49,530 nt of DNA, taken from contig JASJDA010000064.1 in assembly GCA_030065755.1 (NCBI GenBank), forward strand, positions 1 through 49,530. Reading direction: 5' to 3'. The notes below the pieces were generated by a model. That model worked only from the letters and a program-made list of their open reading frames with translations, had not been told where the DNA came from and made no database searches. The position numbers and the translations under genes are program-made. Below, piece by piece: positions 1 to 49,530 of this stretch (positions are counted from its first letter, which is position 1; every line of letters begins with the position of its first letter). This stretch comes from Prochloraceae cyanobacterium (GTDB taxonomy: Bacteria > Cyanobacteriota > Cyanobacteriia > Cyanobacteriales > JASJDA01).

Positions 1-20
1 CTCGAAAATAACGAGAGACT

Positions 21-68
21 TAGGGAACAGGGAATAGGGAATAGGGAATAGGGAATAGGGAACAGAGG
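21..68. repeat. Heptamer short tandem repeat (TAGGGAA)n
   Basis: About six consecutive copies of TAGGGAA (two with C in place of the first T) run from position 21. This is the short tandemly repeated repetitive (STRR) type known from intergenic DNA of many cyanobacteria. No coding function is seen. It lies just downstream of the truncated sulfite-oxidase-like pseudogene, so it may mark the deletion or rearrangement point. Confidence 0.85.
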
Positions 69-114
69 GATTTGAGCTTTTTTTATTAATAAAAACTATT
101 TCTTATCTCTCTAG

Positions 115-438
115 TTACTTTTGAGAAATGGTATTAGGCACAATGTAGCCTCGATTGTACATATTTTCCCAGCGCATTTCTAAATTGCTGTTCATCTGAT
201 AAAACCAATCAGGGCGCACCTCTTTGACGATCGGAGAAGCAACAGGCGATCGCTCTCGAAGACCTTGCGCTACTTGATGAGATCAGAGAAGACCAAAGGT
301 GGCTGTCGAAGTTCCCCCAGCCAGCAATTGCACCAGTCGGCGGCGAGAAATCCCCAAAGCTGTTGCTCTTTGCCAAATCCACTCGTCTGCTCTTGTTCGA
401 TCGTAGGTCTGTTCGTCGAGTAAGTCTTTGTTATCCAT
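115..438 (-). pseudogene. Truncated, frameshifted 5' end of a sulfite-oxidase-like molybdopterin oxidoreductase
   Basis: Read on the minus strand from the ATG at 438, the sequence encodes MDNKDLLDEQTYDRTRADEW, then a twin-arginine-like segment SRRRLVQLLAGG, and hits a stop after TFGLL near 290. In the next frame it resumes as QGLRE...PIVKEVRPDWF...LEMRWENMYNRGYIVPNT and stops at 115-117. In intact cyanobacterial family members this stretch leads into the molybdenum-cofactor domain (several hundred residues), which is entirely missing. The gene therefore carries one frameshift plus loss of its 3' part. The family assignment rests on recognising the N-terminal Tat region and the PDWF/RGYIVPNT stretch; no cofactor residues remain to check. 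The product cannot be functional. Confidence 0.75.
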
Positions 439-532
439 GAGTATATATCCTGTTTTTTTGTTGAGGAAGATCGTTTGAATATTTAGTTAGCCTGAGAAAT
501 ACTCCAAACTCGATCGAGAGATATGCGGATGG

Positions 533-1747
533 TTAATTAAGTTGTACTCGCTGAATATTGAAAGGAGTAATATCGACAGATAACTCTTGCTCTAACACTA
601 ATTCACTCAATAACTTGCCTAATATAGGCGCAAACTTAAACGCTTGTCCCGATCCCCCTGTAAAGATAGTAACCTGGGGAAATTGAGGCAGACGATCTAA
701 GACAAATAAGGTATCTTTAGTCATGGTGTAAGGACAACATTGTAAAGATACACACTTATCTATACCGCGCCAATTTTTTCGCAGAAATCGATCGAGAAAT
801 TGAGCTAGTTTAGGGTCTGGTTCTCGCCGAAAATCCGCCATCGTTCTGGTGCGATATTTTGGAGGACACCAATCAATTCCTACTTTAATTAGACCAGAAT
901 CAAGATCGTGGCAGGGAAAGCCATAATACAAACCGCCATCGCCAGTGTTCGGATTAGCTTTTTGAAAGCAAAACCACTGAGGAAAATGTTCGATTTCCCC
1001 TTTTTCTACTTGGTAATATCCCCAAAGCATACTCCAAATTTCTAGCTCTAGATTTTGCTGAAAATGGGCTAATAATTCGTTAGTCCAAGCACTAGCAGCT
1101 AGGACAATTTTATTAGGGGCAAATAAACGCCCTTTGGTACTTTTAACGATAATTTGATTTGGTGAGGAAACTATTATTCGATCTACGGCTTCTTCCTGAT
1201 AAAAGGTAACGCCCTGGGCAAGAGCTTCTTGATAGAATAGTTGTAGAGCTTTGTGGGCCCAAACCATTCCTGCACTCATTTCGTATAAACCGATAAAATC
1301 CTTATGGGGTTTCATTGCCCAGCGCGTTGCCATTGCAGTAGCATCCACTTCTTCAAAGGGAATATTTTTTTGTTCCATCACCCTTTTTGCCCCTAAAATA
1401 CTCCCTTCGATCGTCTCTTCTCCCCAAACGTCTCCATAAAATAACAGCCCATTTGACCGCAATAGTTGGCAATTGTGTTTGACTTCAATTGACCGCCACT
1501 CTTGTAAACTTTTTTCTTGTAAATACGACAGGTATTCGCTAGAGTACATGCGCCTATACATGCGTTCTTCCCCAGAAGAACTACAGTGACTGTGACCAAT
1601 TCGCTTAGCTTCTAAGAGAACTGTTTTGAGGTGGGCATATTGACTGAGATAATAAGCAGTCGATAATCCTGCCATACCGCCGCCAACAATTAAAACGTCG
1701 ACTTTAATTGGCAATTGAGAGGTTACAGAAGAATCAGTACTAATCAT
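533..1747 (-). CDS. FAD-dependent amine oxidase, monomeric sarcosine oxidase / N-methyl-tryptophan oxidase family
   Basis: A 404-residue protein of the DAO fold, the usual length of monomeric sarcosine oxidase. Residues 17-47 hold the Rossmann dinucleotide motif VLIVGGGMAGLSTAYYL ending in an acidic residue (LLEA). The segment GHSHCSSSGEERMYRR matches the family's second FAD contact region. C338 in CPYTMTKD is at the place where this family attaches FAD covalently, and FTGGSGQAFKFAPILG near the C-terminus is the conserved flavin-binding end. Such enzymes oxidise secondary or N-methyl amino acids with O2, giving H2O2. The exact substrate cannot be read from sequence. It is a single minus-strand gene next to the sulfite-oxidase remnant, with no obvious operon partner. 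Confidence 0.85.
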   Translation of the reverse strand: MISTDSSVTSQLPIKVDVLIVGGGMAGLSTAYYLSQYAHLKTVLLEAKRIGHSHCSSSGEERMYRRMYSSEYLSYLQEKSLQEWRSIEVKHNCQLLRSNGLLFYGDVWGEETIEGSILGAKRVMEQKNIPFEEVDATAMATRWAMKPHKDFIGLYEMSAGMVWAHKALQLFYQEALAQGVTFYQEEAVDRIIVSSPNQIIVKSTKGRLFAPNKIVLAASAWTNELLAHFQQNLELEIWSMLWGYYQVEKGEIEHFPQWFCFQKANPNTGDGGLYYGFPCHDLDSGLIKVGIDWCPPKYRTRTMADFRREPDPKLAQFLDRFLRKNWRGIDKCVSLQCCPYTMTKDTLFVLDRLPQFPQVTIFTGGSGQAFKFAPILGKLLSELVLEQELSVDITPFNIQRVQLN

Positions 1748-1942
1748 GGAAGAAATTATCAGCGCGAGTAGACAGAATAAAACTTATGAGTAGTTTCTAA
1801 GTCTTTTTCTGTCAGATCTTGTATGGACTTTAATTTCTATCTTAGTCAGGCTTCTGGTAACGCTTCGTTAAGAATTGAATCAAAATAAACGCACTCTTCC
1901 CAGTAAGAGATATTCAAGAGGTAAGAGTCTCAAAAGAGGTAA

Positions 1943-5278
<3,336 letters not shown>

Positions 5279-5336
5279 CTATGCTCGATCGCTTGATAGT
5301 AAAAAAATTTCGATGAGATGGCACTTTCTCGAAAAA

Positions 5337-6509
5337 TCATCTAAATTTGAGGTTTTTTCTGGAAAGTTGGGAGAGTTTTGTCACCCCCATAAGTTTCATA
5401 TCTCTCTCTATTTCATTTTTCATATTAGAGAGAGCTTTTTCTACACCTGGTTGACCGCCAGCCGCCAAGGCATACAAATACCATCTTCCTCCAGAACAGG
5501 CTTTAGCTCCAACTGAGAGTGCTTTAAGAACGTGTGTTCCTCTTCTGATCCCGCCATCACAGATGACATCAATTCGATCGCCCACAGCGTCTACTATGTC
5601 TGCTAACTGATCGAAAGGTGAGATACAACCATCTAGTTGACGACCGCCATGATTAGAAACCATGATGGCATGAGCCCCTATGTCAACCGCTCTTTTAGCA
5701 TCATCAACACTCATTACACCTTTTAGGCAAAACTTCTTACCCCATTTTTGATTAATTTGTTCGGCATCTTTCCAGTCCATTGATTGATCGAGCATGGTAC
5801 TGAAATAATCTCCTATTGATACGGCTATGCTTGTTCCTTTGCGAACATGTTTTTCTAATTGAGGTAAACTAAATTTCTCGCGTAAAAAATAATTTAATGA
5901 CCAACTAGGATGTAAGGCGAAACTGATTAAACTTTGCCATGTAAGTTTTGGAGGCGTAGTGAATCCTGTCCAAAGATCCCTTTCTCTATTCCCTGCAGTG
6001 ATTGTATCAACAGTCAAAGCGATGGCATCAAAGTTGGCTTCCTTACACATCTCTATCATTGCATCGTTCAAAGCTTTATCTTTGTGATAATAAAATTGGA
6101 ACATCTTTGGTGTTGATATTGTTGCACCTATCTCTTTTAAACTGACTGTGCCTAAACTCGATACACCAAACATGGTTCCATATTTTTCTGCTGCTAATGC
6201 AACTGCTCTTTCGCCATCATAATGAAATAATCTTTGTAATGCAGTTGGCGAACAAAATAGAGGAATGTCAATCTTCATTCCCATTACTTCAACAGAAGTA
6301 TCTATTTTTTCAACTCCTGCTAATACACTGGGAATGAGATCGCATTGTTCATAGGCAGAAGTATTTCTTCTGTAAGTGACTTCATCATCTGCTGCCCCGT
6401 CTATGTAGTGAAATATTGGAGAAGGTAATTTCGCCTTAGCCAAAGCTCTAAAATCATTTACGTTACGGCAATCTTCTACACTTTTAAATAATTTAAAATC
6501 GAGGGTCAT
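5337..6509 (-). CDS. FMN-dependent alpha-hydroxy-acid dehydrogenase/oxidase (L-lactate type)
   Basis: A 390-residue TIM-barrel flavoprotein of the glycolate oxidase / L-lactate dehydrogenase family. The catalytic base is H287 in SNHGGRQLDG with substrate-binding R290; K263 (CLKGV) and the phosphate-binding DGGIRRG are also in place. N-terminal YIDGAADDE and ALTVDT are further family marks. The tail ALAAGGQPGVEKAL resembles the LldD subgroup, so lactate is a more likely substrate than glycolate. Whether electrons go to quinone or O2 cannot be told. It converges on the beta-galactosidase gene with only 58 bp between stops, and no separate terminator is visible there. Confidence 0.85.
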   Translation of the reverse strand: MTLDFKLFKSVEDCRNVNDFRALAKAKLPSPIFHYIDGAADDEVTYRRNTSAYEQCDLIPSVLAGVEKIDTSVEVMGMKIDIPLFCSPTALQRLFHYDGERAVALAAEKYGTMFGVSSLGTVSLKEIGATISTPKMFQFYYHKDKALNDAMIEMCKEANFDAIALTVDTITAGNRERDLWTGFTTPPKLTWQSLISFALHPSWSLNYFLREKFSLPQLEKHVRKGTSIAVSIGDYFSTMLDQSMDWKDAEQINQKWGKKFCLKGVMSVDDAKRAVDIGAHAIMVSNHGGRQLDGCISPFDQLADIVDAVGDRIDVICDGGIRRGTHVLKALSVGAKACSGGRWYLYALAAGGQPGVEKALSNMKNEIERDMKLMGVTKLSQLSRKNLKFR

Positions 6510-6807
6510 TTGTCATCTAGTAGTCTTAAACAACTAAGGCTAATGTATCATTAAAGTTTTTAAACAGGAATTTAAAAAAAATGTAGCTAGTCGGGGTATC
6601 TGCGGGAGCATCTGACGATCGCAGTTGGATAAACTCTTTCTGGGTAAGCGATCGATACTAATCTTCAAAACCATCCATTGAGCCAAAAAGAGTCTCGATC
6701 GTCCTATTTTTGCGAACAAATTTACAATAGTAGTTGACAAAAAAAATAATAATGGTAAGCAAATGTGCGAACTCGAAGTTGGTTCGTGGAGTTAGCAATA
6801 GGGAACA
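6510..6807. other. Intergenic region between divergent lactate-type oxidase and PPC genes
   Basis: About 300 bp without a supportable gene. Short open frames on the minus strand here have no recognisable sequence. Promoters for both flanking genes should lie here, but no clear -35/-10 pair could be picked out. Confidence 0.5.
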
Positions 6808-7236
6808 ATGATGAATAAAAGAGGGTCGCTTGAAACCTTAGCTTTGAGACTACGACCTGGGTCAGATGTTCGACGAGAACTCGAAGGCTTTGCCAAGAGA
6901 GAAAAGATTTGTGCTGGTGCCATAATTGGTGCGGTTGGCAGTTTATCCAAAGTATGTTTGCGATTGGCAAACGAGGAAACGAGTGCAGAATTGTCAGGGA
7001 AGCACGAACTCTTGACGCTTTCAGGAACTCTTGGGGAAGATGGTGTACATTTGCATCTTTCCGTTGCTAATTCGCAAGGCGAGTGTATTGGGGGTCATCT
7101 TGTCTATGGATGTCAAGTTTATACAACGCTTGAGTTAATCATTGTATTGATACCCGAATTAAGATTCAAACGGGTATTTGATTCTGAAACTGGATATAAA
7201 GAGCTAAATATATCCCCAATCTCTGAACCAGAGTAG
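6808..7236 (+). CDS. PPC / DUF296 domain protein
   Basis: A 142-residue protein consisting of one PPC (plants and prokaryotes conserved, DUF296) domain, the normal size for bacterial members. Visible marks are LALRLRPGSDVRRELEGFA near the start, GAIIGAVGSLSKVCLRLA, LSGTLGEDGVHLHLSVAN and the signature GGHLVYGCQVYTTLELII. The histidines of HLHL and GGHL sit where trimeric bacterial PPC proteins can bind a metal ion. In plants the domain accompanies AT-hooks in DNA-binding proteins; the role of stand-alone bacterial copies is not established. Two ATG codons stand in tandem, and the first one is used here. Confidence 0.85.
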   Translation: MMNKRGSLETLALRLRPGSDVRRELEGFAKREKICAGAIIGAVGSLSKVCLRLANEETSAELSGKHELLTLSGTLGEDGVHLHLSVANSQGECIGGHLVYGCQVYTTLELIIVLIPELRFKRVFDSETGYKELNISPISEPE

Positions 7237-7296
7237 CCTTCTTGCTCCTCGCGCTCCTAATTATGGTTAATTTTATATCTCTATTATCGAAAAGTT

Positions 7297-8034
7297 ATGA
7301 ATCGAGCTAATTTTAGATTTTACGCTCAACTGAACTATTTTCTACCGCCAAGTAAAAGAAAAATTACTTTTGTTCATTACTTTAAAAAAAGCCGTTCTAT
7401 TAAAGATGCGATCGAAGCTTTAGGCGTACCTCATACCGAAGTAGATCTAATTATAGCTAATAAAGAGTCAGTAGATTTTTGTTATTTACTGCAGGATGGA
7501 GATCTGATTGGTGTTTATCCGAGATGGCGATCGATTGATATTACACCTATTGTAAAAGTCAGACCGATTGAAATGTTCTTTCCTCGTTTTATCTTAGACG
7601 TTCATTTGGGTAAACTGGCCAAAAATCTACGTCTTCTGGGTTTTGATACTTTATACCGTAACGATTATAACGATGAAGAGTTAGCGGAAATTTCCCGCCG
7701 CGAGCAACGAATTTTACTAACCCGCGACGTGGGTTTGCTCATGCGTAGCGCGGTAAATTACGGTTATTACGTGCGCAACACTAACCCTTGGAAACAGTTA
7801 TTAGAAGTAGTACAGCACTTCGATTTATTGGGAAAAGTCAATGCTTTTCAAAGATGTCTGTGCTGTAATGGCTTGATTTCTTTAGTAGATAAAAAACTTA
7901 TTAGCGATCGTCTTCCAGAAAAAGCCAAGCAATACTACGATGAATTTTATCTTTGCCGTCAATGCGAGAGAATTTATTGGAAAGGTTCTCATCATCAAAA
8001 GATGCAAAAATTCATCGAACAAATTCATAGATAA
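7297..8034 (+). CDS. Ubiquitin-like (ThiS fold) plus Mut7-C RNase domain protein
   Basis: A 245-residue two-domain protein found in many bacteria. Residues 1-80 form a ThiS/MoaD-like beta-grasp domain (RFYAQLNYFLPP..., ending LLQDGDLIGVYPRW). Residues 90-240 are the Mut7-C PIN-like nuclease domain: FILDVHLGKLAKNLRLLGFDTLYRND, then RRILLTRD-like RILLTRDVGLLMR, with acidic residues D96, D118 and D141 as likely metal ligands. A zinc ribbon follows, with CLCC and CRQC as the four cysteines. The family is predicted to be an RNase; its cellular substrate is unknown. It stands alone between the PPC gene and the ABC exporter. Confidence 0.85.
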   Translation: MNRANFRFYAQLNYFLPPSKRKITFVHYFKKSRSIKDAIEALGVPHTEVDLIIANKESVDFCYLLQDGDLIGVYPRWRSIDITPIVKVRPIEMFFPRFILDVHLGKLAKNLRLLGFDTLYRNDYNDEELAEISRREQRILLTRDVGLLMRSAVNYGYYVRNTNPWKQLLEVVQHFDLLGKVNAFQRCLCCNGLISLVDKKLISDRLPEKAKQYYDEFYLCRQCERIYWKGSHHQKMQKFIEQIHR

Positions 8035-8079
8035 AATTTGAGTATGTCACACTGAAGGCATAATACTACAAAACCGATA

Positions 8080-9030
8080 ATGACAAACGAACTAGCGATC
8101 GCGACAAAAAGATTAACCAAACAATTCGATCGACATATTGCTGTTAATGATGTAGAGTTAGAAGTAAAAAGTGGGGAAGTATACGGATTAATTGGCCCTA
8201 ATGGAGCAGGAAAAACGACTTTAATCCGAATGCTAGCAGCTACAGAAGAACCAACGGCAGGAGAAATTTATCTCTATGGCGATCGTCTAGTGCGAGATGA
8301 CACCAATCCCCGACTAAAACAAAGTATCGGTTATCTTCCCGATGACTTTCCCCTCTACGACGACTTAACGGTTTGGGACTACCTAGACTATTTTGCCAGA
8401 CTTTATAAATTAAAAGATTCTCGCCGTCGTCGTCGCTTGTACGACGTTTTAGAACTGGTAGAATTGACCACCAAACGTTACAGTGCGATCTCTACCCTCT
8501 CGCGGGGAATGAAACAACGTTTGGGTTTAGCTCGCACTATTATTCACGAACCTATTTTACTACTACTAGACGAACCTGTTTCCGGTCTAGATCCTATTGC
8601 TAGATTGCAGTTTCGAGAAATTATTAAAGCTTTGCAAGGAAATGGAATGACAATCTTAATTTCTTCCCACGTCCTCAGCGATTTAGCAGAACTTTGTAGT
8701 TCTGTGGGAATAATGGAATTAGGGTATTTAGTCGAAAGTGCTTCTCTCGAACAATTGTATCAGCGTCTCAGCAAACAGCAGATTATTCTTTCAACTTTAG
8801 GAGATTTAGAAGCATTAAAAAGGGAACTAAAACATAATTCTTTAGTCGAAGAATGGGAGGTCTTGCCGGAGGGTAAAAGTTTGCGAGTTAATTTTTCCGG
8901 TACAACTGAAGAAAGCGCCCAACTATTGCGATCGCTAGTTGAGTCTGGAATACCTTTAACACAATTTAACTCTCAACGGGAAGACCTAGAAAGTATTTTT
9001 CTTAAACTAGGACACAAGCAAGTGTCTTAA
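8080..9030 (+). CDS. ABC-2 type exporter, ATP-binding subunit
   Basis: A 316-residue ABC ATPase. Walker A is GPNGAGKTT (39-47), the signature is LSRGMKQRLGLA (140-151), Walker B is ILLLLDEP (159-166) and the switch histidine is in SSHVLSDLAE. A C-terminal extension of about 90 residues is typical of DrrA/NatA-like exporter ATPases. It is followed 72 bp later by a multi-spanning permease in the same direction, so both should form one transporter. The exported substrate cannot be told from sequence. Confidence 0.9.
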   Translation: MTNELAIATKRLTKQFDRHIAVNDVELEVKSGEVYGLIGPNGAGKTTLIRMLAATEEPTAGEIYLYGDRLVRDDTNPRLKQSIGYLPDDFPLYDDLTVWDYLDYFARLYKLKDSRRRRRLYDVLELVELTTKRYSAISTLSRGMKQRLGLARTIIHEPILLLLDEPVSGLDPIARLQFREIIKALQGNGMTILISSHVLSDLAELCSSVGIMELGYLVESASLEQLYQRLSKQQIILSTLGDLEALKRELKHNSLVEEWEVLPEGKSLRVNFSGTTEESAQLLRSLVESGIPLTQFNSQREDLESIFLKLGHKQVS

Positions 9031-9102
9031 GCTATGCCTGCCAATGCCAAAATCTACTTGAAAAATAGCGATTAGTATTTAGAGTAACTAAAATTAAAAA
9101 CA

Positions 9103-10806
9103 ATGAAAAAAACAGAAAATATCTGGTGGATAGATAAATTGGGCGATTGGAATCCCCAACTGTTGCGAGAAATCAAAGGAAGACTGAAAACTCGTAACAT
9201 TGCGATCGCCGCAATAATCTCCGCGATCGGTCAAATACTATTCTTTTTGTATTACCAAGGTCAATTGCCTTCTCTTTTACACTGGACAAAAGCAAGCTCC
9301 GATCGCTACTGTACTGGTTTTGGTTATCCAGATAGTCATCAACTCCATTATGGTCGTAAATGTCTGGTAGACTCTCTGGGTCAAGTACAGATCGACTGGC
9401 AATTGTGGTGGCTGGATTTGTTTGTCTGGTCGAGTATTTTTGGTATTTTTCTCCTATTAGTAGTGGGTACTTATATGTTAGTCGCTGACTTATCAAAAGA
9501 AGAAAGTCGCGGCACAATAGAGTTTATTCGCATGAGTCCTCAAAGTGCTAAAAGCATTTTGAGTGGCAAAATTTTGGGAGTGCCAATCTTACTCTATCTA
9601 GTTATTGCTCTGGGCGTACCTTTAAATTTTGCCAGTGGGTTAAATGCTGGTATTCCGATCGGTTTGATTTTGAGTTTCTATGGTGTATTAATTGCTGGCT
9701 GTGCTTTTTTCTACAGTGCAGCACTACTTTTGGGACTAGTGAACTTCGGACTGGCAGGATTTAAACCCTGGTTAGGTGCTGTAGCTGTATTGGTGTTTCT
9801 GTTTGTAATGACAGGTATATTGATGCACGATTCATTAGGCTATGCAACTGATTGGCTAGCTCTGTTTTATCCTGGGACGGGGCTATTTTATCTGGTGGAT
9901 GCAGCTTCTCTAGATTCTAAAGTCGGATATTTAGAGTTTAAGGATCTAGCAGTGAGTCTGTGGTATGGCAAATCTTTGTTCAGTAACAGTTGGAGTGGTA
10001 TCGGGTTCATCCTATTTAACTTAGGCTTGTGGACTTACTGGATTTGGCAAGGACTTTTGCGTCGCTTCCACAACCCCATTAGCACTGTTTTGAGTAAACA
10101 ACAAAGTTATTGGATTAGTGGCAGTTTTATTATCATAACTCTCGGATTTACTCTCCAGTCTGACAATAGATATGGCGAATTTCAAAGCTTGATTTTGCAA
10201 CAATTATCCTTGCTAATAGTACTTTTGTTGCTAACTGCGGCGATCGCTCCCCACAGACAAACTTTACTCGATTGGGCGCGCTATCGCCACCAAGTCAGTC
10301 CCCAACAGCGTCGCAGTCTGCTAAAGGATTTAATTTGGGGAGAAAAAAGTCCTTCAACCCTAGCCCTTGCTCTTTGTCTGTTGCTGACTACAGGCTACAC
10401 AAGTTTGTGCTTAATGCTATCTCCTCTGGCTAAGACAGATAAAATGACAGCATTTTACGGCGTAATTGTCAGCGCTACGATCGTTTTGGTTTACGGGGCG
10501 ATCGCTCAACTGATGCTATTTATGAAAACGCCAAAGCGCGCAGTTTGGGCATCTACTGCACTAGGTGCTTTAACAATTTTACCCCTGTTGTGTTTGGCTA
10601 TATTCGGCATCAACCCCAATGATAAACCGTGGATGTTTTTACTGTCTATGATGCCTATGTTAGGTGCAGAATATGCTGCCACACAAACGATTTTATTGTC
10701 ATTACTGGGTCAATGGCTGGCGATCGCTCTTGTTGGCTTCCAGATGACCAAACAACTGCAAAAAGCAGGTGAGTCGGAAACTAAAGCCTTATTTTCTGCA
10801 CGATAA
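9103..10806 (+). CDS. ABC-2 type exporter, membrane subunit
   Basis: A 567-residue integral membrane protein with roughly a dozen hydrophobic segments. The first (about residues 31-52) comes after a basic cytoplasmic stretch, LLREIKGRLKTR. The segment DLSKEESRGTIEFIRMSPQSAKSILSGKI is the cytoplasmic loop typical of ABC-2 permeases, where it contacts the ATPase. It sits directly behind the matching ATPase gene and should be its partner. An isolated HIP1-rich codon pattern matches neighbouring chromosomal genes, so no sign of recent transfer is seen. Confidence 0.85.
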   Translation: MKKTENIWWIDKLGDWNPQLLREIKGRLKTRNIAIAAIISAIGQILFFLYYQGQLPSLLHWTKASSDRYCTGFGYPDSHQLHYGRKCLVDSLGQVQIDWQLWWLDLFVWSSIFGIFLLLVVGTYMLVADLSKEESRGTIEFIRMSPQSAKSILSGKILGVPILLYLVIALGVPLNFASGLNAGIPIGLILSFYGVLIAGCAFFYSAALLLGLVNFGLAGFKPWLGAVAVLVFLFVMTGILMHDSLGYATDWLALFYPGTGLFYLVDAASLDSKVGYLEFKDLAVSLWYGKSLFSNSWSGIGFILFNLGLWTYWIWQGLLRRFHNPISTVLSKQQSYWISGSFIIITLGFTLQSDNRYGEFQSLILQQLSLLIVLLLLTAAIAPHRQTLLDWARYRHQVSPQQRRSLLKDLIWGEKSPSTLALALCLLLTTGYTSLCLMLSPLAKTDKMTAFYGVIVSATIVLVYGAIAQLMLFMKTPKRAVWASTALGALTILPLLCLAIFGINPNDKPWMFLLSMMPMLGAEYAATQTILLSLLGQWLAIALVGFQMTKQLQKAGESETKALFSAR

Positions 10807-10913
10807 TTTCATTTCAAAATTTCCCTCGATGGGCTACGCGATTGGGTTAGGACATTTTCTCAAGTTTTTTCCTGAGTGACCAAAACCGCGCGCTTTAACT
10901 AAACGTCAAAAGA

Positions 10914-10940
10914 AGTCCCCCACTTTTAGTGGTGGGGACT
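10914..10940 (+). mobile_element. IS200/IS605-type left-end hairpin
   Basis: A hairpin with arms AGTCCCC and GGGGACT stands about 240 bp before the tnpB start. Subterminal hairpins of this kind are what IS200/IS605 elements carry in place of terminal inverted repeats. The matching right-end hairpin is seen at 11849-11867. Confidence 0.55.
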
Positions 10941-10947
10941 GATGTTC

Positions 10948-11034
10948 TTATTTTGAATAAAGTACCCCTTTTCAAATAATTATGTCACTTCGCAAATAAC
11001 TTATCGCTATAGAGGGGTACTTTATTCAAAATAA
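10948..11034. repeat. 22-bp perfect inverted repeat with 43-bp loop (MITE-like)
   Basis: Positions 10948-10969 and 11013-11034 are exact reverse complements over 22 bp, with a core of GAATAAAGTACCCC. The pair spans 87 bp and lies inside the IS200/IS605 remnant between the left hairpin and the tnpB start. No clear target duplication flanks it. It may be a miniature transposable element nested in the IS, or a structured leader. Confidence 0.7.
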
Positions 11035-11178
11035 AAAATTTTCCAGAGATGAATTTTGACCAACAATAAACGCGCTCTGGGCGCATCCTTAGATCAAAAA
11101 ATTTCGATTCAAACAAATATTTTACAAACTCTACTAGGTTATTTTATCATAAATACAAATAATGATAATTATAGCTTC

Positions 11179-11845
11179 ATGCTCAAAACGGTCAAAATTA
11201 GACTATATCCAACTAAAGAACAAAAACAATATCTCGCCAAATCTTTTGGTTGTGTAAGATGGTTTTGGAATTACAGTCTTAACTTGACCAATGAAACTTA
11301 TCAAGCAACGGGCAAAGGTTTGAGTAGAGCCGATATTCAGGGTATGCTTCCTCAACTAAAAAAACAGGAAGATACTGTTTGGTTAAAAGAACCTTATTCA
11401 CAATGTTTGCAAGTAGTAGCATTAAATCTCTCAAACGCTTTTATCAATTTTTTTGAACGTAAAGCAGCATTTCCCAGGTTCAAATCCAAACATGGTAAAC
11501 AGTCGCTAACTTACCCACAAAATGTCAAATTAGAAGGAAATAAATATCTAAAATTTCCTAGTTGGGAAAGTATATCAAGAAGTAGATAGATTTTTTCCTA
11601 GTTCTAAAACCTGCAATGTTTGTCTAAATCAAATAAAATCTCTTTCTCTCGATATTAGATATTGGGATTGCAATAACTGCGGAACAAAGCACATAGATCG
11701 TGATATCAACGCAGCTAAAAATATCAGAGATGAAGGTCTACGAATTATTTCCTGTGGGACGCGGGATAAAGCCTACTGCCCAGATGTAAGACCAAGTAAA
11801 GGTGGACGTAAAAAATCGACCATTACAAGGCAATCTGCTGGGTAG
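11179..11845 (+). pseudogene. tnpB: Internally deleted IS200/IS605-family TnpB (OrfB) gene
   Basis: From the ATG at 11179 the frame reads MLKTVKIRLYPTKEQKQYLAKSFGCVRWFWN, the normal TnpB N-terminus, up to KYLKFPSW near 11560, then stops at 11587-11589. One frame over it continues as KVYQEVDRFFPSSKTC...C..WDCNNCGTKHIDRDINAAKNI, i.e. the C-terminal zinc ribbon and last RuvC aspartate, to the stop at 11843-11845. Intact TnpB is about 400 residues; here the middle, including the first two RuvC catalytic acidic residues, is gone, and the junction also shifts frame. The product cannot be an active RNA-guided nuclease. An upstream in-frame start at 11056 exists, but the family start is at 11179. Confidence 0.88.
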
Positions 11846-11848
11846 GAA

Positions 11849-11867
11849 GCCCACGGTTTCACCGTGG
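11849..11867 (+). mobile_element. IS200/IS605-type right-end hairpin
   Basis: CCCACGG and CCGTGGG form a 7-bp stem around TTTCA just after the tnpB stop. This is the position of the right-end hairpin in IS605-type elements. It ends only a few bases from the stop codon of the convergent methyltransferase gene, so the element lies directly against that gene. Confidence 0.6.
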
Positions 11868-11872
11868 GTAGT

Positions 11873-13072
11873 TCACGTTAATGAAATTGAACAACTTGAA
11901 ATACCTTGGTTGGAAAACCAGAAAAATTGTTCGCAAATTAAATCAAGTTCCCAATTTTCTTGAGAGGCATCGGGAGGTAAATTGAAGGTTAAATCGAGTG
12001 TGATTGTATCTCCTGGGACTAAAACTTGTGGAAGTAAGTGTCTAGGATGAACTTCTCGAAAATTCGCTTCTCCTGGTAATCCTTGTCTCAGGGCAACGGT
12101 AATATAACCTCTTTTTTTTCGGTTATTATTCCATAACGTTTGGCCTGTATTTTCCAAATGAACCTTAAGAGAAACTTGACAACTCTTCGGGTCAATTTCA
12201 CTTGATATTAATGTCCATTTGACATCTGTCTTATAGTTGAGATCGTAGCAATTCGGATAGTTGCCATAAGGTTTACGTGCTGTTAAATTGTTAGATCTTT
12301 CAAAGGGTATTGATGCGAAATTCTCAAGCGGTTGGGGTATTTCGTCAGCATCAAAGAATCCATTCACACCAACATAGCGTGTAATATCAACAAAGCCAAG
12401 TTCATTGAGTAGACGATCCAGATATTCTACAGAAAAAGGATTTTCTACTGTTCCATATTCTTCCGTTACCTGACGCATCTCGCGTTCGAGGTCAGTAAAA
12501 TTAGGATGCCAAGCAGGATCTACTACACCCAAACACCCCCCTGGCATAAGAAATCTAAAGGCTTTTTCTAGGGCAATTTCTTCATGAACAAGATGGTGTA
12601 AAACATCATAGAATAAAATTCCATCAAAACTTTCATCATCAAATTCAACTTCTTCAAGTGTTGTTTGATGGAAACATAGGTTGGATATAACATCATTTTG
12701 ATAGTGAATTGCTAAGGATTTAGCTCGATTTTTGGCAATTTGAATGAAATCTTCTGAAGGCTCTAGTGCATCTACCTGAAACCCTAACATCAGCAAAATT
12801 TCTGTAATCCAACCTGTACCGCTACCTACTTCTAAAATTCTTCCCTGAGACGGAATTGACATCACTTGCAGTATGTTCAGAAGGTCGTACATTAACTTAA
12901 AATATTCAGGATTACTCGGCCTAGCATCAAATGGCTTAACATAATCCCAACTGGCAAGACTACCTTTCTTTGATAAAAAAGATTTTGCTGCTTGTATTGC
13001 TTTGTTGTATTCGATGGGATTGTCTGTCAGAAAACGTTTTAGTTGAACAGATGAATTGATCGATTGGGTCAT
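11873..13072 (-). CDS. Class I SAM-dependent methyltransferase with C-terminal beta-sandwich domain
   Basis: A 399-residue protein. Residues 60-230 form a Methyltransf_11-type domain: motif I is ILEVGSGTGWITEIL (79-93), followed by the acidic loop DALEPS and FDGILFYDVLHHL (motif IV). The last about 130 residues (from VKWTLISSEID) contain alternating strands and phrases such as LENTGQTLWNNN and VLVPGDTITLDLTFNLPP, which look like an Ig/Wzt-C-like beta sandwich that could bind a glycan. The combination suggests methylation of a surface polysaccharide, but this is inference. The stop codon TGA at 11873-11875 touches the end of the neighbouring IS remnant, so the last few residues might have been altered by the insertion. 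Confidence 0.75.
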   Translation of the reverse strand: MTQSINSSVQLKRFLTDNPIEYNKAIQAAKSFLSKKGSLASWDYVKPFDARPSNPEYFKLMYDLLNILQVMSIPSQGRILEVGSGTGWITEILLMLGFQVDALEPSEDFIQIAKNRAKSLAIHYQNDVISNLCFHQTTLEEVEFDDESFDGILFYDVLHHLVHEEIALEKAFRFLMPGGCLGVVDPAWHPNFTDLEREMRQVTEEYGTVENPFSVEYLDRLLNELGFVDITRYVGVNGFFDADEIPQPLENFASIPFERSNNLTARKPYGNYPNCYDLNYKTDVKWTLISSEIDPKSCQVSLKVHLENTGQTLWNNNRKKRGYITVALRQGLPGEANFREVHPRHLLPQVLVPGDTITLDLTFNLPPDASQENWELDLICEQFFWFSNQGISSCSISLT

Positions 13073-13241
13073 GACTGTTTACTTAATACAATTATAGTTT
13101 TTTTATGTTTGGATTATTTTAGTCTATTCTTATCTAAGAGCTTGTTTATAAAGAAATATTAAATTGATGGTTTGTCACTAAATGTTTGAATGAGGATAGA
13201 AATGTAGTTCTTCCCTATTGAGACTTTATTAAGCAACGCCA

Positions 13242-15245
13242 TCAAGCTAACGATTGAGGAAATTCTTGATAAATCCACTCCAAGTGCAAATATTTTTGCA
13301 AATATTTCAGTAATTGCTCCTCTTCAATAGGTTTACTTAGATAAGCTTCGCACTTGAGATAGTCGCTCATTTCTTGCGTTATTGAAGCAGCAGAGATAAT
13401 TATAGTAGGAATATTTTTAGTTGCTGAGATTTTCCGCAGTTGTTTTATTGATGTATACCCTGTTTTGACTGGCATAAATAAATCTAGCAAAATCATGTCG
13501 GGTTTAAAATCAGGGGCGATCTGCAACATTTCCTGACCATTAGTTGCAGTCCTCACCTCAAAACCTATTGGTTTGAGTATTGTCAGCAAAAGATGGAGAT
13601 TTTCTTCTTTATCATCTACTATCAAAAGCTTGCGTTGCTTTCCTTTATAACCTAATATTTGACTTGTTTTAATTGGTTGTATTGGTTCTCGATCGCTGTT
13701 CATTTCAACTGCAGGTACTAGCAAGTCAAACCAAAATAAGGTTCCCTGACCCAATTCGCTTAGTATCTCTAACTTACCTCCCATCAGTTCTACCAATTGT
13801 TTACTAATAGACAAACCTAAACCCGTACCATCAGCCCTAGATTTTACGTCCCCTACTTGTTCAAAAGGTTGAAAAATTTTCTCCAGCGCTTCATTACTTA
13901 TACCTACACCTGTATCGATAACTTCAAAGCGTAGTAAATGTTGAAGTTTTCCGCCAGAAGATTTTGACGAGGAGAGAGAACTAACTTTGAATGTCACTTC
14001 ACCGCGATCTGTGAATTTAATTGCGTTGCTTAAAAGATTAATCAAAACCTGTCGCAACCGCGTTGAGTCGGCTTCTATAGCAGTGGGTAAATTATTATAT
14101 TCACAGTTAAGTCTAAGCCCTTTGTCTCCTACCCACATACCAATAATACCTACTATTCCATCCAAAAAACTTTCCAAATGTAACTCGTTAATATTAAGTT
14201 GCATCTTCCCAACTGAGGTTTTGGAAAAATCTAGGATGTCGTTAATTAGGGTTAATAGATGGGTTCCACTTTGCCGAACAATTCTTAAATTATTTTCGGA
14301 TTCGGGATTTAAATTACGATCGCGCTGAAGTATTTTTGTATAGCCCAAAATACTGTTGAGAGGAGTTCGTAATTCGTGGCTAATATTGGCAATAAATCTA
14401 TCTTTAGCTTTATTAGCAGATTCTGCCTTTTCTTTTGCCGCTCGAAGTTGAGCGGTACGCTCTTTTACTTTATCTTCTAGTTTTCGATTGATTTCTTGCA
14501 GTTGAGCGGTACGCTTTTTAACCTTATCTTCTAGGGTTAGATTAATTTCTTCTAACTCTAATTTTGCAGCTTTTAATGTAATTTCTGCTCGGTTTCTTTG
14601 AATGACATAGCAATTTAATAATTTCAAAATAGCTACCCATCCTAATAGCAAGATCGGTAAAATTAGCAAGCTCAATAAACTAGACCAAAATAAACTTTGG
14701 CGGTACTCTTCGATATTGGATTTTATTCTTGTTTCAAGCTGGTCAATAGTTTGATTTATTTCTGTGGCGTATATTTCTTTTTGCAGTTCGTATTTTTGAC
14801 TAAATAGAAGTTCGAGAGCTTCTTGTTGTTTTCCTTGACGGACTAAATCGAAAGATTCGTTCTCCATTTCTACCAATTTAAGGTTAGCTTTATCAGTTTC
14901 AATTGGCAGATTCGCGTAAGTTTCTGGAGCAAGATCGATCGCTTTTTTAATAGCTTTATCTAATTGTGGCTCGAATTTGCGATAGCGTTTTTCCCAGTCG
15001 AGATTTCCCGTAGCCGCAGCCATGCGCGCAGACATGGTTAAAACCTCGTCGAGATGTACGATTTCTCCTGTCAAGCTCTGGAGTTGAAATTCAGTTGTAA
15101 CAACTTTGGTAAAATTACTGTACATTCTCCAAACGTTCCAACCCACACAACCAACTAACATTAAGCTGAGGATAACTGCTGCTGTAATTAGTGGGATTAG
15201 GTTAGAACTAATAAAGCTTGGAATCAAGATAGAATTTCGTTTCAT
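13242..15245 (-). CDS. Hybrid sensor histidine kinase with receiver domain
   Basis: A 667-residue protein. TM1 spans about 14-37 and TM2 about 186-210, enclosing an extracytoplasmic helical sensor of about 150 residues. A coiled coil with a near-perfect internal repeat (LEDKVKKRTAQLQ / LEDKVKERTAQLR) links to the kinase core. H290 in ISHELRTPLNS is the phosphorylated histidine; the N box is LINLLSNAIKF, G1 is DTGVGIS and G2 is GTGLGLSIS. A C-terminal receiver domain (about 538-655) has D544-D545, phosphoacceptor D588 in ILLDLFMP and the LSKP lysine. No separate output regulator lies nearby, so the partner or signal is unknown. It is a single minus-strand gene. Confidence 0.92.
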   Translation of the reverse strand: MKRNSILIPSFISSNLIPLITAAVILSLMLVGCVGWNVWRMYSNFTKVVTTEFQLQSLTGEIVHLDEVLTMSARMAAATGNLDWEKRYRKFEPQLDKAIKKAIDLAPETYANLPIETDKANLKLVEMENESFDLVRQGKQQEALELLFSQKYELQKEIYATEINQTIDQLETRIKSNIEEYRQSLFWSSLLSLLILPILLLGWVAILKLLNCYVIQRNRAEITLKAAKLELEEINLTLEDKVKKRTAQLQEINRKLEDKVKERTAQLRAAKEKAESANKAKDRFIANISHELRTPLNSILGYTKILQRDRNLNPESENNLRIVRQSGTHLLTLINDILDFSKTSVGKMQLNINELHLESFLDGIVGIIGMWVGDKGLRLNCEYNNLPTAIEADSTRLRQVLINLLSNAIKFTDRGEVTFKVSSLSSSKSSGGKLQHLLRFEVIDTGVGISNEALEKIFQPFEQVGDVKSRADGTGLGLSISKQLVELMGGKLEILSELGQGTLFWFDLLVPAVEMNSDREPIQPIKTSQILGYKGKQRKLLIVDDKEENLHLLLTILKPIGFEVRTATNGQEMLQIAPDFKPDMILLDLFMPVKTGYTSIKQLRKISATKNIPTIIISAASITQEMSDYLKCEAYLSKPIEEEQLLKYLQKYLHLEWIYQEFPQSLA

Positions 15246-15635
15246 TATTTTATCTTCGAGCAGTCTGCGAGTGACTAAAAAAGGTGGTAAAAGACTATAT
15301 TTTTATTAATTATTAAATAAGCTATCGCTTTGATACTGTTAATTTTAACCACAATTCCACCATCTCAAAGAAAGTAAATATCTCCACAGGGCAATTGTTT
15401 CTTTTTTCAATAACCAATGATTTCTTTTTCTACTCCAATCTCTGTTAATGCTACAATAAGTCAATATTTTCTATTGCAGTTAGTATAGATCGTTTTTTCA
15501 AAAGCTGCTTGTCGGGCGTATCGGAATCCAGTATTGTTTTCGATAGTTACCCCAAAATAATTCTCTTGAGAAGTGAAGCAATGGTTCGTTTCATTATCAA
15601 CATTTTCTTACTAGAAAAATTTATGAAGAATACTT
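15246..15635. other. 390-bp intergenic region, no gene seen
   Basis: AT-rich spacer between the divergent hybrid kinase and cbiO genes. No open frame with recognisable sequence, RNA gene or repeat was found. Promoters for both flanking genes are expected here. Confidence 0.6.
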
Positions 15636-16361
15636 ATGAAAGCGATCGATATCTGTAATTTATCTTTTTCCTATCCCGAGCGACCGTCAATTTTACAAGA
15701 CCTCAACCTCAAAATTTTACCAGGAGAAAAGGTCGGTTTAATTGGTCCTAATGGTGCTGGAAAAACAACATTATTTTTTTTAGTTTGCGGAATATTATCG
15801 CCAGCAAGAGGAGCAATTAAACTATTTGACAAGCCAATAGAACCAGGAAAGTTTCGTCCTGAAATAGGTTTAGTATTTCAAAATCCTGACGATCAATTAT
15901 TTTGTCCTGCGGTCAAAGATGACGTAGCTTTTGGTCCAGAAAATATGGGTTTAGAAGCAAAAGAAATAGATATGCGCGTCGAGAAAGCTTTATCTTTAAC
16001 TGGAGTGTCCCACTTAGCCGATCGCATTCCCTATCAACTATCTGGAGGAGAAAAATGCATGGTGGCGATCGCTTCTGTCTTGTCCATGCACCCTAAAATA
16101 ATTTTATATGACGAACCTAGCGCTAATTTAGATCTTCAAGCTAGAAGGCGTTTAATTGAGTTTTTACAGAGATCGCAAGAGGGTATTGTTCTATCATCTC
16201 ACGACTTAGAATTAATTTTGGAAGTGTGCGATCGCGTTATCCTTCTCAACGGAGGAAAAATTGTTGCTGATGGAATTCCCCAACAGATAATGAGCGATCG
16301 AACTTTGATGGAAACAAATCATCTGGAAGTCCCTCATTCTTTATTAAAGGATAAAGGATGA
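15636..16361 (+). CDS. cbiO: CbiO/EcfA-type ABC transporter ATPase, solitary
   Basis: A 241-residue ATPase of the energy-coupling-factor (cobalt/nickel/vitamin) class. Walker A is GPNGAGKTT (37-45), Q82 lies in the Q loop FQNPDDQLF that typifies CbiO/EcfA, Walker B is IILYDEPSANLD and the switch is SSHDLEL. The signature LSGGEKCMVAIAS departs from the usual LSGGQKQRVAIAG. No transmembrane CbiM, CbiN or CbiQ gene is adjacent, so it must work with subunits encoded elsewhere or be a leftover. Its stop codon overlaps an ATG that opens only a 14-codon frame (16358-16402), which may be what remains of a former downstream gene. Confidence 0.85.
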   Translation: MKAIDICNLSFSYPERPSILQDLNLKILPGEKVGLIGPNGAGKTTLFFLVCGILSPARGAIKLFDKPIEPGKFRPEIGLVFQNPDDQLFCPAVKDDVAFGPENMGLEAKEIDMRVEKALSLTGVSHLADRIPYQLSGGEKCMVAIASVLSMHPKIILYDEPSANLDLQARRRLIEFLQRSQEGIVLSSHDLELILEVCDRVILLNGGKIVADGIPQQIMSDRTLMETNHLEVPHSLLKDKG

Positions 16362-16379
16362 ATACCCGTCTTTTTACTT

Positions 16380-17879
16380 TCAAGGTAGCCACTGAGGATT
16401 GAACCCCACCAGAGGTAATTCTTCTAATTGGGAATTATTCGAGTCATTAGCACGATCGACAGAGGGGATCAGCAGCCACAAATGACCGTCAACGATCGCT
16501 TCTCCTGAATTTGTTCTCAATGTATTTATACTCTCGGAGTTATTAGAAGTAATTACTTGATCGAAAATTATTCCTAATCCATCAGGAGCGATACTAAATT
16601 TAATATCTTGATAATTTGGCCAAGCTATTAGTGGTGTAACAGAAGATGTTTTAATATTTATTTTTGCTAAGTAGGGTCGTTCTATATATTCTTTTTCCTC
16701 TTCTAATACTTCAGTTAGCAGACAATAAATATCGGTAGCAGTAGGACTAAACTGACAGTTGAGAATGGAGCCTTCAGTGTTGAGTAATTCTTTTTGAATT
16801 CCTTGATTATTGACGTAAAATAGCGATCGCGTGTAACTTAAATTAGCATTGTCGGTATTATAATTTACCATCGCCGCTGCTTTTCCATCTCTAGAAAAAT
16901 TGAGAACTCTACCAAACTTCGGCAAAAAATCTAAAGGTTTAGCTTCTGGTTCTAAGGGCAAAAGTGAAATTCCTTGTCCCTGAGCAATTGCTAGGGTTTG
17001 ACTGTCTGGAGCAATTAAAAACTCTCCTCCTTGTATTTTCAAAGGTTGAGGTTTATTCCTTTCTTTAATCCTCCAAAGATCGAATTCTTCAGGATTTTGG
17101 CGATTAATTCTTTGCACGACAATTATCTTGCCATCTTCTGACAGTTTGAATTCATTATTTTGATATTTTTTATTATCTAAAATTAATTCAATTTTATTGG
17201 GTTTAAAATGCTGTCCTCTATCGCTACTAATTCCTGTAGTGACAGTATATAGTTGTAAATTTTGTAATCCTTCATTATCCTTGACTTTAGGGAGCGCAGA
17301 AAATAAAAGGAGATCGCCCTGGGGATATGGTTTAAAGTCTACAACTACTAAATCGGGAGGGGTAAGAATTATTTTTCTTTTCTCAGTAAAATTATAGAGA
17401 ATTAATCTGCCTTTTTGTTCTCCTTTACTTCCTATGTAAGCAAAAGCACGATCTCTCGTGCTAAATTTGCCTACAAATGGCTCCATTAATTCTCCTGCTT
17501 GTTCTTGTCCTATAAACCTAGATCTTGCTTTTTCTAGTTTAAGTTTATATTCAATTCCATAAGGAGCGGGGCTATTTAAAGTATAAGCAATGCGTCGTCC
17601 TGCCCAGCTTATTTTTCCAGATAAGGGGGGATCTATTACTAAATTTTCTGTCACGGTCGCTCGATCCATTGGTCGATCGAAAGTAAGAATAAAAGCTCTA
17701 TCTTTAGCTCCTATTTGTTTTTGTTGCCAGCTAAAATTTGTTACATTTGGCCCTCTATGTAGAAAACAATTAGCTCCACAATTTTCCCCACCCCATATTA
17801 ACAAAGCAATAAGGAGAGTTAGGAGAAATATGGTAGCAAAAGAAAGGCGATCGACTGGAAGTAAGACTTTTTTTCTCAT
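16380..17879 (-). CDS. Membrane-anchored protein with Ig-like domain and beta-propeller-like repeats
   Basis: A 499-residue protein of unknown function. Residues 13-31 form an N-terminal hydrophobic anchor or signal. Residues 48-145 read as a Big_5/SbsA-like Ig domain (AFILTFDRPMDRATVTENLVIDPPLSGKISWAGRRIAYTLNSPAPYGIEYKL). The remainder is a series of strand-turn repeats such as PYPQGDLLLFSALP, FKLSEDGKIIVVQRI, LIAPDSQTLAIAQG and NFSRDGKAAAMVNYN, as in TolB/WD40-like propellers. It is probably exported and surface or periplasm located. It converges on cbiO with 18 bp between ends. Confidence 0.7.
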   Translation of the reverse strand: MRKKVLLPVDRLSFATIFLLTLLIALLIWGGENCGANCFLHRGPNVTNFSWQQKQIGAKDRAFILTFDRPMDRATVTENLVIDPPLSGKISWAGRRIAYTLNSPAPYGIEYKLKLEKARSRFIGQEQAGELMEPFVGKFSTRDRAFAYIGSKGEQKGRLILYNFTEKRKIILTPPDLVVVDFKPYPQGDLLLFSALPKVKDNEGLQNLQLYTVTTGISSDRGQHFKPNKIELILDNKKYQNNEFKLSEDGKIIVVQRINRQNPEEFDLWRIKERNKPQPLKIQGGEFLIAPDSQTLAIAQGQGISLLPLEPEAKPLDFLPKFGRVLNFSRDGKAAAMVNYNTDNANLSYTRSLFYVNNQGIQKELLNTEGSILNCQFSPTATDIYCLLTEVLEEEKEYIERPYLAKINIKTSSVTPLIAWPNYQDIKFSIAPDGLGIIFDQVITSNNSESINTLRTNSGEAIVDGHLWLLIPSVDRANDSNNSQLEELPLVGFNPQWLP

Positions 17880-18214
17880 TTATGCTCTGCTTTATAACAA
17901 ATAAATAATATAGCGCGACAAGGACCTTTAAATCAGCGAACAGCGATCGGCGATCGATGGGTATGGAGGGGAACTTAAATCAGTTATCAGTTACCAGGGA
18001 ACAGCTATCGAGGCATATGCTGGGGGATTTATACCCGAAGATAAATCTCATATAACCATTAAAAAAATTATTCTCTTGCACTTTCTGCCTGAGAGTCTTT
18101 TGCCTTTTGAATTTCTTAATGTTTGTCGATCGGTCTGACGTGGGAAATATATAGGTGGAAAAGTGGAGAAGTTGCCTAAAACCTCTCTTCTAGTTCAACT
18201 AAAGAAGAATATAA
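17880..18214. other. 335-bp intergenic region upstream of the ZorA-like gene
   Basis: Contains short degenerate direct repeats of the cyanobacterial intergenic type (cagttatcagttaccag and similar) around 17930-18010 and HIP1-like cgatcg sites. No gene is seen. Divergent promoters are expected. Confidence 0.5.
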
Positions 18215-20251
18215 ATGCTGGAAAATACATTATTTATTATTATCATTATTGGAGTGGCTATTGTAGCAGCATCAATAGAAATAGCAGCTATCCACAATTA
18301 TCGAGTATCACAGTTAGGGACAACTGCTGAAGCTATTAAGCGTCTGGAGAATTACCAACAACAGGAAAAACAAAACGTACAACCCCAAAATTGGAGTAAT
18401 TCGCGCAGCGTATATGTAGACGATCGAGCCTTAAAATGGCTTCTCAAGCATATTGACGGTAAAATTACGGGAGCTACTTTTAAACCCAGACGAGAAAATG
18501 ACAGCTTTGTGCTGCTTTCGTTTCCGAGTATTCTCAGTAAACCAATTCCCCGCAGTCCTGTTTACTTCGCACCAGGACTACTTACAACTCTCGGTATTTT
18601 AGGAACTTTTAGCGGGATCTCTTTTGGTTTGCACTCGGTTAATCTCAAAGATTTTAGCGATACTGAGCCACTTTTAAATGCTAGCACCGAGCTGCTTATG
18701 GGTATGAAACAAGCTTTTTCTACCTCTCTTTGGGGACTTGGTAGTGCTAGCGTGTTTATGTTGCTTCTAGCTGTTGGTGCTTCATTGAGACAAAAATATC
18801 GCAACCAATTGCGCACCAGATTGAGCGATGTAGCTTTTGTAGAGAGTCCTGGACGTATTATCTCTCGTTTAGATAAGAGATCCAACCACGATAGCGCTGA
18901 AACCCTCAAAGAGGTAGCAGATAGTCTAGGAGGATTAAACCAGTTCAATCCCGATAATATGGGCAAAGCTATTGGCAACGCAATTAAAGAAGCTATTTTT
19001 TCTTCAGGAAGTCCCTTAATAAAAGAGTTGCAACAAATTCAGTTGAGTTGCGATCGACAACTGACTTCTATCTCTCAAAAGTTGGATCCCTTGACACCAG
19101 AGGCGATCGCTACTGCGACATCAGCACAATTACAAGGCTCGATCGCACCTATTTCACACCAAATTGAGCAGATAATTCAGCAACAAGAAAAATTAGACAC
19201 CTCTGTCCACAACTTCCGCACTCAATTAGTCGATCGCTTAGATGCAAACGCGCAATTAACCCAAGAAATATCCCAAGCGCTCGACTCCCTGAGTTTACCG
19301 GAAAGACTCAAGAGCATTGAAAACTTTCAGCAAGATACCCTAATTAAGCTGCAACAATTCGCGACTAATTTGCAGTCAATTTTGGCTCAATTTAGTAATG
19401 ACACTCAAGGAGTAATGCAACAAGTCGCCACAGAAATTCAACGAGCAGTAGATCTGAGTATAGCTGGTATGGAAGCTCAGCGAAGCGCCTTTGAAGAAAG
19501 TGCTTCCAAAGCAGCGATCGCTTTCCAAAACCAATCTCAAACTTTAGAAAAACTCGGCGATCGAGCTTCTCAACTAATTAATGAAGCTAGAGAAAATTTT
19601 GTCTCTACTTTAGGGAATATTGACGAAACTCTCCAGAATACCAGTAAAACAGTCCAGCAAGAATCAGAACAATTCCGCCTTAGTTATCAGTTGTGTTTGC
19701 AGAAGTTTTTTAACGAGCAAAATGACCTGCTAAACGACACATTAGGCAAACAACGTGAAGGACTAGTTGAGGTTGTTAATAATTTAGAGAATACTTTTAA
19801 ACAAGAAAGCGATCGTCGTCAGAAAATGACCGAACAAGTCAATGAAAGTTTGAGCAAAATAAATGTGACTGTAGAAAATGTAAATAACTTAGCTAGTTCA
19901 GTAGTAATAAATTCTAGCCAGCGTTTAGAGCAATTACAAAAACTGGCTTGCACGATCGGTAATGAGGCGGATAAAGTAGAAAATGCCTACAAAAATATGA
20001 CCGAGCAATTTAAAGAAGCTCTCAAAATTGGTAACGAGCAATTGAATAGCTATTTAAGCCAAGCAAATGAATCTTATACAAGAAGTCTTGAAGAAGCCGA
20101 TCGATCTGCAGCTAGAGTGTGTAGCGAATTAAATAATACTGCTATTGGCATTAACGGCGCTGCTAATGAGTTAGTAAGAGCTGCTCATTATTTAGTAGCT
20201 GCTACCGACGATATAAATAACACAAATGGCAATAGACATAAAACCTACTAA
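18215..20251 (+). CDS. ZorA-like MotA/TolQ/ExbB proton-channel protein with long coiled-coil tail
   Basis: A 678-residue protein. TM1 is about residues 5-25, TM2 119-139 (APGLLTTLGILGTFSGISFGL) and TM3 about 170-191. The TM2-TM3 core with LMGMKQAFSTSLWGLGSA is the MotA/TolQ/ExbB channel type. Residues from about 200 to the end are almost entirely long helices rich in Q, E, N and L (coiled-coil tail). A short channel core plus a very long cytoplasmic tail is the ZorA layout of Zorya anti-phage systems, where the tail forms a long shaft. The next gene encodes a ZorB-like partner. Assignment is by architecture and context. Alternative: a ZorAB-like motor of another, unnamed system. Confidence 0.75.
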   Translation: MLENTLFIIIIIGVAIVAASIEIAAIHNYRVSQLGTTAEAIKRLENYQQQEKQNVQPQNWSNSRSVYVDDRALKWLLKHIDGKITGATFKPRRENDSFVLLSFPSILSKPIPRSPVYFAPGLLTTLGILGTFSGISFGLHSVNLKDFSDTEPLLNASTELLMGMKQAFSTSLWGLGSASVFMLLLAVGASLRQKYRNQLRTRLSDVAFVESPGRIISRLDKRSNHDSAETLKEVADSLGGLNQFNPDNMGKAIGNAIKEAIFSSGSPLIKELQQIQLSCDRQLTSISQKLDPLTPEAIATATSAQLQGSIAPISHQIEQIIQQQEKLDTSVHNFRTQLVDRLDANAQLTQEISQALDSLSLPERLKSIENFQQDTLIKLQQFATNLQSILAQFSNDTQGVMQQVATEIQRAVDLSIAGMEAQRSAFEESASKAAIAFQNQSQTLEKLGDRASQLINEARENFVSTLGNIDETLQNTSKTVQQESEQFRLSYQLCLQKFFNEQNDLLNDTLGKQREGLVEVVNNLENTFKQESDRRQKMTEQVNESLSKINVTVENVNNLASSVVINSSQRLEQLQKLACTIGNEADKVENAYKNMTEQFKEALKIGNEQLNSYLSQANESYTRSLEEADRSAARVCSELNNTAIGINGAANELVRAAHYLVAATDDINNTNGNRHKTY

Positions 20252-20263
20252 ACGCTGAGATTA

Positions 20264-20370
20264 GGTGGGAGAGTGGGAGAGTGGGAGAGGGGGAGAGGGG
20301 GAGCAGGGGAGAGGGGGAGATGAGGAAGAGAATTATAAACAAACAGCTAACAGCTAACAGCCAACAGCAA
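20264..20370. repeat. Short tandem repeats in the zorA-zorB spacer
   Basis: Two runs follow one another: an octamer-like run of GTGGGAGA drifting to GGGGGAGA (20264-20325) and about four copies of the heptamer ACAGCTA (20343-20370). They are of the cyanobacterial STRR type and fill almost all of the 130-bp spacer between two genes that should be co-transcribed. The ZorB-like ATG follows 11 bp later without a strong Shine-Dalgarno sequence. Confidence 0.75.
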
Positions 20371-20381
20371 ATAGTAAACAA

Positions 20382-21116
20382 ATGAACGATTTTATTGATT
20401 TAGAAAACGATCGAGAAGTTGTAGAAGAACAGGATTCTGGTATATGGCTATCTATCAGCGATTTGATGTCTGGGTTGCTGATGTTTTTTGCTCTGCTATT
20501 TATTACAGTTCAGGTTCAGTTACAAGAGAAAATGCAACAACTGGAAAAGGTGCAAGTCGAGCTACAAGAGAAAATAGAGGAGTTAGATAAATATCAAAAA
20601 TGGTATAATGCTTTGTCGATCGAAGTGCAAAATATTCTCAAAGAAAAACTAGGAAATAAATATTCTTTAAAAGTGGATCCAAAAACTGGTGATGTCAGCG
20701 TAGGAAATCGCATTCTTTTTGACGAAGGAAGTGCAAAACTTAAGCCAGAAGGAAAACAGTTTCTTAAAGAATTTATTCCGCTCTACAGTCAAGTAATTTT
20801 CTCTGACAAGCAGTTCGATCGATATATTTCTCGCGTAATTATTGAAGGCCATACTAGCTCTAAAGGTTCGGATACAGGTAATATGGAATTAAGTTTGCGT
20901 CGTGCTTTATCCGTTTCTAATTATATTTTTTCCAAACAATTAAACTTCCCGAATAAAAAAAGATTAAAGCAAAAAATTATCTCTGCTGGACGGGGAGAAA
21001 TTGATGCAGAACAGAAATTTGACAAACCGAGCGATCGTAAAGTGGTCTTTCGCTTCCAGTTCGTACGTCAAGATTTTGAGCGAGTATTACAAAAGCAAAA
21101 TGACGATAAAAAATGA
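20382..21116 (+). CDS. ZorB-like MotB/OmpA-domain protein
   Basis: A 244-residue protein with one N-terminal membrane helix (about 26-45) that begins WLSISDLMSGLLMFFALLFI. D27 corresponds to the proton-carrying aspartate of MotB and ZorB (ISxxDLM is the shared ZorB phrase). A short coiled coil (about 46-75) leads to an OmpA/MotB peptidoglycan-binding domain (about 100-235): ILFDEGSAKLKPEG, VIIEGHTSSKGSD, LSLRRALSVSNYI, ISAGRGE and DRKVVFRFQF. In Zorya, five ZorA and two ZorB subunits make a cell-wall-anchored rotary motor. The stop overlaps the next start by 4 bp. Confidence 0.82.
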   Translation: MNDFIDLENDREVVEEQDSGIWLSISDLMSGLLMFFALLFITVQVQLQEKMQQLEKVQVELQEKIEELDKYQKWYNALSIEVQNILKEKLGNKYSLKVDPKTGDVSVGNRILFDEGSAKLKPEGKQFLKEFIPLYSQVIFSDKQFDRYISRVIIEGHTSSKGSDTGNMELSLRRALSVSNYIFSKQLNFPNKKRLKQKIISAGRGEIDAEQKFDKPSDRKVVFRFQFVRQDFERVLQKQNDDKK

Positions 21117-21865
21117 AATTTAATTTTCCAAAATTAAATCCGCCGCCACTTCCTAAGCCTGAAGTGAACAAGCTTAAAAAACTAGCTAAAAGTAATATTA
21201 ATATTTCCTTCACAAAGACTAATTATTATCTTAATGTCCCCCAATATAAAATATCCATACCTCGCGACATAGACGAACTTATTTTAGATATCGCCAATGG
21301 TGAAAACGATAATTTAAGTCTACTAGAGTGGATTTATTGCCTTCATTTCAAGGAAGAATGGAACAGAAAACATCCTCATAATAGTAAGCCAACTTCCGAA
21401 GTAATTTGGAAAGTAGCAGAATATAACGATTGGCTAAAACAGAGATTATTTTGGCGTTTAGCTCTTTATTACAGTGGCGATCGGGACTTATTACCTCTAT
21501 CTTTAGTCAAGACTTTTTCTATTTTTACTGCTGACAACGAAATAGATAGCATTAGGATAGAAATCGTCAACTCATTGAGACAAAATTTACCAGAAGAAAT
21601 AGCAAGACTGAGTTGGGAACAGGTGCTGACCCCCCAAGAATTATTAAAAAGTTATCAACTACCCGATCGCATTCCTGCTTCTTCGGAAGCTTTAGATTAT
21701 GTTGTTAGCGAGTTTTCTAGTTCTAATAGTCCAAACGAACAACAAATAGAATGGCTGTTTTGCTGTTTTCAAGAAATGTCCGATCTACAAAAGCAAAAAA
21801 ATGCAAAAAATATCGACTGTTTAGAAATTCGCCAGAAGATTCTCGATTTCCTAGAAAAAAGTTAA
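21113..21865 (+). CDS. Third gene of the Zorya-like cluster; possible truncated ZorC/EH-signature protein
   Basis: A 250-residue soluble, mostly helical protein whose ATG overlaps the ZorB-like stop (ATGA), so translation is probably coupled. It starts with a proline-rich segment (PKLNPPPLPKP), and the middle has WLKQRLFWRLALYYSGDRDLLPLSLVKTF, resembling what precedes or begins EH-signature (ZorC) proteins. I recognise this only weakly. ZorC proteins are usually about twice this long, and no helicase or nuclease (ZorD/ZorE) gene follows; the next 260 bp are non-coding. It is therefore either a C-terminally truncated ZorC or a distinct short effector. Confidence 0.5.
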   Translation: MKFNFPKLNPPPLPKPEVNKLKKLAKSNINISFTKTNYYLNVPQYKISIPRDIDELILDIANGENDNLSLLEWIYCLHFKEEWNRKHPHNSKPTSEVIWKVAEYNDWLKQRLFWRLALYYSGDRDLLPLSLVKTFSIFTADNEIDSIRIEIVNSLRQNLPEEIARLSWEQVLTPQELLKSYQLPDRIPASSEALDYVVSEFSSSNSPNEQQIEWLFCCFQEMSDLQKQKNAKNIDCLEIRQKILDFLEKS

Positions 21866-22125
21866 TTATATATTATATATTAAAGCTTTTTTAATTCATT
21901 AAAATATAAAGGAAAAGTAGGAATTATAGCAGTCGTAAAAACGCAAAAATTAACTAAGTTTCAAAAGTGATTTGCCTAACTAAGTTGACTCTAAGAGTAA
22001 AGATTTAGGCTTTCGATCTGCCAAAATTAGAGGACTGAAAACACTTCCTTAGAGGTTCTATGTTCTGCCAGAGGAAGCTAAAAAATTTCACCTTTGAAAC
22101 CGTTTGTTAATGGAATTAAGATGGC

Positions 22126-22329
22126 TTACTCCTTAATGGCAATTGCCTTAACCCAGTCTCTACCAACTTCAGTAGCCTTTTCAGGATTACAAAAAATACC
22201 TAGATGTCTATAAGCTTGTCCCTTACGATTAAAACACGAGCATTGCCAGCCACGTTCAGGAGTATAAAAAACCATTAAGGTTGTTTCTTCAAGACAAATT
22301 ATCTGGTATATGACAATCTTCGATCCCAT
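22126..22329 (-). CDS. Small hypothetical protein, 67 residues
   Basis: No function recognised. The sequence alternates strands and turns (LMVFYTPERGWQCSCFNRKGQAYRHLGIFCNPEKATEVGRDWVKAIA) and reads like a compact real domain with three cysteines and an aromatic-rich centre. GGAA precedes the ATG at 22329 by a suitable distance. It lies on the minus strand between the Zorya-like cluster and the protease gene, with about 250 bp of non-coding DNA on either side. It may be a conserved cyanobacterial small protein; this could not be checked. Confidence 0.5.
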   Translation of the reverse strand: MGSKIVIYQIICLEETTLMVFYTPERGWQCSCFNRKGQAYRHLGIFCNPEKATEVGRDWVKAIAIKE

Positions 22330-22579
22330 CGTTACAATTTCCTTAAACTATACGTCTTCTTATTCTTATTTTCCATCTCTTTAAAGAATTTGTCAGTAAG
22401 AAAAAGTATGAAAAAGTATAGAAAAAAATGCTAGCTATTTTAATACCTGAACTTTCCTAAATTTAACTGAACAATTCTTTTATTTATTATGCCTTAAGTT
22501 AACTCCAGTATATCCCTAAGTTTCACCTGCAGGAACTAGAGAGAAGGTTGAAAGGCAGATTTAATAAGAGATAGAAACG

Positions 22580-23662
22580 TTATTGGCGGCGAATTCCAGT
22601 GACGGTGAAGGAACCCAAGGTGGAATCGCTACAGTTCATTTCCATGCGCATACCGTCTGGAGACACGGTGCCAGAACAGTTCCCCGTTGATGTATCCCCA
22701 AATTGATACGTTGCTCTGTAGTTACTTGTGAAGCGCTGCCCAGTAATCGTACCTCTGCCTGAAGACTGGTATCGAATTCCATTTGGGAGGACTCCCCATC
22801 GGGTGAAACGAAAGTTTTTCCCATCTTGGGCAATCTCAGCCAGATTATTTGGGTAATTGAGATCGTGCCAGAGACCATCGATCTTCGCAATTGCATCAGG
22901 GCGAGGTTGCTGTTCGGCAGGGTTTGGCTTTGGCGTTGTGGTCGCTCTAGATGGGGGAGAGGAGGTCGCTACAGAAGTATTAAATTTAATTCCTGCTTTG
23001 ATTGCCAATTTTTCTGCAGTGTTGATAGGAATGCCGTATAAGGATGGGGAACTTGTAATATTATCTATATCAGCTCTGCCGTAGATAGCAATCAATCGCC
23101 CCTGTTCGTCTAAAATAGGGCTGCCACTCATTCCTGGTATAGCTTCACCGCTGTAAATTAGTTCGTAACCATCTTGAATGTCAGAATCGAGCAGAAACCC
23201 AATAATATTTTCTGAATAAAAACGATAAGTACGACTTCCTACTCGCATCAAACCAGGATAGCCAGCATAATAAATTCTCTGTCCTTCAGTCAAACTCTCG
23301 GAATTACCTCTGTTAGCGATCGGATATTCTTTGCTACTGGTAAAGTATACTAATGCTAAATCTGCACCTTTTAGTTGCTTTACCCGCTCGTAGCTGACTG
23401 AATGTGACTGACCGTCATAGGTTTGAATTTGGTATTCTCCCGTTCGATCGACTACGTGCCAATTAGTAATAACAATGTAAGTGTCGTCGGCTCGTGCAAT
23501 AATTACCCCAGATCCAGTATTTTCTCCATCAATACGCACCGAAATCTTTTTAGCAATCTCATTTACTTGTTTGGCACTCAAGGCCAAAATTACTTGAGGC
23601 TGCATCAAAACCGTAGCTGCACTGACAACAAAAACAGGGGAAAATCGAACCAGAAAATTCAT
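22580..23662 (-). CDS. Secreted trypsin-like serine protease with C-terminal beta domain
   Basis: A 360-residue protein. Residues 1-28 form a signal peptide (VFVVSAATVLMQPQVILALS). The trypsin-like domain (about 35-215) has the triad H69 (ITNWHVVD), D101 (KGADLALV) and S179 (IPGMSGSPI). A Pro/Ser/Thr-rich linker (about 225-250) follows, then a separate domain of about 100 residues (IDGLWHDLNYPNNLAEIAQDGKNFRFTRWG...GNCSGTVSPDGMRMEMNC) with two cysteines that could pair. There is no PDZ domain, so it is not a standard HhoA/HtrA protein. It should act in the periplasm or outside the cell; the substrate is unknown. Confidence 0.85.
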   Translation of the reverse strand: MNFLVRFSPVFVVSAATVLMQPQVILALSAKQVNEIAKKISVRIDGENTGSGVIIARADDTYIVITNWHVVDRTGEYQIQTYDGQSHSVSYERVKQLKGADLALVYFTSSKEYPIANRGNSESLTEGQRIYYAGYPGLMRVGSRTYRFYSENIIGFLLDSDIQDGYELIYSGEAIPGMSGSPILDEQGRLIAIYGRADIDNITSSPSLYGIPINTAEKLAIKAGIKFNTSVATSSPPSRATTTPKPNPAEQQPRPDAIAKIDGLWHDLNYPNNLAEIAQDGKNFRFTRWGVLPNGIRYQSSGRGTITGQRFTSNYRATYQFGDTSTGNCSGTVSPDGMRMEMNCSDSTLGSFTVTGIRRQ

Positions 23663-24021
23663 TTATTAATTATTCGCTGCAAATAGGTTTCTATAGGGAT
23701 ACCTCGGATATAACGGCTCATCCTTTGCCAAAGATTGCGATCGGGTTGAGAACGATCTTTATATAAGTAAGGATCTTTTCAACATAATTAGTTTATCCTA
23801 TTCGATAAGCTTTTTGCAGAGCTTTCTCTTGTGATGTATTTCTGCTTCTTGTTCGAGATCGATCTTTGTGAGATGGATATATTTTTTTCTCAGAGTAATT
23901 TCAAATTCATCCTTTTTAGCAGGCCGAGTTAACTAAGTGGGTTTGGCGCGAGATAATATAATATATCTCTAACTCCATTGCGATCGATTCGTAAAAATAG
24001 TTGTTCAGGAGTTCGGTAACC
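23663..24021. other. 359-bp divergent intergenic region
   Basis: Lies between the protease gene and the solute-binding protein gene, which diverge. AT-rich, no gene recognised. The only site that can be assigned is the AGGAG ribosome-binding sequence at 24007-24011 for the downstream gene. Confidence 0.5.
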
Positions 24022-25758
24022 TTGAAAAGATTTATCAAACGTCGTTCTGTTTTTTTACCCCTATTGTGTTTATCTCTAGTATCTACCCTTCTATTATCTG
24101 CCTGCAATAACCAAAATCGGTCTAGTACTAATTCTCAAAGTAAGGAAGATACTCTCAGGTTATTATACTGGCAAGCTCCAACTATTCTCAATCCCTACCT
24201 ATCCAACGGTTCTAAAGATTTAGAAGCAAGTCGCATAAGTTTAGAGCCTTTAGCAAGTTTCAACAACGATGCAGAACTAATCCCAATTTTAGCAGCAGAA
24301 ATACCGAGTAGGGAAAATGGCGGGGTAGGTTCGGATGGCAAATCTGTTACTTGGAAACTGAAACCAGATCTCAAATGGTCTGACGGGACTCCTTTGACTG
24401 CTGACGATCTAGTTTTTACCTACAAATACATTGTTAACCCTGAAGTCGCTACTTTTGCCAAGGGAATATACGAAGTCATTCAAGATGTGAAAGCGATCGA
24501 CGATCGCACGGTTAAAATTGAATTCAAGGAGGTAAATCCAGCTTGGTTCAGGTTTTTTGTCGGTCAACAGGGGCCAATTTTACCGAAACATATATTTGAA
24601 AAATATAATGGTCCTAATGCAAGAGAAGCTCCAGCTAATTTAAAACCCGTAGGGACAGGCCCCTATCAGGTGGTAGAATTTAAGCCAGGAGATACGGTAA
24701 TTTACGAGCCCAATCCCAATTTTCGAGAGCCAGATAAACTAAGCTTCAAACGCGTCGAATTAAAAGGTGGTGGAGACGCAACCTCTGCAGCAAGAGCAGT
24801 ATTACAAACAGGTGAAGCAGATTACGCTTACAATCTGCAAGTAGAAGCCCAAGTACTCAAACAACTAGAAGCTTCGGGTAAAGGGAAAATAGTATCTAAT
24901 TTAGGCGCTTATATGGAGCGCATTCTCGTCAATCATACCGATCCTAATCGCGCCACAGCAGATGGAGAACGTTCTAGTATCAAATTTCCCCATCCCTTTT
25001 TTAGCGATCGAAAAGTGCGTCAAGCATTTTCTCTAGCAGTTAACAGCAAAATTGTTGCTGAAGAACTTTATGGCGTTACGGGTAAACCAACATCTAACAT
25101 ACTTGTAGTTCCTCCTCAATATTATTCTCCCAATACAAGTTCGGAATTTGACCTCCAAAAAGCAGCCGCACTACTTGACGAAGCTGGGTGGAAAGATAGT
25201 AATGGCGATCGGATCAGAGATAAAAATGGCGTCGAAATGAAAGTATTATTCCAGACTTCAGTTAACCCTTTACGTCAAAAAACTCAGCAAATAATTAAAC
25301 GAGATTTAGAATCGATCGGCATAGGAGTAGAATTGAAAGCGATCGATGCTCAGATTTTCTTCTCTAGCGACCCAGCAAGTAACGATACTGTGGAACATTT
25401 TTATGCAGATTTGCAAATGTTCAGCCGACAAAGCAGCAGTCCAGATCCGGCTGACTACATGAAAATATTTACTTGCGATCAAATTCCCCAAAAAGCTAAT
25501 AGCTGGGTTGGTAATAATGCTACTCGTTACTGCAACCCAAAATACGACGATTTCTGGAAAAAAGCTACTAAGGAATTAGACCCAGATAAACGGCGGGAAA
25601 TGTTTATTAAGATGAACGATATGTTAGTAGATGATGTAGCAATAATTCCCATGATACATAGAGCAGATGTAATTGCTATTAGCAACAATCTTAAGGGGAT
25701 AGAGATGACTGCGTGGGATACTAGAACCTGGAATATTATGGATTGGAAAAGAAATTGA
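24022..25758 (+). CDS. ABC transporter substrate-binding lipoprotein, family 5 (peptide/nickel type)
   Basis: A 578-residue SBP_bac_5 protein. The TTG at 24022 is chosen because AGGAG (24007-24011) lies 10 nt before it; a TTG at 24001 would bury that site. The signal peptide ends in the lipobox LLSAC with C28 as the lipidated cysteine. Family phrases include DDLVFTYKYIVNPE, LKPVGTGPYQVVEF, FSDRKVRQAFSLAVN and AAALLDEAGWKDSNGDRIRD, the last giving the typical DxNxDG-like loop. It would sit on the periplasmic face of the inner membrane and hand oligopeptides or similar ligands to DppBC/OppBC-like permeases, which are not encoded next to it. Confidence 0.92.
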   Translation: MKRFIKRRSVFLPLLCLSLVSTLLLSACNNQNRSSTNSQSKEDTLRLLYWQAPTILNPYLSNGSKDLEASRISLEPLASFNNDAELIPILAAEIPSRENGGVGSDGKSVTWKLKPDLKWSDGTPLTADDLVFTYKYIVNPEVATFAKGIYEVIQDVKAIDDRTVKIEFKEVNPAWFRFFVGQQGPILPKHIFEKYNGPNAREAPANLKPVGTGPYQVVEFKPGDTVIYEPNPNFREPDKLSFKRVELKGGGDATSAARAVLQTGEADYAYNLQVEAQVLKQLEASGKGKIVSNLGAYMERILVNHTDPNRATADGERSSIKFPHPFFSDRKVRQAFSLAVNSKIVAEELYGVTGKPTSNILVVPPQYYSPNTSSEFDLQKAAALLDEAGWKDSNGDRIRDKNGVEMKVLFQTSVNPLRQKTQQIIKRDLESIGIGVELKAIDAQIFFSSDPASNDTVEHFYADLQMFSRQSSSPDPADYMKIFTCDQIPQKANSWVGNNATRYCNPKYDDFWKKATKELDPDKRREMFIKMNDMLVDDVAIIPMIHRADVIAISNNLKGIEMTAWDTRTWNIMDWKRN

Positions 25759-25846
25759 AAAATCAAAAGTCAAAATTAAAGATTTTTAGTTAAAACTACC
25801 TCACTAACTACTTGGCTGCTTTTGAACAAAATGTCGAACGCAGTAT

Positions 25847-25875
25847 CCATCTAAAATCTCTGATTTAGATGGGGT
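25847..25875. repeat. Palindromic element (copy A)
   Basis: CCATCTAAA and TTTAGATGG form a 9-bp perfect stem. The core AAATCTCTGATTTAGATGGGGT resembles the palindrome at 27967-27997 closely, so the two look like copies of one small element, perhaps an IS-end hairpin. It lies just beyond the transposase remnant. Confidence 0.6.
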
Positions 25876-25906
25876 TACAATGATTCTATTTTTTAGAATA
25901 CCAAAT

Positions 25907-26195
25907 TTAAATGCTAAACAGCTTATCTCCAACTGATAATATTAATGGTAAATTATTCACCCTCTTAGCTGTTTGCTCGTGTGACGATTTGACTATTCTT
26001 TGAAAAGATGTTTTAGGATTGGTAAAAAATTCGTAACTTCTTTTTAGTTCACTAGCATTTTTAAACACCTGCAGATATTGGTTGACCATATTTATTTCCT
26101 AAGCGCTTGCTAATTAGTTTGGCTCGCTCGTTTAATCGTTTATCGCCAAAATCTGACTTTATACGCCACTTATTCTCAGAATTTCTGATAATCAT
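25907..26195 (-). pseudogene. N-terminal remnant of a Tn5-like (IS4-group) DDE transposase, frameshifted
   Basis: From the minus-strand ATG at 26195 the frame reads MIIRNSENKWRIKSDFGDKR, then LNERAKLISKRLGNKYGQPIS and shifts frame near 26075. The second frame gives VFKNASELKRSYEFFTNPKT...SSHEQTAKRVNNLPLILSVGD, then stops at 25907. FGDKRLNERA and the SYEFFTNP..TSF...SHEQTA stretch are typical of Tn5-type transposases, and SVGD is where the first DDE aspartate lies. The rest of the catalytic domain (about 300 residues) is absent. Confidence 0.8.
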
Positions 26196-26316
26196 GTTTA
26201 TTGCTGGCTTATTTTAACAAATTATTGCTATTATAGCGAGATTTCTCCTTCTTGAGGCAGTCAGCGCCAAGACTTTGTTGGCGAAAGCAATTAGATAGTA
26301 ATTAAACATAACACAC

Positions 26317-26343
26317 GGAGGAGAGGACGCTGTTCTCTCCTCC
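26317..26343. other. Perfect 9-bp hairpin in the intergenic region
   Basis: GGAGGAGAG and CTCTCCTCC flank a 9-nt loop. No T tract follows, so it is not a standard terminator. It stands 35 bp before the first copy of the 68-bp direct repeat. Confidence 0.5.
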
Positions 26344-26377
26344 CCCAACACTTAAACTAAACTGTACAGTATGAAAA

Positions 26378-26445
26378 AATAACCTTTGGGAAATTGGTGG
26401 TTAAGTGCTCGAGATCTTGAACAAAAGATCCCGTGAAAAGTCAGA
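26378..26445. repeat. 68-bp direct repeat, copy 1
   Basis: Identical to 27720-27787 at 66 of 68 positions, in the same orientation. The two copies bracket the tandem-repeat lipoprotein gene about 1.3 kb apart. Confidence 0.9.
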
Positions 26446-26573
26446 TATTAGCGAGCTTTGATTAAATTAAGCGTTAGCTATTTTTAGATTGAGAAAAAAA
26501 TTTTCGATTTTAACAAAATAATATGATAATCTTTTCTTGGCAATAATTGAGCTACAAATTATAAAATTAGGTA

Positions 26574-27662
26574 ATGAACAGCATAATTTCTTTCCTCAAA
26601 CGTCTCCGAATCGTTCAAATAGTTACGTTTTTTTTTGCCAGTCTTTTACTGTTTATAATTACTGGTTGTGAGATAACAACAAAAGAACTCCCCAGAGAAC
26701 CAACAATTGAAACAGTTAAAACAGAAATAAATAAAAAAGTTTTCCCCTCTTCTACCACAGAATCTGACGAGTCTACTTCTGCTGAAGTAAAAGAAGCAGA
26801 AACAGAAACTCAAGAAACTTCTACTGAAGAAAAAGCTCCAGATATCGAGTCCAAAGATATGGAATCAAAGAGCAAAGAATTTGTTTATGACGAGTCTACT
26901 TCTACTGAAGTAAAAGAAGCAGAAACAGAAACTCAAGAAACTTATACTGAAGAAAAAACTCCAGATATCGAGTCCAAAGATGTCGAATCAAAGAGCAAAG
27001 AATTTGTTTCTGACGAGTCTACTTCTACTGAAGTAAAAGAAACAGAAACAGAAACTCAAGAAACTTCTACTGAAGAAAAAGCTCCAGATATCGAATCCAA
27101 AAAAGTCGAATCAAAGAGCAAAGAATTTGTTTCTGACGAGTCTACTTCTACTGAACTAAAAGAAGCAGAAACAGAAACTCAAGAAACTTCTACTGAAGAA
27201 AAAGCTCCAGATATCGAGTCCAAAGATATGGAATCAAAGAGCAAAGAATTTGTTTCTGATGAGTCTACTTCTGCTGAACTAAAAGAAGCAGAAACAGAAA
27301 CTCAAGAAACTTATACTGAAGAAAAAGTTCCAGATATCGAATCCCAAAAAGTCGAATCAAAGAGCAAAGAATTTGTTTCTGATGAGTCTACTTCTACTGA
27401 AGTAAAAGAAGCAGAAACAGAAACTCAAGAAACTTATACTGAAGAAAAATCTTCAGAAAAAAGCGAGAAACCAGCTCCTTCTCTTACTCCTGAAACTTTA
27501 CCAGAAATAGTAGTAGAGCAAGAAAGCGAAAATATCAACTTAAACAGTAAAAATCAGGAGCAGAAAGAAGAATTAACTGATTCGCAAATCAAAGCACAAA
27601 TTGAGACAAAGACAATAGAAGAAACAGCACAAGAAAAGGAGGATCTAGTTAAAGTAGATTAA
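26574..27662 (+). CDS. Acidic lipoprotein with 41-residue tandem repeats
   Basis: A 362-residue protein of unknown function. An N-terminal signal ends in the lipobox FIITGC with C32. From about residue 65 there are five full copies plus one partial copy of a 41-residue (123-bp) unit: DESTSTEVKEAETETQ, then ETSTEEKAPDIESKDMESKS and KEFVS. The units start at 26766, 26889, 27012, 27135, 27258 and 27381. The repeats are nearly identical at DNA level, so they expanded recently or are homogenised. The protein is very rich in E, T, S and K, with no cysteine after the lipobox, and is probably an extended or disordered surface stalk. The tail (about 230 bp) has no repeat. Copy number is likely to vary between strains. 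Confidence 0.8.
   Translation: MNSIISFLKRLRIVQIVTFFFASLLLFIITGCEITTKELPREPTIETVKTEINKKVFPSSTTESDESTSAEVKEAETETQETSTEEKAPDIESKDMESKSKEFVYDESTSTEVKEAETETQETYTEEKTPDIESKDVESKSKEFVSDESTSTEVKETETETQETSTEEKAPDIESKKVESKSKEFVSDESTSTELKEAETETQETSTEEKAPDIESKDMESKSKEFVSDESTSAELKEAETETQETYTEEKVPDIESQKVESKSKEFVSDESTSTEVKEAETETQETYTEEKSSEKSEKPAPSLTPETLPEIVVEQESENINLNSKNQEQKEELTDSQIKAQIETKTIEETAQEKEDLVKVD
26766..27450 (+). repeat. 123-bp coding tandem repeat, 5.6 copies
   Basis: Each unit starts at gacgagtct or gatgagtct with exact 123-bp spacing. Differences between units are mostly single-base (for example KDM or KKV, TSTEE or TYTEE alternations). Units alternate in type, which suggests duplication of two-unit blocks. 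Confidence 0.95.
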
Positions 27663-27719
27663 AGTTTTGCTTTTAACCACTCCCAAAGAGTCGTGTCAGT
27701 AAAATCGTCAATAACTCGC

Positions 27720-27787
27720 AATAACCTTTGGGAAATTGGTGGTTAAGTGCTCGAGCCCTTGAACAAAAGATCCCGTGAAAAGTCAGA
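27720..27787. repeat. 68-bp direct repeat, copy 2
   Basis: Second copy of the repeat at 26378-26445, differing at two adjacent bases (cc for at). It lies 58 bp after the stop codon of the tandem-repeat lipoprotein gene. Confidence 0.9.
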
Positions 27788-27946
27788 GCGTTATAACGCC
27801 GATCTTAAGTGCTAGTTACAATATTGGTGCCAGATTTTGGTATAGCCTAATTTCAGGTGATAAGCATTTTTCTAGAGTGTACGAGGGCAAAAGTTCCCAC
27901 GACACATCGAGAACGCCGATAACTCTGGAAACGTTAAGAAAATTAT

Positions 27947-29527
27947 CTATTTCTTAGCGTATGAATCCCCAACTATAAATCTTTGATTTAGTTGGGGTGC
28001 GTTCAATTCTGCTAATTGCTTTTCGATGCGATCGCGAACAATTTGACGATATTCGAGAAAATGTTCGTTATGAGCGCACATGGTTAGGTAATGTTCCCAA
28101 ACTCCAGGATTGTGTTTGAAGATGCTAAATAAATGATGCCAAAACTTCCAACGGGTGCTGCGTTTAATTCCTTGTCGCCAAATTACAATAGCTAGGGCGC
28201 GCAAGTCTACCCAACTTGGTAGTTTAGAGGGTGCTTTGCACTTGGGGGCACCTAATTTCAGGAAGCAGCGATAAACGCGGTCTATGTATATGTGAGGGTC
28301 GTATAAATTGCAGAATGCCTCTACATATTCTTTGGCAATATCTTCGATCGGTCGACTGGGAATAAAGTTAATTAGCGAGGTTTGATTGATATCTCGATCG
28401 TTGCTAGAAGAAACTAAGCGCTCTTCTTTCTCCAAACGCTCCCACAGGGCAGTATTAGGTAGTGCTTGCAACATAGTCAACAAAGCACCAGGAATGGCTG
28501 TTCTTTCTACAAAGTTAATAATGCGATCGCCTGCTCCTTTTTTCTCCCCGTCAAAACCAATAATAAATCCTGCCATCGGTCGCAAACCCGCACGGGTAAT
28601 CTTATCTACAGCATCTTCTAAGGAATTGCGAGTATTTTGGAATTTCTTGGTTAGTTCTAAACTATCTTCGTCGGGAGTCTCAATTCCTAAAAAGACTGCA
28701 TCAAAATTACATTCCACCATCAGATCCATTAATTCTGAATCTGCTGCTAAATCAATCGAGGCTTCTGTATTAAATTTAAAAGGATATTGGTGTTGAGCTA
28801 GCCAAACTTTTAACTCTTTTAGTAATAATTTAACATTTCGCTTGTTACCGATGAAATTATCATCGACCATAAATATGCCGCGCCGCCACCCCAATTCGTA
28901 AAGGTAATTTAATTCTTGTATTAGCTGTGCTGGGGTTTTGGTACGGGGTTTGCGACCGTAAAGCACGATAATATCGCAGAATTCGCACTGAAAAGGACAG
29001 CCTCGCGAAAACTGTATCGACATAGAGTCGTAAGCGTCTAATTCCAATAAATCGTACCGAGGAATGGGAGTTGTGGTGACATCGGGTTTTTCTGTTGAAC
29101 GAAAAGTTCCGCTAGTTTCTCCCCGCTTCAAAGCCTCTACAAACATCGGTAAAGTAATTTCCCCTTCGTCTAAAATCAGAAAATCTGCACCTGCTTGTTT
29201 GACTTCCTGGGGTAAAGTGGTAGGGTAAGGTCCTCCAACTGCAACTAATTTATCTCGTCGTTTCCCTTCTTCAATCTGTGCGAGTAAATCGTTTTTTTGC
29301 ACGATCATTCCCGAGACGATCGCCATATCTGCCCATTCCCACTCCGACTCAGTAACAGCGCGGATATTGCGATCGACCAGTTTATATTCCCACTCTTTAG
29401 GCAAAATCGCGGCTACAGTTATTAATCCTAATGGTGGTAACAATACTTTGCGATCGACGAGGTCGAGAATTTTTTCATAAGACCAAAAGGTTTGGGGAAA
29501 TAATGGATAAATTAGTAAAACTCGCAT
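27947..29527 (-). CDS. B12-binding radical SAM protein
   Basis: A 526-residue protein from the start MRVLLIYPLFPQ (29527); an upstream in-frame ATG at 29569 adds 14 residues that do not fit the family start. Residues 1-135 are a cobalamin-binding Rossmann-like domain (VDRNI, MIVQKND, VAVGGPYPTTLP, DEGE). The radical SAM cluster is C177-x3-C181-x2-C184 in GCPFQCEFC, and a DUF4070-type C-terminal region follows. Such proteins methylate or rearrange lipids or cofactors; the substrate here is unknown. The C-terminal 20 or so residues (APQLNQRFIVGDSYAKK) are encoded by a palindromic element, so the original end was probably replaced. Confidence 0.85.
   Translation of the reverse strand: MRVLLIYPLFPQTFWSYEKILDLVDRKVLLPPLGLITVAAILPKEWEYKLVDRNIRAVTESEWEWADMAIVSGMIVQKNDLLAQIEEGKRRDKLVAVGGPYPTTLPQEVKQAGADFLILDEGEITLPMFVEALKRGETSGTFRSTEKPDVTTTPIPRYDLLELDAYDSMSIQFSRGCPFQCEFCDIIVLYGRKPRTKTPAQLIQELNYLYELGWRRGIFMVDDNFIGNKRNVKLLLKELKVWLAQHQYPFKFNTEASIDLAADSELMDLMVECNFDAVFLGIETPDEDSLELTKKFQNTRNSLEDAVDKITRAGLRPMAGFIIGFDGEKKGAGDRIINFVERTAIPGALLTMLQALPNTALWERLEKEERLVSSSNDRDINQTSLINFIPSRPIEDIAKEYVEAFCNLYDPHIYIDRVYRCFLKLGAPKCKAPSKLPSWVDLRALAIVIWRQGIKRSTRWKFWHHLFSIFKHNPGVWEHYLTMCAHNEHFLEYRQIVRDRIEKQLAELNAPQLNQRFIVGDSYAKK
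27967..27997. repeat. Palindromic element (copy B) inside the 3' end of the radical SAM gene
   Basis: CCCCAAC/GTTGGGG (7 bp) and TAAATC/GATTTA (6 bp) form an interrupted stem. Its core is nearly the same as the palindrome at 25847-25875. It supplies the last codons of the radical SAM gene and could also serve as a transcription stop. Confidence 0.65.
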
Positions 29528-29819
29528 TGCTTTTGTTGCCTTGCATTTTAAAGCCGCTTCTATCTTCAAAACAATAGCACGAGTATTATTTAGAGCGCGC
29601 TAATTATTTTTAAAAGCTTAATTACTCTTTTATTTTTTTGACGGGTACAAAACGAAAGCAAGCGTTGTTTTTCTTCTTGGCTGACTTGAAGCGCGATCGA
29701 GAGCGATCTGGCAAGCTACTAGTAAATTTTTATGAAACACATTTGACTCTCTAGTTGACTGGAGATTTTATCCTTTAGAGGGGACAAATAACTCGAAGAT
29801 TCACGAGCTAGAAATAGCT

Positions 29820-32078
29820 ATGAAAAAAGTCAATTTGCGATTAAAAGGCATGAGTTGTGCTTCTTGTGCCAATAAAATCGAACAGGCAATTAAAAACACT
29901 CCAGGGGTTAAAGAATGTAACGTTAATTTTGCGATGGAAACAAGCACGGTTAACTATAATCCGCAGATCGCCAATGTAGAAAAAATTCAAAAAGCTGTGG
30001 CTGATGCTGGTTATAGTGCTGAACCAATAGAAGAATTAAGTTTCGATCGAGAAGATGCCGAACAACGAGTAAGAGAGGCTGAGGAAAAAAAACTAAAACG
30101 CAAAGTATTATTCGGGGGGTTCATTTCTATATTGCTGGTGGTAGGTTCAATACCTGCGATGACGGGTTTACACTTACCCCTAATACCAGGATGGCTGCAT
30201 AATTCTTGGGTGCAGTTAGTTTTGAGTACGCCAGTCATGTTTTGGTCTGGTAAGTCTTTTTTTGTTGGTGCGATTAAAGCTTTCAAGCATCGCGCTGCTG
30301 ATATGAATACCCTAGTGGCTTTGGGAACTGGTGCGGCATATTTGTATTCCCTAGGAGCTACTTTTTACCCAGGTTTTTTGTTAAGTCAAGGTCTTCAACC
30401 AGAAGTTTATTATGAAGCGGCTGTGGTGATTATTACCCTAATTCTACTAGGACGGCTGCTAGAAAATCGTGCCAAGGGTCAGACTTCCGAAGCTATTCGC
30501 AAACTAATGGGATTGCAAGCTAGGACAGCACGAGTAATTCGCAATGGTGAAGAGATCGATCTGCCTGTCGAAGAATTAAAAGTCGGCGATGTTATTTTAG
30601 TGCGTCCAGGGGAAAAAATTCCCGTAGACGGAGAGATAATCGCAGGTTCTTCTACAGTAGACGAATCTATGGTAACTGGAGAACCCATTCCCGTAAAGAA
30701 ACAAGCCAAAGATGAAGTAATTGGAGCGACAATTAACAAAACTGGCAGTTTTAGATTTAAAGCGAAACGCGTCGGTAAAGATACGGTACTGGCGCAGATC
30801 GTCAAATTAGTGCAAGATGCTCAAGCAAGTAAAGCACCAATTCAGAAAATAGCCGATCGAGTGACGGGATGGTTCGTACCAGTAGTAATAGCGATCGCCA
30901 TTAGTACGTTCGTTATCTGGTTCAATGCCACGGGAAACCTTACCCTAGCTACCATAACTACTGTCGGCGTATTAATTATTGCTTGTCCCTGCGCCTTAGG
31001 TTTAGCTACTCCCACTTCGATCGTCGTAGGTACGGGAAAAGGAGCGGAAAACGGCATTTTGATTAAGGGTGCTGACAGTTTAGAATTAGCACATAAAATT
31101 CAAACTATTGTTTTAGATAAAACTGGAACAATTACTCAAGGCAAACCTACCGTTACTAACTATATTACCGTTGCTGGAACTGCCAATAGTAAGGAAATTA
31201 AACTCTTGAGTTTAATCGCAGCACTAGAACAGAATTCCGAACATCCAATAGCCGAAGCAATTGTCAATTATGCTCGATCTCAAGGAGTTAAAAAGCCTTT
31301 TCCTGAAGTAAAAAACTTTGAAGCTGTCGCAGGTATGGGAATACGAGGCATTGTCAACGATCGCTCGCTCCAAATTGGAACTCAAAGATGGATGGATAGT
31401 TTAGGTATCGATACTCAAATATTGGAGCGAGAGCGTCAAATTTGGGAACGAGATGCTAAAACTACCTCGTGGATCGCTGTTAATGGCAAAATTGCCGGAC
31501 TCATCGCAATTGCCGATCCTTTAAAACTTTCTTCACCAGAAGCTATTAGAGCTTTGCAGCGCATGAAAATAGAAGTGGTGATGCTAACAGGAGATAACCA
31601 GCAAACTGCGGAGGCGATCGCACGCGAGGTTGGGATAAATAAAGTGTTTGCCGAAGTTCGACCCGATCGAAAAGCGCACATTGTCAAGGAATTACAAGCA
31701 AGAAGAAAAGTTGTCGCTATGGTTGGGGATGGTATTAATGACGCTCCAGCACTAGCGCAAGCAGACGTGGGAATTGCGATCGGTACTGGCACTGACGTGG
31801 CGATCGCAGCTAGCGATATCACTCTAATTTCTGGCGATTTACGCAGTATTGTCACTGCTATTAAATTGAGTAAAGCAACGATCGAAAATATTCGCCAAAA
31901 TTTATTTTTTGCTTTTATTTATAACACTGCTGGCATTCCCATTGCTGCTGGTGTTCTCTATCCTATTTTTGGCTGGTTGCTCAATCCAATTATTGCTGGA
32001 GCGGCGATGGCATTTAGTTCTGTTTCTGTAGTAACCAATGCTCTGCGTTTGCGTAATTTTCAGTCGTCTATTCGCTAA
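29820..32078 (+). CDS. Copper-translocating P1B-type ATPase (CopA/PacS/CtaA family)
   Basis: A 752-residue metal pump. Residues 1-70 form a single heavy-metal-associated domain with C13 and C16 in GMSCASC. The CPC metal site is at 389-391 ([15 protein letters not shown]), the phosphorylated aspartate is D433 in DKTGT, the actuator loop is TGEP, and HP (SEHP) and [20 protein letters not shown] mark the nucleotide and hinge regions. It should move Cu(I) out of the cytoplasm or into thylakoids; PacS and CtaA cannot be separated without a tree. No adjacent CopR/S or CopY gene is visible. A short gene for a former cupredoxin follows 38 bp downstream. Confidence 0.95.
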
Positions 32079-32116
32079 TTATCTTTTACTTTTCACTTTT
32101 CAAAAGAAGTTTAATC

Positions 32117-32456
32117 ATGTTTCAAAAAAAGCACATATGGAGCGGAATTATTACTCTGGGATTATTGCTGGGAGTAACTAATATTGCGATCGCTCAACAA
32201 TCGGAAAAAAGTTCAGAATCAACCGATCGATTTCGCCATATCGAACAACCTATAGAGGTAAAATTTGGCGTAACTTTAGGAGGTTTGGCTTTAATTAGTG
32301 CAGAATTGTGGTGGTTTTTATTCAGTAAAACTAAAGCCCAAAAAGCAGGGGAGCTAGGTGGCATTCAAGAAGTAGACATTACTGTCGATCGTGGCTGTAT
32401 ACCAAAGTGAATTGTAGTCAACTCGATTAAAGTTCAGTTAAATATATTTCTGAAGT
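32117..32456 (+). pseudogene. Cupredoxin-domain membrane protein, cut by a nonsense codon
   Basis: The open part (32117-32410, 97 codons) has a signal-like segment (7-27) and a membrane helix (FGVTLGGLALISAELWWFLF, about 52-71), then IQEVDITVDRGCIPK and a TGA. Reading past that TGA in the same frame gives IVVNSIKVQLNIFLK, which continues the cupredoxin strand pattern (compare the usual TPDxIVVxxGxPVxLNFFRK) for about 15 residues before running into a palindrome cluster. The copper-ligand part is missing. Cyanobacterial copies commonly follow copper ATPase genes. A 97-residue membrane stub may still be made. Confidence 0.75.
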
Positions 32457-32480
32457 TTAGTGTCAATAAGTTCATTCGCG

Positions 32481-32581
32481 CTGGCTTCGCCAGATCTGCG
32501 TAGCGGATCGCCCGTAAAAGGGAAACCCTCACAAGGGGAAAAATATCGATCGTCGCGATCTCGAAGAGATCCGCTTCGCGG
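32481..32581. repeat. Cluster of small palindromes (REP-like)
   Basis: Consecutive hairpins: CTGGC-ttc-GCCAG (32481-32493), GATCTGC-gta-GCGGATC (32493-32509, one G:T), GATCTC-gaa-GAGATC (32557-32571) and CCGC-ttc-GCGG (32571-32581). They are GC-rich compared with the surroundings, as in the dispersed repeats of many cyanobacterial genomes. They occupy the place where the rest of the cupredoxin gene should be. Confidence 0.75.
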
Positions 32582-32732
32582 CGCGCCCCCACAAATATTA
32601 AAACTAAATGGTATAGTCCGAGTAAAGTGAAGTGCAAAAGATTACGAGTTTCCCGTCGAAGAACATTGACCTCTACTCAGACAAAGATGGACAATAAGCG
32701 AGGGTTGTAGAGAAAAATATATTTAGAAATCA

Positions 32733-33209
32733 ATGAGTCTGACGATCGCGCTAAACACCGAAAACATCAACAAACTAGACCTATCTCCTGCTAAAGCAGT
32801 AATCGACCCCCTACTAGAGTCGGGGACGATCGTCAATAGAGAACAGCAACTCAAATTTGACATCGACTATACTCGCGATCCTACCGATCCGAGGGAACTC
32901 TCAGAAGTACCGGAAATTAGGCTATATTTTGTACGTTTAGATGCCTATTATCCTTGGTTACCTTTTTTATTGGATTGGAAATCTGGAGAATTAGCCCGCT
33001 ACATTGCTATGCTAGTTCCCCATCAGTTTAATCGCACAGAAGGCATCCAATACAATCCAGAAGCCCTAGAGATTTTCGTGATGCATAAAATATTTATCCT
33101 CTCCGATTGGCTGCAGGAGATCGATGCTCCCAGTAAATCGCGCCTTAAGTCTATGGCTCAAACCGTAGGTTATGAGATAGATGATTCCTTCCTAGATATG
33201 ATCAAGTAA
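32733..33209 (+). CDS. crr6: CRR6-like NDH-1 assembly protein
   Basis: A 158-residue protein matching the cyanobacterial CRR6 (DUF1817) family in length and content: LDLSPAKAVIDPLLESGTIV, DPRELSEVPEIRLYFVRLDA and YPWLPFLLDWKSGELARYIA, then MLVPHQFNRTEGIQYNPEAL and FVMHKIFILSDWL. In plants CRR6 helps mature the NdhI-containing arm of the chloroplast NDH complex, and the cyanobacterial copy is thought to do the same. It converges on the alanine dehydrogenase gene with 5 bp between ends. The symbol is by family resemblance. Confidence 0.8.
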   Translation: MSLTIALNTENINKLDLSPAKAVIDPLLESGTIVNREQQLKFDIDYTRDPTDPRELSEVPEIRLYFVRLDAYYPWLPFLLDWKSGELARYIAMLVPHQFNRTEGIQYNPEALEIFVMHKIFILSDWLQEIDAPSKSRLKSMAQTVGYEIDDSFLDMIK

Positions 33210-33214
33210 CAAAC

Positions 33215-34300
33215 CTAAACCAAATCTGGAAATACTTCTTGCACCGCCCGATGAACCAGATAATGGTTTTTAACGTTTAAACCTTTTGCTAAGGCTTCGT
33301 CTATTTCTAGAGCTTTCAAACCCTTACTAGCAAGTTTTAAAACATATGGAAGAGTACTATTATTAAGAGCCTGAGTAGCCGTCCAGGGAACTGCTCCTGG
33401 CATATTAGGAATACCGACGTGAATAACTCCTTCTTCTACATAGCTAGGACTAGTATGAGATGTCGCGCGTAAAGTTTCCACGCACCCACCTTGATCTACT
33501 GCTACGTCGACAATGACCGATCCAGGACGCATTTTGGCTACTAAATTCCTAGATACTAGCACTGGGGCCTTCTTTCCCAATAATAAAACAGCCCCAACCA
33601 ATAAATCTGCTTCTGGCACCGCAGCTTCAATTTGGGCTGAATTGCTGTAAAGTAGTTCGACTCTAGAACCGAACAAAGTTTCTAGATAGGCTAATCTATC
33701 TACATTGATGTCGAGAATTTGTACTTGTGCCCCCAGACCTACAGCAATCCGCGCTGCTTCTGTACCAACTACTCCACCTCCAAGAATAACTACTTTACCC
33801 GCTCTTACCCCAGGAACGCCACCCAGAAGAACGCCTCGCCCTCCTTGCTGCTTTTCGAGATATCTAGCTCCAAACTGTACCGCTAGTCGTCCCGCAATAA
33901 TGCTCATGGGGGTGAGCAAAGGTAATTTGCCATCGGGAAGTTCTACTGTTTCATAAGCGATCGCTGTGGTTCCGCAATCGATTAGATGTTCGGTCAAACG
34001 GCGATCGGCAGCTAGATGTAAGTAAGTAAATAGAATTTGCTCTTTTTGTAAATGGGGATATTCCTCAGGTAAAGGCTCTTTAACCTTAACTACGAGTTCC
34101 CGATTCCACGCCTCGGCTGCCGATGTAACAATTTGGGCTCCTGCTTGCTGGTAATCTTCATCTGAGAAACCAGCACCCACACCCGCGCCTGTTTCCACAA
34201 AAACTGTTTGCTTTTGTTCCCACAATACCCTTACGCTACTCGGGCTTAAACCTACGCGAAATTCTTTGTCTTTAGTTTCTTTAGGAACCCCAATTTCCAT
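33215..34300 (-). CDS. ald: Alanine dehydrogenase
   Basis: A 361-residue NAD-dependent L-alanine dehydrogenase, standard length. It interconverts alanine with pyruvate and ammonium. R15 (EFRVGLSP), K74 (VKVKEP) and H95 (TYLHLAAD) match the known substrate-binding and catalytic residues. The Rossmann motif is VVILGGGVVGTEAARIAVGLGA and the adenosine-ribose aspartate lies in QILDINVDRL. The loop VDVAVDQGGCVET is another family mark. It is a single minus-strand gene, divergent from psbB. Confidence 0.95.
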   Translation of the reverse strand: MEIGVPKETKDKEFRVGLSPSSVRVLWEQKQTVFVETGAGVGAGFSDEDYQQAGAQIVTSAAEAWNRELVVKVKEPLPEEYPHLQKEQILFTYLHLAADRRLTEHLIDCGTTAIAYETVELPDGKLPLLTPMSIIAGRLAVQFGARYLEKQQGGRGVLLGGVPGVRAGKVVILGGGVVGTEAARIAVGLGAQVQILDINVDRLAYLETLFGSRVELLYSNSAQIEAAVPEADLLVGAVLLLGKKAPVLVSRNLVAKMRPGSVIVDVAVDQGGCVETLRATSHTSPSYVEEGVIHVGIPNMPGAVPWTATQALNNSTLPYVLKLASKGLKALEIDEALAKGLNVKNHYLVHRAVQEVFPDLV

Positions 34301-34744
34301 CTTAACCTCTAATTAATTTCTTTAACTAATTTATTACCAATCAACTCGCGTCGCGGTTTGCCCAAAGCGATCGAACCAGCCGTAACCCTCGTTCGATCGC
34401 ACTCTCTATTGGAAGATTTTATTAAATTAATTACTCGATCGCAGCCTCACTTATCTCCTCTTGTTTCGCTTAACATAAAAAACTTGATTTCTCCAAAAAA
34501 ATTACATTTATTGACATTTTTAGATAAATAGGCAAAAGTCTTGCACTCTGCTCTAACAATAGTTACACTTCTTTAAAATAATCTTCAATTTCAAGAGATA
34601 ATAGGTAGGTCTAAAGCTCTGTTATGCGATCGCCACTTTAAACAGCCAGGCGATCGCGCAACAGAAAAAGGCATAACCCAAAATCGATTAAGAAAAAAAC
34701 ATCGAAGAAGTAGACAACAGATATTGACAGGAGGAGCGTAGTCA
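34301..34744. other. psbB upstream region, 444 bp
   Basis: Contains no supportable gene. A TTGACA sequence occurs near 34510, but no well-placed -10 can be assigned. AGGAGG at 34729-34734 is a strong ribosome-binding site, 10 nt before the psbB ATG. Confidence 0.5.
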
Positions 34745-36274
34745 ATGGGACTACCGTGGTATCGAGTACACACAGTTGTAATTAACGATCCAGGTCGGTT
34801 AATTGCCGTACACCTGATGCATACTGCTCTGGTAGCAGGATGGGCTGGTTCAATGACTTTATACGAACTAGCCGTCTTCGATCCTAGCGATCCAGTTTTA
34901 AACCCAATGTGGCGACAAGGAATGTTCGTCATGCCCTTTATGGCTCGTTTGGGCGTAACTGGCTCTTGGGGAGGATGGAGCATCACTGGCGAGACAGGAG
35001 TCGATCCAGGATTCTGGTCATTTGAAGGAGTAGCGATCGCTCACATCGTTCTTTCCGGATTGCTATTCTTAGCGGCTTGCTGGCACTGGGTTTATTGGGA
35101 TCTAGAACTATTCACCGATCCTCGTACTGGGGAACCAGCCCTAGATCTGCCTAAAATGTTCGGCATTCACTTATTCCTATCCGGACTTCTTTGCTTTGGT
35201 TTTGGTGCTTTCCACCAAACAGGTCTTTGGGGTCCTGGCGTGTGGGTTTCTGACCCCTACGGTCTAACGGGTCACATGCAGGCAGTAGCGCCGGAATGGG
35301 GACCGTCAGGATTTAATCCCTTTAATCCTGGCGGAATTGTAGCTCACCACATTGCTGCTGGTGTTGTGGGTATTATTGCTGGATTATTCCACCTCAGCGT
35401 TCGTCCTCCAGAAAGGCTTTATAAAGCCCTAAGGATGGGGAACATTGAAACTGTACTTTCTAGCAGTATTGCTGCCGTATTTTTCGCTGCTTTCGTTGTT
35501 GCTGGAACCATGTGGTACGGTAGTGCTGCTACTCCAGTAGAACTATTTGGCCCCACCCGTTACCAGTGGGATGACAGCTACTATCAACAGGAAATCCAAC
35601 GACGAGTTGACGCTAATTTAGCAGCAGGAGATAGCCTCTCCGAAGCTTGGTCGAAAATTCCCGAAAAATTAGCATTCTACGACTATATAGGCAACAGCCC
35701 AGCCAAAGGCGGTTTGTTCCGAACTGGACCGATGGATAAAGGCGACGGAATCTCTCAATCTTGGCTCGGACACCCAGTATTTAAAGACTCTGAAGGACGG
35801 GAACTGACAGTACGTCGGATGCCCAACTTCTTTGAAACCTTCCCTGTAGTTCTAACAGACTCCGAAGGAATAGTTCGTGCAGACGTTCCCTTCCGACGTG
35901 CAGAATCTCAATACAGCGTAGAGCAAACTGGCGTAACAGTTAGCTTCTACGGCGGAGCCCTAGACGGACAAACTTTTAGCAACCCTTCCGACGTGAAAAA
36001 ATATGCCCGTAAAGCTGAGCTTGGGGAAGCGTTTGAGTTCGATCGCGAAACCCTCGGCTCTGACGGCGTGTTCCGTACCAGCACCAGAGGTTGGTTTACT
36101 TTCGGACACGCAGTATTTGCCCTGCTGTTCTTCTTCGGTCACATTTGGCACGGCTCTCGGACTCTGTACCGCGACGTATTTGCTGGAGTCGATCCAGAAC
36201 TTGGGGAACAAGTTGAGTTTGGTGTCTTCCAGAAAGTGGGTGACTTAAGTACCCGTAAAGAAGAAACTGTGTAA
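34745..36274 (+). CDS. psbB: Photosystem II CP47 chlorophyll protein
   Basis: A 509-residue core antenna protein with six membrane helices, the canonical length. It starts [20 protein letters not shown] and contains the chlorophyll-ligating His pattern ([62 protein letters not shown]). The large lumenal loop lies between helices 5 and 6 (about 190-450). It transfers excitation to the photosystem II reaction centre in the thylakoid membrane. It leads the psbB-psbT-nrdR-rpsA gene run. Confidence 0.99.
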
Positions 36275-36297
36275 GTTCACTTCTGAAACGATCGAGC

Positions 36298-36315
36298 CTC
36301 CAATTTAAGTTGGAG
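36298..36315 (+). other. Small hairpin after psbB
   Basis: CTCCAA and TTGGAG flank TTTAAG, 24 bp after the psbB stop and just before the larger hairpin. Confidence 0.5.
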
Positions 36316-36320
36316 ATAAT

Positions 36321-36356
36321 TAGGAAGAGAAGGAAAAATGTTTCCTTCTCTTCCTA
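36321..36356 (+). terminator. 16-bp perfect hairpin between psbB and psbT
   Basis: TAGGAAGAGAAGGAAA pairs perfectly with TTTCCTTCTCTTCCTA across a 4-nt loop. No T tract follows, so rather than ending transcription it may stabilise the psbB 3' end or mark an RNA-processing site between psbB and psbT. The strand is taken from gene direction. Confidence 0.6.
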
Positions 36357-36436
36357 GAAAATTGAACAGCCCCAAAAATTCAGATAAGTAATTTTTCTTG
36401 ATAGACTATTAATGGCGGAGTTGAGGAAATTTTAAA

Positions 36437-36532
36437 ATGGATGCCGTAGCTTACATACTCGTTTTAGCGTTAGCGTTATCAGTTATTTTCTTTGCAATTG
36501 CTTTTCGCGAACCTCCTCGCATTGAAAAATAG
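36437..36532 (+). CDS. psbT: Photosystem II PsbT protein
   Basis: A 31-residue single-helix subunit, MDAVAYILVLALALSVIFFA then IAFREPPRIEK, with the characteristic PsbT ending FREPPRIEK. It sits at the photosystem II dimer interface in the thylakoid membrane. GAGGAAAT lies about 8 nt before the ATG. It follows psbB by 162 bp, its usual place in cyanobacteria and chloroplasts. Confidence 0.97.
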   Translation: MDAVAYILVLALALSVIFFAIAFREPPRIEK

Positions 36533-36827
36533 ATAAATTCATCAACTAAAGAATTTTTAGTTGCTATAGAGGATAAAATAATACTAAAAATCTAATTTTA
36601 GGAAGATATCCTCATTTTAAGGAGAAAACAAACTCAAAGATCGAACAATATCGAGTGGTGGTTTTTAACCTTTCTGAGCCTAAATATCTACAGTCAACCC
36701 TTTATGGGAGACTAAGATAGAAAAAATGGCTCAGATTTTTGCTATTTATTTTTCTCAAACTAGAGTAAAAATCTCGACCATTAGTAAACACTAACATAGA
36801 TTAATAAATCAAAGGGGCTTTAAACCT

Positions 36828-37373
36828 ATGCAATGCCCTTATTGCCAGCATAAAGAAAGTCGCGTACTAGAGTCCCGTCCCACAGAAGCCGGAAAAAGTA
36901 TTCGTCGGAGGCGAGAATGTTTGCAATGCAAACATCGATTCACCACTTACGAAAGGATTGAATTTGTGCCCATTTCCGTAATTAAAAAAGGTGGCGCTCG
37001 AGAATCTTTCGATCGCTCTAAGCTGTTGCGAGGAATTGTCCGTGCTTGCGAAAAGACAGGCATACCTCACCAACGCCTAGAAGCTATAGTAGATGAAATC
37101 GAAGCTCAATTGCAGCAGCGATTGGAACGAGAAGTGACCAGCAGTGAAATAGGGGAATTAGTACTTAGGTACTTAATTCGTGAAAATGAAGTCGCCTACG
37201 TCCGCTTTGCTTCTGTTTACGGTCAGTTTGAGGGAATTGAAGATTTTATCGAGGCTTTAAAAAATCTGCAAAAGGAAACTGATGCAACTCAAGCTGCTAA
37301 ACAGTGGAAATGCCCATTGTCAGAAGTAACAAAAAAGCCTGATAATTTATCTTCGGCCCTAGCTTCGTCATAA
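36828..37373 (+). CDS. nrdR: Transcriptional repressor NrdR
   Basis: A 181-residue protein, slightly longer than the usual 150-170. Zinc ribbon ligands are C3, C6, C31 and C34 (MQCPYC...CLQC), followed by the ATP-cone (about 46-136: [28 protein letters not shown] and [17 protein letters not shown]). NrdR represses ribonucleotide reductase genes by sensing ATP/dATP. The C-terminal 35 residues ([19 protein letters not shown]...) are a non-conserved tail. It lies between psbT and rpsA, its common position in cyanobacteria. Confidence 0.96.
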
Positions 37374-38088
37374 AAGCTCCTTCACCGATAAATAGTTTAT
37401 TAACAAAGTTTGTTTTTACCCAATAAGTAAAAACGGACGATTCGATGGAATTAATTATTTATATAAGAAATTTCAAAAATATACTATAATAAAATTTTGG
37501 TAACCTAAAATAGAGATCGAGTTGGAAAAAAAGTGGAAAACTCAGAAAAGTTGACAAGACTTAGGGGAAGCCTAGAGGTCGAGGAACAAAATCTGGGTCT
37601 GATAGAATAAAAATAACGAAGTATAACTTGTAATAGACTCGCTTGGCTACCTGAAGATAACTTCTTCTCTAGCAAGATAAAGCCCTGAAAGCTAGTTATC
37701 TAAGTTTCCTAAGGGATCCAATTGGTGGCAGTATCCAGAACAGATACCCGTAAGACAGGAATAACGACAAAACAATAAGTCCCCTGTCAACAAATAGAAA
37801 TAAACACAGACGTTAGGAACTAGAGTCATAAAGCGTGGATGGTCAAACCCCTACTGAGAAATCCTTCGGAGTTCATAGGTAAGTTAACCAGAACAAGATA
37901 TACAAATATCGTACGTAGCGATCGCTCCTAGTGCAAGTGTAGTTAATACAACCTTAGCAAGCCAAGGTGACGGTCAAACAAAACGATAGATAGCGCAATG
38001 TAGGTGTAGGCTACACAGTCAGTCCGTGAGTGTACATCAACAGGAGGCAAAGTAATTAGGGAGACAATAACAAGGAATAAATACGCAC
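37374..38088 (+). other. 715-bp non-coding region before rpsA (long leader or unannotated RNA)
   Basis: No open frame of useful size exists here on either strand. Pairing segments include GATAAC...GTTATC with an inner CTAGC/GCTAG (about 37656-37704), GACAGG...CCTGTC (about 37755-37791) and GTGTAG/CTACAC near 38007. An AGGAGG at about 38042 is 40 nt too far upstream to serve rpsA, which is more likely to use AAGGAAT next to its ATG. The region is purine-rich and unlike ordinary AT-rich spacers here. It may be a regulatory leader of rpsA or an independent RNA. Confidence 0.5.
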
Positions 38089-39177
38089 ATGATCAATCAG
38101 AAAACAAAGGCTAATACAGATATTGGCTTTACACACGAAGATTTCGCTGCCCTTCTTGACAAATACGATTATCACTTCAGTCCTGGTGATATAGTTGCTG
38201 GAACCGTATTTAGTATGGAACCAAATGGGGCCCTGATTGATATTGGTGCGAAAACAGCAGCATTCATTCCAATTCAGGAGATGTCAATCAACAGAGTTGA
38301 CGAACCTGAAGACGTTCTGCAATCAAACGAAATAAGAGAATTCTTTATCTTAACAGATGAGAACGAGGACGGGCAGTTAACCCTCTCTATTCGCCGCATT
38401 GAGTATATGCGCGCTTGGGAAAGAGTACGTCAGCTACAAGCAGAAGATGCTACCGTGCGATCTACTGTCTTTGCGACTAACCGTGGCGGTGCTTTAGTGC
38501 GCATCGAAGGTTTGCGAGGCTTTATTCCTGGTTCTCACATCAGTACCCGCGAAGCGAAAGAAGATTTAGTCAGTCAAGACCTACCCTTAAAATTTTTAGA
38601 AGTAGACGAAGAGCGCAATCGTCTAGTTTTAAGCCATCGCCGCGCTCTAGTAGAACGTAAGATGAATGGTTTGGAAGTAGGTCAAGTCGTTATTGGTTCT
38701 GTAAGAGGGATCAAACCATATGGTGCTTTCATTGATATTGGAGGTGTTAGCGGACTACTACATATCTCAGAGATATCTCACGATCACATTGACACCCCTC
38801 ACAGCGTATTTAATGTCAATGACGAACTAAAAGTAATGATAATTGACTTAGATGCAGAAAGAGGTCGTATATCGCTCTCCACGAAGCAACTAGAGCCAGA
38901 AGCAGGCGATATGCTCAAAAATAGAGAGTTAGTTTTTGAGAAAGCTGAAGAAATGGCAGAGAAATATCGCCAGAAACTAAAAGCTGAGGCAGAGGGAATA
39001 ACTACAGATATGGAATATGAAGCACCTTCTGCAACAGAAGAAAAAGAGCAAGCTGAAACACCTTCCTCTCAAAAAGAACCAGCGGAAACAGAACCAGCAG
39101 CAGAACTAACAGAAACAGAACAGGCAGCAGAACCAACAGAAACAGAGCAAGAACCAGTAGCAGCAATTGAGGAATAA
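38089..39177 (+). CDS. rpsA: 30S ribosomal protein S1
   Basis: A 362-residue protein with three S1 RNA-binding repeats (about 33-105, 121-187 and 202-270), the short cyanobacterial/chloroplast form of S1 rather than the six-repeat enteric form. Visible marks are GDIVAGTVFSMEPNGALIDIGAKTAAFIP, RGGALVRIEGLRGFIPGSH and GQVVIGSVRGIKPYGAFIDIGGVSGLLHISEIS. The last 60 residues are acidic and repetitive (AETEPAAELTETEQAAEPTE). It helps mRNAs bind to the ribosome and often represses its own mRNA, which would fit the long leader. Confidence 0.96.
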   Translation: MINQKTKANTDIGFTHEDFAALLDKYDYHFSPGDIVAGTVFSMEPNGALIDIGAKTAAFIPIQEMSINRVDEPEDVLQSNEIREFFILTDENEDGQLTLSIRRIEYMRAWERVRQLQAEDATVRSTVFATNRGGALVRIEGLRGFIPGSHISTREAKEDLVSQDLPLKFLEVDEERNRLVLSHRRALVERKMNGLEVGQVVIGSVRGIKPYGAFIDIGGVSGLLHISEISHDHIDTPHSVFNVNDELKVMIIDLDAERGRISLSTKQLEPEAGDMLKNRELVFEKAEEMAEKYRQKLKAEAEGITTDMEYEAPSATEEKEQAETPSSQKEPAETEPAAELTETEQAAEPTETEQEPVAAIEE

Positions 39178-39218
39178 TAAATTCGAGACAAATTGTTTGT
39201 AAAGGTTATAAAATTGCC

Positions 39219-39246
39219 AAAAAAGAGGGTGATACCCTCTTTTTTT
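39219..39246 (+). terminator. Rho-independent terminator after rpsA
   Basis: AAAAAAGAGGGT pairs with ACCCTCTTTTTT across GAT, followed by a T run. It separates rpsA from the HAD gene that starts about 30 bp later. Confidence 0.88.
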
Positions 39247-39274
39247 CTGTAAAATAAAACCAGAGGAATTAATT

Positions 39275-40018
39275 TTGGTAACAATTGTTTGTAAAAAAAT
39301 TAAATTTCCCAAGATCGAGGCTATTATTTTTGATAAAGACGGTACCTTACAAGATTCCCAGAAATTTTTATGGGAATTAGGCCGAAAACGAGCCCAAATT
39401 GTAGATGCTGAAATTCCTGGTATTGGGGAGTCCCTATTAGCAGCTTTTGGCATATCTGAGGATGCTTTAGATCCTAAGGGTTTGATTGCGGTGGGCAGCC
39501 GACGAGAAAATGAAATTGCTGCGGCTACTTATATTGCAGAAACAGGTCGCAGTTGGTTTGAGTCCCTGGCGATCGCTACTAAGGCTTTTGCCGAGGCAGA
39601 GCAATACATCACACAAAGATCTCAAAGTTCTCTTATATTCCCTGGCAGTGTCGAAGTATTGAAATTTCTCTTCTTAGCAGGTCTAAAATTAGGCATTCTC
39701 TCAGCTGACTCTACTGCTGGGGTCGAAGCTTTTGTCGATCGCCATAAATTATTTGAGTATATTCAACTTACAATGGGAGTACAGGGGGAACTAACTAAGC
39801 CCGATCCCCGTCTATTTCTTAAAGCATGTCAAGCTTTGGAAGTGAAACCCGAAGCAACAATTATGGTAGGAGATTCTCAAGGAGATATGGCGATGGCAAA
39901 AGCAGCAGGTGCAGCAGGGGCTATTGGGATTTCCTGGGGAACTCCTGAAGCAGCTCATCTAGAAACAGCAGATGTGGCGATCTCTTTCCTCAATGAAATC
40001 CAAATTCTCGAATCATAA
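39275..40018 (+). CDS. HAD-superfamily phosphatase (phosphoglycolate-phosphatase-like)
   Basis: A 247-residue haloacid-dehalogenase hydrolase. Catalytic D20 and D22 lie in IIFDKDGTL, motif II is ILSADS and motif IV is VGDSQGDMAMAKAAG; the helical cap lies between. The TTG start is supported by AGAGGA 9 nt upstream; no ATG is available before motif I. Substrate unknown. It lies between rpsA and metK, a common cyanobacterial order. Confidence 0.88.
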   Translation: MVTIVCKKIKFPKIEAIIFDKDGTLQDSQKFLWELGRKRAQIVDAEIPGIGESLLAAFGISEDALDPKGLIAVGSRRENEIAAATYIAETGRSWFESLAIATKAFAEAEQYITQRSQSSLIFPGSVEVLKFLFLAGLKLGILSADSTAGVEAFVDRHKLFEYIQLTMGVQGELTKPDPRLFLKACQALEVKPEATIMVGDSQGDMAMAKAAGAAGAIGISWGTPEAAHLETADVAISFLNEIQILES

Positions 40019-40199
40019 GATAGGGTAGCCCAAATAAATTCCCTCATCTTGATAAAACTTAAAATTTTCAAGAGCGCAGGTAAAGATTAAGGATTAAAAG
40101 TATTCTTTTCTAATTATTCAACTTTATATATGCTATAAATTTAACCCAAGCAACTTATTTATTGCACAGCAACCATCTAGACAAGGAGGAACGTCGAAA

Positions 40200-41468
40200 T
40201 TGTCTCGTCGCTACCTATTTACCTCTGAATCAGTCACCGAAGGCCATCCCGATAAAATCTGCGATCAGATTTCAGATACCATTTTAGATGCCCTATTATC
40301 TCAGGACGATCGCAGCCGCGTCGCTGCAGAAGTCGTAGTTAATACTGGGTTGGTATTAATTACCGGAGAAATTACCTCTAATGCTCACGTTAATTTCGTC
40401 GATTTGGCAAGAAAAAAAATTGCCGAAATTGGCTATATCGATGCGGATAATGGCTTTTCTGCCAATAGCTGTGCCGTGTTAGTAGCAATAGACGAACAAT
40501 CTCCTGATATTGCCAATGGAGTCAATAAAGCCCACGAGTCTCGAGAGATGCTCAGCGAAGACGAATTAGACAAAATTGGTGCTGGGGATCAAGGGTTGAT
40601 GTTTGGCTACGCTTGTAACGAAACTCCAGAACTAATGCCCATGCCAATTAGTTTGGCACATCGGATTTCTCGCAGACTAGCTGCAGTACGTAAAACAGGT
40701 CAGTTACCTTACCTGCGTCCGGATGGGAAAACTCAAGTAACGGTTATCTATGAAGACGGACGACCAGTTGGCATCGATACGATTTTAATTTCTACCCAGC
40801 ACACAGAAACCATTGGGGAGATTAAAGATGGGGCGGCTGTTCAAGCAAAAATTAAAGAAGACCTCTGGGAAGCAGTAGTACAGCCAGTATTTGCTGACAT
40901 CAATATCAAACCAGATAGCAATACCCGCTATCTGGTCAACCCCACAGGAAAATTTGTTATCGGCGGACCTCAAGGAGACTCAGGTCTTACAGGTAGAAAA
41001 ATTATTATCGATACCTATGGTGGCTATTCCCGCCACGGGGGTGGAGCTTTTTCTGGCAAAGATCCTACTAAAGTCGATCGCAGTGCTTCCTATGCCTGTC
41101 GCTATGTTGCTAAGAACATTGTGGCAGCAGGTCTAGCGGATAAGTGCGAAGTTCAAGTTAGTTATGCTATTGGGGTGGCTCGACCAGTAAGTATTATGGT
41201 CGAAACTTTTGGTACTGGCAAGGTGGAAGAGGAAGTATTGTTGAACTTAGTACAACAACATTTTGACCTGCGTCCTGCTGGAATTATTCAGACGTTTAAT
41301 CTGCGTCGTCTTTCTGCTGAAAGAGGTGGTCGTTTCTATCAAGATGTAGCAGCTTACGGTCACTTTGGAAGGACCGATTTAAATTTACCCTGGGAAAACA
41401 CTGATAAAGCCGCTTTGTTACGAGAAGCATTAGTTCAGCCTCGATCGACTGCTGCTGTTAGTTCGTAA
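40200..41468 (+). CDS. metK: S-adenosylmethionine synthetase
   Basis: A 422-residue enzyme that makes SAM from methionine and ATP. The N-terminal [18 protein letters not shown] carries the ATP-binding His, [12 protein letters not shown] is the central signature and [17 protein letters not shown] the lysine/phosphate loop. A TTG start is used: AAGGAGG ends 11 nt before it and no earlier ATG fits. C-terminal [14 protein letters not shown] ends the family domain. It follows the HAD gene by about 180 bp. Confidence 0.98.
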
Positions 41469-41500
41469 AAAGTTCTCTTACCTAGTTGAGTTTATCAACT

Positions 41501-41531
41501 ACTCCTCCCGTGAGCTATGCACGGAAGGAGT
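41501..41531 (+). terminator. Putative terminator hairpin after metK
   Basis: ACTCCTCCCGTG pairs with CACGGAAGGAGT with one bulge, about 30 bp after the metK stop. The T tract after it is weak. Confidence 0.5.
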
Positions 41532-41564
41532 TTGGCGTTTCCGATACCGAATTGAGCTTAAAAA

Positions 41565-41849
41565 TTAAACAATAGACTCTCGTTGTAGCGAACCATAAAG
41601 CTTAGTATAATAATCTAAAATTTCTTCCACGCGCTTTTGACAACTAGCGTCGAACTTAACAGGGTATTCAATTGACAAACAGCTTATCTGACTTTGCTGG
41701 TAATCAAACTTTTGGGACTGCTGAGTAATTAGTTCTGTTGTTATCCCCTCTACTTGTTGCAGGTGAGCTGCTATCTCTCGATAGACTGCTAGAGGTAATT
41801 CAGAAGAACACATTTTTTCTCGTCGCCGCTCTAATTCTATTGGTTGCAA
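41565..41849 (-). CDS. Small conserved-looking hypothetical protein, 94 residues
   Basis: No function recognised. A mixed helix and strand protein (LPLAVYREIAAHLQQVEGITTELI...SCLSIEYPVKFDASCQKRVEEILDYYTKLYG) with a well-formed composition. It converges on metK. In the same direction, sigF and the 208-residue lipoprotein lie upstream, 148 bp before its start. The ATG at 41849 has no strong ribosome site; the ATG at residue 13 (41813) is another possible start. Confidence 0.65.
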   Translation of the reverse strand: MQPIELERRREKMCSSELPLAVYREIAAHLQQVEGITTELITQQSQKFDYQQSQISCLSIEYPVKFDASCQKRVEEILDYYTKLYGSLQRESIV

Positions 41850-41997
41850 ATTTGAAAATCCTCCTTTTCTGCGCGAGGCGCGACCGCGATCGCAAACCTA
41901 TACGACTTTTTTTCAAGGTCTAGGGAATTTACCTAGACCCTTAAAAAACTAGAAAAACTACACCTAGAGTAAAACTCTACGAGATTATTTCTATATT

Positions 41998-42624
41998 TTA
42001 GTTTTGTTGGGGTGATGCCGATACTTGTTCTCCAACTCTTTTATATACCTCTTTTCCAGACTGTTCTAAAACAACAACTGGAGGACTAGAGTTAATATCA
42101 ATTCGTTTAACTCGCACTTTACCATTTGACAAATATTGTCCTACATCCACGTGGCGACTAAATTTTTCATTCGGAGCCTTGATAATTGCTTTTGTAACAT
42201 TGCCTACTGTTAATACTCCTGTAACGACAACGTCTCTAGCAAGATCCGGTTGTGGTTCTTGTTGTTCGGGTTGTTGGGTAAGAGGAAGTGGTTGTCTAGT
42301 AGTATTTTGCCCTTCTTTTTTCGGCTGTATTGGTTTTGGTTTGAGAGGAATGAGAGAAAATGGATCTTGTCGTCCTTCGGAAATGTTTTTGAGTCGTTCA
42401 GTAGGAAGAGTGGGTGGAATTAAGCCAGGAACCTCTATATTATTGTCTTCTTCTATTTTCTCTTTGTTTTTTTCTACCTCTTCAGTTTTAGCGTTATTTT
42501 TAGAGGCATCTGAGGGAGTAGTTTGCTGTTTCGTTTCTCGTGCTGTTTCTGAGTTATTGGCCCCACAACTTCCTATCAATACAGCAAGCACTATCCCAAA
42601 TACTGTCAACCTAGTTCTTGACAC
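41998..42624 (-). CDS. Lipoprotein with PilP-like C-terminal domain
   Basis: A 208-residue protein. The GTG start at 42624 has AGGAGG 8 nt before it. The signal ends in the lipobox LIGSC with C20. A low-complexity linker rich in E, K, N, P and Q follows (residues 21-128). The last 80 residues (VVVTGVLTVGNVTKAIIKAPNEK...VGQYLSNGKVRVKRIDINSSPPVVVLEQSGKEVYKRVG) are a beta-rich domain recalling PilP and T2SS GspC-type periplasmic domains. A role near type IV pili would fit, since the gene directly upstream is sigF, which controls pilus and motility genes in Synechocystis; this is inference. Confidence 0.7.
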   Translation of the reverse strand: MSRTRLTVFGIVLAVLIGSCGANNSETARETKQQTTPSDASKNNAKTEEVEKNKEKIEEDNNIEVPGLIPPTLPTERLKNISEGRQDPFSLIPLKPKPIQPKKEGQNTTRQPLPLTQQPEQQEPQPDLARDVVVTGVLTVGNVTKAIIKAPNEKFSRHVDVGQYLSNGKVRVKRIDINSSPPVVVLEQSGKEVYKRVGEQVSASPQQN

Positions 42625-42858
42625 TAGCGGCCTCCTAGACTTTTACTACAAAACACAATAGATTTTATCTCTATTGTAGTTCCAGCCAATCCTACAATAT
42701 CAGTTTTCTCTTCACAAGAGATTCTTAAAAATAGTAATATCAAGAATCCTTATTTTGACTGCAAACGATAATGGCACTGGGAACAGGTGGGTCTCTAATA
42801 CATTTATAAACTTATATTTATAAACTTTTCTAATTCAGCGAGACGATACTTGCTAAAG

Positions 42859-43632
42859 TTATTCCCCTATCATTGAATCTTTAAGAAGTCTAACTCCTTT
42901 CTTAACGCGACGAGCTACAGTTGCTACGCTGATACCTAAAAGTTCGGCAACTTCTCTTTGGGTTAGATCGTGCAAAAAGACAAACTCTAAGACATTACGA
43001 GTTTTTTCTTCAAGCTTACCTAAAGCATTTTGCAAGCGAATTTGGTCTTCTTGAGCTAACTGAAAACTACGATGCCGAGGATCTGGAATGAGATCGACTA
43101 AGTTAGTTTTTCCATCGTCTTCATTACCTACGGAGATATCTAAGCTTAGAGGTTCTCGATTTTGATAAGCTAGTTTGATTTCAAGCCATTCTTTAGTAGA
43201 AATTTCTAGAACCTGTGCTATTTCTGGATCTGTCGGTTGTCGCTTAAATTTCTCCCGAAACTCCCTGATAACTCCCTCAGCTTGCCGCTTCAATTCTAGC
43301 CAGCGCCGAGGAATTCTCACAGGACAACTGCGATCTCTCAGATAGTGTTGAATTTCACCTCGGATATAGGGAACGGCAAAAGAACTAAAAGCATATCCTT
43401 TTTCAAGCTTGTATCTTTCTATAGCTCTAATTAAGCCAATACAACCGACTTGCAGCAAATCTTCGTAGCTTTCGTTACATTGATTGACCCAGTGATGAGC
43501 TTCTTTTCTTACTAATCCAAAATTAAGTTGCATAATCTGATTGCGCAGATTAAGAGTTTTTGCTTGTTGATAATCTCTAAATAAGCTCGCGCTTTCAAGT
43601 TTGATTTCTTTACTAATGGTAGTGGTAGACAT
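42859..43632 (-). CDS. sigF: Group 3 RNA polymerase sigma factor SigF
   Basis: A 257-residue sigma-70-family factor. Region 2 includes YEDLLQVGCIGLIRAIERYKLEKGYAFSSFAVPYIRGEIQHYLRD, region 3 VRIPRRWLELKRQAEGVI and region 4 with the helix-turn-helix LTQREVAELLGISVATVARRVKKGV. Length and the RDRSCPVRIPRRW phrase match cyanobacterial SigF, which in Synechocystis controls motility and surface genes. A conserved-looking lipoprotein gene follows 234 bp downstream. No anti-sigma gene is seen. Confidence 0.92.
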   Translation of the reverse strand: MSTTTISKEIKLESASLFRDYQQAKTLNLRNQIMQLNFGLVRKEAHHWVNQCNESYEDLLQVGCIGLIRAIERYKLEKGYAFSSFAVPYIRGEIQHYLRDRSCPVRIPRRWLELKRQAEGVIREFREKFKRQPTDPEIAQVLEISTKEWLEIKLAYQNREPLSLDISVGNEDDGKTNLVDLIPDPRHRSFQLAQEDQIRLQNALGKLEEKTRNVLEFVFLHDLTQREVAELLGISVATVARRVKKGVRLLKDSMIGE

Positions 43633-44008
43633 TTTGAATTTATTTTTTATGACTCTCTATGGGGTAGCAAAATAGTTTTTTTTAGTAGCTATTTAATTGA
43701 TATATTGAAAGCTGTGATGTAACTCCTAAAAAGCAGTGATAATGAGAGGAAATTTGCTTTAAATCGCAAATAGCAATAGTTTTCTTTTGAATACTGCCCT
43801 TTACATCTATTAGCTTATTATTTGCTATCGATGGATGACAACAGCATTTACACTACTCTTTTCGATCGACAAGAGAGTCAAACCTTGGTTATTTTTACTG
43901 AGTTATTCGAGTATTTTTTATTAAGGAATACGCAATTAATATACCTACATTGATAATTAAAATTAAAACTAAGTATTTTTGTGTATATTTTTCTCTGTTA
44001 TTACCAAT
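43633..44008. other. Intergenic region between psbO and sigF
   Basis: Both flanking genes are on the minus strand. AT-rich, no gene or repeat recognised. It should contain the sigF promoter. Confidence 0.5.
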
Positions 44009-44031
44009 AAAAAAAGGGGCGCTTTGCCCCT
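44009..44031 (-). terminator. Rho-independent terminator of psbO
   Basis: On the minus strand AGGGGC-AAAGC-GCCCCT is followed by a run of T. It stands about 45 bp past the psbO stop codon. Confidence 0.88.
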
Positions 44032-44076
44032 CAATAATTTTTTTTCTATCAGCTATTTGTAATAGCAGCTAACTGT

Positions 44077-44913
44077 TTAGACTTGTGGTTCAATACGACC
44101 GTAGAAAATGCCGCGAACTTTTATATCTTCAGGATCCTCAGCTCCCAAATCGGTAGCTGATGGCTGTTCGCTTTCAAAGGTTCCAGCTATTTCTCCTGTT
44201 TCACCGTCTACTTTTGCAATCCGAAGGAACATTGTGCCTTCACCACCTACAAACTGTTTGATGTTAGCGCGAGTTAAATCTTCATCATCTGCTTGAGATG
44301 GAAGTGCTACGGCGTTGTCGTAACCAGTAGCAACACCGCGACCTTTAGGATCTAGGAAAACTTGACCGCGATAGGATGGGACTTTAAATTCTCCAGAAAA
44401 GTCAGTTGAGGTGTTAACTTTTTCAAAACCTGACTCGGTTTTGGCAACTAAACCTTTAATAGTGAACAAGAAAGGAAATTGCTCTCCACCAGGTAACTGA
44501 ACTGTAATCGCTTGGAAATCAATTCCATCTGTTTCTGTAAAAGTCAAAATACCATTTTCGTCTGCTTCAAGTGTTCCGCTAATTTGATCGAGACTGGAAG
44601 TATCTCTTGTTAAAACTTTACCTTCAATAAACTCTGCTTCTCGCCGTTTATTTGCGGGTTCTACTTTCACAAAGTATTCTTGTGGTTCTACGCACATATC
44701 CGTAATAATATATTTTTCCTCGGAATTTATAGGAATAGAACCTCGGGTAAATTCTGATATCTGCGGACATTTATTTGCTAACCCAGTATTTACTATCTGG
44801 TCGTAGGTTAGTTGTTCTTTACTGCTTATAGTTGCTACATCTTGAGAACAAGCAGTTGTTAATAACCCCAAGCATACAGCTAGGAAAGCAACAATTATGG
44901 CACGATACTTCAT
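44077..44913 (-). CDS. psbO: Photosystem II manganese-stabilizing protein PsbO
   Basis: A 278-residue precursor. The ATG at 44913 with AGAGAGG upstream is chosen over a TTG two codons earlier. The signal peptide runs MKYRAIIVAFLAVCLGLLTT ending at ACS, with a lipobox-like C22. The mature part starts near LTYDQIVNTGLANKCP; C49 and C74 form the disulfide known in PsbO. Conserved GSIPI, GGEQFPFLFTIKGLVA, SYRGQVFLDPKGRG and the C-terminal IFYGRIEPQV are present. It stabilises the water-splitting Mn cluster on the lumenal side. A terminator follows. Confidence 0.98.
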   Translation of the reverse strand: MKYRAIIVAFLAVCLGLLTTACSQDVATISSKEQLTYDQIVNTGLANKCPQISEFTRGSIPINSEEKYIITDMCVEPQEYFVKVEPANKRREAEFIEGKVLTRDTSSLDQISGTLEADENGILTFTETDGIDFQAITVQLPGGEQFPFLFTIKGLVAKTESGFEKVNTSTDFSGEFKVPSYRGQVFLDPKGRGVATGYDNAVALPSQADDEDLTRANIKQFVGGEGTMFLRIAKVDGETGEIAGTFESEQPSATDLGAEDPEDIKVRGIFYGRIEPQV

Positions 44914-45802
44914 AGTCAACCTCTCTTCGTCAATCTCTGATGTTATATCTTTGTCAATTTGACGTTATCTTCTTGTTTGATTAAAAACTACTGCTATCAT
45001 TTAATACCTCTCTAGGAATAAATACTTTTTTGTAGAACTGAAAGTTCGCCACTTTAATAGTATCTATTTCCAATTTTCGCGGGCTTTTAAATTAGATGTA
45101 CAGCAAGTAGTAATGGCTAAAGCAAGTGAGGTTCTTCAGATGCCAAATATCTCAATCTGGCATTCATTTTTTAACCTCGCTCTCAAGAAATTTACTGCTT
45201 CAACACTTGTTAACTCAACAAATAATGCTCCCATTATTTGCCTTCATCAGATCGAGTCTATAGGAATTTTGCCTTTAAGTCTAGGTATAGGCTCGACATA
45301 GTTGAAAACAACAGAACCAAGTTCAGAATTTTTCATCCTCAAATTAATTTAAGTTGCTTCGGCTCTACTACACCAAAGACAATATAAATTATATTTGCCA
45401 GAAAATATATATCTCTCTCACTTAACTGACTAGAAATTATGCACTCCTGGTTCTTTTTGACACTCGAATTTACCAGCTCTCTCGAATCTAAAAGAAGTCT
45501 TCGATCGCGATTGCTGGATACATTACTCTTTATTATATATCTCGTAAAAGAAAAATATAGCCTAGGCGAAAATATTATCGATCGCCGAGACTATCCCTTG
45601 GTTTATTAATTTTATAGCTTGTGATTCCCTATCAACCTTTTCAGAGGTCTTCCTTATCGAGCTTATTCATAACCTTAAATTGATTTATATCTATAAATTA
45701 CCCACGGAAGCGATCGCACTCTGGTCGCGAAGCCACTAGCAACTACGGTATCTTACTATTGTTATAGGTAGTTATCGCTGTGGCTCCTCTGGTGTAATTT
45801 AC
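44914..45802. other. 889-bp gene-poor region between dps and psbO
   Basis: No convincing gene. A 62-codon frame (45113-45301) and a 56-codon frame from 45439 to 45609 exist on the plus strand but lack ribosome sites and recognisable sequence. HIP1-related cgatcg and gcgatcgc are present, so it resembles old chromosomal spacer or decayed gene DNA. The psbO promoter should lie at its left edge. Confidence 0.5.
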
Positions 45803-46357
45803 TTATTTGCTGCCATTGCCAACAAAGGTTACAGTCAGGCTGTCGTGAGCTAAGAAGTGATTGAGATGGTAAGCTCTTTCTTCTGTTTCTAGTAGAATTT
45901 TTTCGTAAAGATAGCGAGTAGCTCTATCTCCTAAACTTTCAGCTTGAGCAGCTTGACGGCGTAGAACTTTAATGATTTCTTGTTCAGCGCCTAAGTCGTG
46001 TTCGATCATGCTGCGACAGTCAAACATTCCGTCTTCTTCTGGAGTGAAGCAGCATAATTCGGCTAATTTAGTGAAGCTAGCAGCTGGAATTCCTCCCAGT
46101 CCATTCAAGCGCTCTCCTAGGTCGTGAACGTGTCCTTGAGCTGCTTCATAGCTTTCTTGGAAGTATTGATGCAAAGAGTAAAATTCGGAGCCTTCTACTA
46201 GGAAATGATGTTTTTGATATTGGAGGTAGAGAGCTTGGAAACTTGACATTACTGTGTTCAAGCCTTCGCAAACTGGCTCGCTAACATTTTTTTCTAATAA
46301 AACAACGTTTTCTTCAACTTGACCGAAGGGGCGGAGCAGTCCTTGTGTGGTAGACAT
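45803..46357 (-). CDS. dps: Dps-family ferritin-like protein with His-type ferroxidase site
   Basis: A 184-residue Dps protein from the ATG at 46357 (the frame is open 19 codons further, but those residues do not fit). It forms a four-helix bundle that oxidises Fe(II) with H2O2 and stores iron in a 12-mer. H51 (KHHFLVEG), H63 (SLHQYF) and E82 (GERL) match the ferroxidase ligands. The usual aspartate four residues before the glutamate is replaced by H78 (HVHDLGER), as in the cyanobacterial DpsA-Te / NpDps4 type that may hold zinc. The C-terminal end ([10 protein letters not shown]) is short. Confidence 0.9.
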
Positions 46358-46663
46358 AATTTTACTTTGCTTTCCTTTCATTAAGCAGTGGTTATTGCAA
46401 ATACATAATAACAAAAATTTAAACCCATTGTGAAGAGGAAATGGATACGAATTTACAAAAAATATTCTTTAACAAAATTCTATATCATCATCTAAAGAAA
46501 TGCAATAAACTTATTGACAATCATTATTGATTACGGGTTATACTTAAGCAGAAGAAGATAACGACTCTTTCGTCGCAGATAGCTTCTTTCAGCCCCAAAA
46601 CACGAGCAAAAAAAGTAAGAGGGCTCTAAGTAATTGAAGTGAAAATACTTATCTTTTAAAATA

Positions 46664-46927
46664 ATGAGTCTAAGCAACCCCAAAGCAAAAATCAGTAAAG
46701 TTGTCAAAGTCAACTGGGCCGATCGTTGGCAGGTTTATCAACGACTGCAAGAATTAGAGATACCCTGTCAGTGCGTGACTGGGGAGCCTTTATGTGTAGA
46801 ACTCGACAATACTAAGGAAGCTATCCAACTGTGGAGTGTGGTCAAACAGCTAACTGCTAGTCGCAGGGAATTAGTGGTGTGGCTGGATGATTGTTGGGAT
46901 ATGAAAGCTTGTACAGAAGAAAATTAG
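46664..46927 (+). CDS. Small conserved-looking cyanobacterial protein, 87 residues
   Basis: Function unknown. Compact alpha/beta sequence: VNWADRWQVYQRLQELEIPCQCVTGEPLCVELDNTKEAIQLWSVVKQLTASRRELVVWLDDCWDM, resembling short conserved proteins of cyanobacteria. It lies 16 bp before the ferredoxin-like gene in the same direction and is probably co-transcribed with it. Cysteines at CQC and DDC may matter for a redox or metal role, but this is a guess. Confidence 0.7.
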   Translation: MSLSNPKAKISKVVKVNWADRWQVYQRLQELEIPCQCVTGEPLCVELDNTKEAIQLWSVVKQLTASRRELVVWLDDCWDMKACTEEN

Positions 46928-46943
46928 TGTTAGGATTAAAAAA

Positions 46944-47537
46944 ATGTCTAAGTTAAAAGAAAAAGTTTCAGATTTTAACGAAGTCGGGCAGTTATTGGGA
47001 TTTGTCATTAAGGACGGATATAAAATTAAATACCTTAGAGTGACTGTTTCTGACAAAGAATACTGGATTAAACTTCCTAAGGAACTTCGCAATAGTCTCG
47101 ATCGAAATATTGTTCCTGGATCTTGGCTTGAGATAAGCGGAGAACAAAAATTATGTCTCAAGACAGGTAAATTGAAATTAAAAGCCTGCGAAGTTAAACT
47201 GGCTCGAGCAAAAAGTGATAGTTGTCAAACGTCCCCATGCGCTGGCAAAGATAGACCTTTAAGCACTCCCTGCCAAAAGAGCAAAGCAAGTATTTTAGTA
47301 TGTCAGAAATCAAGTTGTTGGAAAAGAGGCGGTCGAGCTATATGTGAAGCCCTTGAGAGCGGTTTGCGCGATCGCGGCTTAGAAGAGAAAGTGAAGATTA
47401 AAACGACTGGCTGCCTCAAGAAGTGTAAGATGGGACCTAATGTGGTGATGATGCCAGATAAAGCTCGTTACAGCAAAATTATGCCGAAACAAGTACCAGA
47501 TCTGTTGGAAAAACATTTCCTCTCTACTGGTAAATAA
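46944..47537 (+). CDS. Thioredoxin-like [2Fe-2S] ferredoxin with N-terminal OB-like domain
   Basis: A 197-residue protein. Residues 1-90 are beta-rich (GQLLGFVIKDGYKIKYLRVTVSDKEYWIKLPKEL...IVPGSWLEISG) and look like an OB-type fold. Residues 116-190 are a thioredoxin-fold [2Fe-2S] domain with C120, C125, C157 and C161 (VCQKSSCWKRGG ... TTGCLKKCKMGPNVVM), the pattern of NuoE-like and Fdx-type clusters. It could pass electrons; the partner is unknown. A middle stretch (91-112) has extra cysteines. It is cotranscribed with the small upstream gene. Confidence 0.85.
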   Translation: MSKLKEKVSDFNEVGQLLGFVIKDGYKIKYLRVTVSDKEYWIKLPKELRNSLDRNIVPGSWLEISGEQKLCLKTGKLKLKACEVKLARAKSDSCQTSPCAGKDRPLSTPCQKSKASILVCQKSSCWKRGGRAICEALESGLRDRGLEEKVKIKTTGCLKKCKMGPNVVMMPDKARYSKIMPKQVPDLLEKHFLSTGK

Positions 47538-47726
47538 TGATTGATGCTTTAATTTCCTCAAAATTTATTTTGGGAGCCAAAGATACTATGTTCCAGCTCC
47601 CAGAAAAATCTTTATTATTTGTTCGGCAGCTTGAACCCACCCCAACTAAACTTACATTCTGTTATTAAACAATTTTGATAAATAGATAAAGTTATCGATC
47701 GCGGACATTTGTCATTGAGAATTTTG

Positions 47727-48461
47727 TTAGTTTATTTTTAAAGTACTAGGAAATAGTACAGAATCTTCTGATTCTTTTTCTTCATATATATCTTTGAGTG
47801 CAGTTTCTAAATCCGCTGTCAGTTTTTTGGAACTTTTACGTAGAGAATCGCTGCTATATTTAGCAACATTTAAAGGGGAACCAATTTTGACGCGAACTTT
47901 AGTACCCCAACTGGGATAGGGATCGCTGTATTTAAGGCTAATGGGTAAAATTTTCACTTCCATGCCTGGTTTTTGAGATTCTGCTTCTAGAGCGATACTA
48001 GCCACACCTCGCTTGAGAGGATGGATCTTATTATCTCTAAAAACTTCTCCTTGAGCCCCAGGAGCGCCTTCTGGAAAAATTACTTGCATTTTATTTGCAA
48101 GCAATAGTTCGATGCTGTGGCGCATACTACTAATACTCGGACGTTTAGGGTCAACAGGAAATCCTCCCAGTCTTTTGATAAACCAACCTTGAATAGGTTT
48201 ACTGTATTCGTCGATAGTGACCATAAAGTGAAGATCTCTTCCGCTTGTTAGCCTACCTGCAGCATAAGCTAATATAAACCCATCCCAATAAGAACGATGA
48301 GTGGGAGCTAAAATTAAAGGATCGGTTTTAGGAATATTTTCTCGCCCACTTACCTCTATGCGACCGAAATAAAGTGGCAAGAGAAGGTAGCAAAATAAGG
48401 GATAGAGAATAGTGGACAACCAAAATGAAACTCTAGAACTAATGGTGTTTTTTTCTTTCAT
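47727..48461 (-). CDS. plsC: 1-acyl-sn-glycerol-3-phosphate acyltransferase (PlsC family)
   Basis: A 244-residue acyltransferase that adds the second acyl chain to lysophosphatidate. The catalytic HX4D motif is H55-RSYW-D60, and FPEG (in VIFPEGAPGAQGEVF) is the glycerol-phosphate-binding block. An N-terminal hydrophobic stretch (about 12-31) anchors it to the membrane. The preceding gene on the same strand, tadA, is 211 bp away and probably separate. Cyanobacteria carry several PlsC paralogs; the exact acyl preference cannot be told. Confidence 0.87.
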   Translation of the reverse strand: MKEKNTISSRVSFWLSTILYPLFCYLLLPLYFGRIEVSGRENIPKTDPLILAPTHRSYWDGFILAYAAGRLTSGRDLHFMVTIDEYSKPIQGWFIKRLGGFPVDPKRPSISSMRHSIELLLANKMQVIFPEGAPGAQGEVFRDNKIHPLKRGVASIALEAESQKPGMEVKILPISLKYSDPYPSWGTKVRVKIGSPLNVAKYSSDSLRKSSKKLTADLETALKDIYEEKESEDSVLFPSTLKIN

Positions 48462-48671
48462 TTATATTCGCGGCTCAATAATCTGCCCGTGCTAATTTCG
48501 ATCGGCAGAAAGGCAACGCCTCTAACTAAACAACAATAGTAATTAAAGATTATGAACTGGATATTCTTGTTCTAGATCTAAATTAATCTGAGTTTAACTA
48601 GATTTTGTTACCTCTTCGGACACTTATAGATTTGTCACTAAACTAGAAGTTATTTCAAGTATAAGTAAATT

Positions 48672-49172
48672 TTATTTCTCTCGTCGCTTTTTAAACCAAG
48701 ATTGTAACTGAACTCTAGCACTAGATTCCATAATTCCCCCTAGAACTAGCAATCTATGATTGGACGCGGCACTATCTGGGATATTGACAGCTGTGCGAAT
48801 TGCTCCCGTTTTAGGATCGTCTGCTCCATATACTAGCAGACCGATGCGAGCTTGTACAATTGCTCCAGCACACATCGGACAAGGTTCTAAGGTCGCGTAG
48901 AGACTGCAGCCGTCAAGATGCCAAGAATTCATGGCTTTGCCTGCCGCGCGCAGTGCTAGAATTTCAGCGTGAGCAGTAGGGTCGCGATCGCGCTCTTTGC
49001 GATTAGAGGCAAAGCTAACTAGATTATTGGCGCGATCGACCACTACAGCACCTACGGGTACGTCTCCTGCATCTCCTGCTTCTGCTGCAAGTTGCAAAGC
49101 CAAATTCATCCACTGTTTGTGAATTAGATAAGCAGTTTCATCTATTTGTAATATAGATATTTTTTTGACCAA
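48672..49172 (-). CDS. tadA: tRNA-specific adenosine deaminase
   Basis: A 166-residue zinc deaminase that converts A34 of tRNA-Arg(ACG) to inosine. Zinc and catalytic residues are H68-A-E70 (TAHAEILAL) and C98-P-M-C101 (PCPMCAGA). RKERDRDPTAHAE is the usual tRNA-loop contact. The TTG start at 49172 is taken because the residues before M22 (DETAYLIHKQW) fit the family; M22 is the alternative. It starts 4 bp after the glutaredoxin stop on the same strand, so the two genes are likely in one operon. Confidence 0.95.
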   Translation of the reverse strand: MVKKISILQIDETAYLIHKQWMNLALQLAAEAGDAGDVPVGAVVVDRANNLVSFASNRKERDRDPTAHAEILALRAAGKAMNSWHLDGCSLYATLEPCPMCAGAIVQARIGLLVYGADDPKTGAIRTAVNIPDSAASNHRLLVLGGIMESSARVQLQSWFKKRREK

Positions 49173-49176
49173 AGTT

Positions 49177-49407
49177 TTAGGTAGCTGGCTGTGCTAAAAG
49201 GGGGTCTAATTGACCTTTTGCGTCCAAGCTGTGTATTTCGTCACAACCGCCTACGTGCCGATCGTTAATAAAAATCTGCGGTACGGTACGCTTTCCGTTG
49301 GCGCGGACAGCCATTTGATTTCTAGCTTCTTTATCGCCATCGATTTTATATTCGGTGTAATTTACTCCTTTCCACCACAGAAGTAATTTGGCGCGGATGC
49401 AGTAAGG
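49177..49407 (-). CDS. grxC: Glutaredoxin, 3' exon (gene interrupted by a group II intron)
   Basis: Seventy-six codons plus stop. The reading frame starts exactly at PYC, i.e. the last three residues of the CPYC active site (codons CCT TAC TGC, 49399-49407), and continues IRAKLLLWWKGVNYTEYKID, then RTVPQIFINDRHVGGCDEIH and a C-terminal PLLAQPAT. TVPQIFI and GGCDEI are the glutathione-binding parts of glutaredoxin 3. The 5' part, with the first active-site Cys, should lie upstream of the intron beyond the right edge. Correct splicing is needed for a functional enzyme, since the intron interrupts the redox motif. Downstream tadA follows closely. Confidence 0.88.
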   Translation of the reverse strand, partial: PYCIRAKLLLWWKGVNYTEYKIDGDKEARNQMAVRANGKRTVPQIFINDRHVGGCDEIHSLDAKGQLDPLLAQPAT

Positions 49408-49530
49408 ATTAAACTAAGCCAGAGAGTCACCTCTCCGACTCGTCTTCAAAACCGTACGTGAGACTTTCACCTCATACGGCTCCTCAGAAACATGACTTTT
49501 GTCACAAGCACTAATCAAAACAGGGGTGTC
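49408..49530 (-). mobile_element. 3' end of a group II intron (domains V and VI), continues past the window
   Basis: On the minus strand, domain V reads GAGCCGTATGAGGTGAAAGT then CTCACGTACGGTT (49450-49482), with the AGC catalytic triad, the GAAA-type tetraloop and matching arms. Domain VI follows (GACGAGTCGGAGAGG...CTCTCTGGCTTAGTTTAAT), ending in AT at 49408, the AY 3' splice boundary. This is the bacterial/chloroplast-like class of intron. Its reverse transcriptase gene and 5' end would lie further right. Confidence 0.9.

What the first reader, a model, noticed from the sequence alone, without database searches (positions are those of the whole stretch)
49177..49530. Group II intron inserted inside the CPYC active-site codons of glutaredoxin
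The intron's domain V and VI are clearly present on the minus strand, and the exon resumes at CCT TAC TGC (PYC). Bacterial group II introns usually sit outside essential genes; here the enzyme can only be made if the intron splices accurately. It might link glutaredoxin output to splicing conditions.
Basis: seen in the sequence. Interest (0 to 1): 0.75.

Follow-up and report, generated by a model that had tools for sequence, protein, structure and literature searches.

The report
Mobile intron splitting a glutaredoxin gene
The end of this contig is the tail of a common self-splicing mobile intron sitting in the active-site codons of a glutaredoxin gene of a cyanobacterium; sister copies in the same genome split several other ordinary genes, so it is probably spliced out and harmless, although the front half of this gene is missing from the assembly.

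Summary
The window is a whole contig (C420) of a 455-contig cyanobacterial draft and ends 123 nt inside a group II intron (minus strand). Domains V and VI are intact and the 3' exon resumes in frame at CCT TAC TGC. Fourteen other copies in the genome share this 3' end, which places the boundary between the Cys and Pro codons of CPYC. The gene is uninterrupted in all 80 relatives examined. The 5' exon was not found, so an intact insertion is inferred, not shown. The inference is reasonable: seven copies are contiguous and full-length (2.7-2.9 kb) and two more pair across contigs; five of these nine interrupt conserved genes in frame (fabG, rtcB, GH1, LptA-like, DUF7219). None of 40 sampled contigs is shorter than 5,105 bp, so short pieces were probably dropped. 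The 3' exon shows protein-level constraint. Against it: four sister copies are 5'-truncated, and one cannot tell from 123 nt which class this copy belongs to. An intact paralogous glutaredoxin exists, so the enzyme is not unique, and nothing supports regulation by splicing. Gene-interrupting group II introns are documented in cyanobacteria. New member of a known kind.

The parts
49408..49530 (-). 3' terminal 123 nt of a group II intron (cut by the contig end at 49530)
   Evidence: matches positions 2646-2768 of a model of 7 full-length sister copies, E 1.2e-39; 96.7% identical to the copy on C396
49449..49482 (-). intron domain V
   Evidence: RF00029 and RF04357; pairing on 15 copies
49411..49445 (-). 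intron domain VI; unpaired A at 49415, 8 nt from the intron 3' end, is the predicted branch point
   Evidence: fold; compensatory changes in 5 of 15 pairs; branch-point assignment is inference from position
49414..49530 (-). C-terminal tail of the intron-encoded protein frame, 38 codons then TAG (49416-49414)
   Evidence: frame continuous with the maturase ORF of sister copies
49177..49407 (-). 3' exon of glutaredoxin (GrxC type), PYCIRAKLLLWW...LLAQPAT*, 76 aa and stop
   Evidence: PF00462, TIGR02181, conserved in relatives
48672..49172 (-). tadA-like gene downstream (context)
   Evidence: NF008113 145.3 bits, just under its cut-off of 150; tadA follows grx in 11 of 22 relatives read
47727..48461 (-). 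1-acylglycerol-3-phosphate acyltransferase-like gene (context)
   Evidence: TIGR00530 39.4 bits, below its cut-off of 102.95; a like gene follows in 8 of 22 relatives read

Best explanation
A splice-competent copy of a recently active, retro-mobile group II intron family (RT-maturase-HNH type) inserted into the glutaredoxin gene between the codons for Cys and Pro of CPYC. After transcription the intron RNA, helped by its own maturase or one made from a sister copy, is removed and the exons are joined, giving a normal glutaredoxin. The contig stops inside the repeated intron, and the piece carrying the 5' exon was lost from the draft, probably because pieces under about 5 kb were dropped. Shown: the intron 3' end, its intact D5/D6, the exact boundary, the intact 3' exon, the sister copies and the genes they split. 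Inferred: that this copy is complete upstream, that the 5' exon lies directly before it, and that it splices.
For: D5/D6 intact with all 29 pairs standard in this copy and the 3' end identical to 14 sister copies. Uninterrupted gene reading ...IYTWxxC|P(Y/F)C in 80 of 80 loci examined (best 80 of 564). Seven contiguous full-length sisters; fabG restored from C204+C416 and rtcB from C222+C239, GH1, LptD_N and DUF7219 domains span the junction when exons are joined. Contigs of other copies break inside the same intron with exact 114- and 138-nt overlaps. Shortest of 40 contigs sampled is 5,105 bp. 3' exon departs from none of 39 columns conserved at 95% or more.
Against: The 5' exon was not found by a 28-aa protein search, a 27-nt exon pattern with 2 mismatches, an exon-plus-intron pattern or among 15 intron 5' ends read, although the 5' exons of fabG and rtcB were found. 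Four sister copies are 5'-truncated at model positions 2385, 2537, 2596 and 2654, and this contig ends at 2646, so a truncated copy would look the same here. No RNA data. 3 of 7 full-length copies have a broken maturase frame.
Confidence: 0.72

Rival explanations
1. The copy is 5'-truncated or otherwise dead, the 5' exon is gone, and the 3' exon is a remnant; the paralogous glutaredoxin on C346 does the work.
For: 5' exon absent from the assembly; four truncated sisters (C278, C217, C129, C176); intact paralog.
Against: Three truncated copies tested are followed by short frames (29, 53 and 57 aa) with no Pfam match, the fourth was not tested, whereas here the whole 76-aa C-terminus is intact and conserved. 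A very recent loss would leave it intact too, so this is not decisive.
Confidence: 0.2
2. The junction is an assembly chimera, or the insertion is present only in some chromosome copies or cells of the sampled population and an intact gene exists beside it.
For: Draft assembly broken at this repeat; polyploidy is proposed in print to shelter such insertions in cyanobacteria (PMC8919778, passage seen).
Against: The boundary falls exactly at the 3' end shared by 14 other copies and no uninterrupted copy of this gene was found in the genome.
Confidence: 0.05
3. The intron is a regulatory switch that ties glutaredoxin (and the other split genes) to conditions that govern splicing.
For: Several unrelated genes in one genome depend on the same intron family.
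Against: The insertion is confined to this genome among 80 loci examined; the split genes share no pathway; nothing measures splicing.
Confidence: 0.03

Closest known systems
Group II introns of Thermosynechococcus elongatus (TeI4h and relatives; PMC2882425, passages seen)
   Same: Proliferated family in a cyanobacterium with ORF-bearing copies; maturase aligns over residues 20-605 with the solved chain 6me0_C, E 4.5e-85 (that this chain is TeI4h is recalled, not from a call).
   Different: Most T. elongatus copies are intergenic according to the paper; here at least five of nine full-length copies split conserved coding genes in frame.
Gene-interrupting group II introns of Trichodesmium erythraeum (PMC4649490, abstract and Discussion read)
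   Same: Introns in conserved protein-coding genes of a cyanobacterium; the paper cites 17 group II introns shown to splice in vivo.
   Different: Ten of those 17 lack an ORF; here the gene-splitting copies are the ORF-bearing type. Host gene here is glutaredoxin.

Membership tests
Group II intron | Domain V hairpin with catalytic AGC and GNRA loop | tested here: met
   RF00029 60.1 bits over 1-77; AGC and GAAA present and pairs kept
Group II intron | Domain VI with bulged adenosine 7-8 nt from the 3' splice site, intron ending AY | tested here: met
   unpaired A at 49415, 8th from the end, intron ends AT
Group II intron | 5' end GUGYG and domains I-IV | not testable with these tools
   contig ends; present in 7 full-length sister copies as GTGCG
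Mobile group II intron (RT-maturase encoding) | RT, maturase (X) and endonuclease domains | tested here: inconclusive
   only a 38-codon tail of the frame is in the window; sister on C115 has RVT_1, RVT_N, GIIM and HNH
Group II intron interrupting a coding gene | both exons present and in frame | tested here: inconclusive
   3' exon met; 5' exon not found in the assembly
Group II intron interrupting a coding gene | splicing in the cell | not testable with these tools
   needs RNA
Glutaredoxin 3 (GrxC) | CPYC active site and thioredoxin-fold C-terminal half | tested here: inconclusive
   PYC and the rest over TIGR02181 cut-off; the first Cys lies in the missing exon

The most novel reading that the evidence does not exclude
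One mobile, maturase-bearing intron family has settled in frame in many unrelated working genes of a single bacterium (fabG, rtcB, glutaredoxin, GH1, LptA-like), often inside the most conserved motif, so that the cell depends on a shared splicing activity and expression of all these genes rises and falls together with maturase supply.
Probability: 0.05. Interest if true: 0.65.

Novelty: new member of a known kind. Interest (0 to 1): 0.3.

Why it matters
It adds a glutaredoxin case, and with it a genome in which ORF-bearing group II introns sit in frame inside several conserved genes, to the short list of cyanobacteria where bacterial genes behave like organelle genes. Such a genome is a natural place to ask how far a bacterium can tolerate intron dependence. 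The single glutaredoxin insertion by itself changes little, since a paralog exists and the 5' half was not seen.

Tried and rejected
5' exon searches: 28-aa N-terminus of the same-genus relative, three matches up to E 10, the best (E 0.197) being the C346 paralog; intron 5'-end pattern, 14 sites, none after a glutaredoxin exon, but the pattern is not exhaustive since it missed the C222 end, which has one change; exon-plus-intron pattern with 3 mismatches, 0 sites; exon pattern with 2 mismatches, 7 sites, one the paralog and six that are not glutaredoxin when read (the backwards control gave 5). Synteny: in four relatives and in the same-genus genome a glpX-like gene lies upstream of grx; in this genome it is on C65, where no grx exon or intron was found in the first 20,000 of 34,320 bases.

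dN/dS: dN to the 14 nearest sequences is 0.07-0.17, dS is saturated or not estimable, so no ratio is given; 67 of 80 loci were kept for this test, the rest dropped for length or an in-frame stop in the 225 bases taken. This copy has 2 private residues (others mean 1.2, maximum 5) and ranks 47 of 69 in mean distance, so it is neither unusually conserved nor relaxed.

EBS/IBS pairing by a crude scan gave no clear EBS1 and was dropped. One search used wrong coordinates and found only itself. One search failed on a coordinate. Literature: eight searches; in the listings for group II intron with glutaredoxin (19 papers), with rtcB (13) and with fabG and cyanobacteri (1) no title or abstract start describes such an insertion; those papers were not opened.

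Full report
What is there. The window is the whole of contig C420 of a draft genome of 8,455,803 bases in 455 contigs. Its nearest relatives by the glutaredoxin exon are cyanobacteria, apart from one metagenome bin labelled Chloroflexaceae. The last 123 bases, read on the minus strand, are the 3' end of a group II intron: Rfam RF00029 matches 49408-49484 with 60.1 bits, domain V and domain VI fold as expected with an unpaired A eight bases from the end, and the exon follows at once as CCT TAC TGC. The exon encodes the last 76 residues of a glutaredoxin 3.

Where the boundary is. The genome holds 14 further copies of the same 3' end, all ending CTTAGTTTAAT and then diverging. On these 15 copies the D5/D6 structure is kept in 99.5% of cells, with compensatory changes concentrated in domain VI (two of the five measures do not exceed shuffles). 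The boundary therefore lies between the codons for Cys and Pro. In 80 of 80 relatives examined (the best 80 of 564) the gene reads without interruption through C-P-(Y/F)-C, and the only same-genus genome at hand is also uninterrupted. The insertion is thus private to this genome in the material seen.

What the intron is. Seven copies are contiguous from GTGCG to TTTAAT, 2,738 to 2,925 bases. The copy on C115 encodes a protein with RVT_N, RVT_1, GIIM and HNH domains, which aligns over residues 20-605 with the solved maturase chain 6me0_C. Four of the seven have a reading frame of at least 681 residues; in the other three the longest frame is 526, 604 and 535 residues, so their maturase is broken. 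Four further copies are truncated at the 5' side and one on C397 is cut by other sequence. A copy on C252 lacks the ORF region.

What its sisters do. Joining the flanks of sister copies gives open frames that run through the junction. Domains span it in a GH1 glycosidase (C286), an LptA/LptD-N protein (C115), a DUF7219 protein (C218) and FabG (C204 with C416). RtcB is split inside MPDVHQGYG|MPIGG, with profile positions 1-29 on C222 and 27-426 on C239. A sixth frame (C85) is open but has no Pfam match, and for C396, C249 and C82 no interrupted gene was recognised. So five of nine full-length copies sit in frame in recognisable genes. This is the main support for reading the glutaredoxin copy as a working intron.

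Why the 5' exon is missing. It was not found by protein, pattern or intron-end searches, and the glpX-like gene that neighbours grx in some relatives lies elsewhere. Contigs of other copies also stop inside the intron, with exact overlaps of 114 and 138 bases between C204 and two partners. Of 40 contigs taken at near-even steps, the shortest is 5,105 bases, which suggests a length cut of about 5 kb; in the same-genus genome transposon-like genes lie directly upstream of grx, so a short piece between two repeats is plausible here. Against this, the 5' exons of fabG and rtcB were recovered, and the contig ends at a point (model position 2646) close to where truncated copies begin (2596, 2654). 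The 123 bases cannot tell a full copy from a truncated one.

What follows for function. The 3' exon departs from none of 39 columns conserved at 95% or more among 68 other sequences, which argues against an old remnant but not against a recent loss. The genome has an intact CPFC glutaredoxin on C346, and further glutaredoxin-domain proteins on C419, C349 and C411, so the gene is not the only source of the activity. Nothing bears on regulation by splicing.

Known or new. Group II introns in conserved genes are documented in Trichodesmium (PMC4649490, abstract and Discussion read), and proliferated families in Thermosynechococcus (PMC2882425, passages); a survey notes some that disrupt essential genes and proposes polyploidy as a shelter (PMC8919778, passages). 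Among 25 genomes searched here including this one, 18 carry group II domain V matches and this genome has 32. The finding is a new member of a known kind.

Noticed in passing
C222 end with C239 start (L196, L081); C204 end with C416 end (L102, L079): Sister introns split rtcB inside its MPDVHQGYG|MPIGG motif and fabG after APGFITT, both restored in frame by joining contigs.
   Followed up: partly
49414-49530 (-) and sister copies: The maturase frame stays open through domains V and VI and stops at a TAG whose A is the predicted branch point; open for at least 38 codons upstream in 10 of 15 copies.
   Followed up: partly
G017 (unnamed relative, one contig, 3.8 Mb): All 122 scored candidates for RF00029 are matches, a lower bound since 484 candidates were found: an extreme group II intron load.
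   Followed up: no
L068 4566-6289: Genes that look like an IS200/IS605-type pair (judged by eye) lie directly upstream of grx in the same-genus genome.
   Followed up: no
C113 19943 to contig end (L101): Another intron copy runs off a contig end after the 5' part of a HGSNAT-like gene; its 3' exon was not looked for.
   Followed up: no
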